From Pseudomonadota bacterium (lineage in GTDB: Bacteria; Pseudomonadota; Gammaproteobacteria; UBA5335), in contig JAXHTV010000002.1 of NCBI GenBank assembly GCA_034189865.1, forward strand, positions 124,001-188,000: a DNA stretch of 64,000 nt. The letters are read 5' to 3'. Each line of letters starts with the position of its first letter. Within the stretch, counting starts at the first letter, position 1. The notes under the pieces were generated by a model that was not told where the DNA came from, made no database searches, and saw only the letters and a list, made by a program, of their open reading frames with translations. A program made the position numbers and the translations under genes. Of this stretch, positions 1 to 64,000 are shown piece after piece.

Positions 1-179
1 TGGTGATGCAAGCGTTCGGCATGCTCACGGGGCTGATTCAAGCCTATATCTTTGCCGTTCTGGCTATGGTCTACATCGCCTCGGCGAGTACCGCGCAGCG
101 CCAGCCATTGCAACCCAATAATGCTGAACCGCCAACATCCCATCCCCCTAAGCACACAGGAGAGAAACCCTATGACTGA
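1..179 (+). CDS. atpB: ATP synthase subunit a, C-terminal fragment (N-type)
   Basis: Only the last 58 codons are present; the gene starts before the window. The frame reads through a hydrophobic helix containing LIQAYIFAVLAMVYIASA, the usual last membrane helix of subunit a, which forms the ion half-channels of Fo. A hydrophilic tail follows and ends at TGA 177-179. The stop overlaps the atpE start at 172, which indicates translational coupling. The order atpB-atpE-atpF-atpA-atpG without atpH is that of N-ATPase operons. The tail beyond the last helix is about 25 residues, somewhat long for this subunit. Identity rests on this one helix plus the operon context. Confidence 0.88.
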   Translation, partial: VMQAFGMLTGLIQAYIFAVLAMVYIASASTAQRQPLQPNNAEPPTSHPPKHTGEKPYD

Positions 180-444
180 CCTCGGTTTGATCGGGATGAT
201 TTCGATCATCACCGCCGGTCTGACCATCGCAATCGGTGCCATCGCACCGGCGCTGGGGGAAGGCCGGGCAGTCGCCCAGGCCCTGGCTTCGATCGCCCAA
301 CAGCCGGACGAATCCGACACCATCACCCGCACCTTGTTCGTGGGTTTGGCCATGATCGAGTCCACGGCCATCTACTGCTTTGTGGTGACCATGATTCTGA
401 TCTTTGCCAACCCGTTCTGGAACCACTTCCTCGGCGGGGGCTGA
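172..444 (+). CDS. atpE: ATP synthase subunit c, Na+-binding N-type
   Basis: A 90-residue proteolipid with two hydrophobic helices that forms the rotor ring of Fo. The start at 172 is preceded by AGGAGAG at 158-164; the longer frame from 52 lies inside atpB. Helix 1 has the Gly/Ala-rich face ending APALGEGRA, and helix 2 has MIESTAIY. Aligned to the Ilyobacter tartaricus c subunit, E30, E63, S64, T65 and Y68 fall on the Na+ ligand positions 32, 65, 66, 67 and 70, with Glu instead of Gln at position 32. A two-carboxylate site of this kind is described for N-ATPases and points to Na+ coupling. That is inferred from ligands; transport is not shown. Confidence 0.93.
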   Translation: MTDLGLIGMISIITAGLTIAIGAIAPALGEGRAVAQALASIAQQPDESDTITRTLFVGLAMIESTAIYCFVVTMILIFANPFWNHFLGGG

Positions 445-448
445 GTCC

Positions 449-1234
449 ATGCAGATCGATTGGTTTACCGTGGGCGCCCAGGTAGTGAATTTTCTGATTC
501 TGGTCTACCTGCTGAAGCGGTTTTTGTACGGACCGATCATCCACGCCATGGCGCAACGCGAACAGACCATCGCCGATCGGCTGGAAGACGCCAAACGCCA
601 GAGCCAAAATGCCCTTGCTGCCGAGCGGGAATACCAAGCGCGTACGCAGGATCTGGAGCAAACGCGCAGCCGCTATCTGGGCGAAGCGCGAGATGAGGCC
701 GAGAAAGCGCGCGAGACTCTCATCGAACAGGCCAGGTCGGACGTCGACCAACTTCGGCAACGCTGGAAACAACAACTGAGCCATGAACGCTTGGCGTTTT
801 TTCGCGAAGTGCGTCAAACCGTGGGCCGCCAATCCTGCGCGATCGCCCGGCGAACGATCGCCGAACTGGCAGACACCGACTTGCAATCGGGCGCCGTACG
901 TATGTTTTGCCACCGTCTGAATGATCTTGAGCCCGCGGAGCGCAACGCCGTGGCCGCTGCGATGCAAGCCACGCCACCGACCGTAGAGACCGCCCTGCCC
1001 CTCGCCGAGGCGGATCGCCGGGATCTCGCTGCGGCGTTGGCAACGCTCTCGACCGATGGTCCTTCCCCCCGCTTTGAAGTCAACCCGGATCTGATTTGCG
1101 GCATTGCACTGATGATGCCGGGCAAAAAGCTGACCTGGAGTGCGGCCGACTATGTCGATGAATTGGAACGCGAACTGACCGCCGTGCTCGGATCTCATCT
1201 CGACGGAAGTCAGGATGAGATAGCATCCGCATGA
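449..1234 (+). CDS. atpF: ATP synthase subunit b, N-type, with delta-like C-terminus
   Basis: A 261-residue stator subunit. One N-terminal membrane helix (about residues 12-30) is followed by the YGPI motif and a long charged coiled coil (about 33-130). It is about 100 residues longer than an ordinary b subunit. The extra region (about 140-250) ends in [18 protein letters not shown] and a short helix, which looks like the end of subunit delta (V-D-x-x-L-I-G-G...). The operon has no atpH, so this tail may replace delta in holding the stator to F1. ATG 449 follows the atpE stop by four bases; the gene ends in an ATGA overlap with atpA. The b assignment is firm, the delta likeness is by eye. Confidence 0.9.
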
Positions 1235-2742
1235 AAGAAACCGAAGCCGTCCTGAAAGATACCGAACGCCAACTGGAAGCGACGTTGGCGCAACACCAGG
1301 CGCGGTTGAATCCCGTGGAAACCGGATGTGTCACCTACGTGGGCCAGGGGGTGGCATTGGTCGAGGGGCTCCCCAGCGTGGGCTCACAGGAATTGGTTCG
1401 TTTCGCCAACGGCGACGAAGGCGTGGCCATGTCGCTGGATCCCGGACAGGTCGGGGTGGTGTTGCTAAGCCGCGGCGACGAAGTCCGAGCCGGCACCGAG
1501 GTCACCCGTACCGGGCGGGTGGTTGACGTACCGGTGGGCGCGCCGCTACTCGGCCGGGTGATCGACGCCACGGGGCGGGTTCTGGATAGGGGGCCACCCC
1601 TGCCGGAACTGGAACGTTGGCCGATCGAGCGCGACGCGCCCGCGATTCTGGACCGGGCCCCGGTCACCGAACCTCTGGCCACCGGTTTCAAGGTCATTGA
1701 CGCACTGATTCCCGTCGGTCACGGCCAGCGCGAACTGATCTTGGGTGATCGCCAAACCGGCAAAACCACCGTGGCACTGGATACCGTGATCAACCAAAAA
1801 GACCAAGAGGTGATCTGCATCTGGTGCGCTATCGGTCAGCGAACCGCCGCCGTCGCCCACGTGGTCGAGACCCTACGCCAACACCATGCCTTGGCCTATA
1901 CCGTGGTCATGGTGGCGGCCGGCGAAGATCCCCCGGGATTGCAATACATCACCCCCTACGCGGCCACCAGTCTTGCCGAGTACTTCATGCAAGACGGTCG
2001 ACGGGTGCTAATCGTCTACGACGACCTGACCCGCCATGCCCGCGCGTATCGGGAACTGTGCCTGCTATTGCGGCGCCCCCCCGGACGTGAGGCCTACCCC
2101 GGCGATATTTTTTATATTCATTCCCGGCTGCTGGAGCGTTCGACCCATTTGCGCCAGGAACTGGGCGGCGGCTCGCTCACGGCGCTACCCATCGTCGAGA
2201 CCGAGGCGCAGAACCTCGCGGCCTATATCCCCACCAATCTGATTTCCATCACAGACGGCCAAATCTATCTCTCCCCCGAGCTGTTTCATCGAGGCATTCT
2301 ACCGGCGATCGACGTCGGCAAATCGGTCTCACGCGTGGGCGGTAAGGCCCAACTCCCCGCCTATCGGGCGGTGGCCGGCGATTTGCGTTTGTCCTACGCC
2401 CAGTTCGAAGAATTGGAGGCCTTCGCCCGTTTCGGCACCCGCCTCGATGACGCCACCCGCCAAGCCTTGGAACGCGGGCGACGGGTACGAGAGACTTTGA
2501 AACAGGCGGAACACGTCCCACTGACCGTCGCAGAACAAATCGTCATTTTGTTGGCTCTGAACGCGGGCTTGTTCGATGCCATGCCAGTGGAACAACTGGC
2601 CGATGCGCAGCAGCGCCTATGTGACGCTTTTCGCACCCAATTGCCGGAGCTTCTTCATCGCTTGGCACGGGGCGAGAAACTGGAAGAAAAAGACCGCGAA
2701 TACATCCTGGAAACCACGCGTGGTTTGCTGACACCGGAATAA
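1231..2742 (+). CDS. atpA: ATP synthase subunit alpha, N-type
   Basis: Full-length 503-residue alpha subunit of F1, the non-catalytic nucleotide-binding partner of beta. The Walker A motif GDRQTGKT lies at residues 172-179, and the [19 protein letters not shown] signature precedes it. The arginine-finger region [12 protein letters not shown] of ordinary alpha appears here as [12 protein letters not shown], and Ser and Arg are retained. The N-terminus ([12 protein letters not shown]) is charged and unlike the usual opening with the delta-binding sequence of standard alpha, which fits an enzyme without a separate delta subunit. The start overlaps the atpF stop (ATGA at 1231-1234). Confidence 0.96.
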
Positions 2743-2754
2743 GCGCCATCGGCT

Positions 2755-3657
2755 ATGGAAACCCTTGACCTGCTCCGCCGCCAGATCGATACCACAGAAG
2801 ATCTGCAAACCATCGTGCGGACGATGAAAGCCCTCTCGGCCGTCAGTGTCCGTCAGTACGAGCGTGCACAAACGGCGCTGGCCGAGTACAACCGCACCGT
2901 GGCATTGGGCTTGTATGCCCTGCTCAAAGAGCCGGCACCACCCACCGGAGGGACACGGCGGCAAGAACCAAGCCGTGCCGGCTGGGTGGTAATGGGCTCC
3001 GATCACGGTCTATGCGGCCGTTTCAATGAAGACCTGTGCCATGAAGTGGCGACAGATATTCAGCAACACCGCAAGACCGGAGGCACAGCTCGGCTGTTGG
3101 TCGTCGGCGATCGCGCCGGCGCGCATCTGGAAGCGTTGGGATACCCGCCGGAGACCATCCTCATGACCCCCTCAGCCGCCAGCGCCATCACCACGACAGT
3201 GACGGAGCTGTTGATTCAGCTCGATCAGTGGCAACAAGCGGCGAAGCTCGATACGGTTTGGCTGTTTCACAATCGACGCACAGCCAGCTCGGTGCATTTT
3301 CCCACGCGAATCCCGTTGCTTCCGGTGGACCCGGCCCACCTGAGAGAAATTGCCGGCAACCGATGGCCATCACGCCGTATTCCCACCCACACGCTGCCCG
3401 CGGAGCGCCTGCTGTCGGCTTTAATTCGCGAGTTTCTTTTCGTGAGTTTGTTTCGCGCCTGTGCCGAGTCTTTGGCCAGCGAACACAACAGTCGGCTTGC
3501 CGCCATGTACGCGGCCGAGAAAAACATCCAAGAGCGTCTCGAAGAGTTGGGGGCACGCTACCGCCAGCAACGCCAACAAGCCATCACCGCGGAGCTCTTG
3601 GATGTAACATCCGGCTTCGAGGTGCTCAGCGACGATACCGACCGCCGCTTGGGCTAA
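2755..3657 (+). CDS. atpG: ATP synthase subunit gamma, N-type
   Basis: A 300-residue central-stalk subunit. The N-terminal helix carries LRRQIDTTEDLQTIVRTMKA, the usual gamma start (I-x-S-T-x-x-I-T-x-A-M-K-x-V), and the C-terminal helix has AAMYAAEKNIQERLEELGARY, matching the conserved M-x-x-A-x-x-N-A region. The middle has GSDHGLCGRFNED, the gamma SDRGLCGxxN motif. In N-ATPase operons atpG is the last gene, as here: the next frame is an unrelated transporter 36 bases downstream. There is no strong ribosome binding site; the start lies 12 bases after the atpA stop, so translation is probably coupled. Confidence 0.93.
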   Translation: METLDLLRRQIDTTEDLQTIVRTMKALSAVSVRQYERAQTALAEYNRTVALGLYALLKEPAPPTGGTRRQEPSRAGWVVMGSDHGLCGRFNEDLCHEVATDIQQHRKTGGTARLLVVGDRAGAHLEALGYPPETILMTPSAASAITTTVTELLIQLDQWQQAAKLDTVWLFHNRRTASSVHFPTRIPLLPVDPAHLREIAGNRWPSRRIPTHTLPAERLLSALIREFLFVSLFRACAESLASEHNSRLAAMYAAEKNIQERLEELGARYRQQRQQAITAELLDVTSGFEVLSDDTDRRLG

Positions 3658-3693
3658 TGGCCGTCGACCCGCCCATCAATCCGAGGAAAGAAG

Positions 3694-4995
3694 TTGCGGT
3701 TCACGACAGAACCCGCCGTTGAACGGCTCTACGGCCTGGTGGCCAACGAAGAAGATGCCCGGGTCTGTACCGACATCTCCGATGAAGCATGCCGGGAAGT
3801 TCCCGGTAATTTCTTCCTGATGCTGAGCAGCCTGGTGCTCACCAAGATCGGTGATCTGCTGATCAATCCGAAAACCGTTTTGGCCTGGCTCATCGGCGCG
3901 GTTGGCGCACCACCGGCGCTGGTGGCCTGGCTGGTACCGATCCGTGAATCCGGCTCCCTAATCCCGCAACTGATCATCGCGGCGCAGATTCGCAGGCAAC
4001 CACACCGGAAGCCGGTCTGGGTCATCGGCAGTACGTTGCAAGGCCTGTGCGTTCTGGCGATGGGCATCAGCGTCTATCTGCTGGAGGGCACGGCAGCGGG
4101 ACTGGCCGTGGTGGGCTTGCTGATCGCCTGGAGTTTAAGCCGGGGATTGTGTTCGGTGGCCATGAAGGATGTGCAGGGCAAATGCATACCGAAGACCCGG
4201 CGCGGACGCCTGGCCGGTCTGGCCAGCACCTTCTCCGGTGTGGCCACCTTGGTGATCACCATGCTCGCGTTTTCCACCAACCGCGATCCCTCTCTACCGT
4301 TCTATACCGGTTTGCTGTTCGGTGCCGGACTGTTGTGGATGGGTGCCGCCCTTTTGTTTTCACGTATCGATGAGTTTGCCGGAGAGACCGCCGGCGGTGG
4401 CAATGCCTTGAACGATGCGATCCGAAGTCTCAGCCTGTTAAAGTGGGACAAACCCTTTCGCGATTTCGTCATGACAAGGGGACTACTCATGGCCTCGGCC
4501 TTGGGCGCGCCCTTTCTCGTGGTACTCACACAGGACGGTGGCGGCTGGATGTTGGGAAGTTTTGTTCTAGCGTCCGCCCTCGCCAGCATGCTCAGTGCCG
4601 GCATCTGGGGCTGGATGGCCGACGTATCCAGTCGCTTGGTGATGGTTCGCGCCGGCGCGCTGGCGGCCCTCGTTTGCCTGACCGGGGCGTGCCTGGCACT
4701 GGCAGCAGAGGGGGATAAGACGCTGGGTTGGATATATCCGGGACTGTTCTTTGTCCTGGCCGTTGCCCACGATGGCGTGCGGATCGGCCGCAAAACCTAT
4801 CTCGTGGACATGGCCGGCGGCAACAAGCGCACCGATTATGTCGCTGTCAGCAATACGGTCATTGGCGTGTTGTTACTGGTGGTGGGCGGACTCAGTGCGC
4901 TCGCATCGTCCATCTCTCCGGCCGTGGCCCTGTTGTTGCTGGCCGCGATGGGATTGACCGGAGCCGTCAGCGCCGTCCGGCTACCCACCGTTTGA
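3694..4995 (+). CDS. MFS-type membrane transporter
   Basis: A 433-residue, strongly hydrophobic protein with roughly 12 membrane segments after a hydrophilic start of about 50 residues. The loop after the fourth or fifth helix has KTRRGRLAGLAS, a basic loop of the MFS type, and the C-terminal half has a DGVRIGRKTYLVDMA loop. The start is TTG at 3694, chosen because GAGGAAAG lies just upstream (3683-3690) and no in-frame ATG occurs before the conserved part. It follows atpG by 36 bases on the same strand and might share its transcript. The substrate cannot be told from sequence; Na+-linked export is only a guess from position. Confidence 0.72.
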   Translation: MRFTTEPAVERLYGLVANEEDARVCTDISDEACREVPGNFFLMLSSLVLTKIGDLLINPKTVLAWLIGAVGAPPALVAWLVPIRESGSLIPQLIIAAQIRRQPHRKPVWVIGSTLQGLCVLAMGISVYLLEGTAAGLAVVGLLIAWSLSRGLCSVAMKDVQGKCIPKTRRGRLAGLASTFSGVATLVITMLAFSTNRDPSLPFYTGLLFGAGLLWMGAALLFSRIDEFAGETAGGGNALNDAIRSLSLLKWDKPFRDFVMTRGLLMASALGAPFLVVLTQDGGGWMLGSFVLASALASMLSAGIWGWMADVSSRLVMVRAGALAALVCLTGACLALAAEGDKTLGWIYPGLFFVLAVAHDGVRIGRKTYLVDMAGGNKRTDYVAVSNTVIGVLLLVVGGLSALASSISPAVALLLLAAMGLTGAVSAVRLPTV

Positions 4996-5084
4996 GCAGT
5001 ATGATTGTCCGCAAGAGGCAAGAACAAACCTGGCGTCGCTGTGTCTCAACCTTCGCCCGGTAAGACAAATGAAGGATACCCGAG

Positions 5085-5687
5085 ATGACCTCATCCACCG
5101 CGGACGATTTCCAACATCCGCGCTACACCATTCGCCGCAAGTTCTTTCGCCTGTTCGGCGACGCTTTTCATCTTTACGACGATCAAGGCCAACTGGTGCT
5201 TTACTCGGAAATGAAACGTTTTCGGCTGCGGGAGGATATTCGTCTCTACCGCGACGAGTCACAAAGCGAGGAAATCCTGCGCATCACAACCCGAAGCATT
5301 CTCGATTTTTCCGCCGCCTATGACGTGCACGATTCGCGCACCGACCAGCGGGTGGGTGCCTTGAGACGCGCTGGCGTCAAATCCACCTTCGTGCGAGACC
5401 ACTGGTCGGTGCTCGACCCGGAAGGCAACGAGATCGGCACCCTGGAAGAAGACTCCACGGCCAAGGCCCTGCTTCGACGTTACGTGGAGGGCTTAGCCAT
5501 CTTCATACCCCAGCGATACCACGCTACGCTGGGCGGACGAACGGTGGCCACCTACCGACAGCGATTCAACCCGGTCATCCTGAAGCTGGAGTTGGATTTC
5601 AGCCCCGACAAAAATCATCAATTCGACCGTCGCCTCGGTATTGCCGCCGGCGTTTTGCTCTCGGCTATCGAAGGCCGGCAGGACTGA
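5085..5687 (+). CDS. LURP-one-related (LOR/scramblase-fold) protein
   Basis: A 200-residue protein whose first residues, RYTIRRKFFRLFGDAFHLYD, and the following alternation of short strands match the LOR family (PF04525, tubby/scramblase fold). Typical signs are the opening Y-x-I-R-x-K-F-F-x-L, the central RITTRSILDFSAAYDVHD, and a C-terminal hydrophobic segment LGIAAGVLLSAI after DRRL. Bacterial members are small single-domain proteins of this size; their role is unknown, and lipid interaction is suggested only by the fold. ATG at 5085 is preceded by GAAGGATACCCGAG. It stands alone between the transporter and the convergent regulator gene. Confidence 0.78.
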   Translation: MTSSTADDFQHPRYTIRRKFFRLFGDAFHLYDDQGQLVLYSEMKRFRLREDIRLYRDESQSEEILRITTRSILDFSAAYDVHDSRTDQRVGALRRAGVKSTFVRDHWSVLDPEGNEIGTLEEDSTAKALLRRYVEGLAIFIPQRYHATLGGRTVATYRQRFNPVILKLELDFSPDKNHQFDRRLGIAAGVLLSAIEGRQD

Positions 5688-5718
5688 CCCGCCCTCTCCC
5701 TCGAGTCGGGTGATTTGG

Positions 5719-6189
5719 CTAGTTGCGTTTGTCGGAGACGTGATATGACCTCGCGAACGGCCGAATGCCCAAAGCCAGACCCAGGTCTTGCTCCGGCTCG
5801 ATCAGGTCCGCCAAGGTGTATTGGTTGAGATGATCGAAAAAGGCCTCCAACGCGTCCCGCAAAACACCCTTCAGGCGACAGGGACGGCTGATCCGGCAGG
5901 CGTCGGTGGCAGCGAAACACTCCACCAACGCCAGATCCTGCTCGGTCTCCCGAACGAAATCCCCCAAGGGGAGCGCATCGGGTCGCACCCGCAGGCGAAT
6001 GCCTCCCCCCTTGCCGCGGATGGTTTCGATATAGCCTCGCCGGTTTAGCTCGTAGACTACTTTCACCAGATGATTCTTGGAGATGCGATAGCAATCGGCG
6101 ATCTCTTTGATGGTCACCAACTCGTGACGTTTAAGCCCCAGGTAAATGAGCACACGCAAGGAATAATCCGTGTAACGGGTGATATGCAT
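5719..6189 (-). CDS. nsrR: Rrf2-family Fe-S regulator, NsrR-like (nitric oxide sensing)
   Basis: A 156-residue winged-helix regulator opening MHITRYTDYSLRVLIYL, the signature of NsrR-type Rrf2 proteins. The recognition helix region is SKNHLVKVVYELNRRGYI. Three cysteines, C91, C98 and C104, have the CX6CX5C spacing of cluster ligands seen in some NsrR proteins. NsrR binds a [Fe-S] cluster, represses NO-stress genes and lets go when NO destroys the cluster. It is the third gene of a DUF454-nnrS-rrf2 group on the minus strand, starting 13 bases after the nnrS stop, so it probably controls its own operon. An IscR-like role is less likely because no isc genes are near. Confidence 0.86.
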   Translation of the reverse strand: MHITRYTDYSLRVLIYLGLKRHELVTIKEIADCYRISKNHLVKVVYELNRRGYIETIRGKGGGIRLRVRPDALPLGDFVRETEQDLALVECFAATDACRISRPCRLKGVLRDALEAFFDHLNQYTLADLIEPEQDLGLALGIRPFARSYHVSDKRN

Positions 6190-6202
6190 GTTTTATCCCG
6201 CC

Positions 6203-7402
6203 CTAACCCGGCCGACCGTCGGCGCGGGGTTGACTGAGAATCGGCCAGTAGACGACCAGAAACAATCCGAATGCGACCGTCCAGGCCAGAGCAGAGGTGA
6301 CAATGCCAAAGGTGGCCAATGCCGGCATAAGAACCGCCATCAGACGAAGGGGAGCGGCCATCAGGATCGCCACGTAGATCCAAACGGCGAATCGGGGCAG
6401 TTGCAAGATTCGGCCCGTATGTCCCAGACCCACGCGCGTCATCACCCCCAGGATCATCGTACCGATGGCACCCACCCCCATCGTGTGCATCCAAACACTG
6501 GGTGGAAGCTCAAACCAGGGCGTCAATCCTTTCAGCCATAGCGCCAACACGATCCAGGCCATGCCCACATGCAAGATCCAAAGCAAAGGTTCGGACGCGG
6601 CCTGCCAACCACGCCACCAATAAATTCGCCAGCCGTTGACCACTGCTGCCGCCAGCGCCACCGCCGCCCCCAGTTCCGGGGTCCCGATGGCGAAGTCGGC
6701 CGGCACCATACCCATGGTCACCCAGAAAACGACACGGTCGAGCGACTCCGAGTGGACCACCCGATCCGACGCGCGACCTTGCATACGCAGCCAATTGGCG
6801 GTGAAAGCCGGCGTGATACGCCCCCCGATCACCACCAGAAAGAGCGCGATCACGTCCAGTGCCAACACCTCGCCCAGCCGACTTGCCGCCGGCCACAGAT
6901 CGAGAAAACCCAAATGCATCAGCAGATTTGCGCTCGCCAGTAAAACCAGCAGCCAAACCAGCACGTGGTTTCGCCGGTTGCCGAAGCGCACCAACACGTG
7001 CGCGACATACCCGGCGACAACCGACAGAAAAGCCAGATCCACTGCAGCCACCAACCAACCGGGCAGGAATCCAGCCCCCCACATCACCACGCGCCCGGCA
7101 AGCCATGACGCGAGCAGCAGCAACAACGGCCCCCCGCGCAGCGGCTGCGCGCCCGTCCAGTTGCACATGGCGGTGAGAACGAATCCGGCAATGGCTGCCG
7201 GAATCACGCCAAACAACATCTCGTGGGCATGCCACTGCAACGGATTAGAGTCCAAGGGCAGCGGCAGACCCGCGAATAGGAACAATACCCAGGCAATAAT
7301 CAGCACCAGGGCATACAACGCAGTGAGCAGAAAAAACGGGCGAAACGGGTAACCCAGGAGTACAGCGAGGGAGGCGGTCGAAGGCTTAGGTGTTTGGTTC
7401 AT
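6203..7402 (-). CDS. nnrS: NnrS family membrane haem-copper protein
   Basis: A 399-residue membrane protein with about 12 helices. WHAHEM at residues 57-62 and the loop around GGRITPAFTANWL are hallmarks of NnrS (PF05940). NnrS proteins contain haem and copper and protect cells from nitrosative stress, in several species under NsrR control. Here the downstream gene is an NsrR-like regulator, which supports that role. The start at 7402 lies inside the end of the DUF454 gene (17-base overlap), so the two are translationally coupled. The C-terminal tail PRADGRPG is hydrophilic. The exact chemistry of the family is not settled. Confidence 0.92.
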   Translation of the reverse strand: MNQTPKPSTASLAVLLGYPFRPFFLLTALYALVLIIAWVLFLFAGLPLPLDSNPLQWHAHEMLFGVIPAAIAGFVLTAMCNWTGAQPLRGGPLLLLLASWLAGRVVMWGAGFLPGWLVAAVDLAFLSVVAGYVAHVLVRFGNRRNHVLVWLLVLLASANLLMHLGFLDLWPAASRLGEVLALDVIALFLVVIGGRITPAFTANWLRMQGRASDRVVHSESLDRVVFWVTMGMVPADFAIGTPELGAAVALAAAVVNGWRIYWWRGWQAASEPLLWILHVGMAWIVLALWLKGLTPWFELPPSVWMHTMGVGAIGTMILGVMTRVGLGHTGRILQLPRFAVWIYVAILMAAPLRLMAVLMPALATFGIVTSALAWTVAFGLFLVVYWPILSQPRADGRPG

Positions 7403-7826
7403 CGCTGTGCGTACCGTTCGGTGGCTTCAGTCCGTTCGTGGGAGTGGGCCGAGTGACCAAAAACAAAGCCAACGATGAAAAGAACAAAGCGGTAATGACC
7501 GGAACGATGCGGCTCTCGGTGGTTAGGAAAAGTACGGTCCAGCTCAGGGCCAGCAATACCACCGCGGTCAGCTTCGCCCGACGCGCGATGGCCCGCTCCG
7601 ATTCCCAGTGGTTCAACAGCGGGCCGAAATGACGATGGCCATACAGCCAAGCGTGTAAGCGATCGGAGCCACGCGCCGCCGCCCAGGCCGCCAGGAGGAG
7701 AAAAGGCGTGGTCGGCAACCCCGGAAGCACCACGCCCACCGCGGCCAGACCGACGCTGCTATAGGCCAATAATAAGAACGGCCAGCGACGGGCGTAAGCT
7801 CGGGAATTTCGGAAGATTTGAGCCAT
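7386..7826 (-). CDS. DUF454 (YbaN-like) inner membrane protein
   Basis: A 146-residue membrane protein with the DUF454 pattern: a helix with GLAAVGVVLPGLPTTPFLLLAAW, then the conserved SDRLHAWLYGHRHFGP loop, then RRAKLTAVVLLALSW. The E. coli member is YbaN; the function is unknown. It is the first gene of the DUF454-nnrS-rrf2 group, overlaps nnrS by 17 bases and faces hemN across a 100-base divergent promoter region. GGGAG lies just before ATG 7826. The link to nitric oxide or anaerobic growth rests only on its operon. The C-terminal 20 residues (Pro/Thr/Asn-rich) are outside the family domain. Confidence 0.86.
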   Translation of the reverse strand: MAQIFRNSRAYARRWPFLLLAYSSVGLAAVGVVLPGLPTTPFLLLAAWAAARGSDRLHAWLYGHRHFGPLLNHWESERAIARRAKLTAVVLLALSWTVLFLTTESRIVPVITALFFSSLALFLVTRPTPTNGLKPPNGTHSDEPNT

Positions 7827-7848
7827 GTCATACTCCCTGATCGTTTCA

Positions 7849-7875
7849 AAGATATATTTCGTTTATATGTTTTGC
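7849..7875. promoter_or_regulatory. Possible NsrR/Rrf2 half-site in divergent promoter
   Basis: The 100-base gap between the DUF454 operon and hemN contains GATATATTT at 7851-7859, which matches the GATGYATTT half-site of NsrR in eight of nine positions, followed by CGTTTATATG. The arms ATATA and TATAT are inverted around a TTTCGTT spacer. The gap is AT-rich compared with its neighbours. It would suit autoregulation of the operon and perhaps control of hemN. The second half-site is poor, so this is a candidate only. Confidence 0.3.
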
Positions 7876-7926
7876 AAGAGTTTATGATGGGCCGCCACTG
7901 AAAGATTCAAACAAAGGGCTTGCGCG

Positions 7927-9306
7927 ATGGAACAAACGCTGTTGTTCGACCCGGACCTGCTACGCAAATACGACGTACGCGGGCCGCGCTACACCTCTTA
8001 CCCCACCGCGCCGCAGTTCACCCGGCTGGTGGATGAGCAGGTCTACCGGGCCATGGCCTCCAATGCGGGCAATCGAACCGATGCCCTGTCGCTTTACGTG
8101 CATATTCCGTTTTGTCGCACTGTCTGCTTTTACTGCGGCTGCAATAAGATCGTCACCGCCAACTATCGTCGAGCCGAAGACTATCTGGAGAAGCTGACCG
8201 GGGAGATGGCGCTGCAAGCTCAGTGGTTCGGCCAACGAGAAGTGACCCAGCTTCACTTCGGCGGCGGCACCCCGACCTATCTCGCCGATTCGGATCTCGA
8301 ACGGGTGTTCGCCGGGCTCAAAGAACACTTCAATCTCAGCCGCCGGGTCGAACGCGAGTTTTCCATCGAGATCGACCCGCGCACGGTCTCGTCCGAGAAA
8401 ATCGCCCTGCTCGGCCATCTTGGTTTCAATCGGATGAGCCTTGGAGTTCAAGATTTCGATCCGGCGGTGCAACAAGCGGTAAACCGGATACAGAGCGTTG
8501 AACAGACTGAAGCGGCATTGCTCGCCGCCCGCGCCAGTGGATTCCACTCCACCAGCGTGGATTTAATCTACGGCCTGCCGAAGCAGACGCTCGAGAGCTT
8601 TGGGAGAACGCTCGATACGGTGATCGGGCTTCGCCCCGAACGGCTGGCAGTCTATAGCTATGCGCATATGCCGGCACTGTTCAAGGTGCAAAAACAGATC
8701 AAAGCCGAAGACCTCCCCGACGCCGAAACCAAACTCAAACTGCTGGGCCTGACCATTGAGCGTTTGTCCGAAGCGGGCTATGTGTACATCGGCATGGACC
8801 ATTTCGCCCGTCCCGATGACGAGTTGGCACTCGCGCAACGACAGGGGACTTTGCAGCGTAATTTCCAAGGCTATTCAACCCACGCAGAGTTGGATTTGGT
8901 GGGTCTGGGCGTATCGGCGATCGGCAAAATCGGTGCGATATACGCCCAAAACGCCAAGCAGCCGGATGCCTATGGCGAAGCCATCGACCAGGGACATTTA
9001 GCCATCGTGCATGGCCTTCGGCTATCGGCCGACGATCTGCTCAGGCGGGATTTGATTCAGATGCTCATGTGCCGTGGGGAAATCGATATCCGTGAATTGG
9101 AAACACGCCACGGCATCGACTTTTCCGCGTACTTTGGGGATGAACTCGAACGTCTGGCGCCGTTGATCGAAGACGCCCTGCTGGTCACCACGGACGATCG
9201 CCTCCAGGTCACGCCTCGAGGGCGGCTACTGCTGCGCAATGTGGCGATGGTGTTCGATGCGTATCTCCGGCCGGCCGATCGCGACCGCTTCTCCCGTGCC
9301 ATATAA
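7927..9306 (+). CDS. hemN: Oxygen-independent coproporphyrinogen III dehydrogenase
   Basis: A 459-residue radical SAM enzyme that decarboxylates coproporphyrinogen III to protoporphyrinogen IX without O2. The cluster motif CRTVCFYC places C63, C67 and C70 almost exactly where E. coli HemN has its three ligands, and a fourth Cys (C72) follows as in true HemN. The GGGTPTYL motif and the N-terminal KYDVRGPRYTSYPTA stretch are also characteristic of HemN rather than HemW. It is transcribed away from the DUF454-nnrS-rrf2 operon, a common grouping of anaerobic or NO-responsive genes. It converges with imuB with 14 bases between stops and no clear terminator. Confidence 0.96.
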   Translation: MEQTLLFDPDLLRKYDVRGPRYTSYPTAPQFTRLVDEQVYRAMASNAGNRTDALSLYVHIPFCRTVCFYCGCNKIVTANYRRAEDYLEKLTGEMALQAQWFGQREVTQLHFGGGTPTYLADSDLERVFAGLKEHFNLSRRVEREFSIEIDPRTVSSEKIALLGHLGFNRMSLGVQDFDPAVQQAVNRIQSVEQTEAALLAARASGFHSTSVDLIYGLPKQTLESFGRTLDTVIGLRPERLAVYSYAHMPALFKVQKQIKAEDLPDAETKLKLLGLTIERLSEAGYVYIGMDHFARPDDELALAQRQGTLQRNFQGYSTHAELDLVGLGVSAIGKIGAIYAQNAKQPDAYGEAIDQGHLAIVHGLRLSADDLLRRDLIQMLMCRGEIDIRELETRHGIDFSAYFGDELERLAPLIEDALLVTTDDRLQVTPRGRLLLRNVAMVFDAYLRPADRDRFSRAI

Positions 9307-9320
9307 GGCCCGGTTCCGGG

Positions 9321-10754
9321 TCAGGCAAAATAGCCATGTAAGAACCAATACCCGCTGTACCGATCACGATAAACCCATAAGCGAGCACCCTCGGCGTCGA
9401 TCCCCAGATAGTAATCGCGGGCAATCTCACCATTGTCCCACCAGCCGGTTTCGATGCGCTCGGGCCCGGCACAAAGCCGTAGTGTCCGGCCCACCACCGG
9501 CAACCCCTGGCTGGAATCCAAGCGCTGGGGCTGCCCGAGTAGCCACAAGGGGCGGTTGTGGTTTTTCGATATAACCTCCGCCGACCCTTGACCGGGTGGA
9601 CACAAGGCCCAGGCCCGTTCCGGGCGATGATCGGCAAGACCATCGACCCCGTGTACCGCATCTTCCCCCAGCCGTGCCCGCAATCGCTCCAACAACGGTG
9701 CCGGGTTGTGATGGAGGTTGCCATCCAAGTCGAACAGGCCTGTCCGTTCCGGTGTGAACGGCAACAAATGTCCTGCCCACAGGGCCAGCTCGATCACCGG
9801 TTGCGCCAGCACAAGGCGCTCCAGGCGTTGCTGCATCATCTCCAACCAATGGCCGCTGTCCCTGCTGGGTGCCAGCAAATGCAAATCCACCGTTTGGATG
9901 GCCCCCCGAGCGGGCCGTAATTGCAGTTGGATACGCTGCACCGCGCCATCCCGCCCCCGCAGAAATCCGCACATCTCCTCCAGCAAACGCCGCAGGGGAA
10001 ACAGCAAAGCCGGCGCCTGATCGACTTCCGCCGCCAAAGGCAAAGACGCCATAAAACGATCTGGCGGCTGCAGCGCAGGCCGTGGATCAGCCCTTTGACC
10101 CAGCGCTTGCTCCAACTGGACTTTCAACGTGGGGCCAAAGCGCCTGCCCAATGCTGCCCCGGGCAACCGAAAAAGCTGGGCAAGGCGGGTGATCCCCATC
10201 GCGGTCATGGCCTGTATTTGCACCTTGGGCAAACCCAGGACATGAACCGGCAATGGCTCCAGTTGGCATCGCAAATCATCGGTTTTCAGACAACTACCGC
10301 TGCCGCTGACGGCCAACCACTCGGCTGCCAAAGGGGTGGGTGCCATGGCCATCACATGACGATAGCCCAGCCCCGCAACACCCTCGGAGATTTGCCGGTA
10401 TAGAGATCGGGCACCTCCGAACAAGCGCAGGCTGCCCCCCACTTCCAGGAGTAAGCGCTGAGGTTGAATCAAACACACCCGGGAAGTGAACTGCAAAGCC
10501 CAAACGCCCAACCTTTTAAGCGCCGCTTCTTCCATCGATGGATCGCGGGTCACGGCTTTGAGGTTCGACACCAGACTATAGGCCGCGGCCAGGGGCATCC
10601 CGTTTTGAACCCCCAAATCCCGGCTCCACTCATCAGCATCCAGCACAATGACCCGACCGCCCTGGTGCTCAACCAGGGCCAGATGGGTTTCGGGGGTGAG
10701 GCGTGCGCGTTCATCCAAACCCAAATGGGGCAAGTGGACACACAACCACAACAT
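9321..10754 (-). CDS. imuB: ImuB, inactive Y-family polymerase of the mutasome
   Basis: A 477-residue Y-family polymerase relative. The N-terminus MLWLCVHLPHLGLDERARL has the beta strand of the palm but lacks the metal-binding acidic residues (D-x-D/C-F) found in working polymerases such as DinB. The VLDADEWSRDLGVQNGMPLAAA segment corresponds to the ...GVxxGMPxxxA region. ImuB acts as a platform that binds the clamp, ImuA and the polymerase DnaE2 during damage-induced mutagenesis. It is third in lexA-imuA-imuB, 84 bases after imuA. No dnaE2 follows: the next gene is the convergent hemN, so the polymerase must lie elsewhere or be absent. Confidence 0.9.
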   Translation of the reverse strand: MLWLCVHLPHLGLDERARLTPETHLALVEHQGGRVIVLDADEWSRDLGVQNGMPLAAAYSLVSNLKAVTRDPSMEEAALKRLGVWALQFTSRVCLIQPQRLLLEVGGSLRLFGGARSLYRQISEGVAGLGYRHVMAMAPTPLAAEWLAVSGSGSCLKTDDLRCQLEPLPVHVLGLPKVQIQAMTAMGITRLAQLFRLPGAALGRRFGPTLKVQLEQALGQRADPRPALQPPDRFMASLPLAAEVDQAPALLFPLRRLLEEMCGFLRGRDGAVQRIQLQLRPARGAIQTVDLHLLAPSRDSGHWLEMMQQRLERLVLAQPVIELALWAGHLLPFTPERTGLFDLDGNLHHNPAPLLERLRARLGEDAVHGVDGLADHRPERAWALCPPGQGSAEVISKNHNRPLWLLGQPQRLDSSQGLPVVGRTLRLCAGPERIETGWWDNGEIARDYYLGIDAEGARLWVYRDRYSGYWFLHGYFA

Positions 10755-10838
10755 GCAAAGCCACCTGCATCTTCAGCAATTAAACCGCAAAGACCATTAC
10801 CAGCCGCGATTCGACACACCGGCCATGCCGGCGAACGA

Positions 10839-11528
10839 TCAGTAGGTTGATTCGGGGAAAAGACTGGCTTGCTTCATATTCTCCCAGGACTCGCCGCCAG
10901 CCCGCTGAACCGAATCCTTAGGTGCATTCAAACGCACGCGGGTTTGACTGCCCCCCCGACGCTTGAGTAGATGTAATTCCAGGCCTGCTGGCTCTCGTCG
11001 CACCAATACCCGCAATGCCGCCGGCGAGGACTCCCGGGCAGTTTCGGGAGGACGGAACAAAATGGCCATGCAATTGCCTTGTTCGGCCGCCAATTGCAGA
11101 CGCCTAAGATCCTGAAAAGTACATTGCGAAGGCCAAGCCAACACCGCGCCGCATGTTCCAGCGGCCATGGTCTGAGCCAAAGCCCATAACGCCTCCTGAA
11201 CAGCCCGCGGCCGAACCAACAAAATGCGCGAGATATCCACCTGGGCGGCGGCCAGTGCCGGGGCATAGGGAATGTAAGGCGGCGATACCCAGGCCAGCCA
11301 GCGGCCACTGTGACTCAGCTGGGCCAAGGCCGGCATCAATAAACTGAGCTCCCCCAAACCCTCACGGGCAACCAAGATTTCCGTCAGTGCACCTTGCGGC
11401 CATCCGCCACCGGGCAAAGCCGCATCCAAATCGGGAAAACCGCTGATGACAGCAGCGCTCGATGGTGCTTGTTGCGCCCGCCATAGCTGCGGGTGAGTCA
11501 ACAGCTGTTCCAACTCGGGGTGTTTCAT
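10839..11528 (-). CDS. imuA: ImuA, RecA-like mutasome protein
   Basis: A 229-residue protein of the ImuA/SulA-like family with the fold of RecA's core. [25 protein letters not shown] resembles the GxxxLDxxLGGGxPxGxxxEI start of the RecA ATPase, but the P-loop lysine is missing ([13 protein letters not shown] stands where GPESSGKT is in RecA). It is needed with ImuB and DnaE2 for SOS mutagenesis. Start ATG 11528 overlaps the lexA stop by four bases (ATGA), so it is cotranscribed and coupled; the longer frame from 11636 runs inside lexA. Confidence 0.86.
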
Positions 11529-12139
11529 GGCGCAACCTGCCGGATGATGCCGACGACACAGCCTTCCAACACCAAAGGTTGCTGCGTCAAATCCACTTGA
11601 ATAGGAGAAAAATCGGGGTTCTCCGGCAGCAACCAAACCCGATCACCCTCACGCCGGAAACGCTTGACCGTGACTTCGTCATCAATCCGGGCGACCACAA
11701 TCTGGCCGTTGTCCGCCTGCGGCCGGATATGCACGGCCACCAGATCACCATCCCAAATTCCGGCATCCCGCATGCTCATGCCGTGAACCTTTAACAGGTA
11801 ATCGGGCCGGGGCCGAAACAGTGCCTGATCCAGTTGGTAGTGTTCTTCGATGTGCTGCTCAGCCAAAATCGGCTCACCCGCCGCAACCCGCCCCACCAAT
11901 GGCACGCCTCCGAAAGAATGGGAGCCTTGAGCCGTTAAGCGAATGCCTCGGGAGGTGCCCGCTTGAAGTTCAATGGCCCCCTTGCGGGCTAAAGCACGCA
12001 GGTGTTGCTCGGCCGCATTGGCGGAGCGGAAATTAAATTTGCGGGCAATTTCTGCACGCGTTGGCGGCGCGCCGGTCGCTTCGATATGCGATCGAATCCA
12101 CGCCAGGATTTCACGTTGTCGGGGGGTCAATTCAAGCAT
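11525..12139 (-). CDS. lexA: LexA SOS repressor
   Basis: A 204-residue repressor very close in pattern to E. coli LexA. The winged-helix N-terminus has [20 protein letters not shown]. The self-cleavage site A87-G88 lies in VGRVAAGEP; the catalytic Ser122 (HGMSMRD) and Lys159 (VTVKR) are present. It heads the operon lexA-imuA-imuB. A perfect CTGT-N8-ACAG box begins two bases upstream of the start codon, so it represses itself and the mutasome genes. ATG 12139 is supported by alignment with the E. coli N-terminus (MKALTARQQE). There is no ribosome binding site and the promoter places the transcript start at the ATG: a leaderless mRNA is likely. Confidence 0.97.
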
Positions 12140-12140
12140 A

Positions 12141-12175
12141 CTGTATATTTATACAGTATTCAGGGGCGGAATCAA
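12141..12175 (-). promoter_or_regulatory. SOS box and sigma70-like promoter of lexA-imuA-imuB
   Basis: CTGTATATTTATACAG at 12141-12156 is a complete CTGT-N8-ACAG LexA box. On the minus strand a -35 like TTGATT (12170-12175) and a -10 like TATAAA (12148-12153) are separated by 16 bases, with the -10 inside the LexA box, so bound LexA would block RNA polymerase. Seven bases beyond the -10 the transcript would begin at about 12139-12141, that is, on the lexA start codon. Confidence 0.88.
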
Positions 12176-12204
12176 ATGCTGTTCCTGTCAGACGCCGCGG
12201 AACC

Positions 12205-12400
12205 GGCCCAACATGGGATTAACGAGCCCTGCCCTGGGGAGATACGGTGCTGATGGGATCTTGATGGATAATTACTTCGGCCTCGGGAAACTCGCGCAGA
12301 ATTTCCCGTCTCACCGATGGCATACGCCTCCGCCAGGGACTACGCATCCCCATCTCCAGGCACAACTGACTTCTGGCGTTCATGCGCTTCGGTGGTAGCG
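12205..12400 (-). pseudogene. Truncated duplicate of the 3' end of the cation-efflux gene
   Basis: This stretch is a diverged copy of the end of the cation-efflux gene at 13011-13916. Read on the minus strand it gives EILREFPEAEVIIHQDPIST followed by VSPQGRAR and a TAA stop at 12219-12221, matching the intact gene's end with its stop at 13011-13013. The copies match from just beyond the stop codon. A 10-base gap near the EAVRLE segment and several substitutions separate them, and the similarity fades upstream of about 12400. No start or transport domain remains. The two copies flank the small secreted-protein gene at 12550-12825, as if a tandem duplication had been interrupted. Confidence 0.75.
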
Positions 12401-12549
12401 CGGGTGGACGGACATGAGTCCACGATGATCCGGCATCAATCGCGAAATCATTCAAGCCGCCGTGGATAAACCGGCTGATATGCGAAGCGGGAACCACAAG
12501 CGTTCCCGCCGCCCATTCGCCCGATTCCGGATTTCTGGATCCCGGCGGA

Positions 12550-12825
12550 TCAAAGTCCTTTGTGATGAACGATAAACCGGAAAAGTAGGCTCTGGCCCGG
12601 GGCACCATAGAACGGGTTCTGACCAGGAGGAATCACGAAGGGGCCTTTGCCGGGCAGTACGATGCCGGCACCGGGCTTGCCGAGGTCAAAGAGTTTCCAG
12701 AGATTTAAGTTAAACTGGCCGGCGGTCTGGGCCAGCTCAGCAGAATCCATTTCGATCATGGCGGCTTGGGAGGTCATTGGCGCCAAGGCCAGCAAACCAG
12801 CCAGACACAGCAGTTTTAGTTTCAT
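12550..12825 (-). CDS. Small secreted protein, unknown function
   Basis: A 91-residue protein with a clear signal peptide (MKLKLLCLAGLLALAPMTSQA) cut before AMIEMDSAEL. The start at 12825 is chosen because AGGAG lies a few bases upstream; the longer frame from 12951 has no such site. Just after the cleavage point is MDSAELAQTAGQFNLNL, which resembles the L-x-D-x-x-L-S-x-V-T-G-Q segment found near the N-terminus of many secreted gammaproteobacterial proteins of unknown role. The rest is Gly/Pro-rich (PGKGPFVIPPGQNPFYGAPG). It lies between the truncated and intact copies of the efflux gene. I do not recognise a function. Confidence 0.62.
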   Translation of the reverse strand: MKLKLLCLAGLLALAPMTSQAAMIEMDSAELAQTAGQFNLNLWKLFDLGKPGAGIVLPGKGPFVIPPGQNPFYGAPGQSLLFRFIVHHKGL

Positions 12826-13010
12826 CACATACTCCTGGAGAAAGCGGGGTTCAGAGCCCCTTTGAGAAACCCATTCCAAAGGCGCGTGAATTATTCGGCT
12901 TATCAATAAGACGGTCAATAAATTTCCGACTGTCCTTTGCTCGTCAGCCAATCGCTTCTACTGTTGGGTTGTCCACTTAACGGGGAAGCTTACGGCAGCC
13001 GAACACGGGA

Positions 13011-13916
13011 TTAATGGGCTCTGTCCTGGGGGGATACGGTGCTGATGGGGTCTTGGTGGATGATTACTTCGGCCTCGGGAAACTCGCGCAGAATTTCCAG
13101 TCTCACCGCCTCACCGATGGCATGCGCCTCTACCAGGGGCAACGCATCTTCCATCTCCAGATGTAACTGAATGAACGCATCCGGCCCCGACCGGCGGGTA
13201 CGTAGGTCGTGAACATCCAATACCCGTTCGTTCTTGCGCGCAATATTCAAAATCCGCTCGCGCTCCGGGTCATCAAACTCACGATCCAACAAGCTATTTA
13301 AGGCTACGCCACCGATCCGGAAAGCACTAAAACCGAGATAAACCGTCACCCCGAACGCACACAGGGGATCGACGATTTGCCAACCCAGATAACGGCTGGA
13401 CAGCAAGGACAGAATCACCCCTCCATTGGTGAGGAAATCGGACAGGTAATGTACCGAGTCGGCCTCCACCGCAACCGATCCGGTTTGTTCTACCGCCCGC
13501 CGCTGGACCATGACCAATGCCCAGGTCAAGGCCATGGCAAACAGCATGACGGCAATCCCCCACCCCGTCCGTTCCAAGGGTTGCGGATTAATCAAACGAT
13601 CCACCGCGGATAAGGCCAGGAACAGCGCCGCGCCGGCCATAAAAGCCGACTGAACCAAGCCGGCAAGAGATTCGGCCTTACCATGCCCGAAACGGTGCTC
13701 CCGATCCGCTGGCATAAGAGCATAGGAAACGGCCAGCAGGTTTATCAGGGAGGCAAAACCATCCGCCAGGGAATCCACCATGCTGGCCATCAAGCTGAGA
13801 GAATCCGTCGCCAGCCAGGCAATGAGTTTGACCAGAAACAGGGTAAACGCCACAGCGACCGCACTCACGGTTGCAATGCGCAGTAATCGGCCAGATTCGC
13901 TTCGGTTAACTACCAT
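13011..13916 (-). CDS. fieF: Cation diffusion facilitator, FieF-like
   Basis: A 301-residue CDF transporter with six membrane segments and a C-terminal cytoplasmic domain. The transport-site residues fit FieF: D48 and D52 in SMVDSLADG of helix 2, and H156 and D160 in HYLSDF of helix 5, the two-Asp plus His-Asp pattern of E. coli FieF. These proteins export Zn2+ or Fe2+ in exchange for protons. The C-terminal domain (VLDVHDLRTRRSGP...FIQLHLEM...EVIIHQDP) is complete. Its last third has a degenerate copy about 800 bases downstream at 12205-12400. Metal choice cannot be read reliably from sequence. Confidence 0.92.
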   Translation of the reverse strand: MVVNRSESGRLLRIATVSAVAVAFTLFLVKLIAWLATDSLSLMASMVDSLADGFASLINLLAVSYALMPADREHRFGHGKAESLAGLVQSAFMAGAALFLALSAVDRLINPQPLERTGWGIAVMLFAMALTWALVMVQRRAVEQTGSVAVEADSVHYLSDFLTNGGVILSLLSSRYLGWQIVDPLCAFGVTVYLGFSAFRIGGVALNSLLDREFDDPERERILNIARKNERVLDVHDLRTRRSGPDAFIQLHLEMEDALPLVEAHAIGEAVRLEILREFPEAEVIIHQDPISTVSPQDRAH

Positions 13917-14059
13917 AATTGAAGGACAAATTGGATGATGATCGGCACGGTGACTGGAAAGCGTACAAAGGTTAACTTACGCTGCGTGTTGTGCAAAATG
14001 GGTCCGGCTACTTAAGCGCCTACAATACCCCCATGATTACGAAGTGAAGGAAAACCCTT

Positions 14060-15136
14060 ATGCGCATCGGCTTTTTTTTGGTTATTGTGAGTCTTCTGCT
14101 GCTGGGCACTTTCGCCCTCAGCGGATCTGCCCACATGGGACCGATCAGCGCACATTTTGACGGTTATCGCTTCCATAATCTGCAGCCGATCCAGCGCTCT
14201 TTCGACGACTACCTCGATTGGATGCTCCGGCGCGAAGCCGGCAGTTGGGAGGCGGTGACCGACGCCCCCATCGGATCGCCTCCGGCCGAGCGGATCGATG
14301 GCGTCGACTTGCGCGTGACCCACGTAAACCACTCGACGGTACTGCTCCAAACCCAGGGAATGAACATCCTCACGGACCCCATCTGGTCGGAACGCGCCAG
14401 CCCGTTCGGTTTCATCGGTCCCAAGCGATACCATCCGCCCGGCATTCGTTTTGAGGATCTGCCGCCTATTGATTTGGTGCTGATCAGTCATAGCCATTAC
14501 GACCATATGGATCTTCCCACCTTGAGAAGGCTCTCCGACCGAGACCAACCGCTTATTCTGGTGGGTTTGGGCAACGCCGCCACCCTAGAAGGCGCGGGGA
14601 TCGAAAACGTCGAGGAATTGGACTGGTGGCAAACCAAAGCCCTGGGCGACCAGATGAACGTAACAGGTGTGCCGGTACAACATTGGTCCTCGCGCAGCCT
14701 GGTGGATCGAAATCGTACGCTTTGGCTGGGCTATGTGGTGGAAGCTCCCGGCGGCCCAATCTATTTCGCCGGCGACACGGGATTAGGCCCCCACTTTGCG
14801 ATGACCCGAGAACGCTTCGGGGCGATGCGCCTGGCACTACTTCCCATCGGCGCCTTTCGTCCACGATGGTTTATGAAGCCGGTTCACATATCACCGGACG
14901 AAGCCGTCGAAGCCCACCAGATCCTTCAGGCCAAGACATCGCTGGCGGTCCACCACAGCACTTTCCGGCTGGGTGAAGACGGACAACACGAAGCCCCCCG
15001 AAAACTGCGCGCCGCCATAAGAAAAGCGGGCTTGAGCGAAGACGATTTCTGGATTGCCGAGTTCGGGTTCGGTCGTTGGGCGCCCCCTTTATCCGTTCCG
15101 GCCGAAGATCTGCCCGTCCAGACCGCTGCGCGATAG
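14060..15136 (+). CDS. MBL-fold metallohydrolase, NAPE-PLD/RomA-like, exported
   Basis: A 358-residue protein with an N-terminal hydrophobic segment (residues 1-20) that may be a signal peptide or anchor. The metal site HSHYDH (H144, H146, D148, H149) is in LVLISHSHYDHMD, and FAGDTGLG supplies the bridging Asp. The fold, with the N-terminal TDPIWSERASPFGFIGPKRY loop, is that of the NAPE-PLD/RomA group, whose eukaryotic member is a phospholipase D. Bacterial members are often called outer membrane protein RomA; substrates are unknown. It stands alone, converging with the SDR gene. Confidence 0.85.
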   Translation: MRIGFFLVIVSLLLLGTFALSGSAHMGPISAHFDGYRFHNLQPIQRSFDDYLDWMLRREAGSWEAVTDAPIGSPPAERIDGVDLRVTHVNHSTVLLQTQGMNILTDPIWSERASPFGFIGPKRYHPPGIRFEDLPPIDLVLISHSHYDHMDLPTLRRLSDRDQPLILVGLGNAATLEGAGIENVEELDWWQTKALGDQMNVTGVPVQHWSSRSLVDRNRTLWLGYVVEAPGGPIYFAGDTGLGPHFAMTRERFGAMRLALLPIGAFRPRWFMKPVHISPDEAVEAHQILQAKTSLAVHHSTFRLGEDGQHEAPRKLRAAIRKAGLSEDDFWIAEFGFGRWAPPLSVPAEDLPVQTAAR

Positions 15137-15155
15137 CACCGAATCTCCAAAAAAC

Positions 15156-15905
15156 TCACCAGGGAATGGGCTGGCGGTCCTGAAAAAATCCCCCGCGAGG
15201 GCCGTCGTCCGGCAGGGTCGCCAGCCATACGATGGTATCGGCGCCCTCGGCGACATCGCGCGGCGCCTTAGGACCTCCCAGATGGGTCCGGGTCCAGCCG
15301 GGGCAAACGGAATTCACCAGGATATTGGAATCGGCCACTTCCGCGGCAACGATGAGGGTGAGCGCATTCAAGGCGGCCTTGGATACGCGATACCCCGGCC
15401 AACCACCGGTCATGCTGGATAACTGGCCGAGGGTAGAGGAAACATTCACGATGCGGCCATAGCCTCGTGCCCGCATTAACGGCACGCAGGCCTGAATGAG
15501 ACGGAGCGGACCATACACGTGGGTTGCCATGGCCAACTCCAGGGTTTCGATACGCGCATTAAAGACACTGGCACCTCTGCGTTGCTCGTCAAATCCACCA
15601 CGGTCCGGCATGATTCCGGCGTTGTTCACCAAGACATCCACACGACCGACCGTCTCTTGCAAGCGATCCACACACGATTTGACGCTGGCCGGATCGGTGA
15701 CGTCCAATTCGGTGCTCACCACCTCCGCGCCCGTTTGTTGACTCAGTTCGGCCGCCGCTTGCTCGCCCTGCTGTCCATCCCTCGCCGTCAGTATCACCCT
15801 CAAGCCCAGATTGGCCAGCTGACGACAGGTCTCAAAACCCAGGCCACGGTTACCGCCGGTCACCAAGGTAATACGGTCTTCGGATCTCTGCATGTGGGTC
15901 GGCAT
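15156..15905 (-). CDS. Short-chain dehydrogenase/reductase
   Basis: A classical SDR of about 249 residues. TGGNRGLG binds NAD(P) near the N-terminus, NNAG stabilises the fold, and the catalytic Ser of NVSS and YRVSK tyrosine/lysine pair are all present. The start at 15905 is the second of three close Met codons; it is preferred because GGAG lies nine bases before it, while the first ATG (15914) touches that GGAG. The basic residue after the glycine motif and ARD after strand 2 (ILTARD) suggest NADP use. The substrate is unknown. It converges with the MBL gene and follows the MoaB-like gene on the same strand. Confidence 0.88.
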   Translation of the reverse strand: MPTHMQRSEDRITLVTGGNRGLGFETCRQLANLGLRVILTARDGQQGEQAAAELSQQTGAEVVSTELDVTDPASVKSCVDRLQETVGRVDVLVNNAGIMPDRGGFDEQRRGASVFNARIETLELAMATHVYGPLRLIQACVPLMRARGYGRIVNVSSTLGQLSSMTGGWPGYRVSKAALNALTLIVAAEVADSNILVNSVCPGWTRTHLGGPKAPRDVAEGADTIVWLATLPDDGPRGGFFQDRQPIPW

Positions 15906-16013
15906 GTGATTCATCTCCGGAGCGGCGAGTGCCCTATCGAAACGACTCGGAACAGGACGGCCCCCTCCATCCCGTTAGGCTGGAGGGGTGGGAAGCCCGC
16001 TTCGTTCATTCTC

Positions 16014-16760
16014 TCATTGCGACGCCATTTCCCATTTAAGCCCGGTTTTTTCCATGGCAAGTTTGAATGCTTCCAGGGCCGCATCGGCAGCTGCCGGTAC
16101 GCCGCGCAAGCCGAATTCGATATGGGATTTATCGCCGCCGATATGGGGCAGACTGGACAGCTTAACTGCCGGGTGTGCGGCGATGAGTGCCTCCATGAGC
16201 GGCACCATTTCACTTTCCGGCACACCGTAGACACGAACCAAGCGCTGCACCTTATGCTCCGCCTGATGCAAATGGACATAGCGCTCATCCAGCACCCACT
16301 CCAACATGGGCCATGCCATCTGCGGAAAGCCCGGAAAAAAATAGTGGTGACGTAAGGAAAACCCCGGAACCTGGTTGAAAGGATTGGGCACAATTTCCGA
16401 TCCCGCCGGAAAATCGGCCATCAATATCCGTTGCGGGTAGGCTTTATCACCAAACTTTTCTTCCAAAATCGCCGCGGCCTCGGGGTGACGGACCAGCGGT
16501 ACCCCCGCCGCTTGGGCAACACACTGACGGGTTTGATCATCCGGTGTAGCGCCAATACCCCCAAAGCTGAACACCAAGCCACCCGTACCCAGCGTTTCAC
16601 GAAAAGTCTGAGTGAGTACATCCGGGGAGTCACCCACGATCCGGCACCAGGTCAGTTCCAACCCGCGCTTGCCCAACGCTTCGATAGTATGGGCCATGTG
16701 CTGGTCGGTCCGTCGGCCGCTCAACAGCTCGTCGCCAATGATCACAGCCCCGATACGCAT
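16014..16760 (-). CDS. MoaB/CinA-type molybdopterin-binding domain protein
   Basis: A 248-residue protein whose N-terminal two-thirds is a MoCF (MoaB/Mog) domain: MRIGAVIIGDELLSGRRTD, then FSFGGIGATPDDQTRQ, the GG-x-G-x-T-x-D-D signature. It matches the N-terminal half of CinA but lacks the C-terminal nicotinamide-nucleotide amidase domain; the tail (residues about 170-248) resembles the COG1058 stand-alone proteins. These may act as pyrophosphatases on ADP-ribose or FAD-like nucleotides; that activity is not shown here. No molybdenum cofactor genes are near. ATG 16760 follows GGAGGAG-like bases (ttggaggagatt). Confidence 0.86.
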   Translation of the reverse strand: MRIGAVIIGDELLSGRRTDQHMAHTIEALGKRGLELTWCRIVGDSPDVLTQTFRETLGTGGLVFSFGGIGATPDDQTRQCVAQAAGVPLVRHPEAAAILEEKFGDKAYPQRILMADFPAGSEIVPNPFNQVPGFSLRHHYFFPGFPQMAWPMLEWVLDERYVHLHQAEHKVQRLVRVYGVPESEMVPLMEALIAAHPAVKLSSLPHIGGDKSHIEFGLRGVPAAADAALEAFKLAMEKTGLKWEMASQ

Positions 16761-16991
16761 GTAATCTCCTCCAAAATTCTTTTGCGTGTTCAGTTACCTT
16801 GCTGGGTCCTTCGCTTAAGTTCAACCATAAGAATGGACACATCACAGCGAGCAAGTTGCTAACTGGTTGCAAAAGAGTATCCTAATTCATAATTCATTCA
16901 ACGTACGATCCACCTCTACACCCCGAAACGACCGCCCCACTCCCTCGAACACCGAGACACCTACGTTCGGATTTCCTGTTGATCGGCCCTA

Positions 16992-17018
16992 TTGTGTATC
17001 AATTCGTTTTCCTATAAT
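16992..17018 (+). promoter_or_regulatory. Probable promoter of the outer membrane protein gene
   Basis: The 364-base gap between the CinA-like and outer membrane protein genes contains a perfect -10 hexamer TATAAT at 17013-17018, preceded by TTGTGT at 16992-16997. The 15-base spacer is shorter than ideal. The transcript would carry a leader of about 100 bases before the ATG at 17125, whose AGGAG is at 17110-17114. I see nothing else in this gap beyond a moderately AT-rich stretch. Confidence 0.45.
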
Positions 17019-17124
17019 TTATCAGCCACTAACGGATCAATTTTAAATGTCAGGTGAACTTTGTCCCTCACTTGGCTGAAATCAAAGCGCGATTCGCGCA
17101 ACGAGAGAGAAGGAGCAGGAAAAG

Positions 17125-17757
17125 ATGGAGCGTAAATTTATTGCTGGTATGGCGATTGCCACCTGTGTTGCGGCACCCGGTGCGTGGGCTATTGAGGGCC
17201 CCTATGTCGGCGCCAAAGGCAGCATTGTTTGGGCAGACGATTCGGATTGGGCGTTCGAAGGTAACGGCACCATCGAATCGGAGTACGACACCAATTTTGG
17301 CCTGGCTGCAGTTCTAGGCACGGGAACGGCCGCTGGCGTTCGCGTGGAAGGCGAATTGTTCTACCGCAGCAGTGACATTGACGGCGGCAACATCGGCGCC
17401 GTGGAACTCGATGAGCTGGGCGGCGACGTCTCCCAGTGGGGTGTCATGGCCAACGCCTACTATGATTTCGACTTGGGTAGCCCGGTCAAACCGTTTGTCG
17501 GAGCCGGTATCGGCGCGGCACAGATTAACGCCGACGTCGACCTGGGTTCGGTTGACGTCATCGACGATGACTCCACCGAGTTCGCTTACCAGCTGACCGC
17601 CGGCTTGATGTTCGAAGTATCCCCCAACCTGATGATCACGGGTGCATACCGCTATCAGGCAACCAGCGACGCTGAGTTCGAGGATGAGCTGGGCACCACC
17701 GTCGACTTCGACTGGGCTTCCCACAATCTGGACGTCGGCCTCTTGTTTGTCTTCTAA
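17125..17757 (+). CDS. Outer membrane beta-barrel protein
   Basis: A 210-residue protein with a signal peptide (residues 1-22, ending PGAWA) and a mature part made of alternating amphipathic strands, ending in ...NLDVGLLFVF with a terminal Phe, the usual signal for BAM-mediated insertion. It resembles the 8-stranded OmpA/OmpW-type barrels (PF13505). GAKGSIVWADDSDW and VKPFVGAGIGAAQIN are typical strand patterns. The mature protein is very acidic, which is common in marine or halophilic bacteria. It has its own promoter and a strong terminator, so it is a single-gene unit. Ligand or role cannot be told. Confidence 0.87.
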   Translation: MERKFIAGMAIATCVAAPGAWAIEGPYVGAKGSIVWADDSDWAFEGNGTIESEYDTNFGLAAVLGTGTAAGVRVEGELFYRSSDIDGGNIGAVELDELGGDVSQWGVMANAYYDFDLGSPVKPFVGAGIGAAQINADVDLGSVDVIDDDSTEFAYQLTAGLMFEVSPNLMITGAYRYQATSDAEFEDELGTTVDFDWASHNLDVGLLFVF

Positions 17758-17807
17758 GATAAGCTAAAACGGTGTCGTCAGGTTCACGAACCGGCACCAG
17801 CCGCTTG

Positions 17808-17843
17808 AAAACCCCGGTCCGACAATCGTCGGCCCGGGTTTTT
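17808..17843 (+). terminator. Intrinsic terminator after the outer membrane protein gene
   Basis: AAAACCCCGGTCCGAC, loop AATC, then GTCGGCCCGGGTTTTT form a GC-rich hairpin with one or two mismatches and end in a run of five T. It lies about 50 bases beyond the stop at 17757. The A run on the other side could also serve the convergent carbonic anhydrase gene. Confidence 0.82.
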
Positions 17844-17903
17844 AACGGCGATCGGGCGGTAGACAGCCGAGCCGGGACTAATCGGTTACGGTAGCTCGAT
17901 TTT

Positions 17904-18524
17904 TCAGACGCCGTCGAAGAAATCCACCTCTCCGGTCTCCAGAGAATATTCTGCGCCCACGACCATCAGCCGATTGTTTTGAATCATCTGTTCAAGAATC
18001 TGCGAACCGTGCCTCAAGTGGTTCGCAGACGCCCGGATGTTCGCCCGAACGGCCTTGCAAAGCAGCGCATCGGGCTGATCACGCAGTTCGGTTTCCAGGA
18101 GAGATTCGACCGATGGTCGAATTCGGTCGACGATGGATCGCAGATTGGGTGATCTGGCCTCCGTCGGCCTTTCCAGCTCTTCCAATGTGGCGGTGACGGC
18201 ACCACATTGTGAGTGTCCCAGGACCACGACGAGCGGCGTACCAAAACGATCGGCCGCGAACTCCACACTTCCCACCTGCGATGGTGCCACGACATTGCCC
18301 GCAACCCGGATCACGAACAGGTCTCCCACCCCTTGGTCAAACACGATTTCGGCCGGGACGCGAGAGTCAGAGCAACCTAAAATCACCGCAAACGGCGCTT
18401 GGCCTTCGACCAGCTCGGCGCGACGCGACGAACTCGCCAAAACATGGCTGATCGGGGTACCGGAAACGAATCGGCGATTACCCTGGCGCAAACGATCAAG
18501 TGCTTCTAGCGGTGTGATATCCAT
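17904..18524 (-). CDS. Beta-class carbonic anhydrase
   Basis: A 206-residue enzyme for CO2/bicarbonate interconversion. The zinc ligands C51, H104 and C107 are in CSDSR and GHSQCGA, and the D53-R55 pair that gates the zinc is present. RVAGNVV and SVEFAA are also family signatures. There is no signal peptide, so it is cytoplasmic. It is convergent with the outer membrane protein gene and divergent from corA, so it stands as a single gene. Bicarbonate supply for fatty-acid and nucleotide synthesis is the usual role. Confidence 0.95.
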   Translation of the reverse strand: MDITPLEALDRLRQGNRRFVSGTPISHVLASSSRRAELVEGQAPFAVILGCSDSRVPAEIVFDQGVGDLFVIRVAGNVVAPSQVGSVEFAADRFGTPLVVVLGHSQCGAVTATLEELERPTEARSPNLRSIVDRIRPSVESLLETELRDQPDALLCKAVRANIRASANHLRHGSQILEQMIQNNRLMVVGAEYSLETGEVDFFDGV

Positions 18525-18747
18525 CGTGACGATCCAATCGAGTTAACGTATCAAACGGGTAGTTTCCGTAATCGGGTGAGAAGCTGCAACATCAACTCCC
18601 GCAGATGCGCCCCCCAGGCGCGCAAACGGCCGCTGTAATCCAAGCCGCGACGTTCTGCAGCACGCTGGTGAGTTGTGTAATCTAACAACACAGCGTCGAC
18701 TCAACGGCGTTGCGCGAACTGATCAATTCGACTGTCCGGAGCCAACC

Positions 18748-19719
18748 GTGATTCGAACGTTGTTAATAAACCCGAAAACCGGCGAGACCACAGAAGGTAA
18801 CTGGAGTTCGGTTCAACGCTGGAAAGAACAGCCCGAGTGGCTGATCTGGGTGGATCTGGATGAGATTCGTTCGGAAGGCGAGGCTAAACAGCTGACGGAA
18901 TACTTCGGGATTCATCCGCTGGCCATCCAGGACGCTCAGCGCGAACGTCACCCGCCCAAGTTGGAGGATTTTGACGACCATCTTTTCGTGTTACTCAAAG
19001 GCCTCAATACAAACACCGACAGTATCGATTTTGCCACCATACAAATTGCCCTATTTGTCGGCGAACGTTTCCTGGTGACCCGCCATACGGGCAGATCGAC
19101 ATCCATTGACACCCTATGGAAGAACTGCCGGGATCACACCGCGCCGGAATTTCGCAACGCCATGCAGTTGGCGGCCAAGATATCCCGTCTAATCATCGAC
19201 CGTTACCTGGCCATTCTCTTTAATCTCGAAATGCGCCTGGAGTCCATCGAAGAGGACATGACTGACAATCCGACCGACGAGTTGTTATTGGAGTTGCGCT
19301 CTCACCGCGCCAATCTAAAAAAACTGATGCGTATCCTGCTCTACCAAACGCATATCTTCCAAGAGATGAAATCGGACGATGGCGACGCGCGCCTTAGCCG
19401 CTATACCCACGAATTAACCGACGTCTATGAACAAACAGAACGTGCGCACAGCTTGGCACGGCTATACGACGAGTTGGCCGCTGATATGATCGAAGGCTAT
19501 TTGTCTCTGGCCTCTCATCGCATGAACCAAGTGATGAAAATTCTTACCATCATCACCGCGATTTTCGTCCCTTTGAGTTTTATGGCCGGACTGTACGGTA
19601 TGAATTTCGAATACATCCCGGAACTGCATGCCCGGAACGGCTACTTTGTACTGCTGGGTGTCATGGCTGCGGTGGTGGTTATCCTGCTGACGATCTTCCG
19701 GCGCAAGAACTGGCTATAA
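18748..19719 (+). CDS. corA: CorA family Mg2+ (or Zn2+) transporter
   Basis: A 323-residue CorA protein. The long cytoplasmic N-terminal domain is followed by two C-terminal membrane helices separated by YGMNFEYIPEL, the GMN selectivity motif of the CorA family; the protein ends RRKNWL, also typical. The variant with FEYIPEL matches the ZntB-like/CorA-2 group, so Zn2+ export or Mg2+ uptake are both possible. The start is GTG 18748, which has GGAG at 18738-18741; an in-frame TTG at 18673 would add 25 residues that look non-coding. The mechanosensitive channel gene follows after five bases, so the two are probably one operon. Confidence 0.92.
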   Translation: MIRTLLINPKTGETTEGNWSSVQRWKEQPEWLIWVDLDEIRSEGEAKQLTEYFGIHPLAIQDAQRERHPPKLEDFDDHLFVLLKGLNTNTDSIDFATIQIALFVGERFLVTRHTGRSTSIDTLWKNCRDHTAPEFRNAMQLAAKISRLIIDRYLAILFNLEMRLESIEEDMTDNPTDELLLELRSHRANLKKLMRILLYQTHIFQEMKSDDGDARLSRYTHELTDVYEQTERAHSLARLYDELAADMIEGYLSLASHRMNQVMKILTIITAIFVPLSFMAGLYGMNFEYIPELHARNGYFVLLGVMAAVVVILLTIFRRKNWL

Positions 19720-19724
19720 ATTAA

Positions 19725-21887
19725 ATGATGAAACGACGGTTACCGCGCCTTCTCATTATCACGACCCTGCTCTGGAACATCGGATCCGCCATTGCCATTG
19801 ACTCCGAACCCCAGCCGCCACCAGCCGAGGCGCCGGTGTTCAATGACATGCCCACCGACTGGTGGCGCTATTTTGAACAAGCCGGCGAGTTGCTGTCGAA
19901 ACGGGCCGATGAGCTGCTGGTGACACTCCAGGCGCTGCCGACCGATCCGCACGGCCCGCTTGTCAAAGAAATCGAGTTGGCATTACAGGCTTATCAGCTC
20001 AGTCTCGAAAAAACACCGCAAGTGACCGTGGCGCAGGTGGTCACTGCATCGAGCGAACCCACCCTCGACGAGCTTCTGGCGATGAAGCGCCAGCAGAACG
20101 AAACCAAGGCCATTTTGCAATTTCACGAAGACACGCTGGAAGAATTGCAAAGCACCCAACGCGATATGGAAAAAAGCGTGGCCTCCCTCAAGCTGTCCTA
20201 CCTGGCCACCGACCCGGATGATCGCGAGCGTAGTGGCATTGCACTGGAGTGGATACGGGACCGCATCCAACTGGCGATCGTCGAACGGGCCATTCGCAAC
20301 GAGCAGCGCACCATACAACTTCTAAACGAGGGCATTGCGGCCAACCGCACCGCTTTGGATAACGCCGTGGCAACCATCAGTTTTTCCGCCCTGGATACCG
20401 CGGCGTTGGAAAACCGTTTGCAGGCCTTGGAACGTGAGCGTCGGCGTAACGCCATAGCGCTAACCGAAACACACACCGCATTACTACAGAATCCCGAAAA
20501 GACGGACACTCAGAAATCACAAGCGCGTTTGGAGTCGCAACAAATCGTCAAACTGCAGGTTGAACGTAACGAAATCGACCTCGTGGATCAGACGATTCGA
20601 CTCCAACAACTGCTGCACCGACTGGCAACCGACAGTGAGCAGAGCACCACCGCGCTAGCAGAAGCAGCGAGTGCGACAGAGACCTTAATCGAGAACAGCA
20701 AGACCAAACTCAAATACTGGCAGGCAATAACGAAAAGCGAGCTGGCGATCAGTGACACCCAGCTGGCCACCGCCGACGACGCGACGCCGGCGTTAAAAAA
20801 GCTCGCCCGCGATCGAATCGGATTGGCTCAGGCCACCGAAGACCAAATCTTGGAGTCTCAACGACATCTGCGGGATCTGGAATTTCTGGCTCAAGTCTAC
20901 GAAGAGCGCCTGTTGCAAAACTTGGGCGGCACCTCCAAAGCCCTGGGCAGGGCCGCGCTCACCCTCAACGATCTTTGGGAACAGGGACGACGGTATCTCA
21001 CCACCCCTCTGTTCGAAATCAGCGAAACACCGGTCACCAGCTTGGGTCTACTGCGATTCCTAATCGTCTTGGTGATCGCCTGGTTGGCGTCGCGAGCGGT
21101 TCGTGCCGGCATCATGAAACTTGCTCAACGACGGGACGGTTCCAGCAGCAGTGCGGTGTTCACACTCAGTCGTGTGCTGCACTACTTGATCTTGTTCGTC
21201 GGCGGCATGATTGCGCTGTCGTCTTTGGGCATCGACGTCACCAAGCTCGCACTGATCGCCACCGCCCTGTCCGTGGGTATCGGCTTCGGGTTACAGAATC
21301 TCATCAACAATTTCGTCTCCGGCATCATCTTAATGTTCGAGCGCAGTCTGAAAGTCGGTGACTTTATCGAGCTCCAGTCGGGCGTGAGCGGTGAAGTCCG
21401 CGAGCTCAATATGCGCAGCACCGTCGTGACCACCAATGACAACGTCGATATTGTCGTACCCAACTCGGAATTCGTGAGCGGCCGGGTAACCAACTGGACC
21501 ATGCGGGAAGCTTTTCGAAGGGTGCATGTACCCTTCGGCGTCGCTTACGGCAGCGATAAAGATGTGGTCAAAAAGGCCGCATTGGAAGCCGCAGCGGCCA
21601 CACCCCATACCCTGCGGAGCAGCGACACGCGGCGCCAGCCGCAAGTGTGGCTGACCGGTTTCGGCGACAGCAGTTTGGATTTCGAATTGGTTGTTTGGCT
21701 AACGCCTGACGCGGTCAAACGACCCGCCGCCGTGGCCGCAGCCTACACATGGGAACTAGAAACCGCGCTCCACAAATACGGTATCGAAATCCCATTCCCG
21801 CAACGGGATCTCCATATTCGAAGCGGTTTGACGCATACGTCCAGCAGCCCGGACGAACCGCCGCCCGACGGGGCGACTCCGATATGA
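19725..21887 (+). CDS. Large MscS/MscK-type mechanosensitive channel
   Basis: A 720-residue protein. Residues 1-24 are a signal peptide (ending GSAIA), followed by a Glu/Gln/Ala-rich, largely helical periplasmic domain with coiled-coil character (about 60-420). Several membrane helices follow, and the MscS core contains LALIATALSVGIGFGLQNLI for the pore helix and GIILMFERSLKVGDFIEL, which starts the beta domain. MscK/YbiO-type channels have this layout; they release solutes on hypo-osmotic shock. The start could be 19725 or 19728 (MM). Five bases separate it from corA, which suggests an ion-homeostasis operon. Confidence 0.9.
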   Translation: MMKRRLPRLLIITTLLWNIGSAIAIDSEPQPPPAEAPVFNDMPTDWWRYFEQAGELLSKRADELLVTLQALPTDPHGPLVKEIELALQAYQLSLEKTPQVTVAQVVTASSEPTLDELLAMKRQQNETKAILQFHEDTLEELQSTQRDMEKSVASLKLSYLATDPDDRERSGIALEWIRDRIQLAIVERAIRNEQRTIQLLNEGIAANRTALDNAVATISFSALDTAALENRLQALERERRRNAIALTETHTALLQNPEKTDTQKSQARLESQQIVKLQVERNEIDLVDQTIRLQQLLHRLATDSEQSTTALAEAASATETLIENSKTKLKYWQAITKSELAISDTQLATADDATPALKKLARDRIGLAQATEDQILESQRHLRDLEFLAQVYEERLLQNLGGTSKALGRAALTLNDLWEQGRRYLTTPLFEISETPVTSLGLLRFLIVLVIAWLASRAVRAGIMKLAQRRDGSSSSAVFTLSRVLHYLILFVGGMIALSSLGIDVTKLALIATALSVGIGFGLQNLINNFVSGIILMFERSLKVGDFIELQSGVSGEVRELNMRSTVVTTNDNVDIVVPNSEFVSGRVTNWTMREAFRRVHVPFGVAYGSDKDVVKKAALEAAAATPHTLRSSDTRRQPQVWLTGFGDSSLDFELVVWLTPDAVKRPAAVAAAYTWELETALHKYGIEIPFPQRDLHIRSGLTHTSSSPDEPPPDGATPI

Positions 21888-21909
21888 GCTTAGAGAAACG
21901 CGCGGTGTT

Positions 21910-22578
21910 TTACGTCGTTTGATCGGACGAAATCTGATGATTCCAGCGTTCTTTTAAAATCGGCAGTACCTTGCTGTGGGCGATAATGACAACTTCGTCA
22001 TCGGCCCGCAGAACCTGATTTTTCTCAGGAAGCATCAGCTCGTCATGGCGATAGAAGAACATCAGCCTGCTGCCATCGGGCAAATCCAGATCGACCAGCG
22101 GACCTTGATCCTCCTCTTTAACCACAAAAGAAAAAACACGAGCATCCCCTTTGATCATCGCCGAGATTTCCAGCGGATTTTGGCCCGCGCACAAATCCAT
22201 CAAATAGCGGGCGATGGTGAAATCGGGAACGATGACATCCTCAAGCCCCAGCTCAATGCAAATATGTTCGTAAGACGGATCTTCAATCCGCGTCACGATG
22301 CGTTTGCAACCCAGCGAACGCCCCACCAGACTGGCAATGATGTTGTACTGATCGCTACCCGATAAGCAAAACAGAAAATCCGTCGCGAGCGGGTCGGCCT
22401 CTCGCAGAATGGCCGGTTTGCTTCCGTCCCCGTGGATATAGCCCGCGTCCAACTCGGCGCTCAACTCATCGATCCGCTCTTTATCGGTCTCGATAATGAT
22501 TACTTCCAAACCGGATTTGAGAAGTTCGCGCGCCGTCATGACCGTAAGATCACCCGCGCCAATAAATACGGCTCTCAT
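21910..22578 (-). CDS. trkA: TrkA-type NAD-binding K+ channel regulator
   Basis: A 222-residue RCK protein: an N-terminal Rossmann domain (MRAVFIGAGDLTVMTARELL, with D of IIIETDKERID binding the nucleotide ribose) followed by a TrkA-C domain. It is half the length of E. coli TrkA, which has two such units, and so resembles KtrA-size regulators. The third glycine of the GxGxxG loop is Thr here (GAGDLT). The start at 22578 overlaps the trkH stop (ATGA), so the pair is coupled; the longer frame from 22605 lies inside trkH. It would gate the adjacent TrkH in response to nucleotides. Confidence 0.9.
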   Translation of the reverse strand: MRAVFIGAGDLTVMTARELLKSGLEVIIIETDKERIDELSAELDAGYIHGDGSKPAILREADPLATDFLFCLSGSDQYNIIASLVGRSLGCKRIVTRIEDPSYEHICIELGLEDVIVPDFTIARYLMDLCAGQNPLEISAMIKGDARVFSFVVKEEDQGPLVDLDLPDGSRLMFFYRHDELMLPEKNQVLRADDEVVIIAHSKVLPILKERWNHQISSDQTT

Positions 22579-24041
22579 GACAACTCTCCCCGTCGCCCGA
22601 ACCAATTACGCGGATACAACACGAGCAACAGCGCGATGATTTCGAGTCGACCGGCCAACATATCGAAACACAGAACAGCCTTGAGCGGCGCCTCTAACTC
22701 CGGGCGGGTAATGCCGGTACTTAAACCCACCGTTCCGCAGGCCGAAGCAACCTCGAACAACGCATCCAACGGATCGTAACCGAAAGCGACAAACACCGCC
22801 CACGAGAACACCACCACACCGACATACAGCACGATGAGCTGCAACGCCCGCAGCAGGTCGTCGGTATCGAGTTTTTGTCCGGATAAATGAGGCTCGGCCA
22901 CTGCATGTGGCGGCATGGCCAAGCGACGCATAGTCAGTTGCAACATGCGCAGAAAAATCAACAACCGCAGAAGCTTGAACCCACCGGCGGATGAACCAAC
23001 GCTTCCACCGACCAACATCGAGACAATCATCACCACCTTAGACGTGGCATCCAGATCGGCGACGGGTAGCGTGGCAAAACCGGTTGTCGTCTGAGCCGAA
23101 ACCCCCATCATGAAACCGTGGTACCAAGGCAGTGCAATGTCGTGACGCCACGCCAACAGCGTGAGGCATCCCGCCACCGCGAAACAGCTCAAGACCAAAG
23201 CCCGAAACTCCACATCACCGAAAAAGGTGCTCACCGCCTTACCTCGCCCCGCGTGCGTCACGCCCCAATACAAGGGCAACGACACCGCGCTTAGAAACGA
23301 GATCGCGGTCACTGCAATGGCAGCCGACGATCCGAGCTCGGACAATCCGTCATCGAAACTGGAAAAGCCCCCGGTCGATACGGCCGCCAACACATGTACG
23401 AGTGCATGGAAACCGTCACCGGCCAACGGCCAAACCACAAGTAAACCCAGTGCCGTCAACACCAGATAGATGATCAAACTGCGTCGTGCGTGCGTCCGCG
23501 CCGTGGCGACCAACGTATCGCCGCTTTCAACCGGGTCCGCCAGTCGACGCGCGGCGGCGTGATGCCCCATGAGCAAAGCAACGGACAAAATGACGATTCC
23601 CAAACCGCCGTACCATTGCATCCAGGCCCGCGAGAACAAAAAAGTGACACTTCGATTTTCGATGCTGGCGAGCGTGGACAAGCCGGTGGTGGTCGCACCG
23701 GAAACGGCCTCGAACCACGCATCCAAAAAAGGAATACCCGCGGCCGTCATGGGCCAAGACATGAGTAAAGGGGCGATGAGGAACGCGATCGCGGTTACGG
23801 TGAGTGCTTCATTGGTCTGGATCGACGGCGGTACGCGGAGGCCCGCCAGGATACGGCCACCGACTAACAAAGCAGCGCACAACACCGCATAGCGCTGCGC
23901 TGCGGGCCAAGATGCGTCCATGACCGCAACGGCCAACGGCACAGTGGTTATCAAAGCCAGCATGAATGCCAACTGGCCCGAATACTTTAGAACGACCCGA
24001 CCGCGAACGGCATAAGTTAAAACGCTGCTTTGTTGAGCCAT
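22575..24041 (-). CDS. trkH: TrkH-type K+ (or Na+/K+) uptake channel
   Basis: A 488-residue membrane protein of the Trk/Ktr/HKT family. The four pore loops with their selectivity-filter glycines are visible: SGATTTGLST, AAVSTGGFSS, SAQTTTGFAT and ASACGTVGLST. Glycine in all four is the pattern for K+ selectivity. It forms a complex with the neighbouring TrkA, with which it overlaps by four bases. ATG 24041 is taken as start in place of an in-frame TTG at 24056. Together with the CorA/MscS-type pair next door it makes an ion and osmotic block. Confidence 0.93.
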   Translation of the reverse strand: MAQQSSVLTYAVRGRVVLKYSGQLAFMLALITTVPLAVAVMDASWPAAQRYAVLCAALLVGGRILAGLRVPPSIQTNEALTVTAIAFLIAPLLMSWPMTAAGIPFLDAWFEAVSGATTTGLSTLASIENRSVTFLFSRAWMQWYGGLGIVILSVALLMGHHAAARRLADPVESGDTLVATARTHARRSLIIYLVLTALGLLVVWPLAGDGFHALVHVLAAVSTGGFSSFDDGLSELGSSAAIAVTAISFLSAVSLPLYWGVTHAGRGKAVSTFFGDVEFRALVLSCFAVAGCLTLLAWRHDIALPWYHGFMMGVSAQTTTGFATLPVADLDATSKVVMIVSMLVGGSVGSSAGGFKLLRLLIFLRMLQLTMRRLAMPPHAVAEPHLSGQKLDTDDLLRALQLIVLYVGVVVFSWAVFVAFGYDPLDALFEVASACGTVGLSTGITRPELEAPLKAVLCFDMLAGRLEIIALLLVLYPRNWFGRRGELS

Positions 24042-24180
24042 GAGAAGCGATCTCAAATGTGTTCAACATCGTGATGAAACCGTCGCCAATCTTGAACCGA
24101 CCGACAGTCAAGCCCGCTCGTCTGTTCTCATGCCCTCAAACGTTGTTCACCCAACGCCAAGCGAACAACCAATCCCGTCC

Positions 24181-24426
24181 TCAGCCGATTTCAGTTTTAA
24201 TCAGGTGGTACAACTCGTCCTTGAGGCGAAGCCGTTCTTTCTTGCGATTTTCCAGATATTCATCCGAGGTCGCTTCGGCCCCCACTTCGATTCGATGCAC
24301 TTCATGATCCAGATTGTGATACGCGTCGAATAGTTTGGCGAAATGAGAGTCTTTGACCTTCAACTCATGGATGATTTCGCGGTGCTCGGGAAATTCGTGC
24401 AACAAATCATGTTTTTCGAGTGTCAT
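24181..24426 (-). CDS. DUF465 (YdcH-like) small protein
   Basis: An 81-residue, highly charged helical protein: HDLLHEFPEHREIIHELK near the start, DAYHNLDHEVHRIE in the middle and KKERLRLKDELYHLI at the end. This is the DUF465/YdcH family, found in most proteobacteria and of unknown function; the second half is the conserved L-x-K-x-R-L-x-L-K-D-E-L motif. ATG 24426 has GAGAGGAAAG immediately upstream; an in-frame TTG at 24444 is less likely. It is a single gene between trkH and the ygiQ-like gene. Confidence 0.9.
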   Translation of the reverse strand: MTLEKHDLLHEFPEHREIIHELKVKDSHFAKLFDAYHNLDHEVHRIEVGAEATSDEYLENRKKERLRLKDELYHLIKTEIG

Positions 24427-24533
24427 GCTTTCCTCTCTCGACAACTCAGGTTTTCTTTATATAAAAGTATGACGCGACGTCCTATCAGCGGTTCTGACAT
24501 GAATCAAGGCCAGCGATCCTGCCACGGCGCAAC

Positions 24534-26756
24534 TCAGTGACTGCGACGGGTCCGTCGCGTCGTGCGCTTGGGCCGGGCACGTTGTCCCTCCGATCGGGGA
24601 GGCAAGCCGGTGTGTTGAGTCAAAACCGTGCCCGGACCGGGTTTACGACGATTCTTCGGGGCTGCGACGGTATGCCGGCCACTCGCGGTGCCTTTACCTC
24701 GGGAAGACGACGGTTGCCACGCCGGTATGAGCTGATGCTTGCCGTTTCCGATCAGATCTGCGCGCCCCATTTTACGTAACGCCTCACGCAACAAGGGCCA
24801 GTTGTCCGGATCGTGATAGCGCAAGAAGGCCTTGTGCAACCGGCGCTGGCGCCCCCCCTTGACCACATCGACGGTCTCCCCCCCGCGCCGTCGAATCTTG
24901 TGCAAGGGGTTAGTGCCCGAATGATACATGGCCGTGGCGGTGGCCATGGGCGAGGGATAAAAAGCTTGCACCTGATCCGCGCGGAAGCCATGGCGTTTCA
25001 ACCATAAGGCCAAATTGACCATATCCTCGTCCGTGGTGCCTGGGTGGGCCGCGATGAAATAGGGAATCAGATATTGCTCCTTACCCGCCTTTTTTGAGAA
25101 ATGATCAAACAGGGTTTTGAAACGATCGTAGGTCCCAATCCCCGGCTTCATCATTTTTGACAGCGGCCCCGGCTCGGTATGCTCCGGCGCAATCTTGAGA
25201 TATCCCCCCACATGGTGAGTGACCAGTTCCTCGACATACTCGGGCGACTGTACGGCCAAGTCATAACGTAAACCCGATGCGATCAGCACTTTTTTTACAC
25301 CCGGCAAAGCGCGCGCCTCTCGATAGAGCTCGATCAAAGCGCTGTGATCGGTATTGAGATTGGGGCAGATGCCGGGGAAAACGCACGATGGTTTGCGACA
25401 AGCGGCTTCGATTTCGCGCGACTTGCAGGCCAGACGATACATATTGGCGGTGGGGCCGCCCAAGTCCGAAATCACCCCCGTGAACCCCGGGACCCGATCA
25501 CGAATGGTTTCGATCTCGGCAAGAATGCTCTCCTTGGAGCGATTTTGAATCACGCGCCCCTCATGCTCGGTAATCGAGCAGAAAGTACAGCCGCCAAAAC
25601 AGCCCCGCATGATGTTCACGGAGAAGCGAATCATCTCCCAAGCGGGGATACGCGCGTTTCCGTATGACGGATGGGGAGCTCGCGCATAGGGCCGATCGAA
25701 CACGTAATCCATCTCCTCCGTGGAGAGCGGGATGGGTGGTGGATTCAGCCAGATGTCCCGATTGCCGTGGCGCTGAACCAAGGCGCGGGCGTTACCGGGG
25801 TTGGTTTCCAAGTGAAGCACCCGGTTGGCATGGGCGTAGAGAATAGGATCAGCCTTCACTTGCCCGTACGCCGGCAGACGGATCACGGTGCGACCCCTGG
25901 CTGGCATCCGGTGCTTTCGGGCACCCTGTTCCGCCGTTTCGTCTGGAGTGGTCGCTTCGATCTCGCCGACACCGGGGGGCGAACACTGGGACGCAAAACG
26001 CACATTGACGTACGGACTGATACGCGCCTCCACCTTGCCCGGCGTATCAATGGCCGTTGAATCGACTTCGAACCAGTCATCCGGGGTATCCTGGCGAATC
26101 ATCACCGTGCCGCGAACATCGGTTATCTGTGCGATTGACTCACCCCGCGCCAAACGGTGAGCAATCTCCACAATGGCACGCTCGGCGTTGCCGTATAAGA
26201 CCATGTCGGCCTTGGCGTCCACCAAAATGGAGCGGCGGACTTTGTCCTGCCAGTAGTCATAATGAGCGATCCGTCTTAAGGACGCCTCGATCCCTCCCAG
26301 GATAATGGGCACATCGCCAAAGGCTTCGCGGCAACGCTGCGCGTAGACGATGCTGCAGCGATCCGGCCGGGCGCCACCGACGCCATCCGGAGTGTAGGCA
26401 TCATCGGTGCGAATTTTCCGATCCGCCGTGTAGCGATTGATCATGGAATCCATGTTGCCCGCCGTCACCCCGTAAAACAGGTTTGGCCGACCCAACACGG
26501 CAAAAGCATCTTTGGAATGCCAATCGGGCTGAGCGATGATTCCGACCCGAAATCCTTGTGCCTCCAATACTCGGCCGATCACCGCCATGCCAAAACTGGG
26601 GTGGTCGACATACGCATCGCCGGTCACCAGAATGACATCGCAGCTATCCCAACCGAGCGCGTCCATCTCCTGCCGACTCATGGGCAGAAACGGTGCCGGA
26701 CCGAAACACTCGGCCCAGTAGGCCGGGTAGTCGAAGAGCTGCTGGGTGGACGACAT
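24534..26756 (-). CDS. YgiQ family radical SAM protein
   Basis: A 740-residue protein of the YgiQ (UPF0313) family: an N-terminal domain opening with [21 protein letters not shown], a central radical SAM domain with the cluster motif C386-F-G-G-C390-T-F-C393 in [19 protein letters not shown], and a C-terminal DUF3362 region ([20 protein letters not shown]). The last 60 residues are a basic, Arg/Pro/Gly-rich tail. YgiQ proteins are conserved but their reaction is unknown. ATG 26756 has AGG a few bases upstream; an in-frame TTG at 26771 was rejected. It is a single gene, divergent from tag. Confidence 0.93.
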
Positions 26757-27025
26757 GGTGATACCTCGCAAGGGCCCGATATTCTAGCGCAATCGGGCAA
26801 CCGGCGGCAGAACCACGGGTCGTGATCGTCCCAACGGCAACACGGCGAAGCCGACGTTGGGCCAAAACCGATGTCGATCACAGCCCGGATGACGATACCG
26901 TTTGTTCTGTCCGGGCAGTTCTTGCCCTGCTGACTTTTACCGGCGATCGCCGGACAATGGTGCGAGATCGGAATCAGGCCACCTGCGGAAAGACCCGCTT
27001 GTCGGAACCGGACAGCCAGGGAGCG

Positions 27026-27619
27026 ATGATGAATGAGAACGTATTACCACGTTGCGGGTGGTTGGGAAACGACCCCCTGATGCTGCGCTATCACGACGAA
27101 GAATGGGGTGTGCCGGTTCATGACGATCGCAAATGGTTTGAGTTGATCCTGCTCGACGGTTTTCAGGCCGGGCTGTCCTGGCGAACGGTACTTCACAAAC
27201 GCGCAGCCTTTCGCGATGTGTTCCACAACTTCGATCCCGAGCAGGTAGCAAGGATGACGGAAGCTCAGCTAGAAGCGGCCCGCCAAAATCCCGCTATTAT
27301 TCGCAATCGAGCCAAAATACGAGCGGCTGTCAAAAACGCCCGGGCATTTCTAAGGGTTCAGGAAGCACTGGGCGGCTTCGACGATTTTGTGTGGTCATTT
27401 ACGGACGGACGAGTCACTCACAACCATTGGCGTTCACTGAGCGAAATACCGACTACCACGCCCTTGTCCGATGAGCTAAGCAAGGCACTCAAGTCGAAGG
27501 GATTCAGCTTCGTGGGCAGCACCATATGTTATGCGTTTCTGCAGGCTGCAGGGGTGGTGAACGACCACCTCATTAGTTGCTTCAGGCATCAAAGACTGCG
27601 AGAGCTCAGCCCGAGTTAG
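27026..27619 (+). CDS. tag: DNA-3-methyladenine glycosylase I
   Basis: A 197-residue base-excision enzyme that removes 3-methyladenine. PRCGWLGNDPLMLRYHDEEWGVPVHDD is the family's N-terminal signature in two parts (CGW...YHDEEWG). The zinc-snap residues are visible: Cys and His near the N-terminus and His/Cys in NDHLISCF near the end. FQAGLSWRTVLHKRAAF carries the HhH-type region and the Glu/Trp base pocket is conserved in ILLDGFQAGLSW. MM at 27026 follows GGGAG at 27019-27023; the frame from 26822 includes about 68 unlikely residues. It is divergent from the ygiQ-like gene. Confidence 0.95.
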   Translation: MMNENVLPRCGWLGNDPLMLRYHDEEWGVPVHDDRKWFELILLDGFQAGLSWRTVLHKRAAFRDVFHNFDPEQVARMTEAQLEAARQNPAIIRNRAKIRAAVKNARAFLRVQEALGGFDDFVWSFTDGRVTHNHWRSLSEIPTTTPLSDELSKALKSKGFSFVGSTICYAFLQAAGVVNDHLISCFRHQRLRELSPS

Positions 27620-27747
27620 GCATGCGCCACGGTGCTACCGGTCGTCGAGAACCGCATCTGCCTGGCGCCCTTTTCGCCGGTTTTGTAGGCTTCGGCCTTC
27701 AAGGAAATCAAACAAGAAAGCTTATTCGACGCGAAAGGAGTTTGCGG

Positions 27748-28329
27748 ATGCGAAATGTCTTAAACCTCATCGCCTTTCTATTCTTACTGCTCACCTCAGT
27801 GCCAACCGCGATTGCCGATGACACGCTGGTAACGGTTCCGCAAGGTCGGATAGCCGAAATCGAACGCCGTTTGATCCACCTGGAGGCACGGCAAAACGGA
27901 GAACTCGCGGTACCGGTGGGTACCGTAGTGGCATTCTTCGGCGACGAGATCCCTTTCGGCTGGTTACTCTGCGACGGCCGTGCACTCCCACCCGGTTACT
28001 CGGAATTGCAGGCCCTAGTGGGCGAGAACCTCCCCGATTTGAGAGGCATGTTTCTGCGTGGCCGGACCGACGGACGTGAACTCGGCTCGTATCAACCCGA
28101 TGCGCTCATTGAGCACGCTCACTTGGTTCTCAGCCCCACAAAAGCGCGCACATCGTCACGACTGTCGGCGCAAAGAAGCATCGCCGCGAGCGGCATCAGT
28201 GGCGAAGTGGAGGACTATGAGCTGCGAGGTTCCGGTTTACCGCCCTCTCGCGGACAAACCTCGGAAACAGGAAATGCCCAGGAAACCCGGCCAAAAAATA
28301 TCGCTGTTCATTGGATTATCAAATACTAA
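27748..28329 (+). CDS. Secreted protein with a phage tail-collar domain
   Basis: A 193-residue protein with a signal peptide (residues 1-24, ending PTAIA). After a short helical stretch comes VGTVVAFFGDEIPFGWLLCDGRALPPG, PDLRGMFLRGRTDG, then HAHLV, the pattern of the tail collar domain (PF07484) that caps phage tail fibres. The C-terminus (ETRPKNIAVHWIIKY) is also typical: these domains end with RPxNxxxxxIIK. AAAGGAG lies seven bases before ATG 27748. No phage structural genes are near, so it is an exported host protein using this fold; partner and role are unknown. Confidence 0.82.
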   Translation: MRNVLNLIAFLFLLLTSVPTAIADDTLVTVPQGRIAEIERRLIHLEARQNGELAVPVGTVVAFFGDEIPFGWLLCDGRALPPGYSELQALVGENLPDLRGMFLRGRTDGRELGSYQPDALIEHAHLVLSPTKARTSSRLSAQRSIAASGISGEVEDYELRGSGLPPSRGQTSETGNAQETRPKNIAVHWIIKY

Positions 28330-28511
28330 GACTTGACCGACCGGTATCGACTACGGGATCGTTTAATCAGTGGATGAGTTAAAACACGCGCGACAAATAC
28401 ACCGCAAACTGCTGCCTTTCCGTCAGCCAGGAATCAACGTGCGACAAAAACATCTGACTCGGCGCCGATCAATCTTCTAATATAGTGAAATTGTTGAATC
28501 GGAGCTAAAGG

Positions 28512-28907
28512 ATGCCGGGGACATCGACGCGCTGTCACCTTAACAACACATACGCTCGCAACGGCCATCAAAAAGAATCGCCGCCGCTATTCGGGTCCAG
28601 ACGTCCTATCATGTGGATCGGTATGTTTTTGACTGCCACCACGCTACTTGGCGGCGTCATATCACCGGCCAGCGCAGACCCTCGCCAGGGCTATGATGAA
28701 TGCGTACTTCAACACTTGGCGGATGCGAAACTGGACTTGGCGTCGCAACTCATCATCCAAGCCTGTCGCGAAAACTACGGTTCCGGTCAGAACGTCCCCC
28801 CGAAACGGCGGGCCTACAACGAATGCCTGCTAACACACCTACCGGGCGTGCTGAGTCCACGGGCCGTGATTGAAATTCGCGATGCCTGTCAGAACCGCAA
28901 CCGATGA
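28512..28907 (+). CDS. Small secreted four-cysteine repeat protein
   Basis: A 131-residue frame with a hydrophobic signal-like segment (about residues 34-55, ending PASA) and a mature part of two similar units: YDECVLQHL...IIQACRENY and YNECLLTHL...EIRDACQNRN. Each unit has Y-x-E-C then A-C about 20 residues later, probably two disulphide-linked helical hairpins; proteins with such four-cysteine units occur in gammaproteobacteria as unknowns. GGAG precedes ATG 28512, but that start gives a long polar leader; ATG 28611 would give a normal signal peptide with a weak site. It overlaps the GNAT gene by four bases (ATGA). Confidence 0.68.
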   Translation: MPGTSTRCHLNNTYARNGHQKESPPLFGSRRPIMWIGMFLTATTLLGGVISPASADPRQGYDECVLQHLADAKLDLASQLIIQACRENYGSGQNVPPKRRAYNECLLTHLPGVLSPRAVIEIRDACQNRNR

Positions 28908-29452
28908 ACTCCGAAGGCTGCCCGAGCGGCCAACAACGCGACACGCGATCCGTCCGGCTATATCGCGGTGAGGATGTGGCGTTTTTGGCGGCGATGGTTC
29001 GCGATGCCATCCTGGTGACGGGCAAAACCGCCTACCCTCCAGAACAGTTGGCGGCCTGGGCGCGCTTTACCGATGATATCGACACATTTGGTGACCAATT
29101 GGAGAAGGGAGATACCTGGGTTATCACCCAGGACGATCATCCAGTGGCGCTTGCACAATTATATCCCTTCGATCACGTCGCCCTGCTCTATACCCATTGC
29201 GAGTACGCGCGAACGGGACTGGCCTCCATGCTTTACGGCATACTTGAAGCCAAGGCCATCGCAACAGGAGCTACGCTGTTGACCACACATGCCAGCCGCA
29301 TTTCCAAACCCCTGTTCGAACGCTTCGGATTTCGCCCCGTGACTACGGAATATCCAATGCGGCATGGTGTTCAGATAGAACGTTATCGCATGCAAAAATC
29401 GCTTGAACCCACGACGGGTAGGATACATCCCTCAGTTCGAGCGGCTGAATAG
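28904..29452 (+). CDS. GNAT family N-acetyltransferase
   Basis: A 182-residue protein with the GNAT fold: VALAQLYPFDHVALLYTHCEYARTGLASMLY covers strands 4-5 and the acetyl-CoA loop (R-T-G-L-A-S in place of R/Q-x-x-G-x-G/A), and KPLFERFGFRPV is the usual C-terminal FxxxGF element. The substrate is unknown. It begins in the stop codon of the four-cysteine protein gene, so the two are cotranscribed. The last 20 residues extend beyond the domain. Confidence 0.8.
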   Translation: MNSEGCPSGQQRDTRSVRLYRGEDVAFLAAMVRDAILVTGKTAYPPEQLAAWARFTDDIDTFGDQLEKGDTWVITQDDHPVALAQLYPFDHVALLYTHCEYARTGLASMLYGILEAKAIATGATLLTTHASRISKPLFERFGFRPVTTEYPMRHGVQIERYRMQKSLEPTTGRIHPSVRAAE

Positions 29453-29512
29453 CCCCCTTGGCGGGCGACCTACGTATCGAAACAACACCACCGGACGGAG
29501 TATGAGTACCTC

Positions 29513-31186
29513 GTGAGCTTTCTCGATACCCTAAGCGCCGGCCGAGACATCCGACGCGTCAATCAAATCTTGATGATTCTGGCCCAAAACGGCCTGGAAG
29601 ACATTGCCGACCGACTGGGCTTTGCCAGTTTGCTGACAAAAATCGAAAGACGAATCGGTGTCAAGCCAACCTATGACGCCAGCCTATCGGCCGCGGAGCG
29701 AACCGTGCTGGCCTTTCAGGAAATGGGGCCAACCTTCATCAAGCTGGGGCAGCTGCTCGCCACCCGGGTTGACCTACTGCCACCCGATTGGATCGAAGCG
29801 TTCGAAACGCTACAAGATCGCGTTCCGGCGCTCCCTTGGAACGAAATCGTCGTATCGGCGGAAAAGTCTCTGGGAAGAAACCCTGAGACCGTATTCGACA
29901 GCATCGACAAACAACCTCTCGCCGCCGGTTCCATCGCCCAGGTCCATCGCGCAGTGCTGGCGGGCGATAATGTCGTGGTTAAAATACAGCGTCCGGAAAT
30001 CACCGAAATTGTCGAATCGGACCTGCGGTTACTGAACGCCCTCGCCGAATGGCTTGAAGCCCAAGTGGAATCGCTGCAGCGATTCCGACCTCGGCAAGTC
30101 GTGCGCCAGTTCGCCACGTCTTTGCGGCGTGAATTGGACTTCACCCGCGAGTGTCGAGCCTCCGATCGCATCCGTAGCAACTTCGAAGACGTCGATTACA
30201 TCGTCATCCCGAAAGTTTACTGGGAACTCACTTCACCCAAACTCAGTGTCCAGGAATATTTGGACGGCATACCCGCCCGTGAGGTCGATGCGATCAAGGC
30301 CGCCGGCCTGGATTGTCACCTACTCGCTCAACGCAGTGTTGACACGTTTTTGCGGATGGCCTTGGAACATGGTTTTTTCCATGCCGACCCCCATCCGGGA
30401 AATTATTTTTTTCTCCCCGACAACCGCCTCGGCTTGATCGATTTCGGCTTGGTCGGGACCCTAAGTGATCACCGGCGAGGGCAACTGGCCCTGCTGCTAA
30501 ATGGCGCGATCCTCGGCGATGCATCGGCTGTCACCGACGTACTCGTTGATTGGGCCGACGAGGCGGATGTCGATCTGGACAGCCTCAGTCACGACATTCA
30601 GGCACTGCTGGATGAATATCAGGGAAGCACCCTTGCTCAAATCGATATGGGCGTTGCTTTGGGGCAGCTCACCACCCTTGCCCGCGACTATCAGCTCAGC
30701 CTGCCGCCGGATTTGACGCTGCTTATCAAGGCCGTGACAACCCTAGAAGCGTTAGGACGTCGCCTCGACCCGGAGTTCGATTTGATGTCGGAAGCCGAAC
30801 CATTCGTGCAGCGAGCAATCCTCCAACGCTATTCCCCCGAGTCCTTGTTTCGAAGAGGTATACGCTCGGCGAATACGATGCTGAACATGGTCACGGAATT
30901 GCCGAGAGATCTGCGGCGGTTGCTGCACGGCATGCGCCGGGGAACCTTTCCCGTTGAGATCACGATTCCGGAACTCGACGAATTCGGTCAGCGTGTTGAA
31001 AAAGCCGCCAATCGGGTCACCATCGGGATTGTCGTTGCGGCGCTGGTGGTGGGCTCTTCTATTGCACTGACCGTCGATGCAGGGCCTAAGTTGTTCGGTT
31101 TGCCGTTTTTTGGAATCAGCGGATTTATTGTCGCCAACATGGGAGGATTCTGGATTCTCTACGCCATATGGAGAACCCGGCATTAG
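29513..31186 (+). CDS. UbiB/ABC1-family atypical kinase
   Basis: A 557-residue protein of the ADCK/UbiB family. FIKLGQ (75-80) is the KxGQ motif, AAGS (137-140) replaces the P-loop glycines, K157 in VVKIQRPE is the ATP lysine, and HADPHPGN and LIDFGLVG supply the catalytic loop and metal Asp. Two hydrophobic helices at the C-terminus anchor it in the membrane. UbiB proteins support ubiquinone synthesis; this copy has no ubi genes around it, so it may be a paralogue rather than UbiB itself. The start is GTG 29513; an ATG at 29502 in another frame stops after four codons. Confidence 0.87.
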   Translation: MSFLDTLSAGRDIRRVNQILMILAQNGLEDIADRLGFASLLTKIERRIGVKPTYDASLSAAERTVLAFQEMGPTFIKLGQLLATRVDLLPPDWIEAFETLQDRVPALPWNEIVVSAEKSLGRNPETVFDSIDKQPLAAGSIAQVHRAVLAGDNVVVKIQRPEITEIVESDLRLLNALAEWLEAQVESLQRFRPRQVVRQFATSLRRELDFTRECRASDRIRSNFEDVDYIVIPKVYWELTSPKLSVQEYLDGIPAREVDAIKAAGLDCHLLAQRSVDTFLRMALEHGFFHADPHPGNYFFLPDNRLGLIDFGLVGTLSDHRRGQLALLLNGAILGDASAVTDVLVDWADEADVDLDSLSHDIQALLDEYQGSTLAQIDMGVALGQLTTLARDYQLSLPPDLTLLIKAVTTLEALGRRLDPEFDLMSEAEPFVQRAILQRYSPESLFRRGIRSANTMLNMVTELPRDLRRLLHGMRRGTFPVEITIPELDEFGQRVEKAANRVTIGIVVAALVVGSSIALTVDAGPKLFGLPFFGISGFIVANMGGFWILYAIWRTRH

Positions 31187-31269
31187 CGTTTGGTTGAGAG
31201 CTGCGCTGGGACGGCGCGCGTTCATCGGCTCATTCGTGACGGCTCATAAACACCACTGAGGACACTGCC

Positions 31270-31809
31270 GTGACACCCGAAACCATAAATGCCTTTTGGT
31301 TTGAGAAACTGGAACCTCGCCAGTGGTGGCAAAAAGACCCTGTTCTGGATCAAAACATTCGTGATCACTTCTCCGCGATCCATGCGGCCGCCATGAAGTG
31401 CGAATTGTGGCAATGGCGAAACACCGCAGAAGGTCGGCTAGCCGAGATCCTGGTCTTGGATCAGTTCTCACGCAATATTTATCGTGATACGCCAAATGCA
31501 TTCGCGTGCGATCCCCTGGCACTGGCACTGGCGCAAGAAGCTATTCAACTTGGCGTGGACGATTCATTGCCTGATACAAAGCGTGCTTTCCTCTATATGC
31601 CCTATATGCACAGCGAATCGCGCGCCATCCACCAGGAAGCCGTCCTGCTTTTCAGCTCACCGGGTCTTGAATCACAGCTCGACTTCGAGCTGAAGCACCA
31701 AGCCATTATCGATCGATTCGGTCGTTATCCTCATCGGAACGCTATCCTAGGGCGAATGTCCACCGCGGAGGAGAATCAGTTCCTGACCCAAGCCGATTCA
31801 TCCTTTTGA
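31270..31809 (+). CDS. DUF924 family protein
   Basis: A 179-residue protein of the DUF924 family (TPR-like helical fold). Opening INAFWFEKLEPRQWWQKDPVLD, then LAEILVLDQFSRNIYRDTPNAFACD, then FLYMPYMHSE are the family's signature blocks. The function is unknown. The start is GTG 31270. It is the last plus-strand gene before the convergent monooxygenase subunit C gene; a hairpin lies between the two stops. Confidence 0.9.
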   Translation: MTPETINAFWFEKLEPRQWWQKDPVLDQNIRDHFSAIHAAAMKCELWQWRNTAEGRLAEILVLDQFSRNIYRDTPNAFACDPLALALAQEAIQLGVDDSLPDTKRAFLYMPYMHSESRAIHQEAVLLFSSPGLESQLDFELKHQAIIDRFGRYPHRNAILGRMSTAEENQFLTQADSSF

Positions 31810-31854
31810 CCAGATGGCCGCTGGCGAGGAAGTTGGAACGAAAACGAGCCCCCC

Positions 31855-31890
31855 AAAAAAACCGGCGTCCCTGTTGAAGGAACGCCGGTT
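31855..31890 (-). terminator. Intrinsic terminator of the monooxygenase subunit C gene
   Basis: AACCGGCGT (31860-31868) pairs with ACGCCGGTT (31882-31890), with one further mismatch and two more pairs inside. Read on the minus strand the stem ends in seven T followed by a G run. It lies 30 bases beyond the stop of the subunit C gene at 31920. Confidence 0.85.
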
Positions 31891-31919
31891 GATTCATCAA
31901 ACGAATCGCATGAGACCAA

Positions 31920-32714
31920 CTAGGCAACCGAAGTCGTAGAGGACTCGTCAGGTAGTTTGGTGAGTTGGTGAACGCGGGCGATGCACTGCAGAACGAAGCC
32001 ACCCAAAGCATACAATGCCCATGCCAGCACCACGAAACCCCAATGGATCGGAGCGGCGAACAGCTCTTCTGCATAGAAGAACGTATGCCCCCACTCGTTA
32101 AGACCCAAATTCGGCATGATCAAAATGGGGCCGGCGACTGCCAGACCAAGCGGCACCGAAATCCGGTTGGCAAAATCGGGCAAACGCGTATGCACCCACA
32201 CAAAACCGAACACCAAACCCACTAATGCTGCCGGAATCGCAAAATAGAACAACGCGATGTGCGTCGGCGTGAAGTCGGTGTCGCGAATCGTGGTTTGATG
32301 CCATGCGGCGTCGGCTTCCACGAACAATCCGAAAGCGACCACAGCCAGGAAACTCGCAACGGCAAGAACCGAGAAGATATAGTAGTAGCGTCGAAGCTCC
32401 ATCTGCGGGCTCAACAAATGCAATTGCTTGTCACGGGTAAGCCAAAGCACCACGACGGCGATTAACCCCACCAGGGGGATCACGGTCATCTGAATATAAA
32501 ACAGGCTCATCCAATAAACCTGAAATTCAGGCTCGAAATAATCCATACCGACCGTGAAAGAATAATATTGCTGATACCACCGGTAGACGCCAAACAGCGC
32601 GCCGGCCAGCAACAACAAGCCAAAAGCAAAAACCCACGGCACTTTCGGAGCCGCAGTGTCATCGACAGCGGTCTGGTGACCGACAACAGGGGCATTGTTG
32701 AGCACAGAGCTCAT
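31920..32714 (-). CDS. Copper membrane monooxygenase subunit C (PmoC/AmoC family), lone copy
   Basis: A 264-residue protein with about six membrane helices matching PmoC/AmoC throughout: GMDYFEPEFQVYWMSLF, WHQTTIRDTDFTPTHI, and PNLGLNEWGHTFFYAEELF. Against methanotroph PmoC, the CuC ligands (Asp156, His160, His173) are D135, H139 and H152, and the CuD ligands (Asn227, His231, His245) are N206, H210 and H224: all present. The family hydroxylates ammonia, methane or short hydrocarbons as a CAB complex. No A or B gene lies within the window on either side. A GGAGG site, a sigma70-like promoter and a terminator make it a stand-alone unit. Extra lone copies of amoC are known in ammonia oxidisers. 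Substrate cannot be read from C alone. Confidence 0.9.
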   Translation of the reverse strand: MSSVLNNAPVVGHQTAVDDTAAPKVPWVFAFGLLLLAGALFGVYRWYQQYYSFTVGMDYFEPEFQVYWMSLFYIQMTVIPLVGLIAVVVLWLTRDKQLHLLSPQMELRRYYYIFSVLAVASFLAVVAFGLFVEADAAWHQTTIRDTDFTPTHIALFYFAIPAALVGLVFGFVWVHTRLPDFANRISVPLGLAVAGPILIMPNLGLNEWGHTFFYAEELFAAPIHWGFVVLAWALYALGGFVLQCIARVHQLTKLPDESSTTSVA

Positions 32715-32811
32715 CTTCGAATCCTCCTAACGAACGCACCCGCATCAGAACGGGCAAATGACTATGATTATTGTGATTGCGGTTCCTGAGTCACTTCGGA
32801 ACGCTAAGAAA

Positions 32812-32840
32812 ATACTAGGAACGATTGAACGTTAGGTCAA
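32812..32840 (-). promoter_or_regulatory. Sigma70-like promoter of the monooxygenase subunit C gene
   Basis: On the minus strand TTGACC (32835-32840) and TAGTAT (32812-32817) are separated by 17 bases. The first matches five of six -35 positions, the second four of six -10 positions. A transcript would begin near 32805 with a leader of about 90 bases ending in GGAGG before ATG 32714. Confidence 0.5.
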
Positions 32841-33285
32841 ATAAATAGTGACGCTTCGTTTACTCTCCTTTTCGGCGCCGCCCGAATCACCAAATCAAGC
32901 CGAAAACGCCCTATTCTCCTGGGTCGGCGGAATCAATCGGACGCTAGAAAATCAGACCCACGGATCGACTTGGAACGAATCGAGCATCTGGCTCATCCTT
33001 CCGAAAAAATCAGCTGAGCCGGTCGGGCCGAAGTGATAGGAAAAAGTCTGGGATTCAAAGCCAAGACAATCCGACCGATTTAATGAGGTATGGTCTCGGC
33101 TCTCTCATATCAGGTCACTCGACAGGCCGGGACACGGGCCGACAACAAACATCACGCCAGCTACCCGATAAAACAAGCCCGCATTGCCTTCGGGAGTCTT
33201 ACCTAACGGGACAAAGACGTATTAAGTAGTCCGATCCATTGCTGTGACCTACATGGCCATCGGGAGTACGGTCCCCGAATCTGCC
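32841..33285. other. Intergenic stretch with no recognised gene
   Basis: About 445 bases between the subunit C promoter and the terminator of the thiolase-like gene. A 62-codon plus-strand frame at 32848-33036 has no ribosome binding site and no recognisable protein pattern. I see no RNA gene, repeat or tRNA-like arms. It may hold distal regulatory sites for the subunit C gene. Confidence 0.4.
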
Positions 33286-33325
33286 AAAAAAAAGCCTCGG
33301 ACGTGGCGAACGTCCGAGGCTTTTT
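33286..33325 (-). terminator. Intrinsic terminator of the DUF35/thiolase-like operon
   Basis: AAGCCTCGGACG, loop TGGCGAA, CGTCCGAGGCTT form a perfect 12-base stem. On the minus strand a run of T follows the stem; a shorter T run follows on the plus strand. It lies about 20 bases beyond the stop at 33347. Confidence 0.9.
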
Positions 33326-33346
33326 CTTAGGCTTTCAGTGATGCCG

Positions 33347-34504
33347 CTAGCTGTCTTCGCGACTCAACATATGCATTACGCAGACTGAGCCGGCACCCAT
33401 CATATGCACAGCGGCATTTTGAGCGCCGTCGACTTGCCGCTTGCCCGCTTCTCCGCGCAGTTGCAAGGTCGCGTCCCATACCTGCGCTAAGCCGGTCGGA
33501 CCACCCGGATGGCCACGCGCAATCAAGCCGCCATCGGTGGAAAACGGAATCCGTCCGCCAATTTTAGTGGCGCCTTCCAACACCAGCTTGTCGCCTTCGC
33601 CCTCGTCGCAAAAGCCCATCAACTCGTAGTACATCAACTCTTCAATGGGAAATGCGTCGTGCACGTGCACCAAACTGATATCTTCCGGACCTAAGCCCGC
33701 CTCTTCATAACACGCCTTAGAAGTAGTGCGGGTCAGTTCGCTGGGTCCGACTACCGCGCCCAGGAACACATGACCATCGACATACTGCTCCGACTGCAAC
33801 TGCGAAGCCACCACCCGAACGAGAGGACGACCGTTGGCCAATTTCTGGGCCCATTCCTTATTCGCCACAATGGCACAGGCAGCGCCGCCACCGGTTGCGC
33901 AAGCCATCATCGACGTATGCGGATAGGCCACGGCCTTCGCACTCAAAACCTCTTCCGCCGTAACTTCGTGGTCAGATTGACGCTGAGCCATGGGGTTGAA
34001 GCGGGCGTGGTTCCAGTTCTTTGCCGCGATCTCGGCGAAAATCTCCGGCTTAGTTCCGTATTCATGCATACGGCGAACCGCCCACATGGCGAAAAAACCG
34101 GCCGGAAGCACGATGCCCTCGATGCGCGGCCCTTGTGCCGTCATCATCTGCATCATCATCTGCCCCATGCGCACGATATCGTCGAAACCCAGTGCCATGG
34201 CCATGCCAACCTTACCGCTGGCGACTTGCAGGCAAGCTTCGCGGAAAGCGGTTGAACCAGTAGCCGAGGCATTTTCGACGTGAACGACCGGCAATCCGGT
34301 CAGTCCCAGATCTTTGGCGATCGCCACACCTTCGGTCATATCACCCATGATGTAGCCGTTGTAGAGATAGCCCATTTCCTTGAAGGACGTGCCGGCATCT
34401 TTCAGTGCGTCCTTAGCGGCTGTATAAGCCATCTCCCGGTTCGTTTTGCCGTGTTTGCCGAAGGGGTGCATTCCCACGCCGACGACGTAGACATCTTCCA
34501 ACAT
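33347..34504 (-). CDS. Thiolase-fold protein without reactive cysteines (Ltp2/SCP2-type)
   Basis: A 385-residue member of the SCP2-type thiolase family (lipid-transfer protein group). The nucleophile position, NCATGS in active enzymes, reads ASATGSTAF, with Ser80 for Cys. The HDCF motif is HDAF (residues 282-285), so the second Cys is also gone. The GHP histidine is kept (H332). Such proteins do not act as thiolases; the Ltp2 branch works as retro-aldolases that cleave beta-hydroxyacyl-CoA of steroid side chains together with a DUF35 partner. That partner is encoded 17 bases upstream. The aldolase role is inferred from this pairing and the lost cysteines; substrate is unknown. Confidence 0.88.
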   Translation of the reverse strand: MLEDVYVVGVGMHPFGKHGKTNREMAYTAAKDALKDAGTSFKEMGYLYNGYIMGDMTEGVAIAKDLGLTGLPVVHVENASATGSTAFREACLQVASGKVGMAMALGFDDIVRMGQMMMQMMTAQGPRIEGIVLPAGFFAMWAVRRMHEYGTKPEIFAEIAAKNWNHARFNPMAQRQSDHEVTAEEVLSAKAVAYPHTSMMACATGGGAACAIVANKEWAQKLANGRPLVRVVASQLQSEQYVDGHVFLGAVVGPSELTRTTSKACYEEAGLGPEDISLVHVHDAFPIEELMYYELMGFCDEGEGDKLVLEGATKIGGRIPFSTDGGLIARGHPGGPTGLAQVWDATLQLRGEAGKRQVDGAQNAAVHMMGAGSVCVMHMLSREDS

Positions 34505-34521
34505 CCTAAATTACCCCTTAC

Positions 34522-34938
34522 TTACTTCTTAATCGGTTCGAAACCAAAGGTGCACATTTCCGTGTCACCCTTCTTCTTGACCGGGATGGCAATCAGACCC
34601 ATGGGCATACCGATTTCCCAATCACCTTTCTGCCCAGAGATCACCGCCTGAACGCGCACGCCTTCTGGCAAATCGATTTGACCCACGCCGTGAGCGCGGC
34701 CATCACCCATTTTGGCTGCACCCATGAACGGCATCGTAATCCAGGTCCAGGAATACAAAACGCCTTCCGGGGACAACTCCACGTCCTCAACAGGGGTCTC
34801 AGTCAAAGGACATTGATATCGACGCGGGAAAAAATACTTATCGGCGGCGGGACTATAGGACGCCAACAAACGCGGCCGTTCCCCTTCCTCCTCGGGGATT
34901 CGGAAGTAGCCCTCCTCCAACGGTACCTGCTTTGGCAT
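34522..34938 (-). CDS. DUF35 OB-fold protein, degenerate zinc ribbon
   Basis: A 138-residue protein of the DUF35/ChsH2-C type: an N-terminal rubredoxin-like zinc ribbon, then an OB-fold. The OB part is clear (GVLYSWTWITMP, HGVGQIDLPEGVRVQAVISG, IGMPMGLIAIPVKKKGD). In the ribbon only C43 (RRYQCPLTETPVEDVEL) of the normal four cysteines remains, so zinc is probably not bound. DUF35 proteins form complexes with thiolase-fold partners; here the partner gene follows after 17 bases. It lies between two terminator-like hairpins, so this pair is one transcription unit. Confidence 0.87.
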   Translation of the reverse strand: MPKQVPLEEGYFRIPEEEGERPRLLASYSPAADKYFFPRRYQCPLTETPVEDVELSPEGVLYSWTWITMPFMGAAKMGDGRAHGVGQIDLPEGVRVQAVISGQKGDWEIGMPMGLIAIPVKKKGDTEMCTFGFEPIKK

Positions 34939-35083
34939 TACACGATACTCCTAAGTGTGAAAATACATCCTTGTCATTATACCTGCCGTTCTCCCCAGGC
35001 TCTCGCTCAACGGTAACGCGAAGCTGATACCAGGGCTGCTTGAGGTGGGATTTGGCAGGTCAAAACGCATCTGCTCAACGGCA

Positions 35084-35112
35084 AGCGCCCCACGCCTTAG
35101 GCGTGGGGCGCT
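35084..35112. terminator. Perfect 13-base hairpin after the acyl-CoA dehydrogenase genes
   Basis: AGCGCCCCACGCC, loop TTA, GGCGTGGGGCGCT: a 13-base perfect stem with a 3-base loop, 19 bases beyond the stop of the dehydrogenase at 35131. Neither side has a T run, so it is not a textbook intrinsic terminator. It may end transcription with Rho or protect the 3' end of the mRNA. Confidence 0.55.
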
Positions 35113-35130
35113 GATGTAAAGCAGAGACAA

Positions 35131-36417
35131 CTAAGCGGCTTTGCTCGGTCCGGTCGGAACCTCGCTGAAAGGTACACCTTTGTCGAGACGAACATCGGTG
35201 GGTAGACCCAACACTCGCTCACCGATGATGTTACGTTGAACTTCGTCGGTACCACCGGCGATACGAATCGCGGGGATACCCAGGTACGCTTGCTGCCACA
35301 TGCCTTCCATCATGGCTTCCGACTTGTCGGTCAGAACACAGGAAGCGCCCTGAAGCTCCATGATGAAAGCTGCCATTTCCTGGATCAACAGCCCCATGGC
35401 CAACTTCATGATCGAACCCTCCGGCCCCGGCAAAGCGCCTTGGGACAAGGCGGATAAGGTGCGCTGACCGGTCAGTTCCAACGCTTTGAAACGTGCCGAG
35501 AATTCAGCGAGTTTCTGGCGAACGCCACCGTGTTGGAGAGCAGGGGTATCGCCGATATAGACATCGTCCAACAAACTGAACATTTGGCCCATGCCCATGT
35601 CGCCACCCAACATACCGCCGCCACCGCCGATACTCATCCGCTCATTCATTAGCGTCGTGATCGCCACGCTCCAGCCTTGGCCGACTGCGCCTAATCGGTT
35701 GGAATCGGGTATTCGGACGTCGTTAAAGAACACTTCGTTAAAGTTCGCGCCACCGGTAATTTGCTTGATCGGGCGAACTTCGATACCCGGCGTCGACATA
35801 TCAACGATGAAATAGGTCAGCCCCTTGTGCTTAGGGACAGAGGGATCGGAACGAGTGACGAGAATACCCCATTGGCTGTAATGACCGCCGGAAGTCCATA
35901 CTTTCTGACCGTTGATCACCCATTCGTCGCCATCCTTAACCGCTTTGGTCCGAAGACCGGCCAAGTCGGAACCCGCGCCTGGCTCACTGAACAGCTGACA
36001 CCAGACCTCGTCGCCACGGAGCATGGGCGGCAGATAGCGGTCTTTTTGCTCGTTGGTGCCGTGGGTCATGATGGTCGGCCCGGCCATACCGATGCCGATC
36101 ATAAAAATATTGGCCGGCGTGTTGAACTTGGACTCTTCTTGCCCCCAAATGACTTGCTGCATGATGTTACCGCCCCGGCCGCCATACTTCTTCGGCCAGG
36201 TGATCACGCCCCAACCGGCATCCGCTTTCTTGCGTTGCCATTCCTGGGCCTTACGGACCATTTCGTTTTCTGCCTCGCCACGGGGATCACCTCCCTCTGC
36301 CTCGGCGAACATGGCCATCATGTTCGTCGCTTCGGTTCGAGGCTCGGCGTTTTTAGATAACCACTCGCGAACTTCCGCCCGGAATTCCGCTTCCTGCGGG
36401 GAATCATTGAAATCCAT
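35131..36417 (-). CDS. Acyl-CoA dehydrogenase, large-type (FadE29-like)
   Basis: A 428-residue flavoprotein that oxidises an acyl-CoA to the enoyl-CoA. CQLFSEPGAGSDLAG binds FAD and the acyl chain, and VWTSGGHYSQWGILVTR follows. The classical base position near the C-terminus (YEGT) reads AGGTDEVQRN, without Glu; a Glu is present in the helix G position, LMNERMSI, the base site of the isovaleryl-type enzymes. ATG 36417 follows GGAGGG with six bases; the in-frame TTG at 36423 is rejected. It follows the second dehydrogenase gene by 67 bases, and the two probably form a mixed alpha2beta2 enzyme like the paired steroid dehydrogenases. Confidence 0.92.
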   Translation of the reverse strand: MDFNDSPQEAEFRAEVREWLSKNAEPRTEATNMMAMFAEAEGGDPRGEAENEMVRKAQEWQRKKADAGWGVITWPKKYGGRGGNIMQQVIWGQEESKFNTPANIFMIGIGMAGPTIMTHGTNEQKDRYLPPMLRGDEVWCQLFSEPGAGSDLAGLRTKAVKDGDEWVINGQKVWTSGGHYSQWGILVTRSDPSVPKHKGLTYFIVDMSTPGIEVRPIKQITGGANFNEVFFNDVRIPDSNRLGAVGQGWSVAITTLMNERMSIGGGGGMLGGDMGMGQMFSLLDDVYIGDTPALQHGGVRQKLAEFSARFKALELTGQRTLSALSQGALPGPEGSIMKLAMGLLIQEMAAFIMELQGASCVLTDKSEAMMEGMWQQAYLGIPAIRIAGGTDEVQRNIIGERVLGLPTDVRLDKGVPFSEVPTGPSKAA

Positions 36418-36484
36418 CTTCAATCCCTCCTGAAAATCTTTGTCGAATCAACACCCTGGAGTCACGCTCGGTACCGGGGCATTG

Positions 36485-37591
36485 TCAAGCAGCAGCTTGC
36501 TCCAAGCATTGCATCAAGCGCTCCCGCCACATCATCGAGCCGCCAAGCACGCTTTCAAGATGCTTGGCACGCTTCATGTGCAAGTGGGGATCCGCTTCCC
36601 AGGTAAACCCGATACCACCGTGGATTTGGACGTTTTCTTCCGCCGCAAATCGATAGGCATCAATACCCATCACGCGGGCGCTGCTGGCGGCTTGGCGCAC
36701 GTTTTCGGGTGAATGCTCCAGCGCCCATGCAGCGTAGTAAGCGCTCGAGCGGGCCATTTCCACTTTGACGAACATATCCGCGATGCGGTGTTTAATCGCT
36801 TGGAAAGAACCGATCGGGCGGCCGAATGCGTAACGCTCCTTGGCATAGTTGGTGGCCATTTCTAGCGCCGATTGCGCACCACCCACCTGCTCGAATGCGA
36901 TCAAGGCAGCAGCCTTGTATAGCATGTCATCGAGATACTCCCACCCCTTGCCGGCCACTCCCAGTAGCTCTCCTTCGGCGCCGTTGAACGTCAGTCGTGC
37001 CTGCTTGCGCGCGCGATCCATGGACTGCACCAGTTCACGACTCACTTGCGCGCTACGTAGATCGACCGCGTACAGCGATACACCTTCCGCCGAACGGGCG
37101 GCCACGATCCCCAAATCGGCCGACAAACCATCGGCAACCGGCACCTTCACGCCGGTGAGCTTGTTGCCGTCGGCTTTGAGTTGAATACCGCCTTGGTCCA
37201 AACGACCTTTCTCCGACAGTGCCACGGTCGCAATGGATTCACCGCTAGCGATTCGGGAAAGATACTTTTTCTTTTGCTCTTCCGAGCCGGCTGCCTTGAT
37301 CACTTCGGCGGCCATGAAAATGGATGAATCAAATGGGGAACACGCCAAGGCCTTACCCATTTCTTCAGCCAACACAGCCAATTCCAGATAACCCATGCCA
37401 GCCCCACCGAATTCTTCCGGAATGGCCATACTCGGCCAACCCGCTTCGGCCATTTGGCTCCAGAGCTTCTCGTCATAGGTCGCGTCGGAGTCGAGGATTT
37501 TGTGCACTGCACTGAGTGGAGACAAATCGGACAAGAGCCGCTTGGCCGAGTCGCGAATCATCTCTTGATCTTGAGAGAATGCAAAGTTCAT
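36485..37591 (-). CDS. Acyl-CoA dehydrogenase, short-type (FadE28-like)
   Basis: A 368-residue acyl-CoA dehydrogenase of the second kind: PEEFGGAGMGYLELAVLAEEMGKALA, then KERYAFGRPIGSFQAIKHRIADM, then IHGGIGFTWEADPHLHMKRAKHLE. The middle FAD-binding part is shortened, as expected when the partner subunit provides most of the flavin site. The C-terminal GFTWE pattern has no Glu at the classical base position. Start ATG 37591 follows AAAGGAG; the frame from 37648 includes 19 unlikely residues. It is the promoter-proximal gene of the pair. A heteromeric enzyme acting on branched or side-chain CoA esters is inferred from pairing. Confidence 0.9.
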   Translation of the reverse strand: MNFAFSQDQEMIRDSAKRLLSDLSPLSAVHKILDSDATYDEKLWSQMAEAGWPSMAIPEEFGGAGMGYLELAVLAEEMGKALACSPFDSSIFMAAEVIKAAGSEEQKKKYLSRIASGESIATVALSEKGRLDQGGIQLKADGNKLTGVKVPVADGLSADLGIVAARSAEGVSLYAVDLRSAQVSRELVQSMDRARKQARLTFNGAEGELLGVAGKGWEYLDDMLYKAAALIAFEQVGGAQSALEMATNYAKERYAFGRPIGSFQAIKHRIADMFVKVEMARSSAYYAAWALEHSPENVRQAASSARVMGIDAYRFAAEENVQIHGGIGFTWEADPHLHMKRAKHLESVLGGSMMWRERLMQCLEQAAA

Positions 37592-38074
37592 GGCTTGAGC
37601 TCCTTTCAAGCACGAATGTTTCGAATCGATCCACCGTTCGGTGGACATGATTGCTGGAACGGATTCGAGGACACAACGCAGGAAAACGAAACCCGGAAAA
37701 ACATCACCGAGGTTCTGTCAATCCGTGTTTTGTCTGTTGTTCAACGTGGCGCGTCGATCAGCGTTATCGTAGTTGTTACGCGCCTGAGCGATATGCTCTC
37801 TCCTCCGGATGCGTCACTAGTATCACAAAACGGTCGTTCAAGGCTAGTATTCGTGGCCCCAAAACACGACGCGCCGGTGGACCATCTTCGCCAAGCGATG
37901 AGGAATAATCGGACAACACCTATCCCCGGTCGACGATATCGACAAACCGCGGGCGTTTGATATTTCGATATTCGAGACGCCGTTCTAGAATGTTAGGCCA
38001 GAATCATTAGCGCCTAAAGCCGCTGCACTGATTCCACCAACGACTCATTATCGATACGAACGAGGCAACTGCCC
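37592..38074. other. Divergent intergenic region, nothing recognised
   Basis: A 483-base gap between the divergent dehydrogenase and universal stress protein genes, so it must hold both promoters. I found no convincing -35/-10 pair, operator palindrome or RNA. The frames across it lack ribosome binding sites and protein patterns. A TetR or similar operator for the dehydrogenase operon would be expected here but is not visible to me. Confidence 0.4.
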
Positions 38075-38542
38075 ATGTACCAAAGAATCCTTTTGGCGTT
38101 CGACGGCTCCCCTGAAGGTCACGCTGTGCTGAGGCAGGGGGCTGACCTCGCGGTACTATGTGGTGCTGAAGTCTGTTTGCTCGCCGTTTTGACCATCCCC
38201 TCGGGGGTGGCGATTGCAGAAAGCATTCTGCCCCCCGAAGTTGAACCAGAGGCGCGTGAAACTGCACAACAAGCCCTGCGGACGGGCGCAGCGGCGCTCC
38301 GATCACGCGGGGTGTCTATCCAGCAACGGTTAACGACGGGCGAGCCAGTTGACCAGATCGCCGCAGTGGCGCGCGACTTTCAGGCCGATCTTGTTGTGGT
38401 GGGACACGGGCATCGTGGCAAACTGGCGCAGTGGTGGAGTGGGTCGGTCGGAAAGAGTCTGCTCGGGCACCTGCCCTGCAGCCTGTTAGTTGCCATAGAA
38501 CCCGAACAGGCTGATCCTAACAGAATAAATCAGGGGTACTAG
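38075..38542 (+). CDS. Universal stress protein (UspA family)
   Basis: A 155-residue single-domain UspA protein. The start YQRILLAFDGSPEGHAVLRQG is strand 1 with the D-x-S ATP contact, and VVVGHGHRGKL...GSVGKSLLGHLPCSLLV is the G-x-x-G-x9-G-S nucleotide-binding motif. It is probably an ATP-binding member. Such proteins rise under starvation and oxidative or osmotic stress. The HIT gene follows after nine bases, so the two form an operon ended by the hairpin at 39061. Confidence 0.93.
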   Translation: MYQRILLAFDGSPEGHAVLRQGADLAVLCGAEVCLLAVLTIPSGVAIAESILPPEVEPEARETAQQALRTGAAALRSRGVSIQQRLTTGEPVDQIAAVARDFQADLVVVGHGHRGKLAQWWSGSVGKSLLGHLPCSLLVAIEPEQADPNRINQGY

Positions 38543-38551
38543 GAGTCGGCC

Positions 38552-39013
38552 ATGGAGACAAAGGCCAATCAACCGCATTGTGTTTTCTGCCAAGTGATCA
38601 GCGGCACGTTACCCGCCAGCCGGGTAATGGAAGACGATCACTGCGTTGTGTTTATGGATATTTTCCCGCTCCGACCGGGCCATACATTAGTGGTACCCAA
38701 GGTGCATCATCAATATCTCAACGAGTTGGAACCGGAGCTGCGCAATCATGTTATTGATGTAGGAACCCGGATAGCAGATGCCATTCGTCGGAGTGACCTG
38801 CCCTGTGATGGATTCAATTTCGCGGTGAATGAAGGACGCGCGGCACAACAAACCGTTCCCCATTGCCATCTTCACGTATTACCGCGTAAGCGCGGCGATC
38901 TTTTCGGGTTGGTGGGACAAGTACTCAAAAAACCCATTCAAGTGTTGCTCAAGCCCAACAATCGACAGCAACTCGACCGTCAAGCCGCCAGCATTGCGAA
39001 CCACTTGAAGTAA
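38552..39013 (+). CDS. HIT family nucleotide hydrolase
   Basis: A 153-residue HIT protein. HCHLHVLPR is the histidine triad (HxHxH) and CVFCQVISGTLPASRVMEDD is the usual N-terminal C-x-x-C start; LRPGHTLVVPKVHHQYL is the conserved strand before the active site. The family hydrolyses nucleotide phosphoramidates or dinucleoside polyphosphates. It sits nine bases after the UspA gene; the pair could act in the same stress response. AGGAG precedes ATG 38552. Confidence 0.92.
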   Translation: METKANQPHCVFCQVISGTLPASRVMEDDHCVVFMDIFPLRPGHTLVVPKVHHQYLNELEPELRNHVIDVGTRIADAIRRSDLPCDGFNFAVNEGRAAQQTVPHCHLHVLPRKRGDLFGLVGQVLKKPIQVLLKPNNRQQLDRQAASIANHLK

Positions 39014-39060
39014 ATGGGCCTTCGACCACCACAGGTTTTGTTTCTGCGAAAGGTTGCTAG

Positions 39061-39092
39061 ATCAATAAGGCCGGTTTCCCGGCCTTATTGAT
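39061..39092. terminator. Bidirectional hairpin terminator
   Basis: CAATAAGGCCGG, loop TTTC, CCGGCCTTATTG: a perfect 12-base stem extendable by two pairs, between the HIT gene and the convergent aldolase gene. The AT-rich outer arm would supply short U-containing ends on both strands. Confidence 0.75.
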
Positions 39093-39112
39093 TGATCGTC
39101 TTTGCGGATTAA

Positions 39113-40162
39113 TCAGGCGATGGTGATCTCAGGATCCAAATAGACATCTTGGATGGCATTCAGGAGCGCCACCCCCTCTTTCATGGGTTTCTGGAAAGCT
39201 TTACGCCCTGAAATCAACCCCGTCCCTGCGGCCCGCTTGTTGATCACAGCGGTCTTCACGGCCTGCGCCAGATCGTTTTCGCCCGAAGCGCCGCCGGAGT
39301 TGATCAGACCGGCCCGTCCCATATAGCAGTTGGCGACCTGATATCGGGTCAGATCGATGGGGTTGTCGCTGGTCAATTCATCGTAAACTTTTTTGTGGGT
39401 TTTGCCGAACTTGATGGCGTTGTAACCGCCGTTATTCTCAGGCTGTTTTTGCTTGACGATATCCGCACCGATCGTCGCCGCCAGATGGTTGGCTTGTCCG
39501 GTCAAATCCGCCGACACATGGTAGTCGACCCCTTCGTGGGTGAAGGCACTGTTACGAAGGTACGCCCACAAGATGGTCACCATTCCCAGCTCGTGCGCGT
39601 AGGCAAATGCCTCGCTGACTTCCTGGATCTGCCGACGAGAATCCGGTGAACCGAAATAGATGGTGGCCCCTACCCCGATGGCACCCATCTCGAAGGCCTG
39701 ATCGATGCTCGCGAAAAGGGTTTGATCGTGGATGTTCGGATAGGTCAGCAGTTCGTTGTGGTTGAACTTCATGATGAAGGGGATTTTCGGCGCATATTTG
39801 CGTGCCACCATGGCCAATACCCCGTAGGTCGATGCCACGGCGTTGCAGCCGCCTTCGATGGCAAGCTCGCAAATATTGGCCGGATCAAAATAAGCCGGAT
39901 TCGGCGCGAAGGATGCCCCGGCCGAATGCTCGATCCCTTGGTCAACCGGCAATATCGACAAGTAACCCGTTCCCGCCAGACGCCCGGTATTGAACAACTG
40001 CTGCAAGTTGCGCAGAACAACGGGACTACGATCCGACTGTAATAACACACGATCAACAAAATCCGGTCCCGGAAGGGCTAACGTATCGCGGGGAATCCCC
40101 GTGCACTCATGCGAAAGTAAGCCTTCGGCTTCTGTTCCCAAAAGCCCTTGGATATCAATCAT
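39113..40162 (-). CDS. fbaB: Class I fructose-bisphosphate aldolase, DhnA type
   Basis: A 349-residue Schiff-base aldolase of the bacterial DhnA/FbaB type. [14 protein letters not shown] is the N-terminal signature, the conserved [13 protein letters not shown] follows, and [12 protein letters not shown] carries the lysine that forms the imine. It cleaves fructose 1,6-bisphosphate or makes it in gluconeogenesis. It is a single gene, divergent from glpK across 216 bases, and so part of a small carbon group (aldolase, glycerol kinase). Confidence 0.94.
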
Positions 40163-40378
40163 AGGAAAACTCCCTTATCCCGTCGTCCGCAGAGGGTGGA
40201 TCACGTCGTCTGAGGCATGACGAAACCGGCCCGTTCTGTATCGATCGTCGCCACCGGTTCGTCACGCAGCCGTCGCCGAAAGCGGTTTTAAGGCATCACG
40301 GCGATGAGTATTATAACGTTCCATCCCTTTAACCGCAGTAATATTGCCGGACCGCCAAGCGATCGAAGGAAGTCGGTG

Positions 40379-41878
40379 ATGTCGAAATTTGTGTTGGCGC
40401 TGGATCAAGGCACTACCAGCTCGCGGGCCCTGTTGTTCGATTGCGACGGGAACATCATCGACACGGCCCAAGCGGAGTTTACGCAGCTTTTCCCACGGGC
40501 TGGCTGGGTTGAGCACGACCCGAACGAGATTTGGTCGACCCAGCGACAGGTGGCTGAGCGTCTGCTTCATGACACGAAAACGTCGCCTAGCGACATCGCC
40601 ACCATTGGGATCACCAACCAGCGGGAAACCACCGTGCTGTGGGATCGTCGCACCGGCGAACCGTTATACAACGCGATTGTTTGGCAATGCCGACGCACAA
40701 CTGCCCTGTGTGAGCAGTTGATCGCCGACGGCCTGGCCGACGAAGTGGCCAAACGCACCGGTTTGGTCATCGACGCCTATTTCTCCGGCACCAAGCTCGC
40801 TTGGCTGCTTGACCACGTTCCAGACGCGCGGGCGCGCGCAGAAGCCGGTGAACTGGCATTCGGCACGATCGACAGCTGGCTCATCTGGAAGCTCACGGAA
40901 GGACGTGAACATCTCACCGACATCACCAACGCATCCCGCACAATGTTATTTAACATCCACACCCGGCAATGGGACGAATTTTTATTGCGTTTGTTGCAAA
41001 TCCCCCGCGAGGTGTTGCCAGAAGTCAAGCCATCTTCCGGTGAACTGGGTGTGACCCGCGTGTTTGGGAACGAGATCTGCATATCGGGCGTAGCAGGCGA
41101 CCAACACGCGGCGCTGTTCGGCCAGGCTTGCCATTCCGTTGGGCAAGCAAAAAACACTTATGGCACTGGCTGTTTCGTTCTCATGAACACGGGTGAGCAG
41201 CCGGCAAAAACCACCGGCCGTTTGATCAACACTATCGCATGGCAACTGGGTGATGGTGCCCCGGTGGAATACGGGCAGGAAGGTTCAATCTTTATCGCCG
41301 GCGCCCTGATTCAATGGTTACGCGACGGCCTTGGCCTGATTCAGACCAGCGCGGAAGTCGAAGCCCTCGCACGTCAGGTTCCCGACAGCAACGGTGTCTA
41401 TATCGTGCCGGCGTTCGTGGGTTTAGGCGCACCGCATTGGGACCCCAATGCGCGCGGGACGATCATTGGTCTCACGCGGGGCACCAATCGCTACCACATC
41501 GCGCGAGCCGCGCTGGAAGCTATCGCACTCCAAACCTGGGACGTCTTGAACGCCATGCAAAGCGAGTCGAAGATTACACTGGATCGGCTCCGCGTGGATG
41601 GGGGCGCATCGCAGAGCGATCTTTTGATGCAGATCCAAGCCGATCTGATCGGCGTGCCCGTAGAACGATCGAGACACCCCGAGACAACGGCACTCGGCGC
41701 TGCGGTTCTGGCAGGACTGGGCGTTGGATTCTGGCCCTCCCCCGATGTGTTGCGATCGATGAATCCGGTTACTCGCACCTTCACTCCGTCTTCCAGCGCG
41801 GCTTGGCGGAATCCGCTGATCGAAGGTTGGCAACGGGCGGTGGAACGAGCCCGGCACTGGGACCGGCCGGAACGTTAA
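40379..41878 (+). CDS. glpK: Glycerol kinase
   Basis: A 499-residue FGGY kinase. [16 protein letters not shown] is the N-terminal phosphate-binding signature of Glp[24 protein letters not shown] and [15 protein letters not shown] are further glycerol kinase blocks, and [17 protein letters not shown] is the second FGGY signature. It makes sn-glycerol 3-phosphate. ATG 40379 follows AAGGAAG; the frame from 40304 adds 25 unlikely residues. No glpF or glpD is near. A thioesterase gene follows after 66 bases. Confidence 0.97.
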
Positions 41879-41944
41879 GCAAAAACCAAAGAACAACAGC
41901 CACTGTAACCCACTCGACTAAGCAAATTTCGAGACTTCTCAATT

Positions 41945-42526
41945 ATGTATCCCGTCGTACGCGCGCTTTATCACTTGGGACGTGAATCCTTCCGTCCCCG
42001 GCCTCACGTTCTCACCGAAGAACTCCGCCTTTCGATGCGGGTCATGCCTTGGGATTGTGACGCCAATCTTCATATCAACAACGGTCGCTATCTCACACTG
42101 ATGGATTTGGGGCGAATGCAACTATTCGTCCGGCACGGATTGTTGCGGCGCTTTATGGGGCGCGGCTGGGGGGTGGTCGCGGCATCAGTTCATGTCGTCT
42201 ACCACCGCCCAATCAATCTGTTCAAAGCCTTCCAGATGGGCACACGCGTGGCCGCGGCCACCGACAAGTTCATGACTATCGAACACGCCATGTACTCTGG
42301 TGAGCGCATGTGCACACTGGCCCACGTCAACGTCGCGTTCACCGACAAACGCGGCATCGTCCCGTCGGTCGAAGTGATCAAGATGCTCGATCTCAGCCGC
42401 CATCAAATCCCCACCATCACCACAATCGAACAAGCCGCGCGCGCGACCGATCAGGCCCTCCTCGCGGCAATTCGTCGTTGGAACGATCAAGCAGGCGTGT
42501 CCGGTCAAAAACACGATAAACACTGA
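41945..42526 (+). CDS. Hotdog-fold acyl-CoA thioesterase (4HBT/THEM6-like)
   Basis: A 193-residue hotdog protein. PWDCDANLHINNGRYLTLMDLGR holds the D-x-x-x-H-x-N-N-G-R-Y motif that starts the long central helix in the YbgC/THEM6-like group, followed by beta strands (VVAASVHVVYHRPI and so on). It would hydrolyse an acyl-CoA; chain length is unknown. The position after glpK may be chance, but it fits with the acyl-CoA genes upstream. There is no signal peptide. Confidence 0.84.
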   Translation: MYPVVRALYHLGRESFRPRPHVLTEELRLSMRVMPWDCDANLHINNGRYLTLMDLGRMQLFVRHGLLRRFMGRGWGVVAASVHVVYHRPINLFKAFQMGTRVAAATDKFMTIEHAMYSGERMCTLAHVNVAFTDKRGIVPSVEVIKMLDLSRHQIPTITTIEQAARATDQALLAAIRRWNDQAGVSGQKHDKH

Positions 42527-42744
42527 CTGACAGAGCGATTGTGTTTCACAAAACTGAAACATAGAATAGCCGCCGCCGTCGCGATTAAAACCAGTCGAAA
42601 TCGCACGATTCCCGGATCAATCCGCCCAAGTTAGTGGGTAATACCGGGTGACGGAGAGAATGCTGTCCGCTGAGGCCTTGTTGGGTTTCGTGAAGCGACC
42701 GCAGACGTCACGACTGACAAACTGAAGTCATAAGGAGATTGCAA

Positions 42745-43932
42745 ATGCGCGCTTTCACGAGCCGTATCTGCGTTGCAACCCTGCTTTGCGTGGGCACTTT
42801 TGTCCCAACCGCCGGTGCGATTGAACGCGGCATTACCATCACGCCCGGAATCAACTACTACTGGTGGGATCGGGAACGAACCCTCGAAGACAACCTCGGT
42901 GTTCGGCTCGGATTCGGTTATCAGATCAACGAGAACTGGTCGACCGAATTGGTGGTGGCTGACGTCGATACCCACTTCGAGTCTTTGAAGGACGTCGATG
43001 CCGACCTCACCCATCTCCAAATCGATCTCATGTACACATTCTTTCCGGATTCCCGGATGCGGCCCTACCTGGTCGTAGGCGCCGGCGGCGGGATCTTCGA
43101 ACGTGACGACCGCAGCGAGAGCGAACCGCTAATCGACTGGGGTTTGGGATTGCGAACTCAAGTCAGTGAACGCATCGCGATCTTGGGTGATGTGCGAGCC
43201 TACACGTCTACCGAAACCAAAGATGACGATGTGGTGGCCATGTTGGCAGCCAGCTTTAATTTCGGCCAGAAAACCCCGCTGGACAGTGACGGTGATGGTG
43301 TAACGGACGACATGGATCAATGTCCTGATACCCCGGCCGGCGTGGCGGTTGATAAAGCGGGCTGCCCGCTGGACAGCGATGGTGATGGCGTGGCCGATTA
43401 CCTCGACAAATGCCCCGACACTCCGGAAGGCGTGGAAGTCAATGCCGACGGTTGCCCGCTGGACAGCGATGGTGACGGCGTGGCCGACTACCTCGACAAA
43501 TGCCCCAAGACACCCAAGGGCGCCAAAGTCGACGAGAACGGCTGCCAAATCATCCTGAAAGAACCGGTCAGCATCAAGCTGGAAGTCCTGTTCCCGACCA
43601 ACTCGGCCGCCATCGCTCCGACCTACTATCCGGAGATCAAAGAAGTCGCCGACTTCATGGTCGAATACCCCAGCACCGAGGTGACCATCGAAGGCCATAC
43701 CGATAGCACCGGCGCCGCCGAGTACAACCGCGTGTTGTCACAGCGTCGTGCCAACGCCGTACGTCAGGTCTTGCTCGAACGCTACAGCGTCGATGCCAAG
43801 CGCGTCCGTGCCGTGGGCTATGGTGAAGAGCGGCCCGTGGCCGACAACGGCACCGCCGCAGGCCGTCAAGCCAACCGGCGTGTCGTCGCTGTGCTCAAGG
43901 CCACCAAAGAAAAGGTATTGCAGAAAGACTAA
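42745..43932 (+). CDS. OmpA-family protein with TSP3 repeats, copy 1
   Basis: A 395-residue outer membrane protein: signal peptide (ending PTAGA), an 8-strand-like barrel (about 26-178), three DSDGDGVxD thrombospondin type 3 Ca2+-binding repeats with paired cysteines, and a C-terminal OmpA domain (IEGHTDSTGAAEYNRVLSQRR with the peptidoglycan-binding Asp and Arg). It would tie the outer membrane to the cell wall. AAGGAG precedes ATG 42745. From 43282 the sequence is identical to the end of the next gene, while the barrels are only distantly alike (both have a PDSxxxPYxVVGxGGG block). Its own terminator lies inside that repeat. Confidence 0.93.
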   Translation: MRAFTSRICVATLLCVGTFVPTAGAIERGITITPGINYYWWDRERTLEDNLGVRLGFGYQINENWSTELVVADVDTHFESLKDVDADLTHLQIDLMYTFFPDSRMRPYLVVGAGGGIFERDDRSESEPLIDWGLGLRTQVSERIAILGDVRAYTSTETKDDDVVAMLAASFNFGQKTPLDSDGDGVTDDMDQCPDTPAGVAVDKAGCPLDSDGDGVADYLDKCPDTPEGVEVNADGCPLDSDGDGVADYLDKCPKTPKGAKVDENGCQIILKEPVSIKLEVLFPTNSAAIAPTYYPEIKEVADFMVEYPSTEVTIEGHTDSTGAAEYNRVLSQRRANAVRQVLLERYSVDAKRVRAVGYGEERPVADNGTAAGRQANRRVVAVLKATKEKVLQKD

Positions 43933-43986
43933 TCAACAGTCCAACGCATACCAAAAAAGGCCCGGTAGAAAACACCGGGCCTTTTT
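43282..43986 (+). repeat. 705-base direct repeat, copy 1
   Basis: This covers the TSP3 repeats, the OmpA domain, the stop codon, the spacer and the terminator of the first OmpA-like gene. Compared line by line with 44800-45504, offset 1518, I found no difference. The identity begins at GACAGTGACGG, exactly at the join between barrel and repeats, and ends inside the T run. Such identity at synonymous sites in paralogues with diverged barrels indicates a recent copy event. Confidence 0.95.
43953..43986 (+). terminator. Intrinsic terminator of OmpA-like copy 1
   Basis: AAGGCCCGGT, loop AGAAAAC, ACCGGGCCTT followed by more T: a 10-base perfect stem, about 25 bases after the stop. The same terminator follows the second copy. 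Confidence 0.93.
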
Positions 43987-44238
43987 GAACAGTATCGGCA
44001 GCAAACACGAAAGGTGAAGAAATCCCGTTGCGACGACCCGGGTGATATGAAACCATAGATAGCAATTGCATATCGTCTGCGTTGGGCCTATGCTCTGCCC
44101 CGACTAACGACGGAGTAGCGATTCTCAGCAGGGCATTCACTCACTCCGGTTCGAGCAGCGCTGCAGACCCATACAGTTTCTGCTGCCTTGTTGCAATCAA
44201 ACTTATCAATTACGGATAAAACCGAAAGGAGTCAGTCA

Positions 44239-45450
44239 ATGAGACTTCGCCATTCCGCACTCGCTCTGGCACTGGCCAGCGGCATCGCCGCCATTCCTGC
44301 CGCTCACGCGGTGGACAGTGGGCCCGTCATCACGTTGGGTGGTACATCCACGTTCTTCGGTGACGACCGTGATATCGACATCACGGACAGCACCGTCGAA
44401 GACGCCATGGGTGGCAGCCTTGGCCTGGGTTATCGCTTCAATGAACACTGGATGACAGAATTGGTCGCTGCCTACGCCGGAACGGAGCTGGAAGGTACCG
44501 ATCTGGATGTCGACTTCGGCCGTGTTCAACTCGACGTACTGTACTTGTTTGCGCCCGATAGCGTGATCCACCCCTATGTTGTGGTCGGTGGCGGTGGCGG
44601 CCGCTTTGACGCCGATACCGATCTGCTGGAGGACGATGATGACGCTCTATGGAACTACGGCTTGGGCTTGATGGCCGAGCTGACCAACAACCTGATGCTG
44701 CGCGGTGACGTCCGCGGCTACTATGCCGCCGACGAAGACACCACCGACGTCACCGGTTTGTTGGCCCTAAGCTACATTTTCGGTGCCGAACCGGCTGTCG
44801 ACAGTGACGGTGATGGTGTAACGGACGACATGGATCAATGTCCTGATACCCCGGCCGGCGTGGCGGTTGATAAAGCGGGCTGCCCGCTGGACAGCGATGG
44901 TGATGGCGTGGCCGATTACCTCGACAAATGCCCCGACACTCCGGAAGGCGTGGAAGTCAATGCCGACGGTTGCCCGCTGGACAGCGATGGTGACGGCGTG
45001 GCCGACTACCTCGACAAATGCCCCAAGACACCCAAGGGCGCCAAAGTCGACGAGAACGGCTGCCAAATCATCCTGAAAGAACCGGTCAGCATCAAGCTGG
45101 AAGTCCTGTTCCCGACCAACTCGGCCGCCATCGCTCCGACCTACTATCCGGAGATCAAAGAAGTCGCCGACTTCATGGTCGAATACCCCAGCACCGAGGT
45201 GACCATCGAAGGCCATACCGATAGCACCGGCGCCGCCGAGTACAACCGCGTGTTGTCACAGCGTCGTGCCAACGCCGTACGTCAGGTCTTGCTCGAACGC
45301 TACAGCGTCGATGCCAAGCGCGTCCGTGCCGTGGGCTATGGTGAAGAGCGGCCCGTGGCCGACAACGGCACCGCCGCAGGCCGTCAAGCCAACCGGCGTG
45401 TCGTCGCTGTGCTCAAGGCCACCAAAGAAAAGGTATTGCAGAAAGACTAA
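44239..45450 (+). CDS. OmpA-family protein with TSP3 repeats, copy 2
   Basis: A 403-residue protein with the same plan as its upstream twin: signal peptide (MRLRHSALALALASGIAA, ending PAAHA), a barrel (about 25-187) rich in Asp and Glu, TSP3 repeats and OmpA domain. The last 216 residues are identical to the twin. The barrel has an extra acidic stretch (DADTDLLEDDDDALW) where the twin has fewer acidic residues. ATG 44239 follows AAAGGAG; the frame from 44188 is longer than needed. It is separately transcribed, since the twin ends in a terminator about 250 bases upstream. Two surface barrels on one shared wall anchor are the result. Confidence 0.93.
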   Translation: MRLRHSALALALASGIAAIPAAHAVDSGPVITLGGTSTFFGDDRDIDITDSTVEDAMGGSLGLGYRFNEHWMTELVAAYAGTELEGTDLDVDFGRVQLDVLYLFAPDSVIHPYVVVGGGGGRFDADTDLLEDDDDALWNYGLGLMAELTNNLMLRGDVRGYYAADEDTTDVTGLLALSYIFGAEPAVDSDGDGVTDDMDQCPDTPAGVAVDKAGCPLDSDGDGVADYLDKCPDTPEGVEVNADGCPLDSDGDGVADYLDKCPKTPKGAKVDENGCQIILKEPVSIKLEVLFPTNSAAIAPTYYPEIKEVADFMVEYPSTEVTIEGHTDSTGAAEYNRVLSQRRANAVRQVLLERYSVDAKRVRAVGYGEERPVADNGTAAGRQANRRVVAVLKATKEKVLQKD

Positions 45451-45504
45451 TCAACAGTCCAACGCATACCAAAAAAGGCCCGGTAGAAAACACCGGGCCT
45501 TTTT
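44800..45504 (+). repeat. 705-base direct repeat, copy 2
   Basis: Second copy of the repeat at 43282-43986, covering the end of the second OmpA-like gene and its terminator. The repeat ends within the T run, after which the sequences differ. Only the barrel halves and leaders of the two genes are unshared. Confidence 0.95.
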
Positions 45505-45506
45505 TT
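45471..45506 (+). terminator. Intrinsic terminator of OmpA-like copy 2
   Basis: The same hairpin as after the first copy, AAGGCCCGGT and ACCGGGCCTT, here followed by seven or more T. The A run on the left would also let it stop the convergent DUF2845 gene's transcript. Confidence 0.93.
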
Positions 45507-45528
45507 GTCGCTCGAACCCTAGGGACTG

Positions 45529-45885
45529 TCAGGGCGTCACCCGCCCACCCGTCAGAATACGGACCACCACTCCACGCTCAAACTCGACGATCTTGAAAAA
45601 ACTGCCCGGCCCACTTTCGTAGGTCCACTGATCCACCACCTCGCACTCGGAAGAGCCGGAATGGGATTGGTAGTAGCGATCCTTTAGAAAAGGCTCTCCG
45701 CATTTCAACAAAACTTCAGCTTTGAAATCTCCGCGCCCCACCAGATCGTTCCCGCACCGTAACTCGGTCGCAGCGGCGCTGTGTAACGAAAAATAGCCGG
45801 GCATCAATGCGCTCACCCAGAGCGATCTACGACAACGCTGATCGCGACTTGTTCGCTCGGGAACCTTGGGGTCGTTGAACCCCAT
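45529..45885 (-). CDS. DUF2845 family secreted protein
   Basis: A protein of about 118 residues. The conserved part is ELRCGNDLVGRGDFKAEVLLKCGEP, then VDQWTYESGPGSFFKIVEFE and VVRILTGGR, the DUF2845 pattern (CG...G...EVL.KCGEP...E.W.Y..G). A hydrophobic stretch before it (LWVSALMPGYFSLHSAAA) looks like a signal peptide. ATG 45885 is two bases after the serS stop, so it is probably cotranscribed. The start is uncertain; 45804 is an alternative. The function is unknown. Confidence 0.75.
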   Translation of the reverse strand: MGFNDPKVPERTSRDQRCRRSLWVSALMPGYFSLHSAAATELRCGNDLVGRGDFKAEVLLKCGEPFLKDRYYQSHSGSSECEVVDQWTYESGPGSFFKIVEFERGVVVRILTGGRVTP

Positions 45886-45886
45886 C

Positions 45887-47600
<1,714 letters not shown>

Positions 47601-47628
47601 GCACCGTCCTTCGCCATACCGCGGAGCC

Positions 47629-48930
47629 TCAGATCGCCTCGTCATCACGGCGTCGCAACTCTCTCAGGCGATCACCGATCCGAATCTCAAGGCCACGGTC
47701 TACCGGTTCGTAATACTGAAGAGGAACCATTTCGTCCGGGAAATATTTCACACCCGCGGCGTAGGCGTCTGGCTCATCATGGGCGTAGCGGTAATCACGG
47801 CCATGCCCCAACTCCCGAGTCAGCTTGGTCGGTGCATTGCGGAGATGAACCGGTACCGGCAGCGATCCATGTTCGCGGACACTGGCCATTGCGCTCCCGA
47901 AAGCCCGATAGACCGCGTTGCTTTTCGGCATACAGGCGAGATAGACCACGGCCTGGGCCATCGCCAAATGGCCTTCGGGGCTCCCCAAGCGCTGCTGAGC
48001 ATCCCAGGCGTTGAGCGTCAAGGTCAAAGCCCTTGGGTCGGCATTGCCGATATCCTCATTGGCCATCCGCACCAGTCGCCGGGCAATGTACAACGGGTCA
48101 CACCCGCCGTCCAACATCCTGGCCAGCCAATACAAGGCCGCATCGGGCGACGAACCCCGCACGCTCTTGTGCAAAGCTGAAATCTGGTCATAGAAGGCGT
48201 CGCCGCCTTTGTCGAATTGACGGATTCCATCGCCCACCACGTCCCGTACGGCATCGACATCGACCGTTCCATCGGCATCAGCGAGTTGAGCGCACAGCTC
48301 CAGCAAGGTCAGCGCCCTTCGACCATCGCCGTCGGTCGCCTGGATGAGCCCATCGAATGCGGCATCGGTCAGATGTATCCCTTGGGCGCCGAGTCCGCGT
48401 TCATCGTCGTCCAGCGCTAGATCGAGCAAGCGCCTTAGATCGGCTGGCTCCAAACGTCGGAGCACATACGTTCGCGCCCGGGATAACAACGCGTTGTTGA
48501 GTTCGAACGACGGATTCTCGGTGGTGGCGCCGACGAATATGATCGTACCGTCTTCCACGAACGGCAAAAACGCGTCTTGCTGGGCTTTGTTAAACCGATG
48601 GACTTCGTCCAAAAACAAGACCGTCGCAGTGCCTTGGGCGCTTTTGAGTCGCTGCGCCGAGTCCATTGCGGCGCGTACTTCTTTGACGCCCACCATCACG
48701 GCGGAGAGGTTCACGAACGCCAAACCGGCGCGGTCGGCCATCAACCGCGCCAGGCTGGTCTTACCGGTTCCCGGCGGCCCCCAGAGAATCAACGAATGCG
48801 GCAAGCTGCCCTCAAGGGCGCGGCGCAGCGGTTTTCCGGGTGCCAGCAGGTGTTGCTGGCCGACCACCTCATCGATATAGCGAGGGCGCATACGGTCCGC
48901 CAGGGGACGATGCTCGTTCAAGACATTCAT
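47629..48930 (-). CDS. rarA: Replication-associated recombination protein A (MgsA/WRNIP1-like)
   Basis: A 433-residue AAA+ ATPase of the clamp-loader clade that acts at stalled forks. GPPGTGKT is at 51-58, LFLDEVHRFNKAQQDAFLP is Walker B and the following sensor, and TENPSFELNNALLSRA holds sensor 1 and the Arg finger. The C-terminal half (AALYWLARMLDGG, GSLPVPVHLRNAPTKL) is the RarA tetramer domain. Its start overlaps the VanZ-like gene by four bases. The order ftsK-lolA-(VanZ-like)-rarA-crcB-serS differs from E. coli by the two small membrane genes. Confidence 0.96.
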   Translation of the reverse strand: MNVLNEHRPLADRMRPRYIDEVVGQQHLLAPGKPLRRALEGSLPHSLILWGPPGTGKTSLARLMADRAGLAFVNLSAVMVGVKEVRAAMDSAQRLKSAQGTATVLFLDEVHRFNKAQQDAFLPFVEDGTIIFVGATTENPSFELNNALLSRARTYVLRRLEPADLRRLLDLALDDDERGLGAQGIHLTDAAFDGLIQATDGDGRRALTLLELCAQLADADGTVDVDAVRDVVGDGIRQFDKGGDAFYDQISALHKSVRGSSPDAALYWLARMLDGGCDPLYIARRLVRMANEDIGNADPRALTLTLNAWDAQQRLGSPEGHLAMAQAVVYLACMPKSNAVYRAFGSAMASVREHGSLPVPVHLRNAPTKLTRELGHGRDYRYAHDEPDAYAAGVKYFPDEMVPLQYYEPVDRGLEIRIGDRLRELRRRDDEAI

Positions 48931-49313
48931 CGCAGCTGCCTCGCGAGTACGCCATCTAGCGTCACCAATGCGTGACGCAGCGGCGTGAAATAGAGCAGAA
49001 CACCCAGCAGACCGCCCAAGGCATTCGCCATCATGTCACCCAACTCCAGGCTGCGATGCGGCGTGAAAGCTTGCGCCAACTCCAGCGCTGCGCCGTACAG
49101 AGCGATGGTGGCAGCAATCGACATGAGCCGATTTCCGGACGAGATGCATGCGAACCATCCACCCAACACAGCATAAACCGAGAAATGAATCAGCTTGTCG
49201 TTCCAACTCGGGGCCGGAGTAGAACTGAGATCAACCAGTGAGAGGTAAGCGACGACCATTAACATGACGAACCCCGCTCCGATCCAGAAGCGGGCGAAAA
49301 CCAGGCGCGACAC
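48927..49313 (-). CDS. VanZ-like membrane protein
   Basis: A 128-residue protein with four membrane helices. NDKLIHFSVYAVLGGWFACI and LELAQAFTPHRSLELGDMMANALGGLLG are the VanZ-like pattern (D-K-x-x-H-x-x-x-Y and E-x-x-Q-x8-11-D-x-x-x-N-x-x-G). VanZ itself gives teicoplanin resistance, but most chromosomal relatives have no known role. It lies between lolA (5-base gap) and rarA (4-base overlap) and is translationally coupled to both. Confidence 0.85.
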   Translation of the reverse strand: MSRLVFARFWIGAGFVMLMVVAYLSLVDLSSTPAPSWNDKLIHFSVYAVLGGWFACISSGNRLMSIAATIALYGAALELAQAFTPHRSLELGDMMANALGGLLGVLLYFTPLRHALVTLDGVLARQLR

Positions 49314-49318
49314 GGCGA

Positions 49319-49933
49319 CTAACCTCGAACGACGTCGACGTCCGGTGGCAAATCCAGTTCAAACCGACTCGCGGGTACGTCCACGTTCACTTTGATCGCC
49401 GTAAAACGGATACGGGTGACTTGTCCGAATTGATCAATCAACTCCATTTGCAAAATCCGCCCTTCTCTCAGCCCCAGACGAACCAAGCGAAAATCGGTTT
49501 CTGTATTGCGAGGCGTCAGCTCGAACCAGTCCAAGTCGTCATGCCGACCGGTCGAGGTCACCGAAAAATGTTGTTCCAGATCCGCGCCGCCCGCCAGCAA
49601 CAAGGCGGGCGTTCCGCTCAAGGCGTCATCGAGCGGACGGACGGTCACCTGGGATAAGTCCACGTCGTAGAGCTGAATGTTGCGTCCGTTACTGACAATA
49701 ATTTGCGGGTTGGGGCCATCGTAGCTCCAACGAAACAGGTTCGGCCGACGCAACCACAATTGACCCTCGGTGATTTCGATCACTCGACCCCGTTCGTCTT
49801 CGACCCGCTGTATGAACCGTGCTTGTAAGGTCGAAACTTCGTCGTAAAACCGCTGCAACTCGGAGGCCGATGCCAAACTCGCCGGCATCATCGCGACAGC
49901 CATCACAAAGCCCAATACGGCCAATATCGTCAT
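49319..49933 (-). CDS. lolA: Outer membrane lipoprotein carrier LolA
   Basis: A 204-residue periplasmic carrier that takes lipoproteins from LolCDE to LolB. The signal peptide ends ASLASA; the mature protein starts SELQRFYDEVSTLQARFIQ, and GQLWLRRPNLFRWSYDGPNPQIIVSNG is the typical LolA block. The Arg that closes the lipid cavity is likely in LFRWSY. ATG 49933 follows AGGAG with nine bases; ATG 49984, next to the ftsK stop, would put a polar leader of 17 residues before the signal peptide. It sits between ftsK and rarA as in E. coli. Confidence 0.94.
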   Translation of the reverse strand: MTILAVLGFVMAVAMMPASLASASELQRFYDEVSTLQARFIQRVEDERGRVIEITEGQLWLRRPNLFRWSYDGPNPQIIVSNGRNIQLYDVDLSQVTVRPLDDALSGTPALLLAGGADLEQHFSVTSTGRHDDLDWFELTPRNTETDFRLVRLGLREGRILQMELIDQFGQVTRIRFTAIKVNVDVPASRFELDLPPDVDVVRG

Positions 49934-49984
49934 TTGATGGTTGCTCCTGGAAAACAGTTTGCCCAGGTGAATACATTCCTTCAT

Positions 49985-52297
49985 CTAGTCATCCCGTATG
50001 GGTCGTGGCGCAAGGACTTCCCGGCTGCCATTGCTTTGCATCTCGCCCACCACGCCGGCACTTTCCATCGCCTCGATCAGTCGAGCGGCGCGATTGTAGC
50101 CAATGCGCAATCGGCGTTGGACACCAGATATGGACGCTTTGCGGCTTTCGGTGACGATCCGGACCGCCTCGTCATAGAGTTCGTCCGCTTCCGGGTCGCT
50201 CCCCTCGGCGCCACCGTTACCGGGCAACAACGACCCGTCCGAGGCGCCCTCCAAAACGGTTCCGTCGTAATCGGGTTCACCCTGTTTTCGCAGATAGTTC
50301 ACCACATTGTGGACTTCGTGATCCGCCACAAATGCACCGTGCACCCGCACCGGGATCCCCGTCCCGGGTTTCAGATAGAGCATGTCGCCATGACCCAACA
50401 GTTGCTCCGCGCCCATTTGATCGAGAATGGTGCGTGAATCCACGCGGGAGGAAACCTGAAACGCCACACGCGTGGGAATATTGGCTTTGATCAAGCCCGT
50501 AATCACATCCACCGAGGGGCGCTGGGTCGCAAGTATCAGATGTATCCCTGCTGCTCGGGCCTTTTGCGCCAGACGGGCGATGAGTTCTTCAACCTTTTTA
50601 CCCACAACCATCATCAGGTCGGCCAACTCATCCACCACCACGACGATATTCGGCAATCGTGTCAGGGTCGGCGGTGCTTGCTCCGGGTCAAACGCCATTT
50701 CCGGATCGTAAAACGGATCCGTGATCGGTTCACCACGGGCCTGGGCTTCTTCAACTTTTCGATTGAATCCCGACAAATTCCGCACACCGATCTGCGCCAT
50801 CAGATGGTATCGCCGCTCCATTTCGGCCACACACCAGCGAAGCACATTGGCGGCATCCTTCATATCTGTCACAACGGGCGTCAGCAGATGAGCGATTCCC
50901 TCATAGACCGAGAGCTCAAGCATTTTCGGATCAATAAGAATCAGCCGAGCGTCCTCGGGCTCGGCTTTGTAAAGCAAGCTTAAAAGCATGGCATTGATCG
51001 CCACTGACTTACCGGACCCAGTGGTACCGGCGACCAATAGGTGAGGCATCTTGGCCAAATCGGCCACCATCGGCTGACCGCTGATGTCTTTGCCAAGCGC
51101 CAAGGTCAGTGGCGAGGAGGCTTGATCATACTCCCGGGACTTGAGGATTTCGCTCAAGTACACCAGCTCGCGGTTCTCGTTCGGCACTTCCAGCCCGACC
51201 ACAGTTTTGCCTGGAATCACGTCCACGACCCGGACGCTGACGGCGGAAAGCGATCGCGCCAAGTCTTTGCTGAGGTTATTGATCTGGCTGACTTTGACGC
51301 CGGCCGCCGGCTGCAGTTCAAAGCGCGTGATGACCGGCCCGGGGTGCACCGCCACCACCTCGACCTCGACGCCAAAATCACGCAACTTCAACTCCACCAG
51401 CCGCGATATGGCCTCCAGCGATTCATCGGACAAGCGGTTGCTGACGCCATTGGCCTCGTCCAATAGGGCCAGCGGCGGCATACCATCGCCGGCGAGGCCG
51501 TCGAACAGCGTGACCTGGCGTTCTTTCTGCGCCCGTTCACTGGGCTCAATGGCTTTGACGGTGGGTTCGATTCGGGGTTTGCTCGTTTTGGCGACTTTTT
51601 GTTTTCGTAGCTGTTGCTCATGCCGGTGTTGCTTTTGTTCGCGGCGCTCACTCAAGCGCTCGAAGCCGTCTTGTATGCGGCGTGTGATCCAACGGGCGGC
51701 ATTCACACCCACCTCACCCAAATGATCCAGCACACTCAACCATGACAGGGTCGTGGATAAAGTCATCGCGCCCAGGAACAACCCGGCCAGCAGCAGACTG
51801 GCGCCGATGGGACTGAACACCCCGACCAAAAAATCGCCAATCATGTCGCCCGCAATACCGCCCGCTCCTGCCGGCAAAGCAATCAAGTCGGTACGAAAAT
51901 GCAACGCAGCCAGACCACTACCGGTAGCAATCAACACGATGAATCCGACGGTTCTCAGAACGTGTTCCGCGGAGAGGCCCTGCCCTTTGAGCGAACGGCC
52001 GCGAAACATCAACCAGCCGCCGTAAGCGATCAGGATGGGAAACAGATAGGCGACATAACCGAACAGCGACAGCAGAACGTCTGCCAGCCACGCGCCCGCT
52101 ACGCCACCCCAGTTTTCAACTGGTGTTCCGGCACCCGTATGCGACCAACCCGGATCGTTCGCATCGTAGGTCGCAAGGGTGACCAGACTGTACACCGACA
52201 CGGCCGCCATCAGGATCAGCACGGCCTCGCGTAAGCCACGCGCCAGCGGTTCCACACTTAACGTGCGCTTTTGTTGCTTAGGTGAAGCCTGGCTCAA
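49985..52297 (-). CDS. ftsK: DNA translocase FtsK
   Basis: A 770-residue FtsK: about four N-terminal membrane helices (to about 195), a short charged linker (about 205-285), the alpha-beta motor with Walker A GTTGSGKS at 424-431 and [13 protein letters not shown] as Walker B, and a C-terminal winged-helix gamma domain ([23 protein letters not shown]) that reads KOPS. The linker is much shorter than the 600-residue linker of E. coli FtsK. The start is TTG 52297 with no clear ribosome binding site; the first internal Met is inside helix 1, so TTG is the best choice. Confidence 0.95.
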
Positions 52298-52350
52298 ATC
52301 GCAATCTAGCCCGTAATAAGTCGCCGGTAGCGTATTAGTTTAACCGAACA

Positions 52351-53415
52351 TTATCCATCAACCGGCCAGTTTTCGGCGAGCCGGTTTCTGCCGCCTTCCA
52401 CATTGACCGCTTTTTCTAACACCGGGTTCTCTCGCCACCGTTCGGATGCGAGCTGCGAAACATAAGGAAGCAACACGGCGGACAAGCCCTGGGACGCCGT
52501 TCTCGGTACCGCGCCGGGCATGTTGGTTACCGAGAAATGGAGAACCCCGTGTTTCTCATAGACCGGATCGTCGTATCCACGCGGTTCGGTGGTTGCCACA
52601 CACCCGCCTTGATCCACCGCCACGTCCACAATCACGCTGCCCTTGGGCATCTGCTGCACGGTCGCCTCGTCGATCACATGCGGAGCGCGCGCACCCGTGA
52701 CCAAAACCGCGCCCACTAAAAGGTCTGCCTCGGCGGCCGCGGACGCCAACGCTTGGGCATAGGGATACAAGGGCGTGACATTCTCACCAAGCGCGCCCGC
52801 TTGCGCGAGGCGTTCGCGGTTCAGATCGAAGGCCGTCACTTGGGCCCCCAGGCCAGCCGCCGCACGGATCGCGGACAGGCCAACGTTCCCGCAACCGATC
52901 ACCACCACATGCCCGCGAGGCACGCCGGTAATTCCACCCAACAACAAACCGCGTCCACCCTGCGGGGAATGAAGCAAATGTGCGCCGACCTGGATAGCGA
53001 TCCGTCCCGCGATCTCGCTCATGGGCGCTAATACCGGTAGCTGACCGCCCTCAAGCACCGTCTCGAATGCCAGCGCGGTGGCGCCGGAAGCACATAAGGC
53101 ATCGGCGAGCTCAGGATTCGGCGCCAGGTGCAAAAATGAGAAAAGCGTATGATCGCGTCGTAGCAAGGGCCATTCAGCCGGCACCGGATCTTTCACTTTA
53201 ACAATCAGTTCGCCCGCGCCGTAGAGCGAGGCGGCATCCGGCTGGATCTGTGCGCCCGCTTGCACGTATGCCGCGTCTTCGTAGCCGCTCGCCAGACCCG
53301 CACCGCTTTGAACAAACACACTATTCCCGTGCGCCACCAATTGGGCGCAGGCCTCGGGAATCAAAGCGACACGCCCCTCTAGCGGTTTGACTTCTTTTGG
53401 TATGGCGATTTTCAT
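52351..53415 (-). CDS. ald: Alanine dehydrogenase
   Basis: A 354-residue NAD-dependent enzyme that interconverts alanine and pyruvate plus ammonia. It opens MKIAIPKEVKPLEGRVALIP; the catalytic Lys and His are in IVKVKDP and FLHLAPN, and VVVIGCGNVGLSAIRAAAGLGAQVTAFDLN is the Rossmann loop with Asp for NAD. MPGAVPRTASQ is the C-terminal signature. ATG 53415 follows AAGGAG. The length fits Ald (about 370). It is divergent from the PF04339 gene, with about 145 bases between. Confidence 0.95.
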   Translation of the reverse strand: MKIAIPKEVKPLEGRVALIPEACAQLVAHGNSVFVQSGAGLASGYEDAAYVQAGAQIQPDAASLYGAGELIVKVKDPVPAEWPLLRRDHTLFSFLHLAPNPELADALCASGATALAFETVLEGGQLPVLAPMSEIAGRIAIQVGAHLLHSPQGGRGLLLGGITGVPRGHVVVIGCGNVGLSAIRAAAGLGAQVTAFDLNRERLAQAGALGENVTPLYPYAQALASAAAEADLLVGAVLVTGARAPHVIDEATVQQMPKGSVIVDVAVDQGGCVATTEPRGYDDPVYEKHGVLHFSVTNMPGAVPRTASQGLSAVLLPYVSQLASERWRENPVLEKAVNVEGGRNRLAENWPVDG

Positions 53416-53560
53416 AACACTCCTTGTCGAGCAGGATGACGATTCCAACCAATTGCCCGATGCCACCGTCACGATGTCAACAGACCGGACAATGGGCTTT
53501 GATCCACACCGGCGAGCCCCGCTATTCGGTGCGAGAAAACCCTGTCATCATAGCCATAGA

Positions 53561-54736
53561 ATGTTTGACCGCACAGCCACCTCCGAATTCAAGATCACAC
53601 GACACGCGCGGATCGACGAGATTGCCGCTGGTGACTGGAACAACTTAGTTCCTTCCCACTATCCGTTTTTGCGTCACGAGTATTTGACCGCCCTCGAACA
53701 GACCAAATGCGTGGGTCATCGGACAGGGTGGCAACCTCGGCACATTTGTGCGTTTCGCGAAGGGCAGTTGGTGGGCGCCATGCCCCTTTATCTCAAAACC
53801 CACTCTCGAGGCGAATACGTCTTCGATATCTCCTGGGCCGATGCCTACGCACGTCACGGTATCCCCTACTACCCGAAACTCGTCAACGCAATTCCTTTCA
53901 CGCCCGTGCCCGGCTCCCGTATGCTAAGCCTTCACGACGCACGTAATCGTTCGCAGATTGAAACTCAGCTCGTGGATGCAGCCATCGAGTATGCACAAGA
54001 TGAAGACATTTCGTCTTGGCATTGTTTGTTTCCGAGCGATGAGCAGCGCTTAGCGCTTGCCGACACCGAAAGTCTACTCATCCGGAAAAGCTATCGCTTT
54101 CTCTGGCAATCCCAGAATTGGACCGATTTCGACGCGTTTCTGGGCGCCATGACCGCGAGTAAAAGAAAGAAGGCCAAACGTGAGCGCCGTCGCATTGCCG
54201 AGTCGGGGGTGCGAATCGAGTCGTTATCCGGTGCCGAAATCACCCCCGACCTATGGGCGAACCTCTATCCGCTTTATGCCCGCACTTTTCTGATTCGCGG
54301 TACACACCCTTACATGAACCCATCATTTTTCGAACAAATCAGCCGGACGATGGGAGAACAAATGCGCATCTTTGTAGCGCGCCACCACGGCGATATTGTC
54401 GCCTGTAATATCAGCTTTGAAGATCAAGACACGCTCTACGGCCGTTATTGGGGTTCACGAGAGGACTACCATAGCCTGCATTTCGAACTCTGCTACTATC
54501 AGGGCATCGAGTACTGTCTGGCCTCGAATCGCTCGTTTTTCGACCCGGGCACCCAGGGAGAACACAAGCTGAGCCGGGGATTCCTCCCGGTTTCCGATTG
54601 GTCAGCGCATTGGATTGGCGATCGCCGTTTTCGCGCCGCGATCGGAGATTTTGTGCACCAAGAACAGGCCTTGGTGGACCGCTACCTCGCCGAACTTCGC
54701 GAGCACTCGCCATTTCGGCAAGATGGCACGCCCTGA
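53561..54736 (+). CDS. PF04339 (FemAB/GNAT-like) acyltransferase
   Basis: A 391-residue protein of the PF04339 (peptidogalycan biosynthesis/recognition) family, a double GNAT-like fold related to FemAB. It starts with a short ISAEDWN-like block (IDEIAAGDWNNL), has HEYLTALEQTKCVGHRTGWQPRH and LVGAMPLYLKTHSRGEYVFD in the first half, and FFDPGTQGEHKLSRGFLP near the end; all are family blocks. Substrate unknown. ATG 53561 is preferred over the 58-residue longer frame, which runs over the ald promoter. It precedes aat by 24 bases; both may be acyl or aminoacyl transferases of one operon. Confidence 0.9.
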   Translation: MFDRTATSEFKITRHARIDEIAAGDWNNLVPSHYPFLRHEYLTALEQTKCVGHRTGWQPRHICAFREGQLVGAMPLYLKTHSRGEYVFDISWADAYARHGIPYYPKLVNAIPFTPVPGSRMLSLHDARNRSQIETQLVDAAIEYAQDEDISSWHCLFPSDEQRLALADTESLLIRKSYRFLWQSQNWTDFDAFLGAMTASKRKKAKRERRRIAESGVRIESLSGAEITPDLWANLYPLYARTFLIRGTHPYMNPSFFEQISRTMGEQMRIFVARHHGDIVACNISFEDQDTLYGRYWGSREDYHSLHFELCYYQGIEYCLASNRSFFDPGTQGEHKLSRGFLPVSDWSAHWIGDRRFRAAIGDFVHQEQALVDRYLAELREHSPFRQDGTP

Positions 54737-54760
54737 ACTCTTCACGATTCGAAGTTTTTC

Positions 54761-55504
54761 ATGACCACCATCCCCTGGATTCCACCCTCGGCACCGCCGT
54801 CCGATTTCCCCCCTGTCGAGGCCGCCTTGCAATCGCCTAATGGCCTTTTGGCAGCAGGTGGCGATCTGTCCGTGGGCAGACTGCTATACGCCTACCAAAA
54901 GGGCATCTTTCCTTGGTACAACCCCGGCGAACCCATTCTGTGGTGGTCGCCCGACCCGCGCGCTATTCTTTACCCCCACGCTATCCACGTGTCCCGCAGT
55001 CTCCGCCGTGAACTCAAGCGTTCGGGGGCAACCCTTCGCGCGGACAGCGCCTTCGAACACACAGTCCACGCCTGCGCCGCGCCGCGAGAAGCCCAGTCAG
55101 GAACATGGATCACCGAGGAGATGCAAGCCGCCTATGGGCGGCTCCACCGCAGAGGATTCGCCCATTCGGTTGAAGTTTGGCTCGACCAAGAACTGATCGG
55201 CGGTATATACGGCGTGGCCTTGAACAAAATCTTTTTCGGTGAGTCCATGTTCAGTCGCCGCCCGAATGCATCAAAGATCGCTCTGGTGGCGCTCTGTGCG
55301 CAGCTTATGCGTTGGGGCTATCACTTTATCGACGCACAGGTTTCCTCTCCCCACTTACTTCGTATGGGCGCGGTAGAAATACCCCGATGGCGTTTTCTCC
55401 AACAGCTCGAACAAGCCAATGACGGTCGGCCAAATCCCACAAGATGGCAACTGGACGACGATCTCGGAGAAGCGACAAATTTGGCGCAATGGAAAGCAAA
55501 TTAG
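54761..55504 (+). CDS. aat: Leucyl/phenylalanyl-tRNA-protein transferase
   Basis: A 247-residue N-end-rule enzyme that adds Leu or Phe to proteins starting with Lys or Arg. NGLLAAGGDLSVGRLLYAYQKGIFPWYNPGEPILWWSPDPRA contains the signature GLLAxGGDL and the GIFPWY and WWSPDPR motifs; HSVEVW and GGIYGVALNKIFFGESMF follow. Its targets go to ClpS/ClpA, whose genes are convergent just downstream, as in E. coli. The partner gene upstream is a PF04339 protein and infA follows after 150 bases. Confidence 0.97.
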   Translation: MTTIPWIPPSAPPSDFPPVEAALQSPNGLLAAGGDLSVGRLLYAYQKGIFPWYNPGEPILWWSPDPRAILYPHAIHVSRSLRRELKRSGATLRADSAFEHTVHACAAPREAQSGTWITEEMQAAYGRLHRRGFAHSVEVWLDQELIGGIYGVALNKIFFGESMFSRRPNASKIALVALCAQLMRWGYHFIDAQVSSPHLLRMGAVEIPRWRFLQQLEQANDGRPNPTRWQLDDDLGEATNLAQWKAN

Positions 55505-55653
55505 GGTCGAGTCGGATTGATCGGGAGCGGATTCGTATCAACGCCAGTTGAAGCCCAAGATCGCTTGGTGCACAATCCTCGCCGCACACCTTATCCAGGG
55601 AAGACGAAAGCAACCCTGGAAACCGTTCAGTTGACCACCAACGACGAGGCTCT

Positions 55654-55872
55654 ATGGCGAAGGAAGATTTGATTGAAATGCAAGGCAAAGTCATCGAGAC
55701 ATTGCCTAATACGACGTTCCGAGTGGAATTAGAAAACGGTCACGTGGTGACAGCCCACATATCCGGAAAAATGCGCAAACACTATATTCGGATTTTGACC
55801 GGTGATAAAGTCACCGTTCAACTGACGCCTTACGACCTCAGTAAGGGACGCATCGTTTATCGGGCCCGTTAG
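55654..55872 (+). CDS. infA: Translation initiation factor IF-1
   Basis: A 72-residue OB-fold protein, exactly the usual length: [39 protein letters not shown], then [17 protein letters not shown] and a final RIVYRAR. It binds the 30S A site during initiation. The position between aat and the convergent clpA copies the E. coli order. The 150-base gap after aat may hold its own promoter. Confidence 0.98.
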
Positions 55873-55886
55873 TCAGACCCACCCGT

Positions 55887-58154
55887 TTATGCGAGTGTCT
55901 CGTCCTTAGCCGTCTCGTATTCCAGTACCAGCCCGTTCTCGTCCGCTGACAAGTGCACATGACCGCCATGCGCGAGCCGCCCGAACAGGATTTCGTCGGC
56001 CAACGGACGCTTAATGTGGTTTTGTATCACCCGGGCCATGGGCCGCGCGCCCATCTGCGAATCATACCCCTGCTCTGCCAGCCAATGTCGAGCCTGCTGA
56101 TCGGCCGATATCGTCACCCGTTTGGCCTCTAACTGAACTTCGAGTTCGGTGAGGAACTTGTCCACCACATGGTCCAATGTTCGCCGGTCCAGCGGTTGGA
56201 ACTGGATGATCGCATCCAATCGATTGCGAAACTCGGGCGTAAATGACCGGCGAATCACTTCCATCACATCGGTGGAGTGGTTTTGCTCAGTAAAGCCGAT
56301 CGACGGACGATGTAAAGCCTCGGCACCGGCGTTGGTGGTCATCACCAAAATCACGTTGCGGAAATCGGCCTTTCGACCATTGTTGTCAGTGAGCGTTCCG
56401 TGATCCATCACCTGAAGCAGCAAATTAAATACTTCGGGATGTGCTTTTTCGATCTCATCGAGCAGAATCACTGCATGGGGATTCTTTAAAACGGCATCGG
56501 TAAGCAATCCACCTTGGTCGAAACCGACGTAGCCAGGCGGCGCCCCGATCAAACGGGAAACCGTATGCCGCTCCATGTACTCAGACATGTCGAAGCGGAT
56601 CAACTCGATTCCCATGACATGCGCCAGTTGGCGCGTCACTTCGGTTTTCCCCACGCCGGTCGGGCCGGCGAACAGAAACGAACCGATTGGGCGATTGGGA
56701 TGCCCCAGGCCCGACCGACTCATCTTAATGGCATCGGCAAGAGACTCAATGGCCGCATCCTGGCCGTAGATGACCAGCTTCAGATCGCGCTCCATGTTGC
56801 GCAGGATGTCTTTGTCTGAACTGGAAACGCTCTTGGGAGGAATACGTGCAACTTTGGCGACGATGGCTTCGACATCGCCCACCGTTACCGTTTTTTTGCG
56901 TTTTCCTGCAGGCTGTAGCTGGATGCTCGCACCCGCCTCGTCCACGATATCAATGGCCTTATCGGGCAAGTGACGGTCGGTAATGTAACGGGCAGACAAC
57001 TCGGAAGCGGCTTTCAGGGCCGGCCGCGTGAACCGAACCTTGTGGTGATCTTCGAATTGTTTCTGCAGACCGATTAAGATCTGATAGGTCTCTTCCACGC
57101 TGGGCTCAGGAACATCGATCTTTTGAAAACGCCGAGCCAACGCTCGGTCTTTCTCGAAAATCCCGCGGTACTCCTGATACGTCGTGGAGCCGATACATTT
57201 GAGTTCGCCCGACGCGAGCATGGGCTTCAACAGGTTTGATGCATCCATCACGCCGCCAGAGGCTGCGCCAGCACCAATAATGGTATGAATCTCGTCGATG
57301 AACAAAACCGAGCCAGGTTGCTTACGCAGTTGCGCCAGGACACCTTTCAATCGTTTTTCGAAATCCCCGCGATACTTGGTGCCGGCCACCAAAGCCCCCA
57401 AGTCCAGAGCATAGATCGTAGCGCCTGCGAGAACTTCGGGGACACGATTTTGCGTAATCAACCAGGCCAGACCCTCGGCGATCGCGGTTTTGCCAACACC
57501 GGCCTCACCGACCAACAGCGGATTGTTCTTCCGGCGCCGGCATAGAACTTGTACGACCCGCTGGATTTCGTTCTCACGCCCAATCAACGGATCGATATGG
57601 CCGCGCCGGGCACGCTGGTTCAAATTGGTGGCATATAACTCGAGCGGGCTGTCACTTTCATCCGTATCGGCGGTGCGATCCGTGTCTCCGGACACATCGT
57701 CTGGGGTGTCATCATGGTCATGGACTTTGCGAATGCCATGCGAGATGTAATTTACGACGTCCAGGCGAGTCACCGATTGTTTGTTCAGCAAGAACACCGC
57801 ATGCGCATCTTGTTCGCTGAAAATCGCGACCAAGACGTTCAAGCCCGTCACTTCCTTCTTACCGGCGGACTGAACATGAAAAAAAGCACGTTGGAGGACA
57901 CGTTGAAAACCAAGAGTGGGTTGGACGTCGTGGGATTCATCCGCGTCCACCACCGGCGTATGGGCGTCTATGAACTCTCTCAATTCCCGACCGAGCAACT
58001 CCAGATCGGTGCCACATACTTTGAGCACTTCGACGACCATTGCGTTATCCAGTAAGGCCAACAACAAATGCTCAACGGTGATGAACTCATGATGACGCTC
58101 ACGTGCGTCATTGAAAGCGGCGTTTATGCTGTACTCAAGCTCTTTGCTTAACAT
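55887..58154 (-). CDS. clpA: ATP-dependent Clp protease ATP-binding subunit ClpA
   Basis: A 755-residue AAA+ unfoldase that feeds ClpP. The N-domain (about 1-150) is followed by D1 with GEAGVGKTA and D2 with GPTGVGKTE; the ClpA-specific start MLSKELEYSINAAFNDARERHHEF and the absence of the ClpB middle coiled coil separate it from ClpB. The ClpP-binding IGL-type loop lies in the D2 domain (RPSIGFTEQN). The neighbours clpS (123 bases upstream) and aat/infA (convergent) complete the N-degron pathway. The short spacing at the 3' end, 14 bases from infA's stop, has no terminator. Confidence 0.97.
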   Translation of the reverse strand: MLSKELEYSINAAFNDARERHHEFITVEHLLLALLDNAMVVEVLKVCGTDLELLGRELREFIDAHTPVVDADESHDVQPTLGFQRVLQRAFFHVQSAGKKEVTGLNVLVAIFSEQDAHAVFLLNKQSVTRLDVVNYISHGIRKVHDHDDTPDDVSGDTDRTADTDESDSPLELYATNLNQRARRGHIDPLIGRENEIQRVVQVLCRRRKNNPLLVGEAGVGKTAIAEGLAWLITQNRVPEVLAGATIYALDLGALVAGTKYRGDFEKRLKGVLAQLRKQPGSVLFIDEIHTIIGAGAASGGVMDASNLLKPMLASGELKCIGSTTYQEYRGIFEKDRALARRFQKIDVPEPSVEETYQILIGLQKQFEDHHKVRFTRPALKAASELSARYITDRHLPDKAIDIVDEAGASIQLQPAGKRKKTVTVGDVEAIVAKVARIPPKSVSSSDKDILRNMERDLKLVIYGQDAAIESLADAIKMSRSGLGHPNRPIGSFLFAGPTGVGKTEVTRQLAHVMGIELIRFDMSEYMERHTVSRLIGAPPGYVGFDQGGLLTDAVLKNPHAVILLDEIEKAHPEVFNLLLQVMDHGTLTDNNGRKADFRNVILVMTTNAGAEALHRPSIGFTEQNHSTDVMEVIRRSFTPEFRNRLDAIIQFQPLDRRTLDHVVDKFLTELEVQLEAKRVTISADQQARHWLAEQGYDSQMGARPMARVIQNHIKRPLADEILFGRLAHGGHVHLSADENGLVLEYETAKDETLA

Positions 58155-58276
58155 GCTCGATTACCCCAGTCGGACGCGAACCGGTCTCCGCCGGATGCCC
58201 AAATGTACTCTCTACTCCTACCCCGTTATCGGTCTGTTTCCCCAAACCCGTAGTCCTGAAGAGGACGAATTTCAGC

Positions 58277-58594
58277 TTATGCTTCTTCCATCGAACAAAG
58301 CAACGGGTGATTGTTCTTCCGCGAATACTCGTTCACCTGCGCCACTTTGGTTTCCGCGATCTCCGCCGGAAAAATACCGCAAACCGCTTTTCCCTGCGTA
58401 TGGACTTGCAACATGGTCTGCGTGGCCTTATTCCGATTCATGGCGAAAAACTGCTCGAGCACGTGAACCACAAACTCCATCGGCGTGAAATCGTCGTTGA
58501 GCATCACCACTTTATACAGAGGTGGTGGCTTAACTTGCGGTCTAGACGTCTCGACAGCCAGATCGCCGTCGTCGAATCGTTCTTTACGGGTCAT
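58277..58594 (-). CDS. clpS: Clp protease adaptor ClpS
   Basis: A 105-residue adaptor that delivers N-degron proteins to Clp[25 protein letters not shown] holds the NDDFTPM pocket, and [34 protein letters not shown] continues with the conserved H for the N-terminal amine. It ends LLCSMEEA as in E. coli. ATG 58594 is preferred; an in-frame TTG at 58618 would add eight residues. It precedes clpA on the same strand and probably shares its promoter. Confidence 0.96.
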
Positions 58595-58852
58595 GGTACT
58601 CGGAAAGACATTCGCCAATTACTAAGATGGGTAAGCCACGTCGAAAGTTCAGAAATACAAACGCGCGGCCGACGAAGACCCCACCTAAATCGCAGGTGGT
58701 GACGATTATTGTGCAGCTAACTGGCTTGGTTTAAAAGACCAAAACAGCGACTGCGTGGAGTGAGCCGAGAAGGCTGTGCTCTAAAGAGCAATCCTCACCA
58801 GATTCCAGTGACGATTCGCGAAACGATATTGTTCGATTTTGAGTGCTTCAAT

Positions 58853-59812
58853 TCAGTATCGAACCAACGCGGAGCCCCAAGTGAAGCCGGCGCCGAAGGC
58901 CTCCAGCAACAGAAGGTCGCCACGTTTGACACGACCATCCCGGACGGCGACATCAAGAGCCAGGGGAACCGAAGCCGCTGAGGTATTTCCATGCTCGGCG
59001 ACCGTTACGATGACTTGCTCCATCGACATGCCTAATCGCCGCGCCGTGGCTTGAATGATGCGGATGTTCGCTTGGTGAGGGATCAACCAATCAATATCTG
59101 TCTTGTCGAGCTGGTGTTTTTCCAGGCACTCTTCCACCGTCCGGCCCAAAGTGGTTACGGCCACTTTGAACACTTCGTTGCCTTTCATTTGAAGAAAGTC
59201 ATTTTCCATATGGCGGAAGTTCCGGCCCACGCCCGATGGGAAATAGAGCAAATCCTTGTAACGGCCATCTGCGTGAATATGGGTTCCCACAATGCCGGGC
59301 TCTTCACTCGCCTCAAGAATGACGGCGCCGGCGCCGTCACCGAACAAAACGCAGGTACCCCGGTCATCCCAATCCAACAATGGGGTAATTTTTTCTGCGC
59401 CCAGCACGAGAATTCGATTCACCTCGCCGCTACGCATGAATTTGTCAGCAACGCTGAGCGCGTAGATAAAGCTGCTACAGGCCGCTTCCAGGGTGAACGC
59501 GGGAATGTCCTTGACCCCCAGTTTTTCTTGTAATAACACGGCGCTATTAGGGAAAATCTGATCCGGCGTGGTGGTACCGAGGATGATCATATCAAGATCT
59601 TCGGGCTGCAGTCCCGCACTCTCCAATGCTTGGCGTGCCGCCTTCTCGGACATCCAGCTGACCGTTTCCTCATCATCTGCGATGCGACGCTCTACTATGC
59701 CGGTGCGCTCCCGAATCCATTGATCCGAGGTGTCAACCATCTTTTCTAACTCTGCGTTGGTCAACACACGCTTCGGCAAATAGCTGCCCGTCGCCACAAT
59801 CCGAGAATACAT
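58853..59812 (-). CDS. fabH: 3-oxoacyl-ACP synthase III
   Basis: A 319-residue condensing enzyme that joins acetyl-CoA and malonyl-ACP to start fatty-acid synthesis. The catalytic triad is C112 (LEAACSSFIYAL), His of PHQANIRI and Asn of HGNTSAAS. CSS is found where many FabH have CAG or CTG. It lies six bases after plsX on the same strand, but the usual fabD, fabG and acpP do not follow: the next genes downstream are clpS and clpA, so the fab cluster is split here. Confidence 0.95.
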   Translation of the reverse strand: MYSRIVATGSYLPKRVLTNAELEKMVDTSDQWIRERTGIVERRIADDEETVSWMSEKAARQALESAGLQPEDLDMIILGTTTPDQIFPNSAVLLQEKLGVKDIPAFTLEAACSSFIYALSVADKFMRSGEVNRILVLGAEKITPLLDWDDRGTCVLFGDGAGAVILEASEEPGIVGTHIHADGRYKDLLYFPSGVGRNFRHMENDFLQMKGNEVFKVAVTTLGRTVEECLEKHQLDKTDIDWLIPHQANIRIIQATARRLGMSMEQVIVTVAEHGNTSAASVPLALDVAVRDGRVKRGDLLLLEAFGAGFTWGSALVRY

Positions 59813-59818
59813 TTGACG

Positions 59819-60853
59819 TTATCCCTCGCCGACTTGTTGTTCTGTTAATGCCGAAGCCACCAATCGGCCGATTTTCTGAGGCACGGCTTTCTCGACTTCC
59901 ACTACCGCGATTCGGATCGCGTTTCCGAAAGCCAATGCATCCGCGCCGCCATGGCTCTTGATCACGATACCTTGAAGCCCGACCAAACTCGCGCCGTTGT
60001 AAAGGCGCGGATCCAACCGCCGCCCGATCGCTTTAAGAACCGGGTATGCAATCAAGCCCGCCGCTCGCGTCAGCCAGTTCCGCTTGAATTCAGCGCGGAT
60101 AAAGTGCGCCATCATGGTCGCCAGTCCCTCACTGGACTTGAGTGCCACGTTACCGGAGAACCCGTCACAGACGACGACGTCCGTGTCACCGGAGAAAACG
60201 CGATTGCCCTCGACGAAGCCAACGTAGTTGAGATTGGAATGCTGCAATAGCTGCGCCGCACTCCGAATCGTGTCGACACCTTTGACTTCTTCCTCACCGA
60301 TGTTCAGCAGCGCCACTCGTGGATCCGCGATGTTGTCCACCGACTCCGACATCACGGCACCCATCACGGCGAATTGATACAGCTGCTCGGGGGTACATTC
60401 GGCGTTGGCGCCCAAATCAAGCATATAAGTGCGACCGCGGATAGTCGGCATGGCCGATATAATCGCCGGACGATCAATACCCGGAATGGTTTTGAGGACG
60501 AACCGTGCCGTTGCCATAAGCGCGCCGGTATTTCCGGAGCTCACCACCGCATCGGCAAGACCGTCTTTCACCAGGTTGATTGCCACGCGCATCGACGAGT
60601 CTTTCTTGTTGCGAAGCGCCTTGGATGGCGACTCGTCCATCCCCACCACTTCACTGGCATGACGAACGGCCAATCGCTCGTCTTCGGAAACGCGATGCTT
60701 GGCAAATTCCGCTCGAATCGCGTCCTGGTCACCCACCAGAATCTGCCGCAGAGCGGGATACTCGCGATAAGCCGCAACGGCGGCCGCAACAACCACCTGG
60801 GGACCGTGGTCACCGCCCATGGCATCAAGTGAGATTCGAGCTTGGTATTCCAT
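59819..60853 (-). CDS. plsX: Phosphate acyltransferase PlsX
   Basis: A 344-residue protein that makes acyl-phosphate from acyl-ACP for phospholipid synthesis. It opens [20 protein letters not shown], then [13 protein letters not shown], and [21 protein letters not shown] in the second half: all PlsX signatures. ATG 60853 and the length are normal. It is third in the yceD-rpmF-plsX-fabH order and is followed by fabH after six bases. Confidence 0.96.
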
Positions 60854-60969
60854 CGGTGGCGTTTATTCCGAATCCCGGCCGTTACAGCGAATCCCTGTAA
60901 TGTACGGATCCAGATCCCGCGTCATCACCAACCACGTGAAACAACGAATGGAACCGGCATCCGGTAAAT

Positions 60970-61143
60970 TCATTCTTTATCTAGCACTTTGCGGCCACGA
61001 TAATAGCCATCAGGGGTGAGATGGTGACGGCGATGAGTTTCGCCCGTGGTCCGGTCTTCCGAAAGCGTGACGCCGCCCAATGCATCGTGCGCGCGGCGCA
61101 TCCCGCGTTTTGAACGTGTTTTACGGTTTTGCTGTACGGCCAT
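60970..61143 (-). CDS. rpmF: 50S ribosomal protein L32
   Basis: A 57-residue protein read directly from the minus strand: [20 protein letters not shown], then [37 protein letters not shown]. This is the full L32 pattern (N-terminal basic [20 protein letters not shown] and C-terminal HxxxxDGYYRGR). It lacks the zinc cysteines of the alternative L32 type. It is shorter than most frames listed for this stretch and sits between yceD and plsX as in E. coli. Confidence 0.97.
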
Positions 61144-61305
61144 GAATTCCTGACTCCCATTTGATCCAAACTATGTAACGAACGAGCTCCCTATGCGGCA
61201 ACCGGTCAGTAGCCGCCCAGCTGATGACTATCTTGAATAGCTCAACGCCGGTAACACCATAAGTGGAAGAACTCGCCTCGTATCAAATGTCGCGTAGAAC
61301 ACACC

Positions 61306-61833
61306 CTAATCGTGTTCTGAACGCCAATTTTTAAGTGCCGCGAATGGATTCTGACTCGGCTGCTCTCTACTATCGCTCTCTTCGCACTCACGCGGGATTT
61401 CCGGCGCGGGACACGACTGCCCTTCACCATGTCGGGGGAAATTCGGCAGCGCCAGTATCATCTCGTCTTCAATCAGATCTGCCAGCGTCAGGTACTCGTC
61501 ATCGAGCAACAACGGCTCGGATTCCCTGGCCACCTGCGACAAATCGGCCTCATTGCTGACACACTGAAGCGTTATAGGTCGTTCCACCCGGACAACAACC
61601 GGTTCCAAGCATCGCTGGCAGGTCATAGTGACCGAACTGCGAATGAAACCGCGTATCTCCGAGCGGCCCGTGTCGTTACGCCCGAACTTCAGCTCGAACT
61701 GGACGTCACCTACGGTGTCGCAGACCATGGTTTTCACGCGCGGCAGTTCCGAAATGGCATAGCCGCCACTGAGAACTTCGCCCGCAGATACCATACGAGG
61801 AACGTCGATACGTCCCGGCAGCCCATCGCGCAT
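61306..61833 (-). CDS. yceD: YceD/DUF177 family protein
   Basis: A 175-residue protein of the DUF177 family (23S rRNA accumulation protein in some species). TMTCQRCLEPVVVRVERPI is the typical C-Q-R-C-L-E block; DDEYLTLADLIEDEMILALPNFPRHG is the second block with acidic residues before the L-P. It always sits upstream of rpmF, as here (162 bases), and may regulate ribosome assembly. The C-terminal QNPFAALKNW is the standard ending. Confidence 0.94.
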   Translation of the reverse strand: MRDGLPGRIDVPRMVSAGEVLSGGYAISELPRVKTMVCDTVGDVQFELKFGRNDTGRSEIRGFIRSSVTMTCQRCLEPVVVRVERPITLQCVSNEADLSQVARESEPLLLDDEYLTLADLIEDEMILALPNFPRHGEGQSCPAPEIPRECEESDSREQPSQNPFAALKNWRSEHD

Positions 61834-62027
61834 AAGCGGCGTATCTTAGTCTCGCCCCCCGTCGTTGTCAAAGAAAAGCGACGCGAAAAAACCGACACAA
61901 GCCTTTGTTTTTCAATAATGGAGTCGAATCGACAAGTCCACGTACTTTAAAGGCTTCGAGCTTGACAAACTTCCGCTCAATCCCGTAGTAAATGAAACCC
62001 GCGCCACAAATCAGATGATCCTTACCC

Positions 62028-62615
62028 ATGAACGACCAACCCACTCTCGTTCTCGCTTCGACCTCCCCCTATCGAAAGCAGTTGCTCGAACGTTTACAGA
62101 TTCCTTTCAACTGTCGCGCACCGGCCGTCGATGAAACGCCCCACCCAGGAGAATCACCCGTCGACATGGTTCGCCGACTGTCCCTGGAAAAAGCGCGCGC
62201 GGCTATGAGTGAATTCAACAACGCGCTGATTATCGGTTCCGACCAAGTGGCCGTGGTGGACGGTAAATCCGTCGGCAAACCGGGAGGACACGAACAGGCA
62301 GTCCTGCAACTGCAACGGCTTTCGGGTCAGACCGTGATCTATCTCACCGGCTTGTGCCTCACCAACACGGTCACCGGGAAAAGCACAGTCGATTTGGTGG
62401 AAACGACGGTAGAATTTCGGGCGTTGAGGGACGAGCAGATCGAGAATTATTTACGGAAAGATCAGCCCTACAATTGTGCGGGCAGCTTTCGCAACGAAAC
62501 CCTGGGTATCGCGCTTTGCCGTCGAATCGAAAGCGAAGACCCCACGGCTTTGATGGGACTGCCATTGATTCGTCTGTGCGATATGCTGATGGCCGAAAGT
62601 TACCCGTTACTTTGA
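62028..62615 (+). CDS. maf: Maf-type nucleotide pyrophosphatase, YceF-like
   Basis: A 195-residue Maf protein. It opens LVLASTSPYRKQLLERL (the S-x-x-R-x-x-L phosphate motif), with PVDMVRRLSLEKA, IIGSDQVAVVDG and CAGSFRNETLGI following. The SDQ plus the YceF-type position next to yceD suggest the 7-methyl-GTP pyrophosphatase subfamily. The usual KSEGLGI block is RNETLGI here, so one catalytic neighbour differs. It is divergent from yceD and overlaps the convergent rluC end by nine bases. Confidence 0.92.
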   Translation: MNDQPTLVLASTSPYRKQLLERLQIPFNCRAPAVDETPHPGESPVDMVRRLSLEKARAAMSEFNNALIIGSDQVAVVDGKSVGKPGGHEQAVLQLQRLSGQTVIYLTGLCLTNTVTGKSTVDLVETTVEFRALRDEQIENYLRKDQPYNCAGSFRNETLGIALCRRIESEDPTALMGLPLIRLCDMLMAESYPLL

Positions 62616-63593
62616 GGTACCGCGCTTGATCGGCAGATGATCGAGCACCCCTTTCAAATCGTCCGCAAGCGGCGCGTCAAAATCTAACGGCGGATGCTGA
62701 CCCAAGGCGGGGAGCGACAGCGAAACGGCGTGCAAGAACAAGCGCTTTAACCCCAGCGCCTTCATTTGACGGTTAAATTCCGGATCGCCGTAACGATCAT
62801 CGCCTGCGACGGGATGTCCCTGATGGGCGGCATGGACGCGAATCTGATGGGTACGTCCGGTACTGATCTGGATCTTGACCAATGAAGAAAACGAGAACAC
62901 CTGAACCACACGAAACGTGCTGGACGCCGTGCGGCCATCGGCGCTGACCCTGACGGTTCGCTCACCCCGTTCTCGATGCTCCGTGTCCAACGATGCTTGG
63001 ACAACTGTCTTATCAGAAGCCCAGCGGCCCCGCGTCAAAGCCAAATAGTGCTTCTCACACGTCCCTGATTTGAACGCCGCGTGGAGTTCTCGCATGGCAA
63101 CCGGCGTTTTGGCGAGAACCAAAACGCCGCTGGTCGCGCGATCGAGCCGGTGAGCCAAACTGACATCGGGGCAGTCGGGGCGCAGGTAACGAAACACTTC
63201 AATGACACCGTAGTCGACCCCCGTGCCCGCGTGCACGGGAATCCCCTGCGGCTTATTGATAACCAGCAAGCGATCATCCTCGTAAATGACGCTGCCGGCC
63301 AAGCGCTCCGTCAAACGTGAAGGCGGTGGCGACGTGGACTGCGCCGAGACGGATGCCACTCGGAGCGGAGGTACTCTCACCACATCGCCAGCACGGAGTT
63401 TGTAGTCGGGCTTGACGCGTCCTTTGTTAACCCGCACTTCGCCCCGCCGCAGGATACGGTATATGTGGGTTCGCGGTACGCCTCGCAGCTGCCCCATCAG
63501 AAAATTGTCGACCCGCTGACCGGCGCGCGATGCATCGATTTCCACATACGACACTTCGCGACGGTCGGTACCGCGCTCATCGGCTTGGGTCAT
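62607..63593 (-). CDS. rluC: 23S rRNA pseudouridine synthase RluC
   Basis: A 328-residue pseudouridine synthase: S4-like domain (residues about 20-85, GQRVDNFLMGQLRGVPRTHIYRILRRGEVRVN) followed by the RluA catalytic domain with AHRLDRATSGVLVLAKT containing the Asp nucleophile, and SSLVKIQISTGRTHQIRVHAAHQGHPVAGD. RluC modifies U955, U2504 and U2580 of 23S rRNA. ATG 63593 overlaps the radA stop (ATGA), so they are coupled. The end overlaps maf by nine bases on the other strand. Confidence 0.95.
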   Translation of the reverse strand: MTQADERGTDRREVSYVEIDASRAGQRVDNFLMGQLRGVPRTHIYRILRRGEVRVNKGRVKPDYKLRAGDVVRVPPLRVASVSAQSTSPPPSRLTERLAGSVIYEDDRLLVINKPQGIPVHAGTGVDYGVIEVFRYLRPDCPDVSLAHRLDRATSGVLVLAKTPVAMRELHAAFKSGTCEKHYLALTRGRWASDKTVVQASLDTEHRERGERTVRVSADGRTASSTFRVVQVFSFSSLVKIQISTGRTHQIRVHAAHQGHPVAGDDRYGDPEFNRQMKALGLKRLFLHAVSLSLPALGQHPPLDFDAPLADDLKGVLDHLPIKRGTSK

Positions 63594-64000
63594 AGCAGGT
63601 CCAACGCTTCCGACATCCGTCGCAGACCGATCACTTCCAATCCCTCAATCGTACGGTGACGCGGCTGGTTAGCATAAGGAACGATAGCCCGGCGAAACCC
63701 ATGTTTCGCCGCTTCATTCAGTCGTTCCTCGCCATTGGGCACCGGCCGCACTTCGCCGGCCAGGCCTAACTCTCCGAACACCAGCGTATCGGCACCTAAT
63801 GGTTGGTTGCGAAAACTGGACAAGACAGCCAACAGCACCGACAGATCGCTGGCGGTCTCCCCAATGCGCATACCGCCCACCACATTCACGAACACGTCTT
63901 GATTGAACATGGCCACACCCCCGTGGCGATGCAGAATAGCCAACAGCATGGCCAGACGATTTTGATCCATGCCAACCGTCACCCGCCGTGGGTTTTGTAG
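63590..64000 (-). CDS. radA: DNA repair protein RadA, C-terminal fragment
   Basis: The last 136 codons of a gene that runs past the end of the window. The frame starts LQNPRRVTVGMDQNRLAMLL and continues with HGGVAMFNQDVFVNVVGGMRIGE, FRNQPLGADTLVFGELGLAGEVRPV: this is the Lon-like C-terminal domain of RadA/Sms, a branch-migration helicase. The Lon-type Ser/Lys pair is not complete, as in other RadA proteins. Its stop overlaps the rluC start by four bases. Confidence 0.95.
   Translation of the reverse strand, partial: LQNPRRVTVGMDQNRLAMLLAILHRHGGVAMFNQDVFVNVVGGMRIGETASDLSVLLAVLSSFRNQPLGADTLVFGELGLAGEVRPVPNGEERLNEAAKHGFRRAIVPYANQPRHRTIEGLEVIGLRRMSEALDLL

Follow-up and report, generated by a model that had tools for sequence, protein, structure and literature searches.

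The C subunits of known copper membrane monooxygenases (CuMMOs) act inside a trimer of ABC protomers, and the active site of these enzymes has long been disputed. The nearest precedent for many C genes per A-B pair is the ammonia-oxidising archaeon Nitrososphaera viennensis, whose AMO is encoded by six spatially separate amoC genes, one amoA and one amoB; its duplications are at genus level, AmoC6 dominates, and the alternative C subunits have been suggested to tune the enzyme (PMC10030591). A stand-alone C with intact ligands, and a CAB operon elsewhere in the genome, is also found among ammonia-oxidising bacteria (AOB) and methanotrophs (N. europaea amoC3, methanotroph pmoC3). The hydrocarbon CuMMOs (pHMO, BMO or 'group X') of Cycloclasticus, Nevskiaceae and Comamonadaceae carry a PmoD-like fourth gene, and their Cycloclasticus hosts degrade alkanes (PMC12510462). 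Finally, phages carry pmoC without A and B (PMC7674155; IMG/VR).

The lone C gene described here resembles each of these systems in part. As in N. viennensis, several separate C genes accompany each A-B pair, but here they belong to what is by sequence a gammaproteobacterial hydrocarbon-type CuMMO, are 45–75% identical to one another, and occur with an A-B-PmoD-like operon without C and an operator shared with an AlkB gene, whereas the archaeon has no alkane regulon. In two control genomes, which we classed as methanotroph-like (G177) and AOB-like (G362) from similarity and gene layout alone, lone C genes are respectively 88–91% and 99–100% identical to the operonic C, number one or two per genome, and coexist with AB genes that have an adjoining C; here, in contrast, five C genes are lone and one AB pair has no C. 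The PmoD-like gene is shared with the hydrocarbon CuMMOs, although in the genomes examined from Nevskiaceae and Comamonadaceae the C:A:B ratio is 1:1:1 or 2:2:2, all in complete operons. The viral C genes differ in sequence: IMG/VR matches are only 39–47% identical to the gene described here, the three viral C placed in our tree cluster apart from it, and no phage genes surround it, so a viral origin was rejected. Two IMG/VR contigs (L206, L207) carry C genes closest to the Porticoccaceae-type CuMMO and not to methanotroph PmoC.

An intact gene for a lone subunit C

The window (the whole stretch of 64,000 nucleotides analysed) contains an xmoC gene of 264 aa on the minus strand (31920–32714), with an ATG start and a GGAGG ribosome-binding site 8 nt ahead of it (32723–32727). 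The protein matches Pfam AmoC (PF04896) over its full length (profile positions 21–243 of 245; E 2e-71; 240.7 bits against a cut-off of 26.7), and carries the CuC ligands D135, H139 and H152 and the CuD ligands N206, H210 and H224. In an alignment of 100 sequences, these six ligands are kept in 100% of complete lone C and in all operonic C except one. In the operonic C of NORP220 (L043), the CuD ligand Asn206 is replaced by Asp (D-H-H / D-H-H).

The predicted fold is that of PmoC: an AlphaFold model (mean pLDDT 80) found its best Foldseek matches entirely among AmoC/PmoC chains (9leg_C, 9pxf_G, 9cl2 and 7s4h; E ~1e-12, identity 38–43%). Comparison with orthologues, using pairs with unsaturated dS only, gave dN/dS of ~0.07–0.10; the gene is intact and under purifying selection. 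A preliminary description of this DNA had listed all six ligands and judged the gene not to be decaying, a view upheld by the alignment, the PF04896 match and the low dN/dS. The protein scores below the equivalog cut-offs of both NF041641 (bacterial AmoC; 255.9 bits, cut-off 319) and TIGR03078 (methanotroph PmoC; 228.8 bits, cut-off 280.6), and by sequence would be neither in the strict equivalog sense; it is 35–43% identical to the operonic and lone C of reference CuMMO genomes. The aligned C genes differ chiefly in their N-terminus and transmembrane helices; residues of the first and second shells hardly vary around either copper site, so the sequences give no evident sign of an altered substrate.

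Upstream, a consensus scan found a sigma-70-type promoter-like site on the minus strand (-35 TTGACC, 32840–32835; 17-nt spacer; -10 TAGTAT, 32817–32812). Such sites by themselves are not enriched over shuffled sequence (2 found, 1.3 expected); this one is supported because a conserved operator overlaps its -35 box, the TetR-like palindrome TGACCTAACGTTCA (32826–32839, no strand), found by upstream comparison and one mismatch away from the family palindrome discussed below. Downstream lies an intrinsic terminator (31855–31890, minus strand), consisting of a 13-pair stem, AACCGGCGTTCCT-TCAAC-AGGGACGCCGGTT (31890–31860), and a T-run. The promoter-like site, GGAGG and strong terminator of the preliminary description are thus all present, the first now backed by the operator.

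Six C genes and two A-B pairs

The source genome (2.9 Mb, 99.4% complete, 72 contigs) contains six C genes (in the window, at 40 kb and 143 kb of contig C4, and on C11, C51 and C54). The genome-wide search for A and B proposed in the preliminary description returned two of each, confined to contigs C4 and C28; there is none anywhere on the 208-kb contig of the window gene, which extends the earlier observation of none within 30 kb. A complete C-A-B operon with a PmoD-like gene occupies C4:139.8–143.6 kb, while A, B and a PmoD-like gene stand without C at C28:21.7–24.7 kb (L016:9678–12669), with ~7 kb of sequence upstream of the operon. The extra gene in both operons encodes a PmoD relative (6cpd, E 5e-17). 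The C gene on C51 reaches the contig end, and because its orthologues stand alone in relatives we take five of the six C genes to be lone.

The window protein is 49–63% identical to the other five C proteins of the genome, with 49% to the operonic C on C4 and 63% at best. By these identities it does not appear to be a recent spare pmoC/amoC; together with the low dN/dS and the full set of ligands, the 49% identity rules out a spare or decaying copy. The preliminary description had named a near-identical C in a complete operon as the case that would reduce the gene to a spare, and the operonic C is far from that.

Numerous C genes are also found in related uncultured Gammaproteobacteria, which have up to 10 C per 1–3 AB. 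Counting broken genes once in GTDB and related genomes, we obtained C:A:B ratios of 10:2:2 in NORP74, 9:3:3 in NORP120, 9:1:1 in UBA5859, and 6:2:2 in both UBA3067 and G002, and the median identity among C genes in C-rich genomes is 50–70%. In the PmoC/AmoC tree the window protein falls in a clade of 71 rows (SH-aLRT 98) whose members are only C-rich and related Gammaproteobacteria, without methanotroph-like or AOB-like references; by this placement it belongs to the hydrocarbon-type CuMMO clade of C-rich Gammaproteobacteria. Its nearest operonic relatives are in Nevskiaceae and Comamonadaceae, and five family genomes carry one lone orthologue apiece (70–74% identity, support 92–95). Lone C genes have multiplied more than once, since UBA5859 and the group UBA3067/NORP332/DC226 have their own expansions.

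Some C genes in these genomes adjoin one another: groups of two or three, in divergent, convergent or tandem orientation and uninterrupted by A or B, are present at L269:9272–11987 (G002), at L052:7252–10735 (UBA3067) and in L042 (NORP74). In other genomes, very distant lone C-like matches at L375:1632–2336 (G384:C7) and G088:C36:3633–4007 may represent a separate family; the L375 protein is 17–21% identical to true C.

AB operons without a C gene

The A-B-PmoD-like operon without C is kept in five of the six genomes of the window's family, and is seen again in a distant lineage comprising UBA3067, NORP332 and DC226 (the DC226 copy being cut by a contig end). The A tree resolves these operons into the same two lineages. 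In NORP332 it is the sole AB operon found. Because the genomes are drafts in many contigs, there is a small chance that a C beside an AB operon was overlooked in the smaller ones. Most of the C-less operons (L016, L273, L274, L275, L276, L282, L283) adjoin two conserved genes, of ~560 and ~300 aa.

If functional, a C-less AB pair must draw its C from a distant gene. According to a 2018 survey, xmoAB in bacteria is always found with xmoC (PMC6215863); conserved C-less AB operons together with several divergent lone C genes break this rule.

A palindromic operator shared with alkane genes

A 14-bp palindrome, TGAMCGNNCGKTCA (TGAACG-N2-CGTTCA), lies ahead of the window gene, two further lone C genes and both operons (CAB and C-less AB), and also precedes an AlkB (alkane hydroxylase) gene and an aldehyde dehydrogenase gene. 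An initial dyad search for a common upstream word gave nothing above shuffles; the operator was first spotted by eye in aligned upstream regions, then confirmed by an unbiased de novo scan that took in every 6-bp palindrome with a spacer of 0–6 across 31 family CuMMO units and ranked TGAACG-N2-CGTTCA first (16 of 31, against 4–6 in shuffles). At a score of at least 11/12 it occurs upstream of 17 of the 31 units and 10 of 325 other genes (Fisher 3e-14, a value to be read with the orthologues not being independent); several of those 10 use the same site divergently. The source genome has 30 sites at ≤1 mismatch in its 2.9 Mb, no more than the 32 found for the reversed pattern, and therefore only their placement is informative: five of its seven CuMMO units carry a site no more than 300 bp away, where ~0.02 would be expected, for a motif that had been defined in part on the sequences tested.

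All orthologues of the window gene have the operator upstream; it is absent upstream of the lone C genes on C51 and C11, and was not found in C-rich lineages outside the family. In the window gene, the C gene at C4:40 kb and the orthologues, the left half of the palindrome forms part of the -35 box (TTGACC/TTGAAC) and a -10 box follows ~17 nt on, so that the same promoter layout is repeated. The six C genes, the C-less AB operon and the operator tying lone C, CAB, AB and AlkB together all go beyond the preliminary description.

The operator lies 102 bp upstream of the AlkB gene in the source genome, and perfect sites precede AlkB in G002 and Gammapro7; the AlkB assignment rests on similarity to alkane 1-monooxygenases of known structure (8f6t and 8sbb, E ~1e-39). 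It lies 135 bp upstream of the aldehyde dehydrogenase gene, and further sites lie close to genes for an acyl-CoA dehydrogenase and an AMP-binding enzyme. The link to AlkB and aldehyde dehydrogenase points, indirectly, to hydrocarbon oxidation by this CuMMO clade, and we consider the possible hydrocarbon link of the window gene, raised in the preliminary description, to be right. The source genome has seven AlkB-like genes, and its relatives similar numbers; those at G000:C8:72194, C16:27463 and C16:28964 and on C7, C31 and C37 (L311, L337–L340) include one with the CuMMO operator.

A palindrome with a short spacer overlapping a promoter is the pattern of TetR-family operators, and we regard the site as a putative one. 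Only five TetR_N genes score above cut-off in the source genome, and those near operator sites, at C17:23206 (adjoining an RND efflux gene) and C1:46341 (adjoining a ferredoxin reductase), are candidates only. TetR control of alkB has a precedent in Rhodococcus (PMC6921075).

A probable exchangeable subunit

We think it likely that the window gene encodes a trans-acting alternative C of a hydrocarbon CuMMO within an alkane-oxidation regulon. There are six versions of C for two partner sets, one of them without its own C; the parts of the enzyme are therefore probably interchangeable, and the window gene probably supplies one of these parts of an alkane-oxidising enzyme. Its product would be expressed from the gene's own promoter and most likely joins, in trans, A and B (plus the PmoD-like protein) encoded elsewhere, either those of the C-less operon on C28 or the C4 set, where it would replace the operonic C. 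Such assembly is implied by the C-less AB operons, provided that they are functional. A putative TetR-type regulator bound over the -35 box probably represses transcription, and release, probably by an alkane or an alkane-derived compound (a fatty acyl-CoA, for example), would extend to AlkB, the CAB and AB operons and the aldehyde dehydrogenase. From these patterns we infer assembly in trans, a repressor and its inducer, and properties that differ from one C to another: divergent C subunits probably vary a single A-B scaffold in substrate range, affinity, or the copper or oxygen conditions it suits. More tentatively, and with somewhat less than even confidence, we propose that an A-B-PmoD-like scaffold without C draws on separately encoded C subunits that are ancient and divergent (up to eight lone copies per genome), giving each organism several monooxygenases that differ in substrate range or affinity.

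The gene could instead be a stress or recovery copy, like N. europaea amoC3 or methanotroph pmoC3, that replaces an unstable C under other conditions while leaving enzyme and substrate the same. Lone amoC genes in AOB have been linked to stress (cited in PMC10030591), alternative AmoC subunits may serve other conditions (as suggested in PMC10030591), and near-invariant copper-site shells fit a single chemistry. The complete operon elsewhere that the preliminary description imagined for a stress copy does exist (C4:139.8–143.6 kb), but the stress role itself fits poorly: the window protein is 49% identical to the operonic C, compared to 88–100% for the control lone copies, there are five lone copies and not one, the C-less AB operon depends on a C for its ordinary function and not just under stress, and the shared operator serves AlkB and aldehyde dehydrogenase, which are not stress genes. 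We therefore regard this explanation as unlikely.

Neighbouring genes

On the same strand and 0.6 kb upstream of the C gene, two acyl-CoA dehydrogenases, a ChsH2-type OB-fold protein and an SCP-x thiolase lie in a row (33347–37648, minus strand). The C subunit might accordingly be read as the substrate-specific oxygenase subunit of this cluster, acting on one branched or side-chain substrate; the thiolase is common to C-rich CuMMO genomes (69–86% identity), acyl-CoA dehydrogenase and thiolase-type genes recur near CuMMO operons, and a CAB operon of DC160 is separated by 8 kb from the orthologous thiolase/OB-fold pair. However, a separate promoter and operator serve the C gene, its family orthologues adjoin pseudouridine synthase and purT-like genes instead, and the thiolase orthologues in the family are on other contigs or far from C. 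No conserved neighbourhood of the window gene was found across the family genomes; the CoA-ester genes are therefore not a fixed partner, the link drawn to them in the preliminary description is not conserved, and we consider a role within the cluster very improbable. Acyl-CoA dehydrogenases beside a lone C in NORP120 were also considered as conserved neighbours, but are only 36–39% identical to those in the window and are ordinary paralogues. Further along the window, two adjoining genes for OmpA-like outer-membrane proteins (42739–43932 and 44188–45450) have almost identical second halves, consistent with recent partial duplication or gene conversion.

Least probable of all is that the lone C has a separate job, such as copper storage or delivery or oxygenation without A and B. 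The intact CuC and CuD sites and the phages that carry C alone speak for it, but the operator of the gene is shared with A-B genes of the same genome, the C-less AB operons in these genomes need a C, and known CuMMO C subunits act within the ABC-protomer trimer.

Implications

The combination of C-less AB operons with divergent lone C genes amounts to a natural test of C function that bears directly on the dispute over the CuMMO active site: should C hold that site, exchanging C on one AB scaffold should alter activity. Surveys that rely on pmoA as a marker would leave most of the C diversity of these probable alkane oxidisers undetected.
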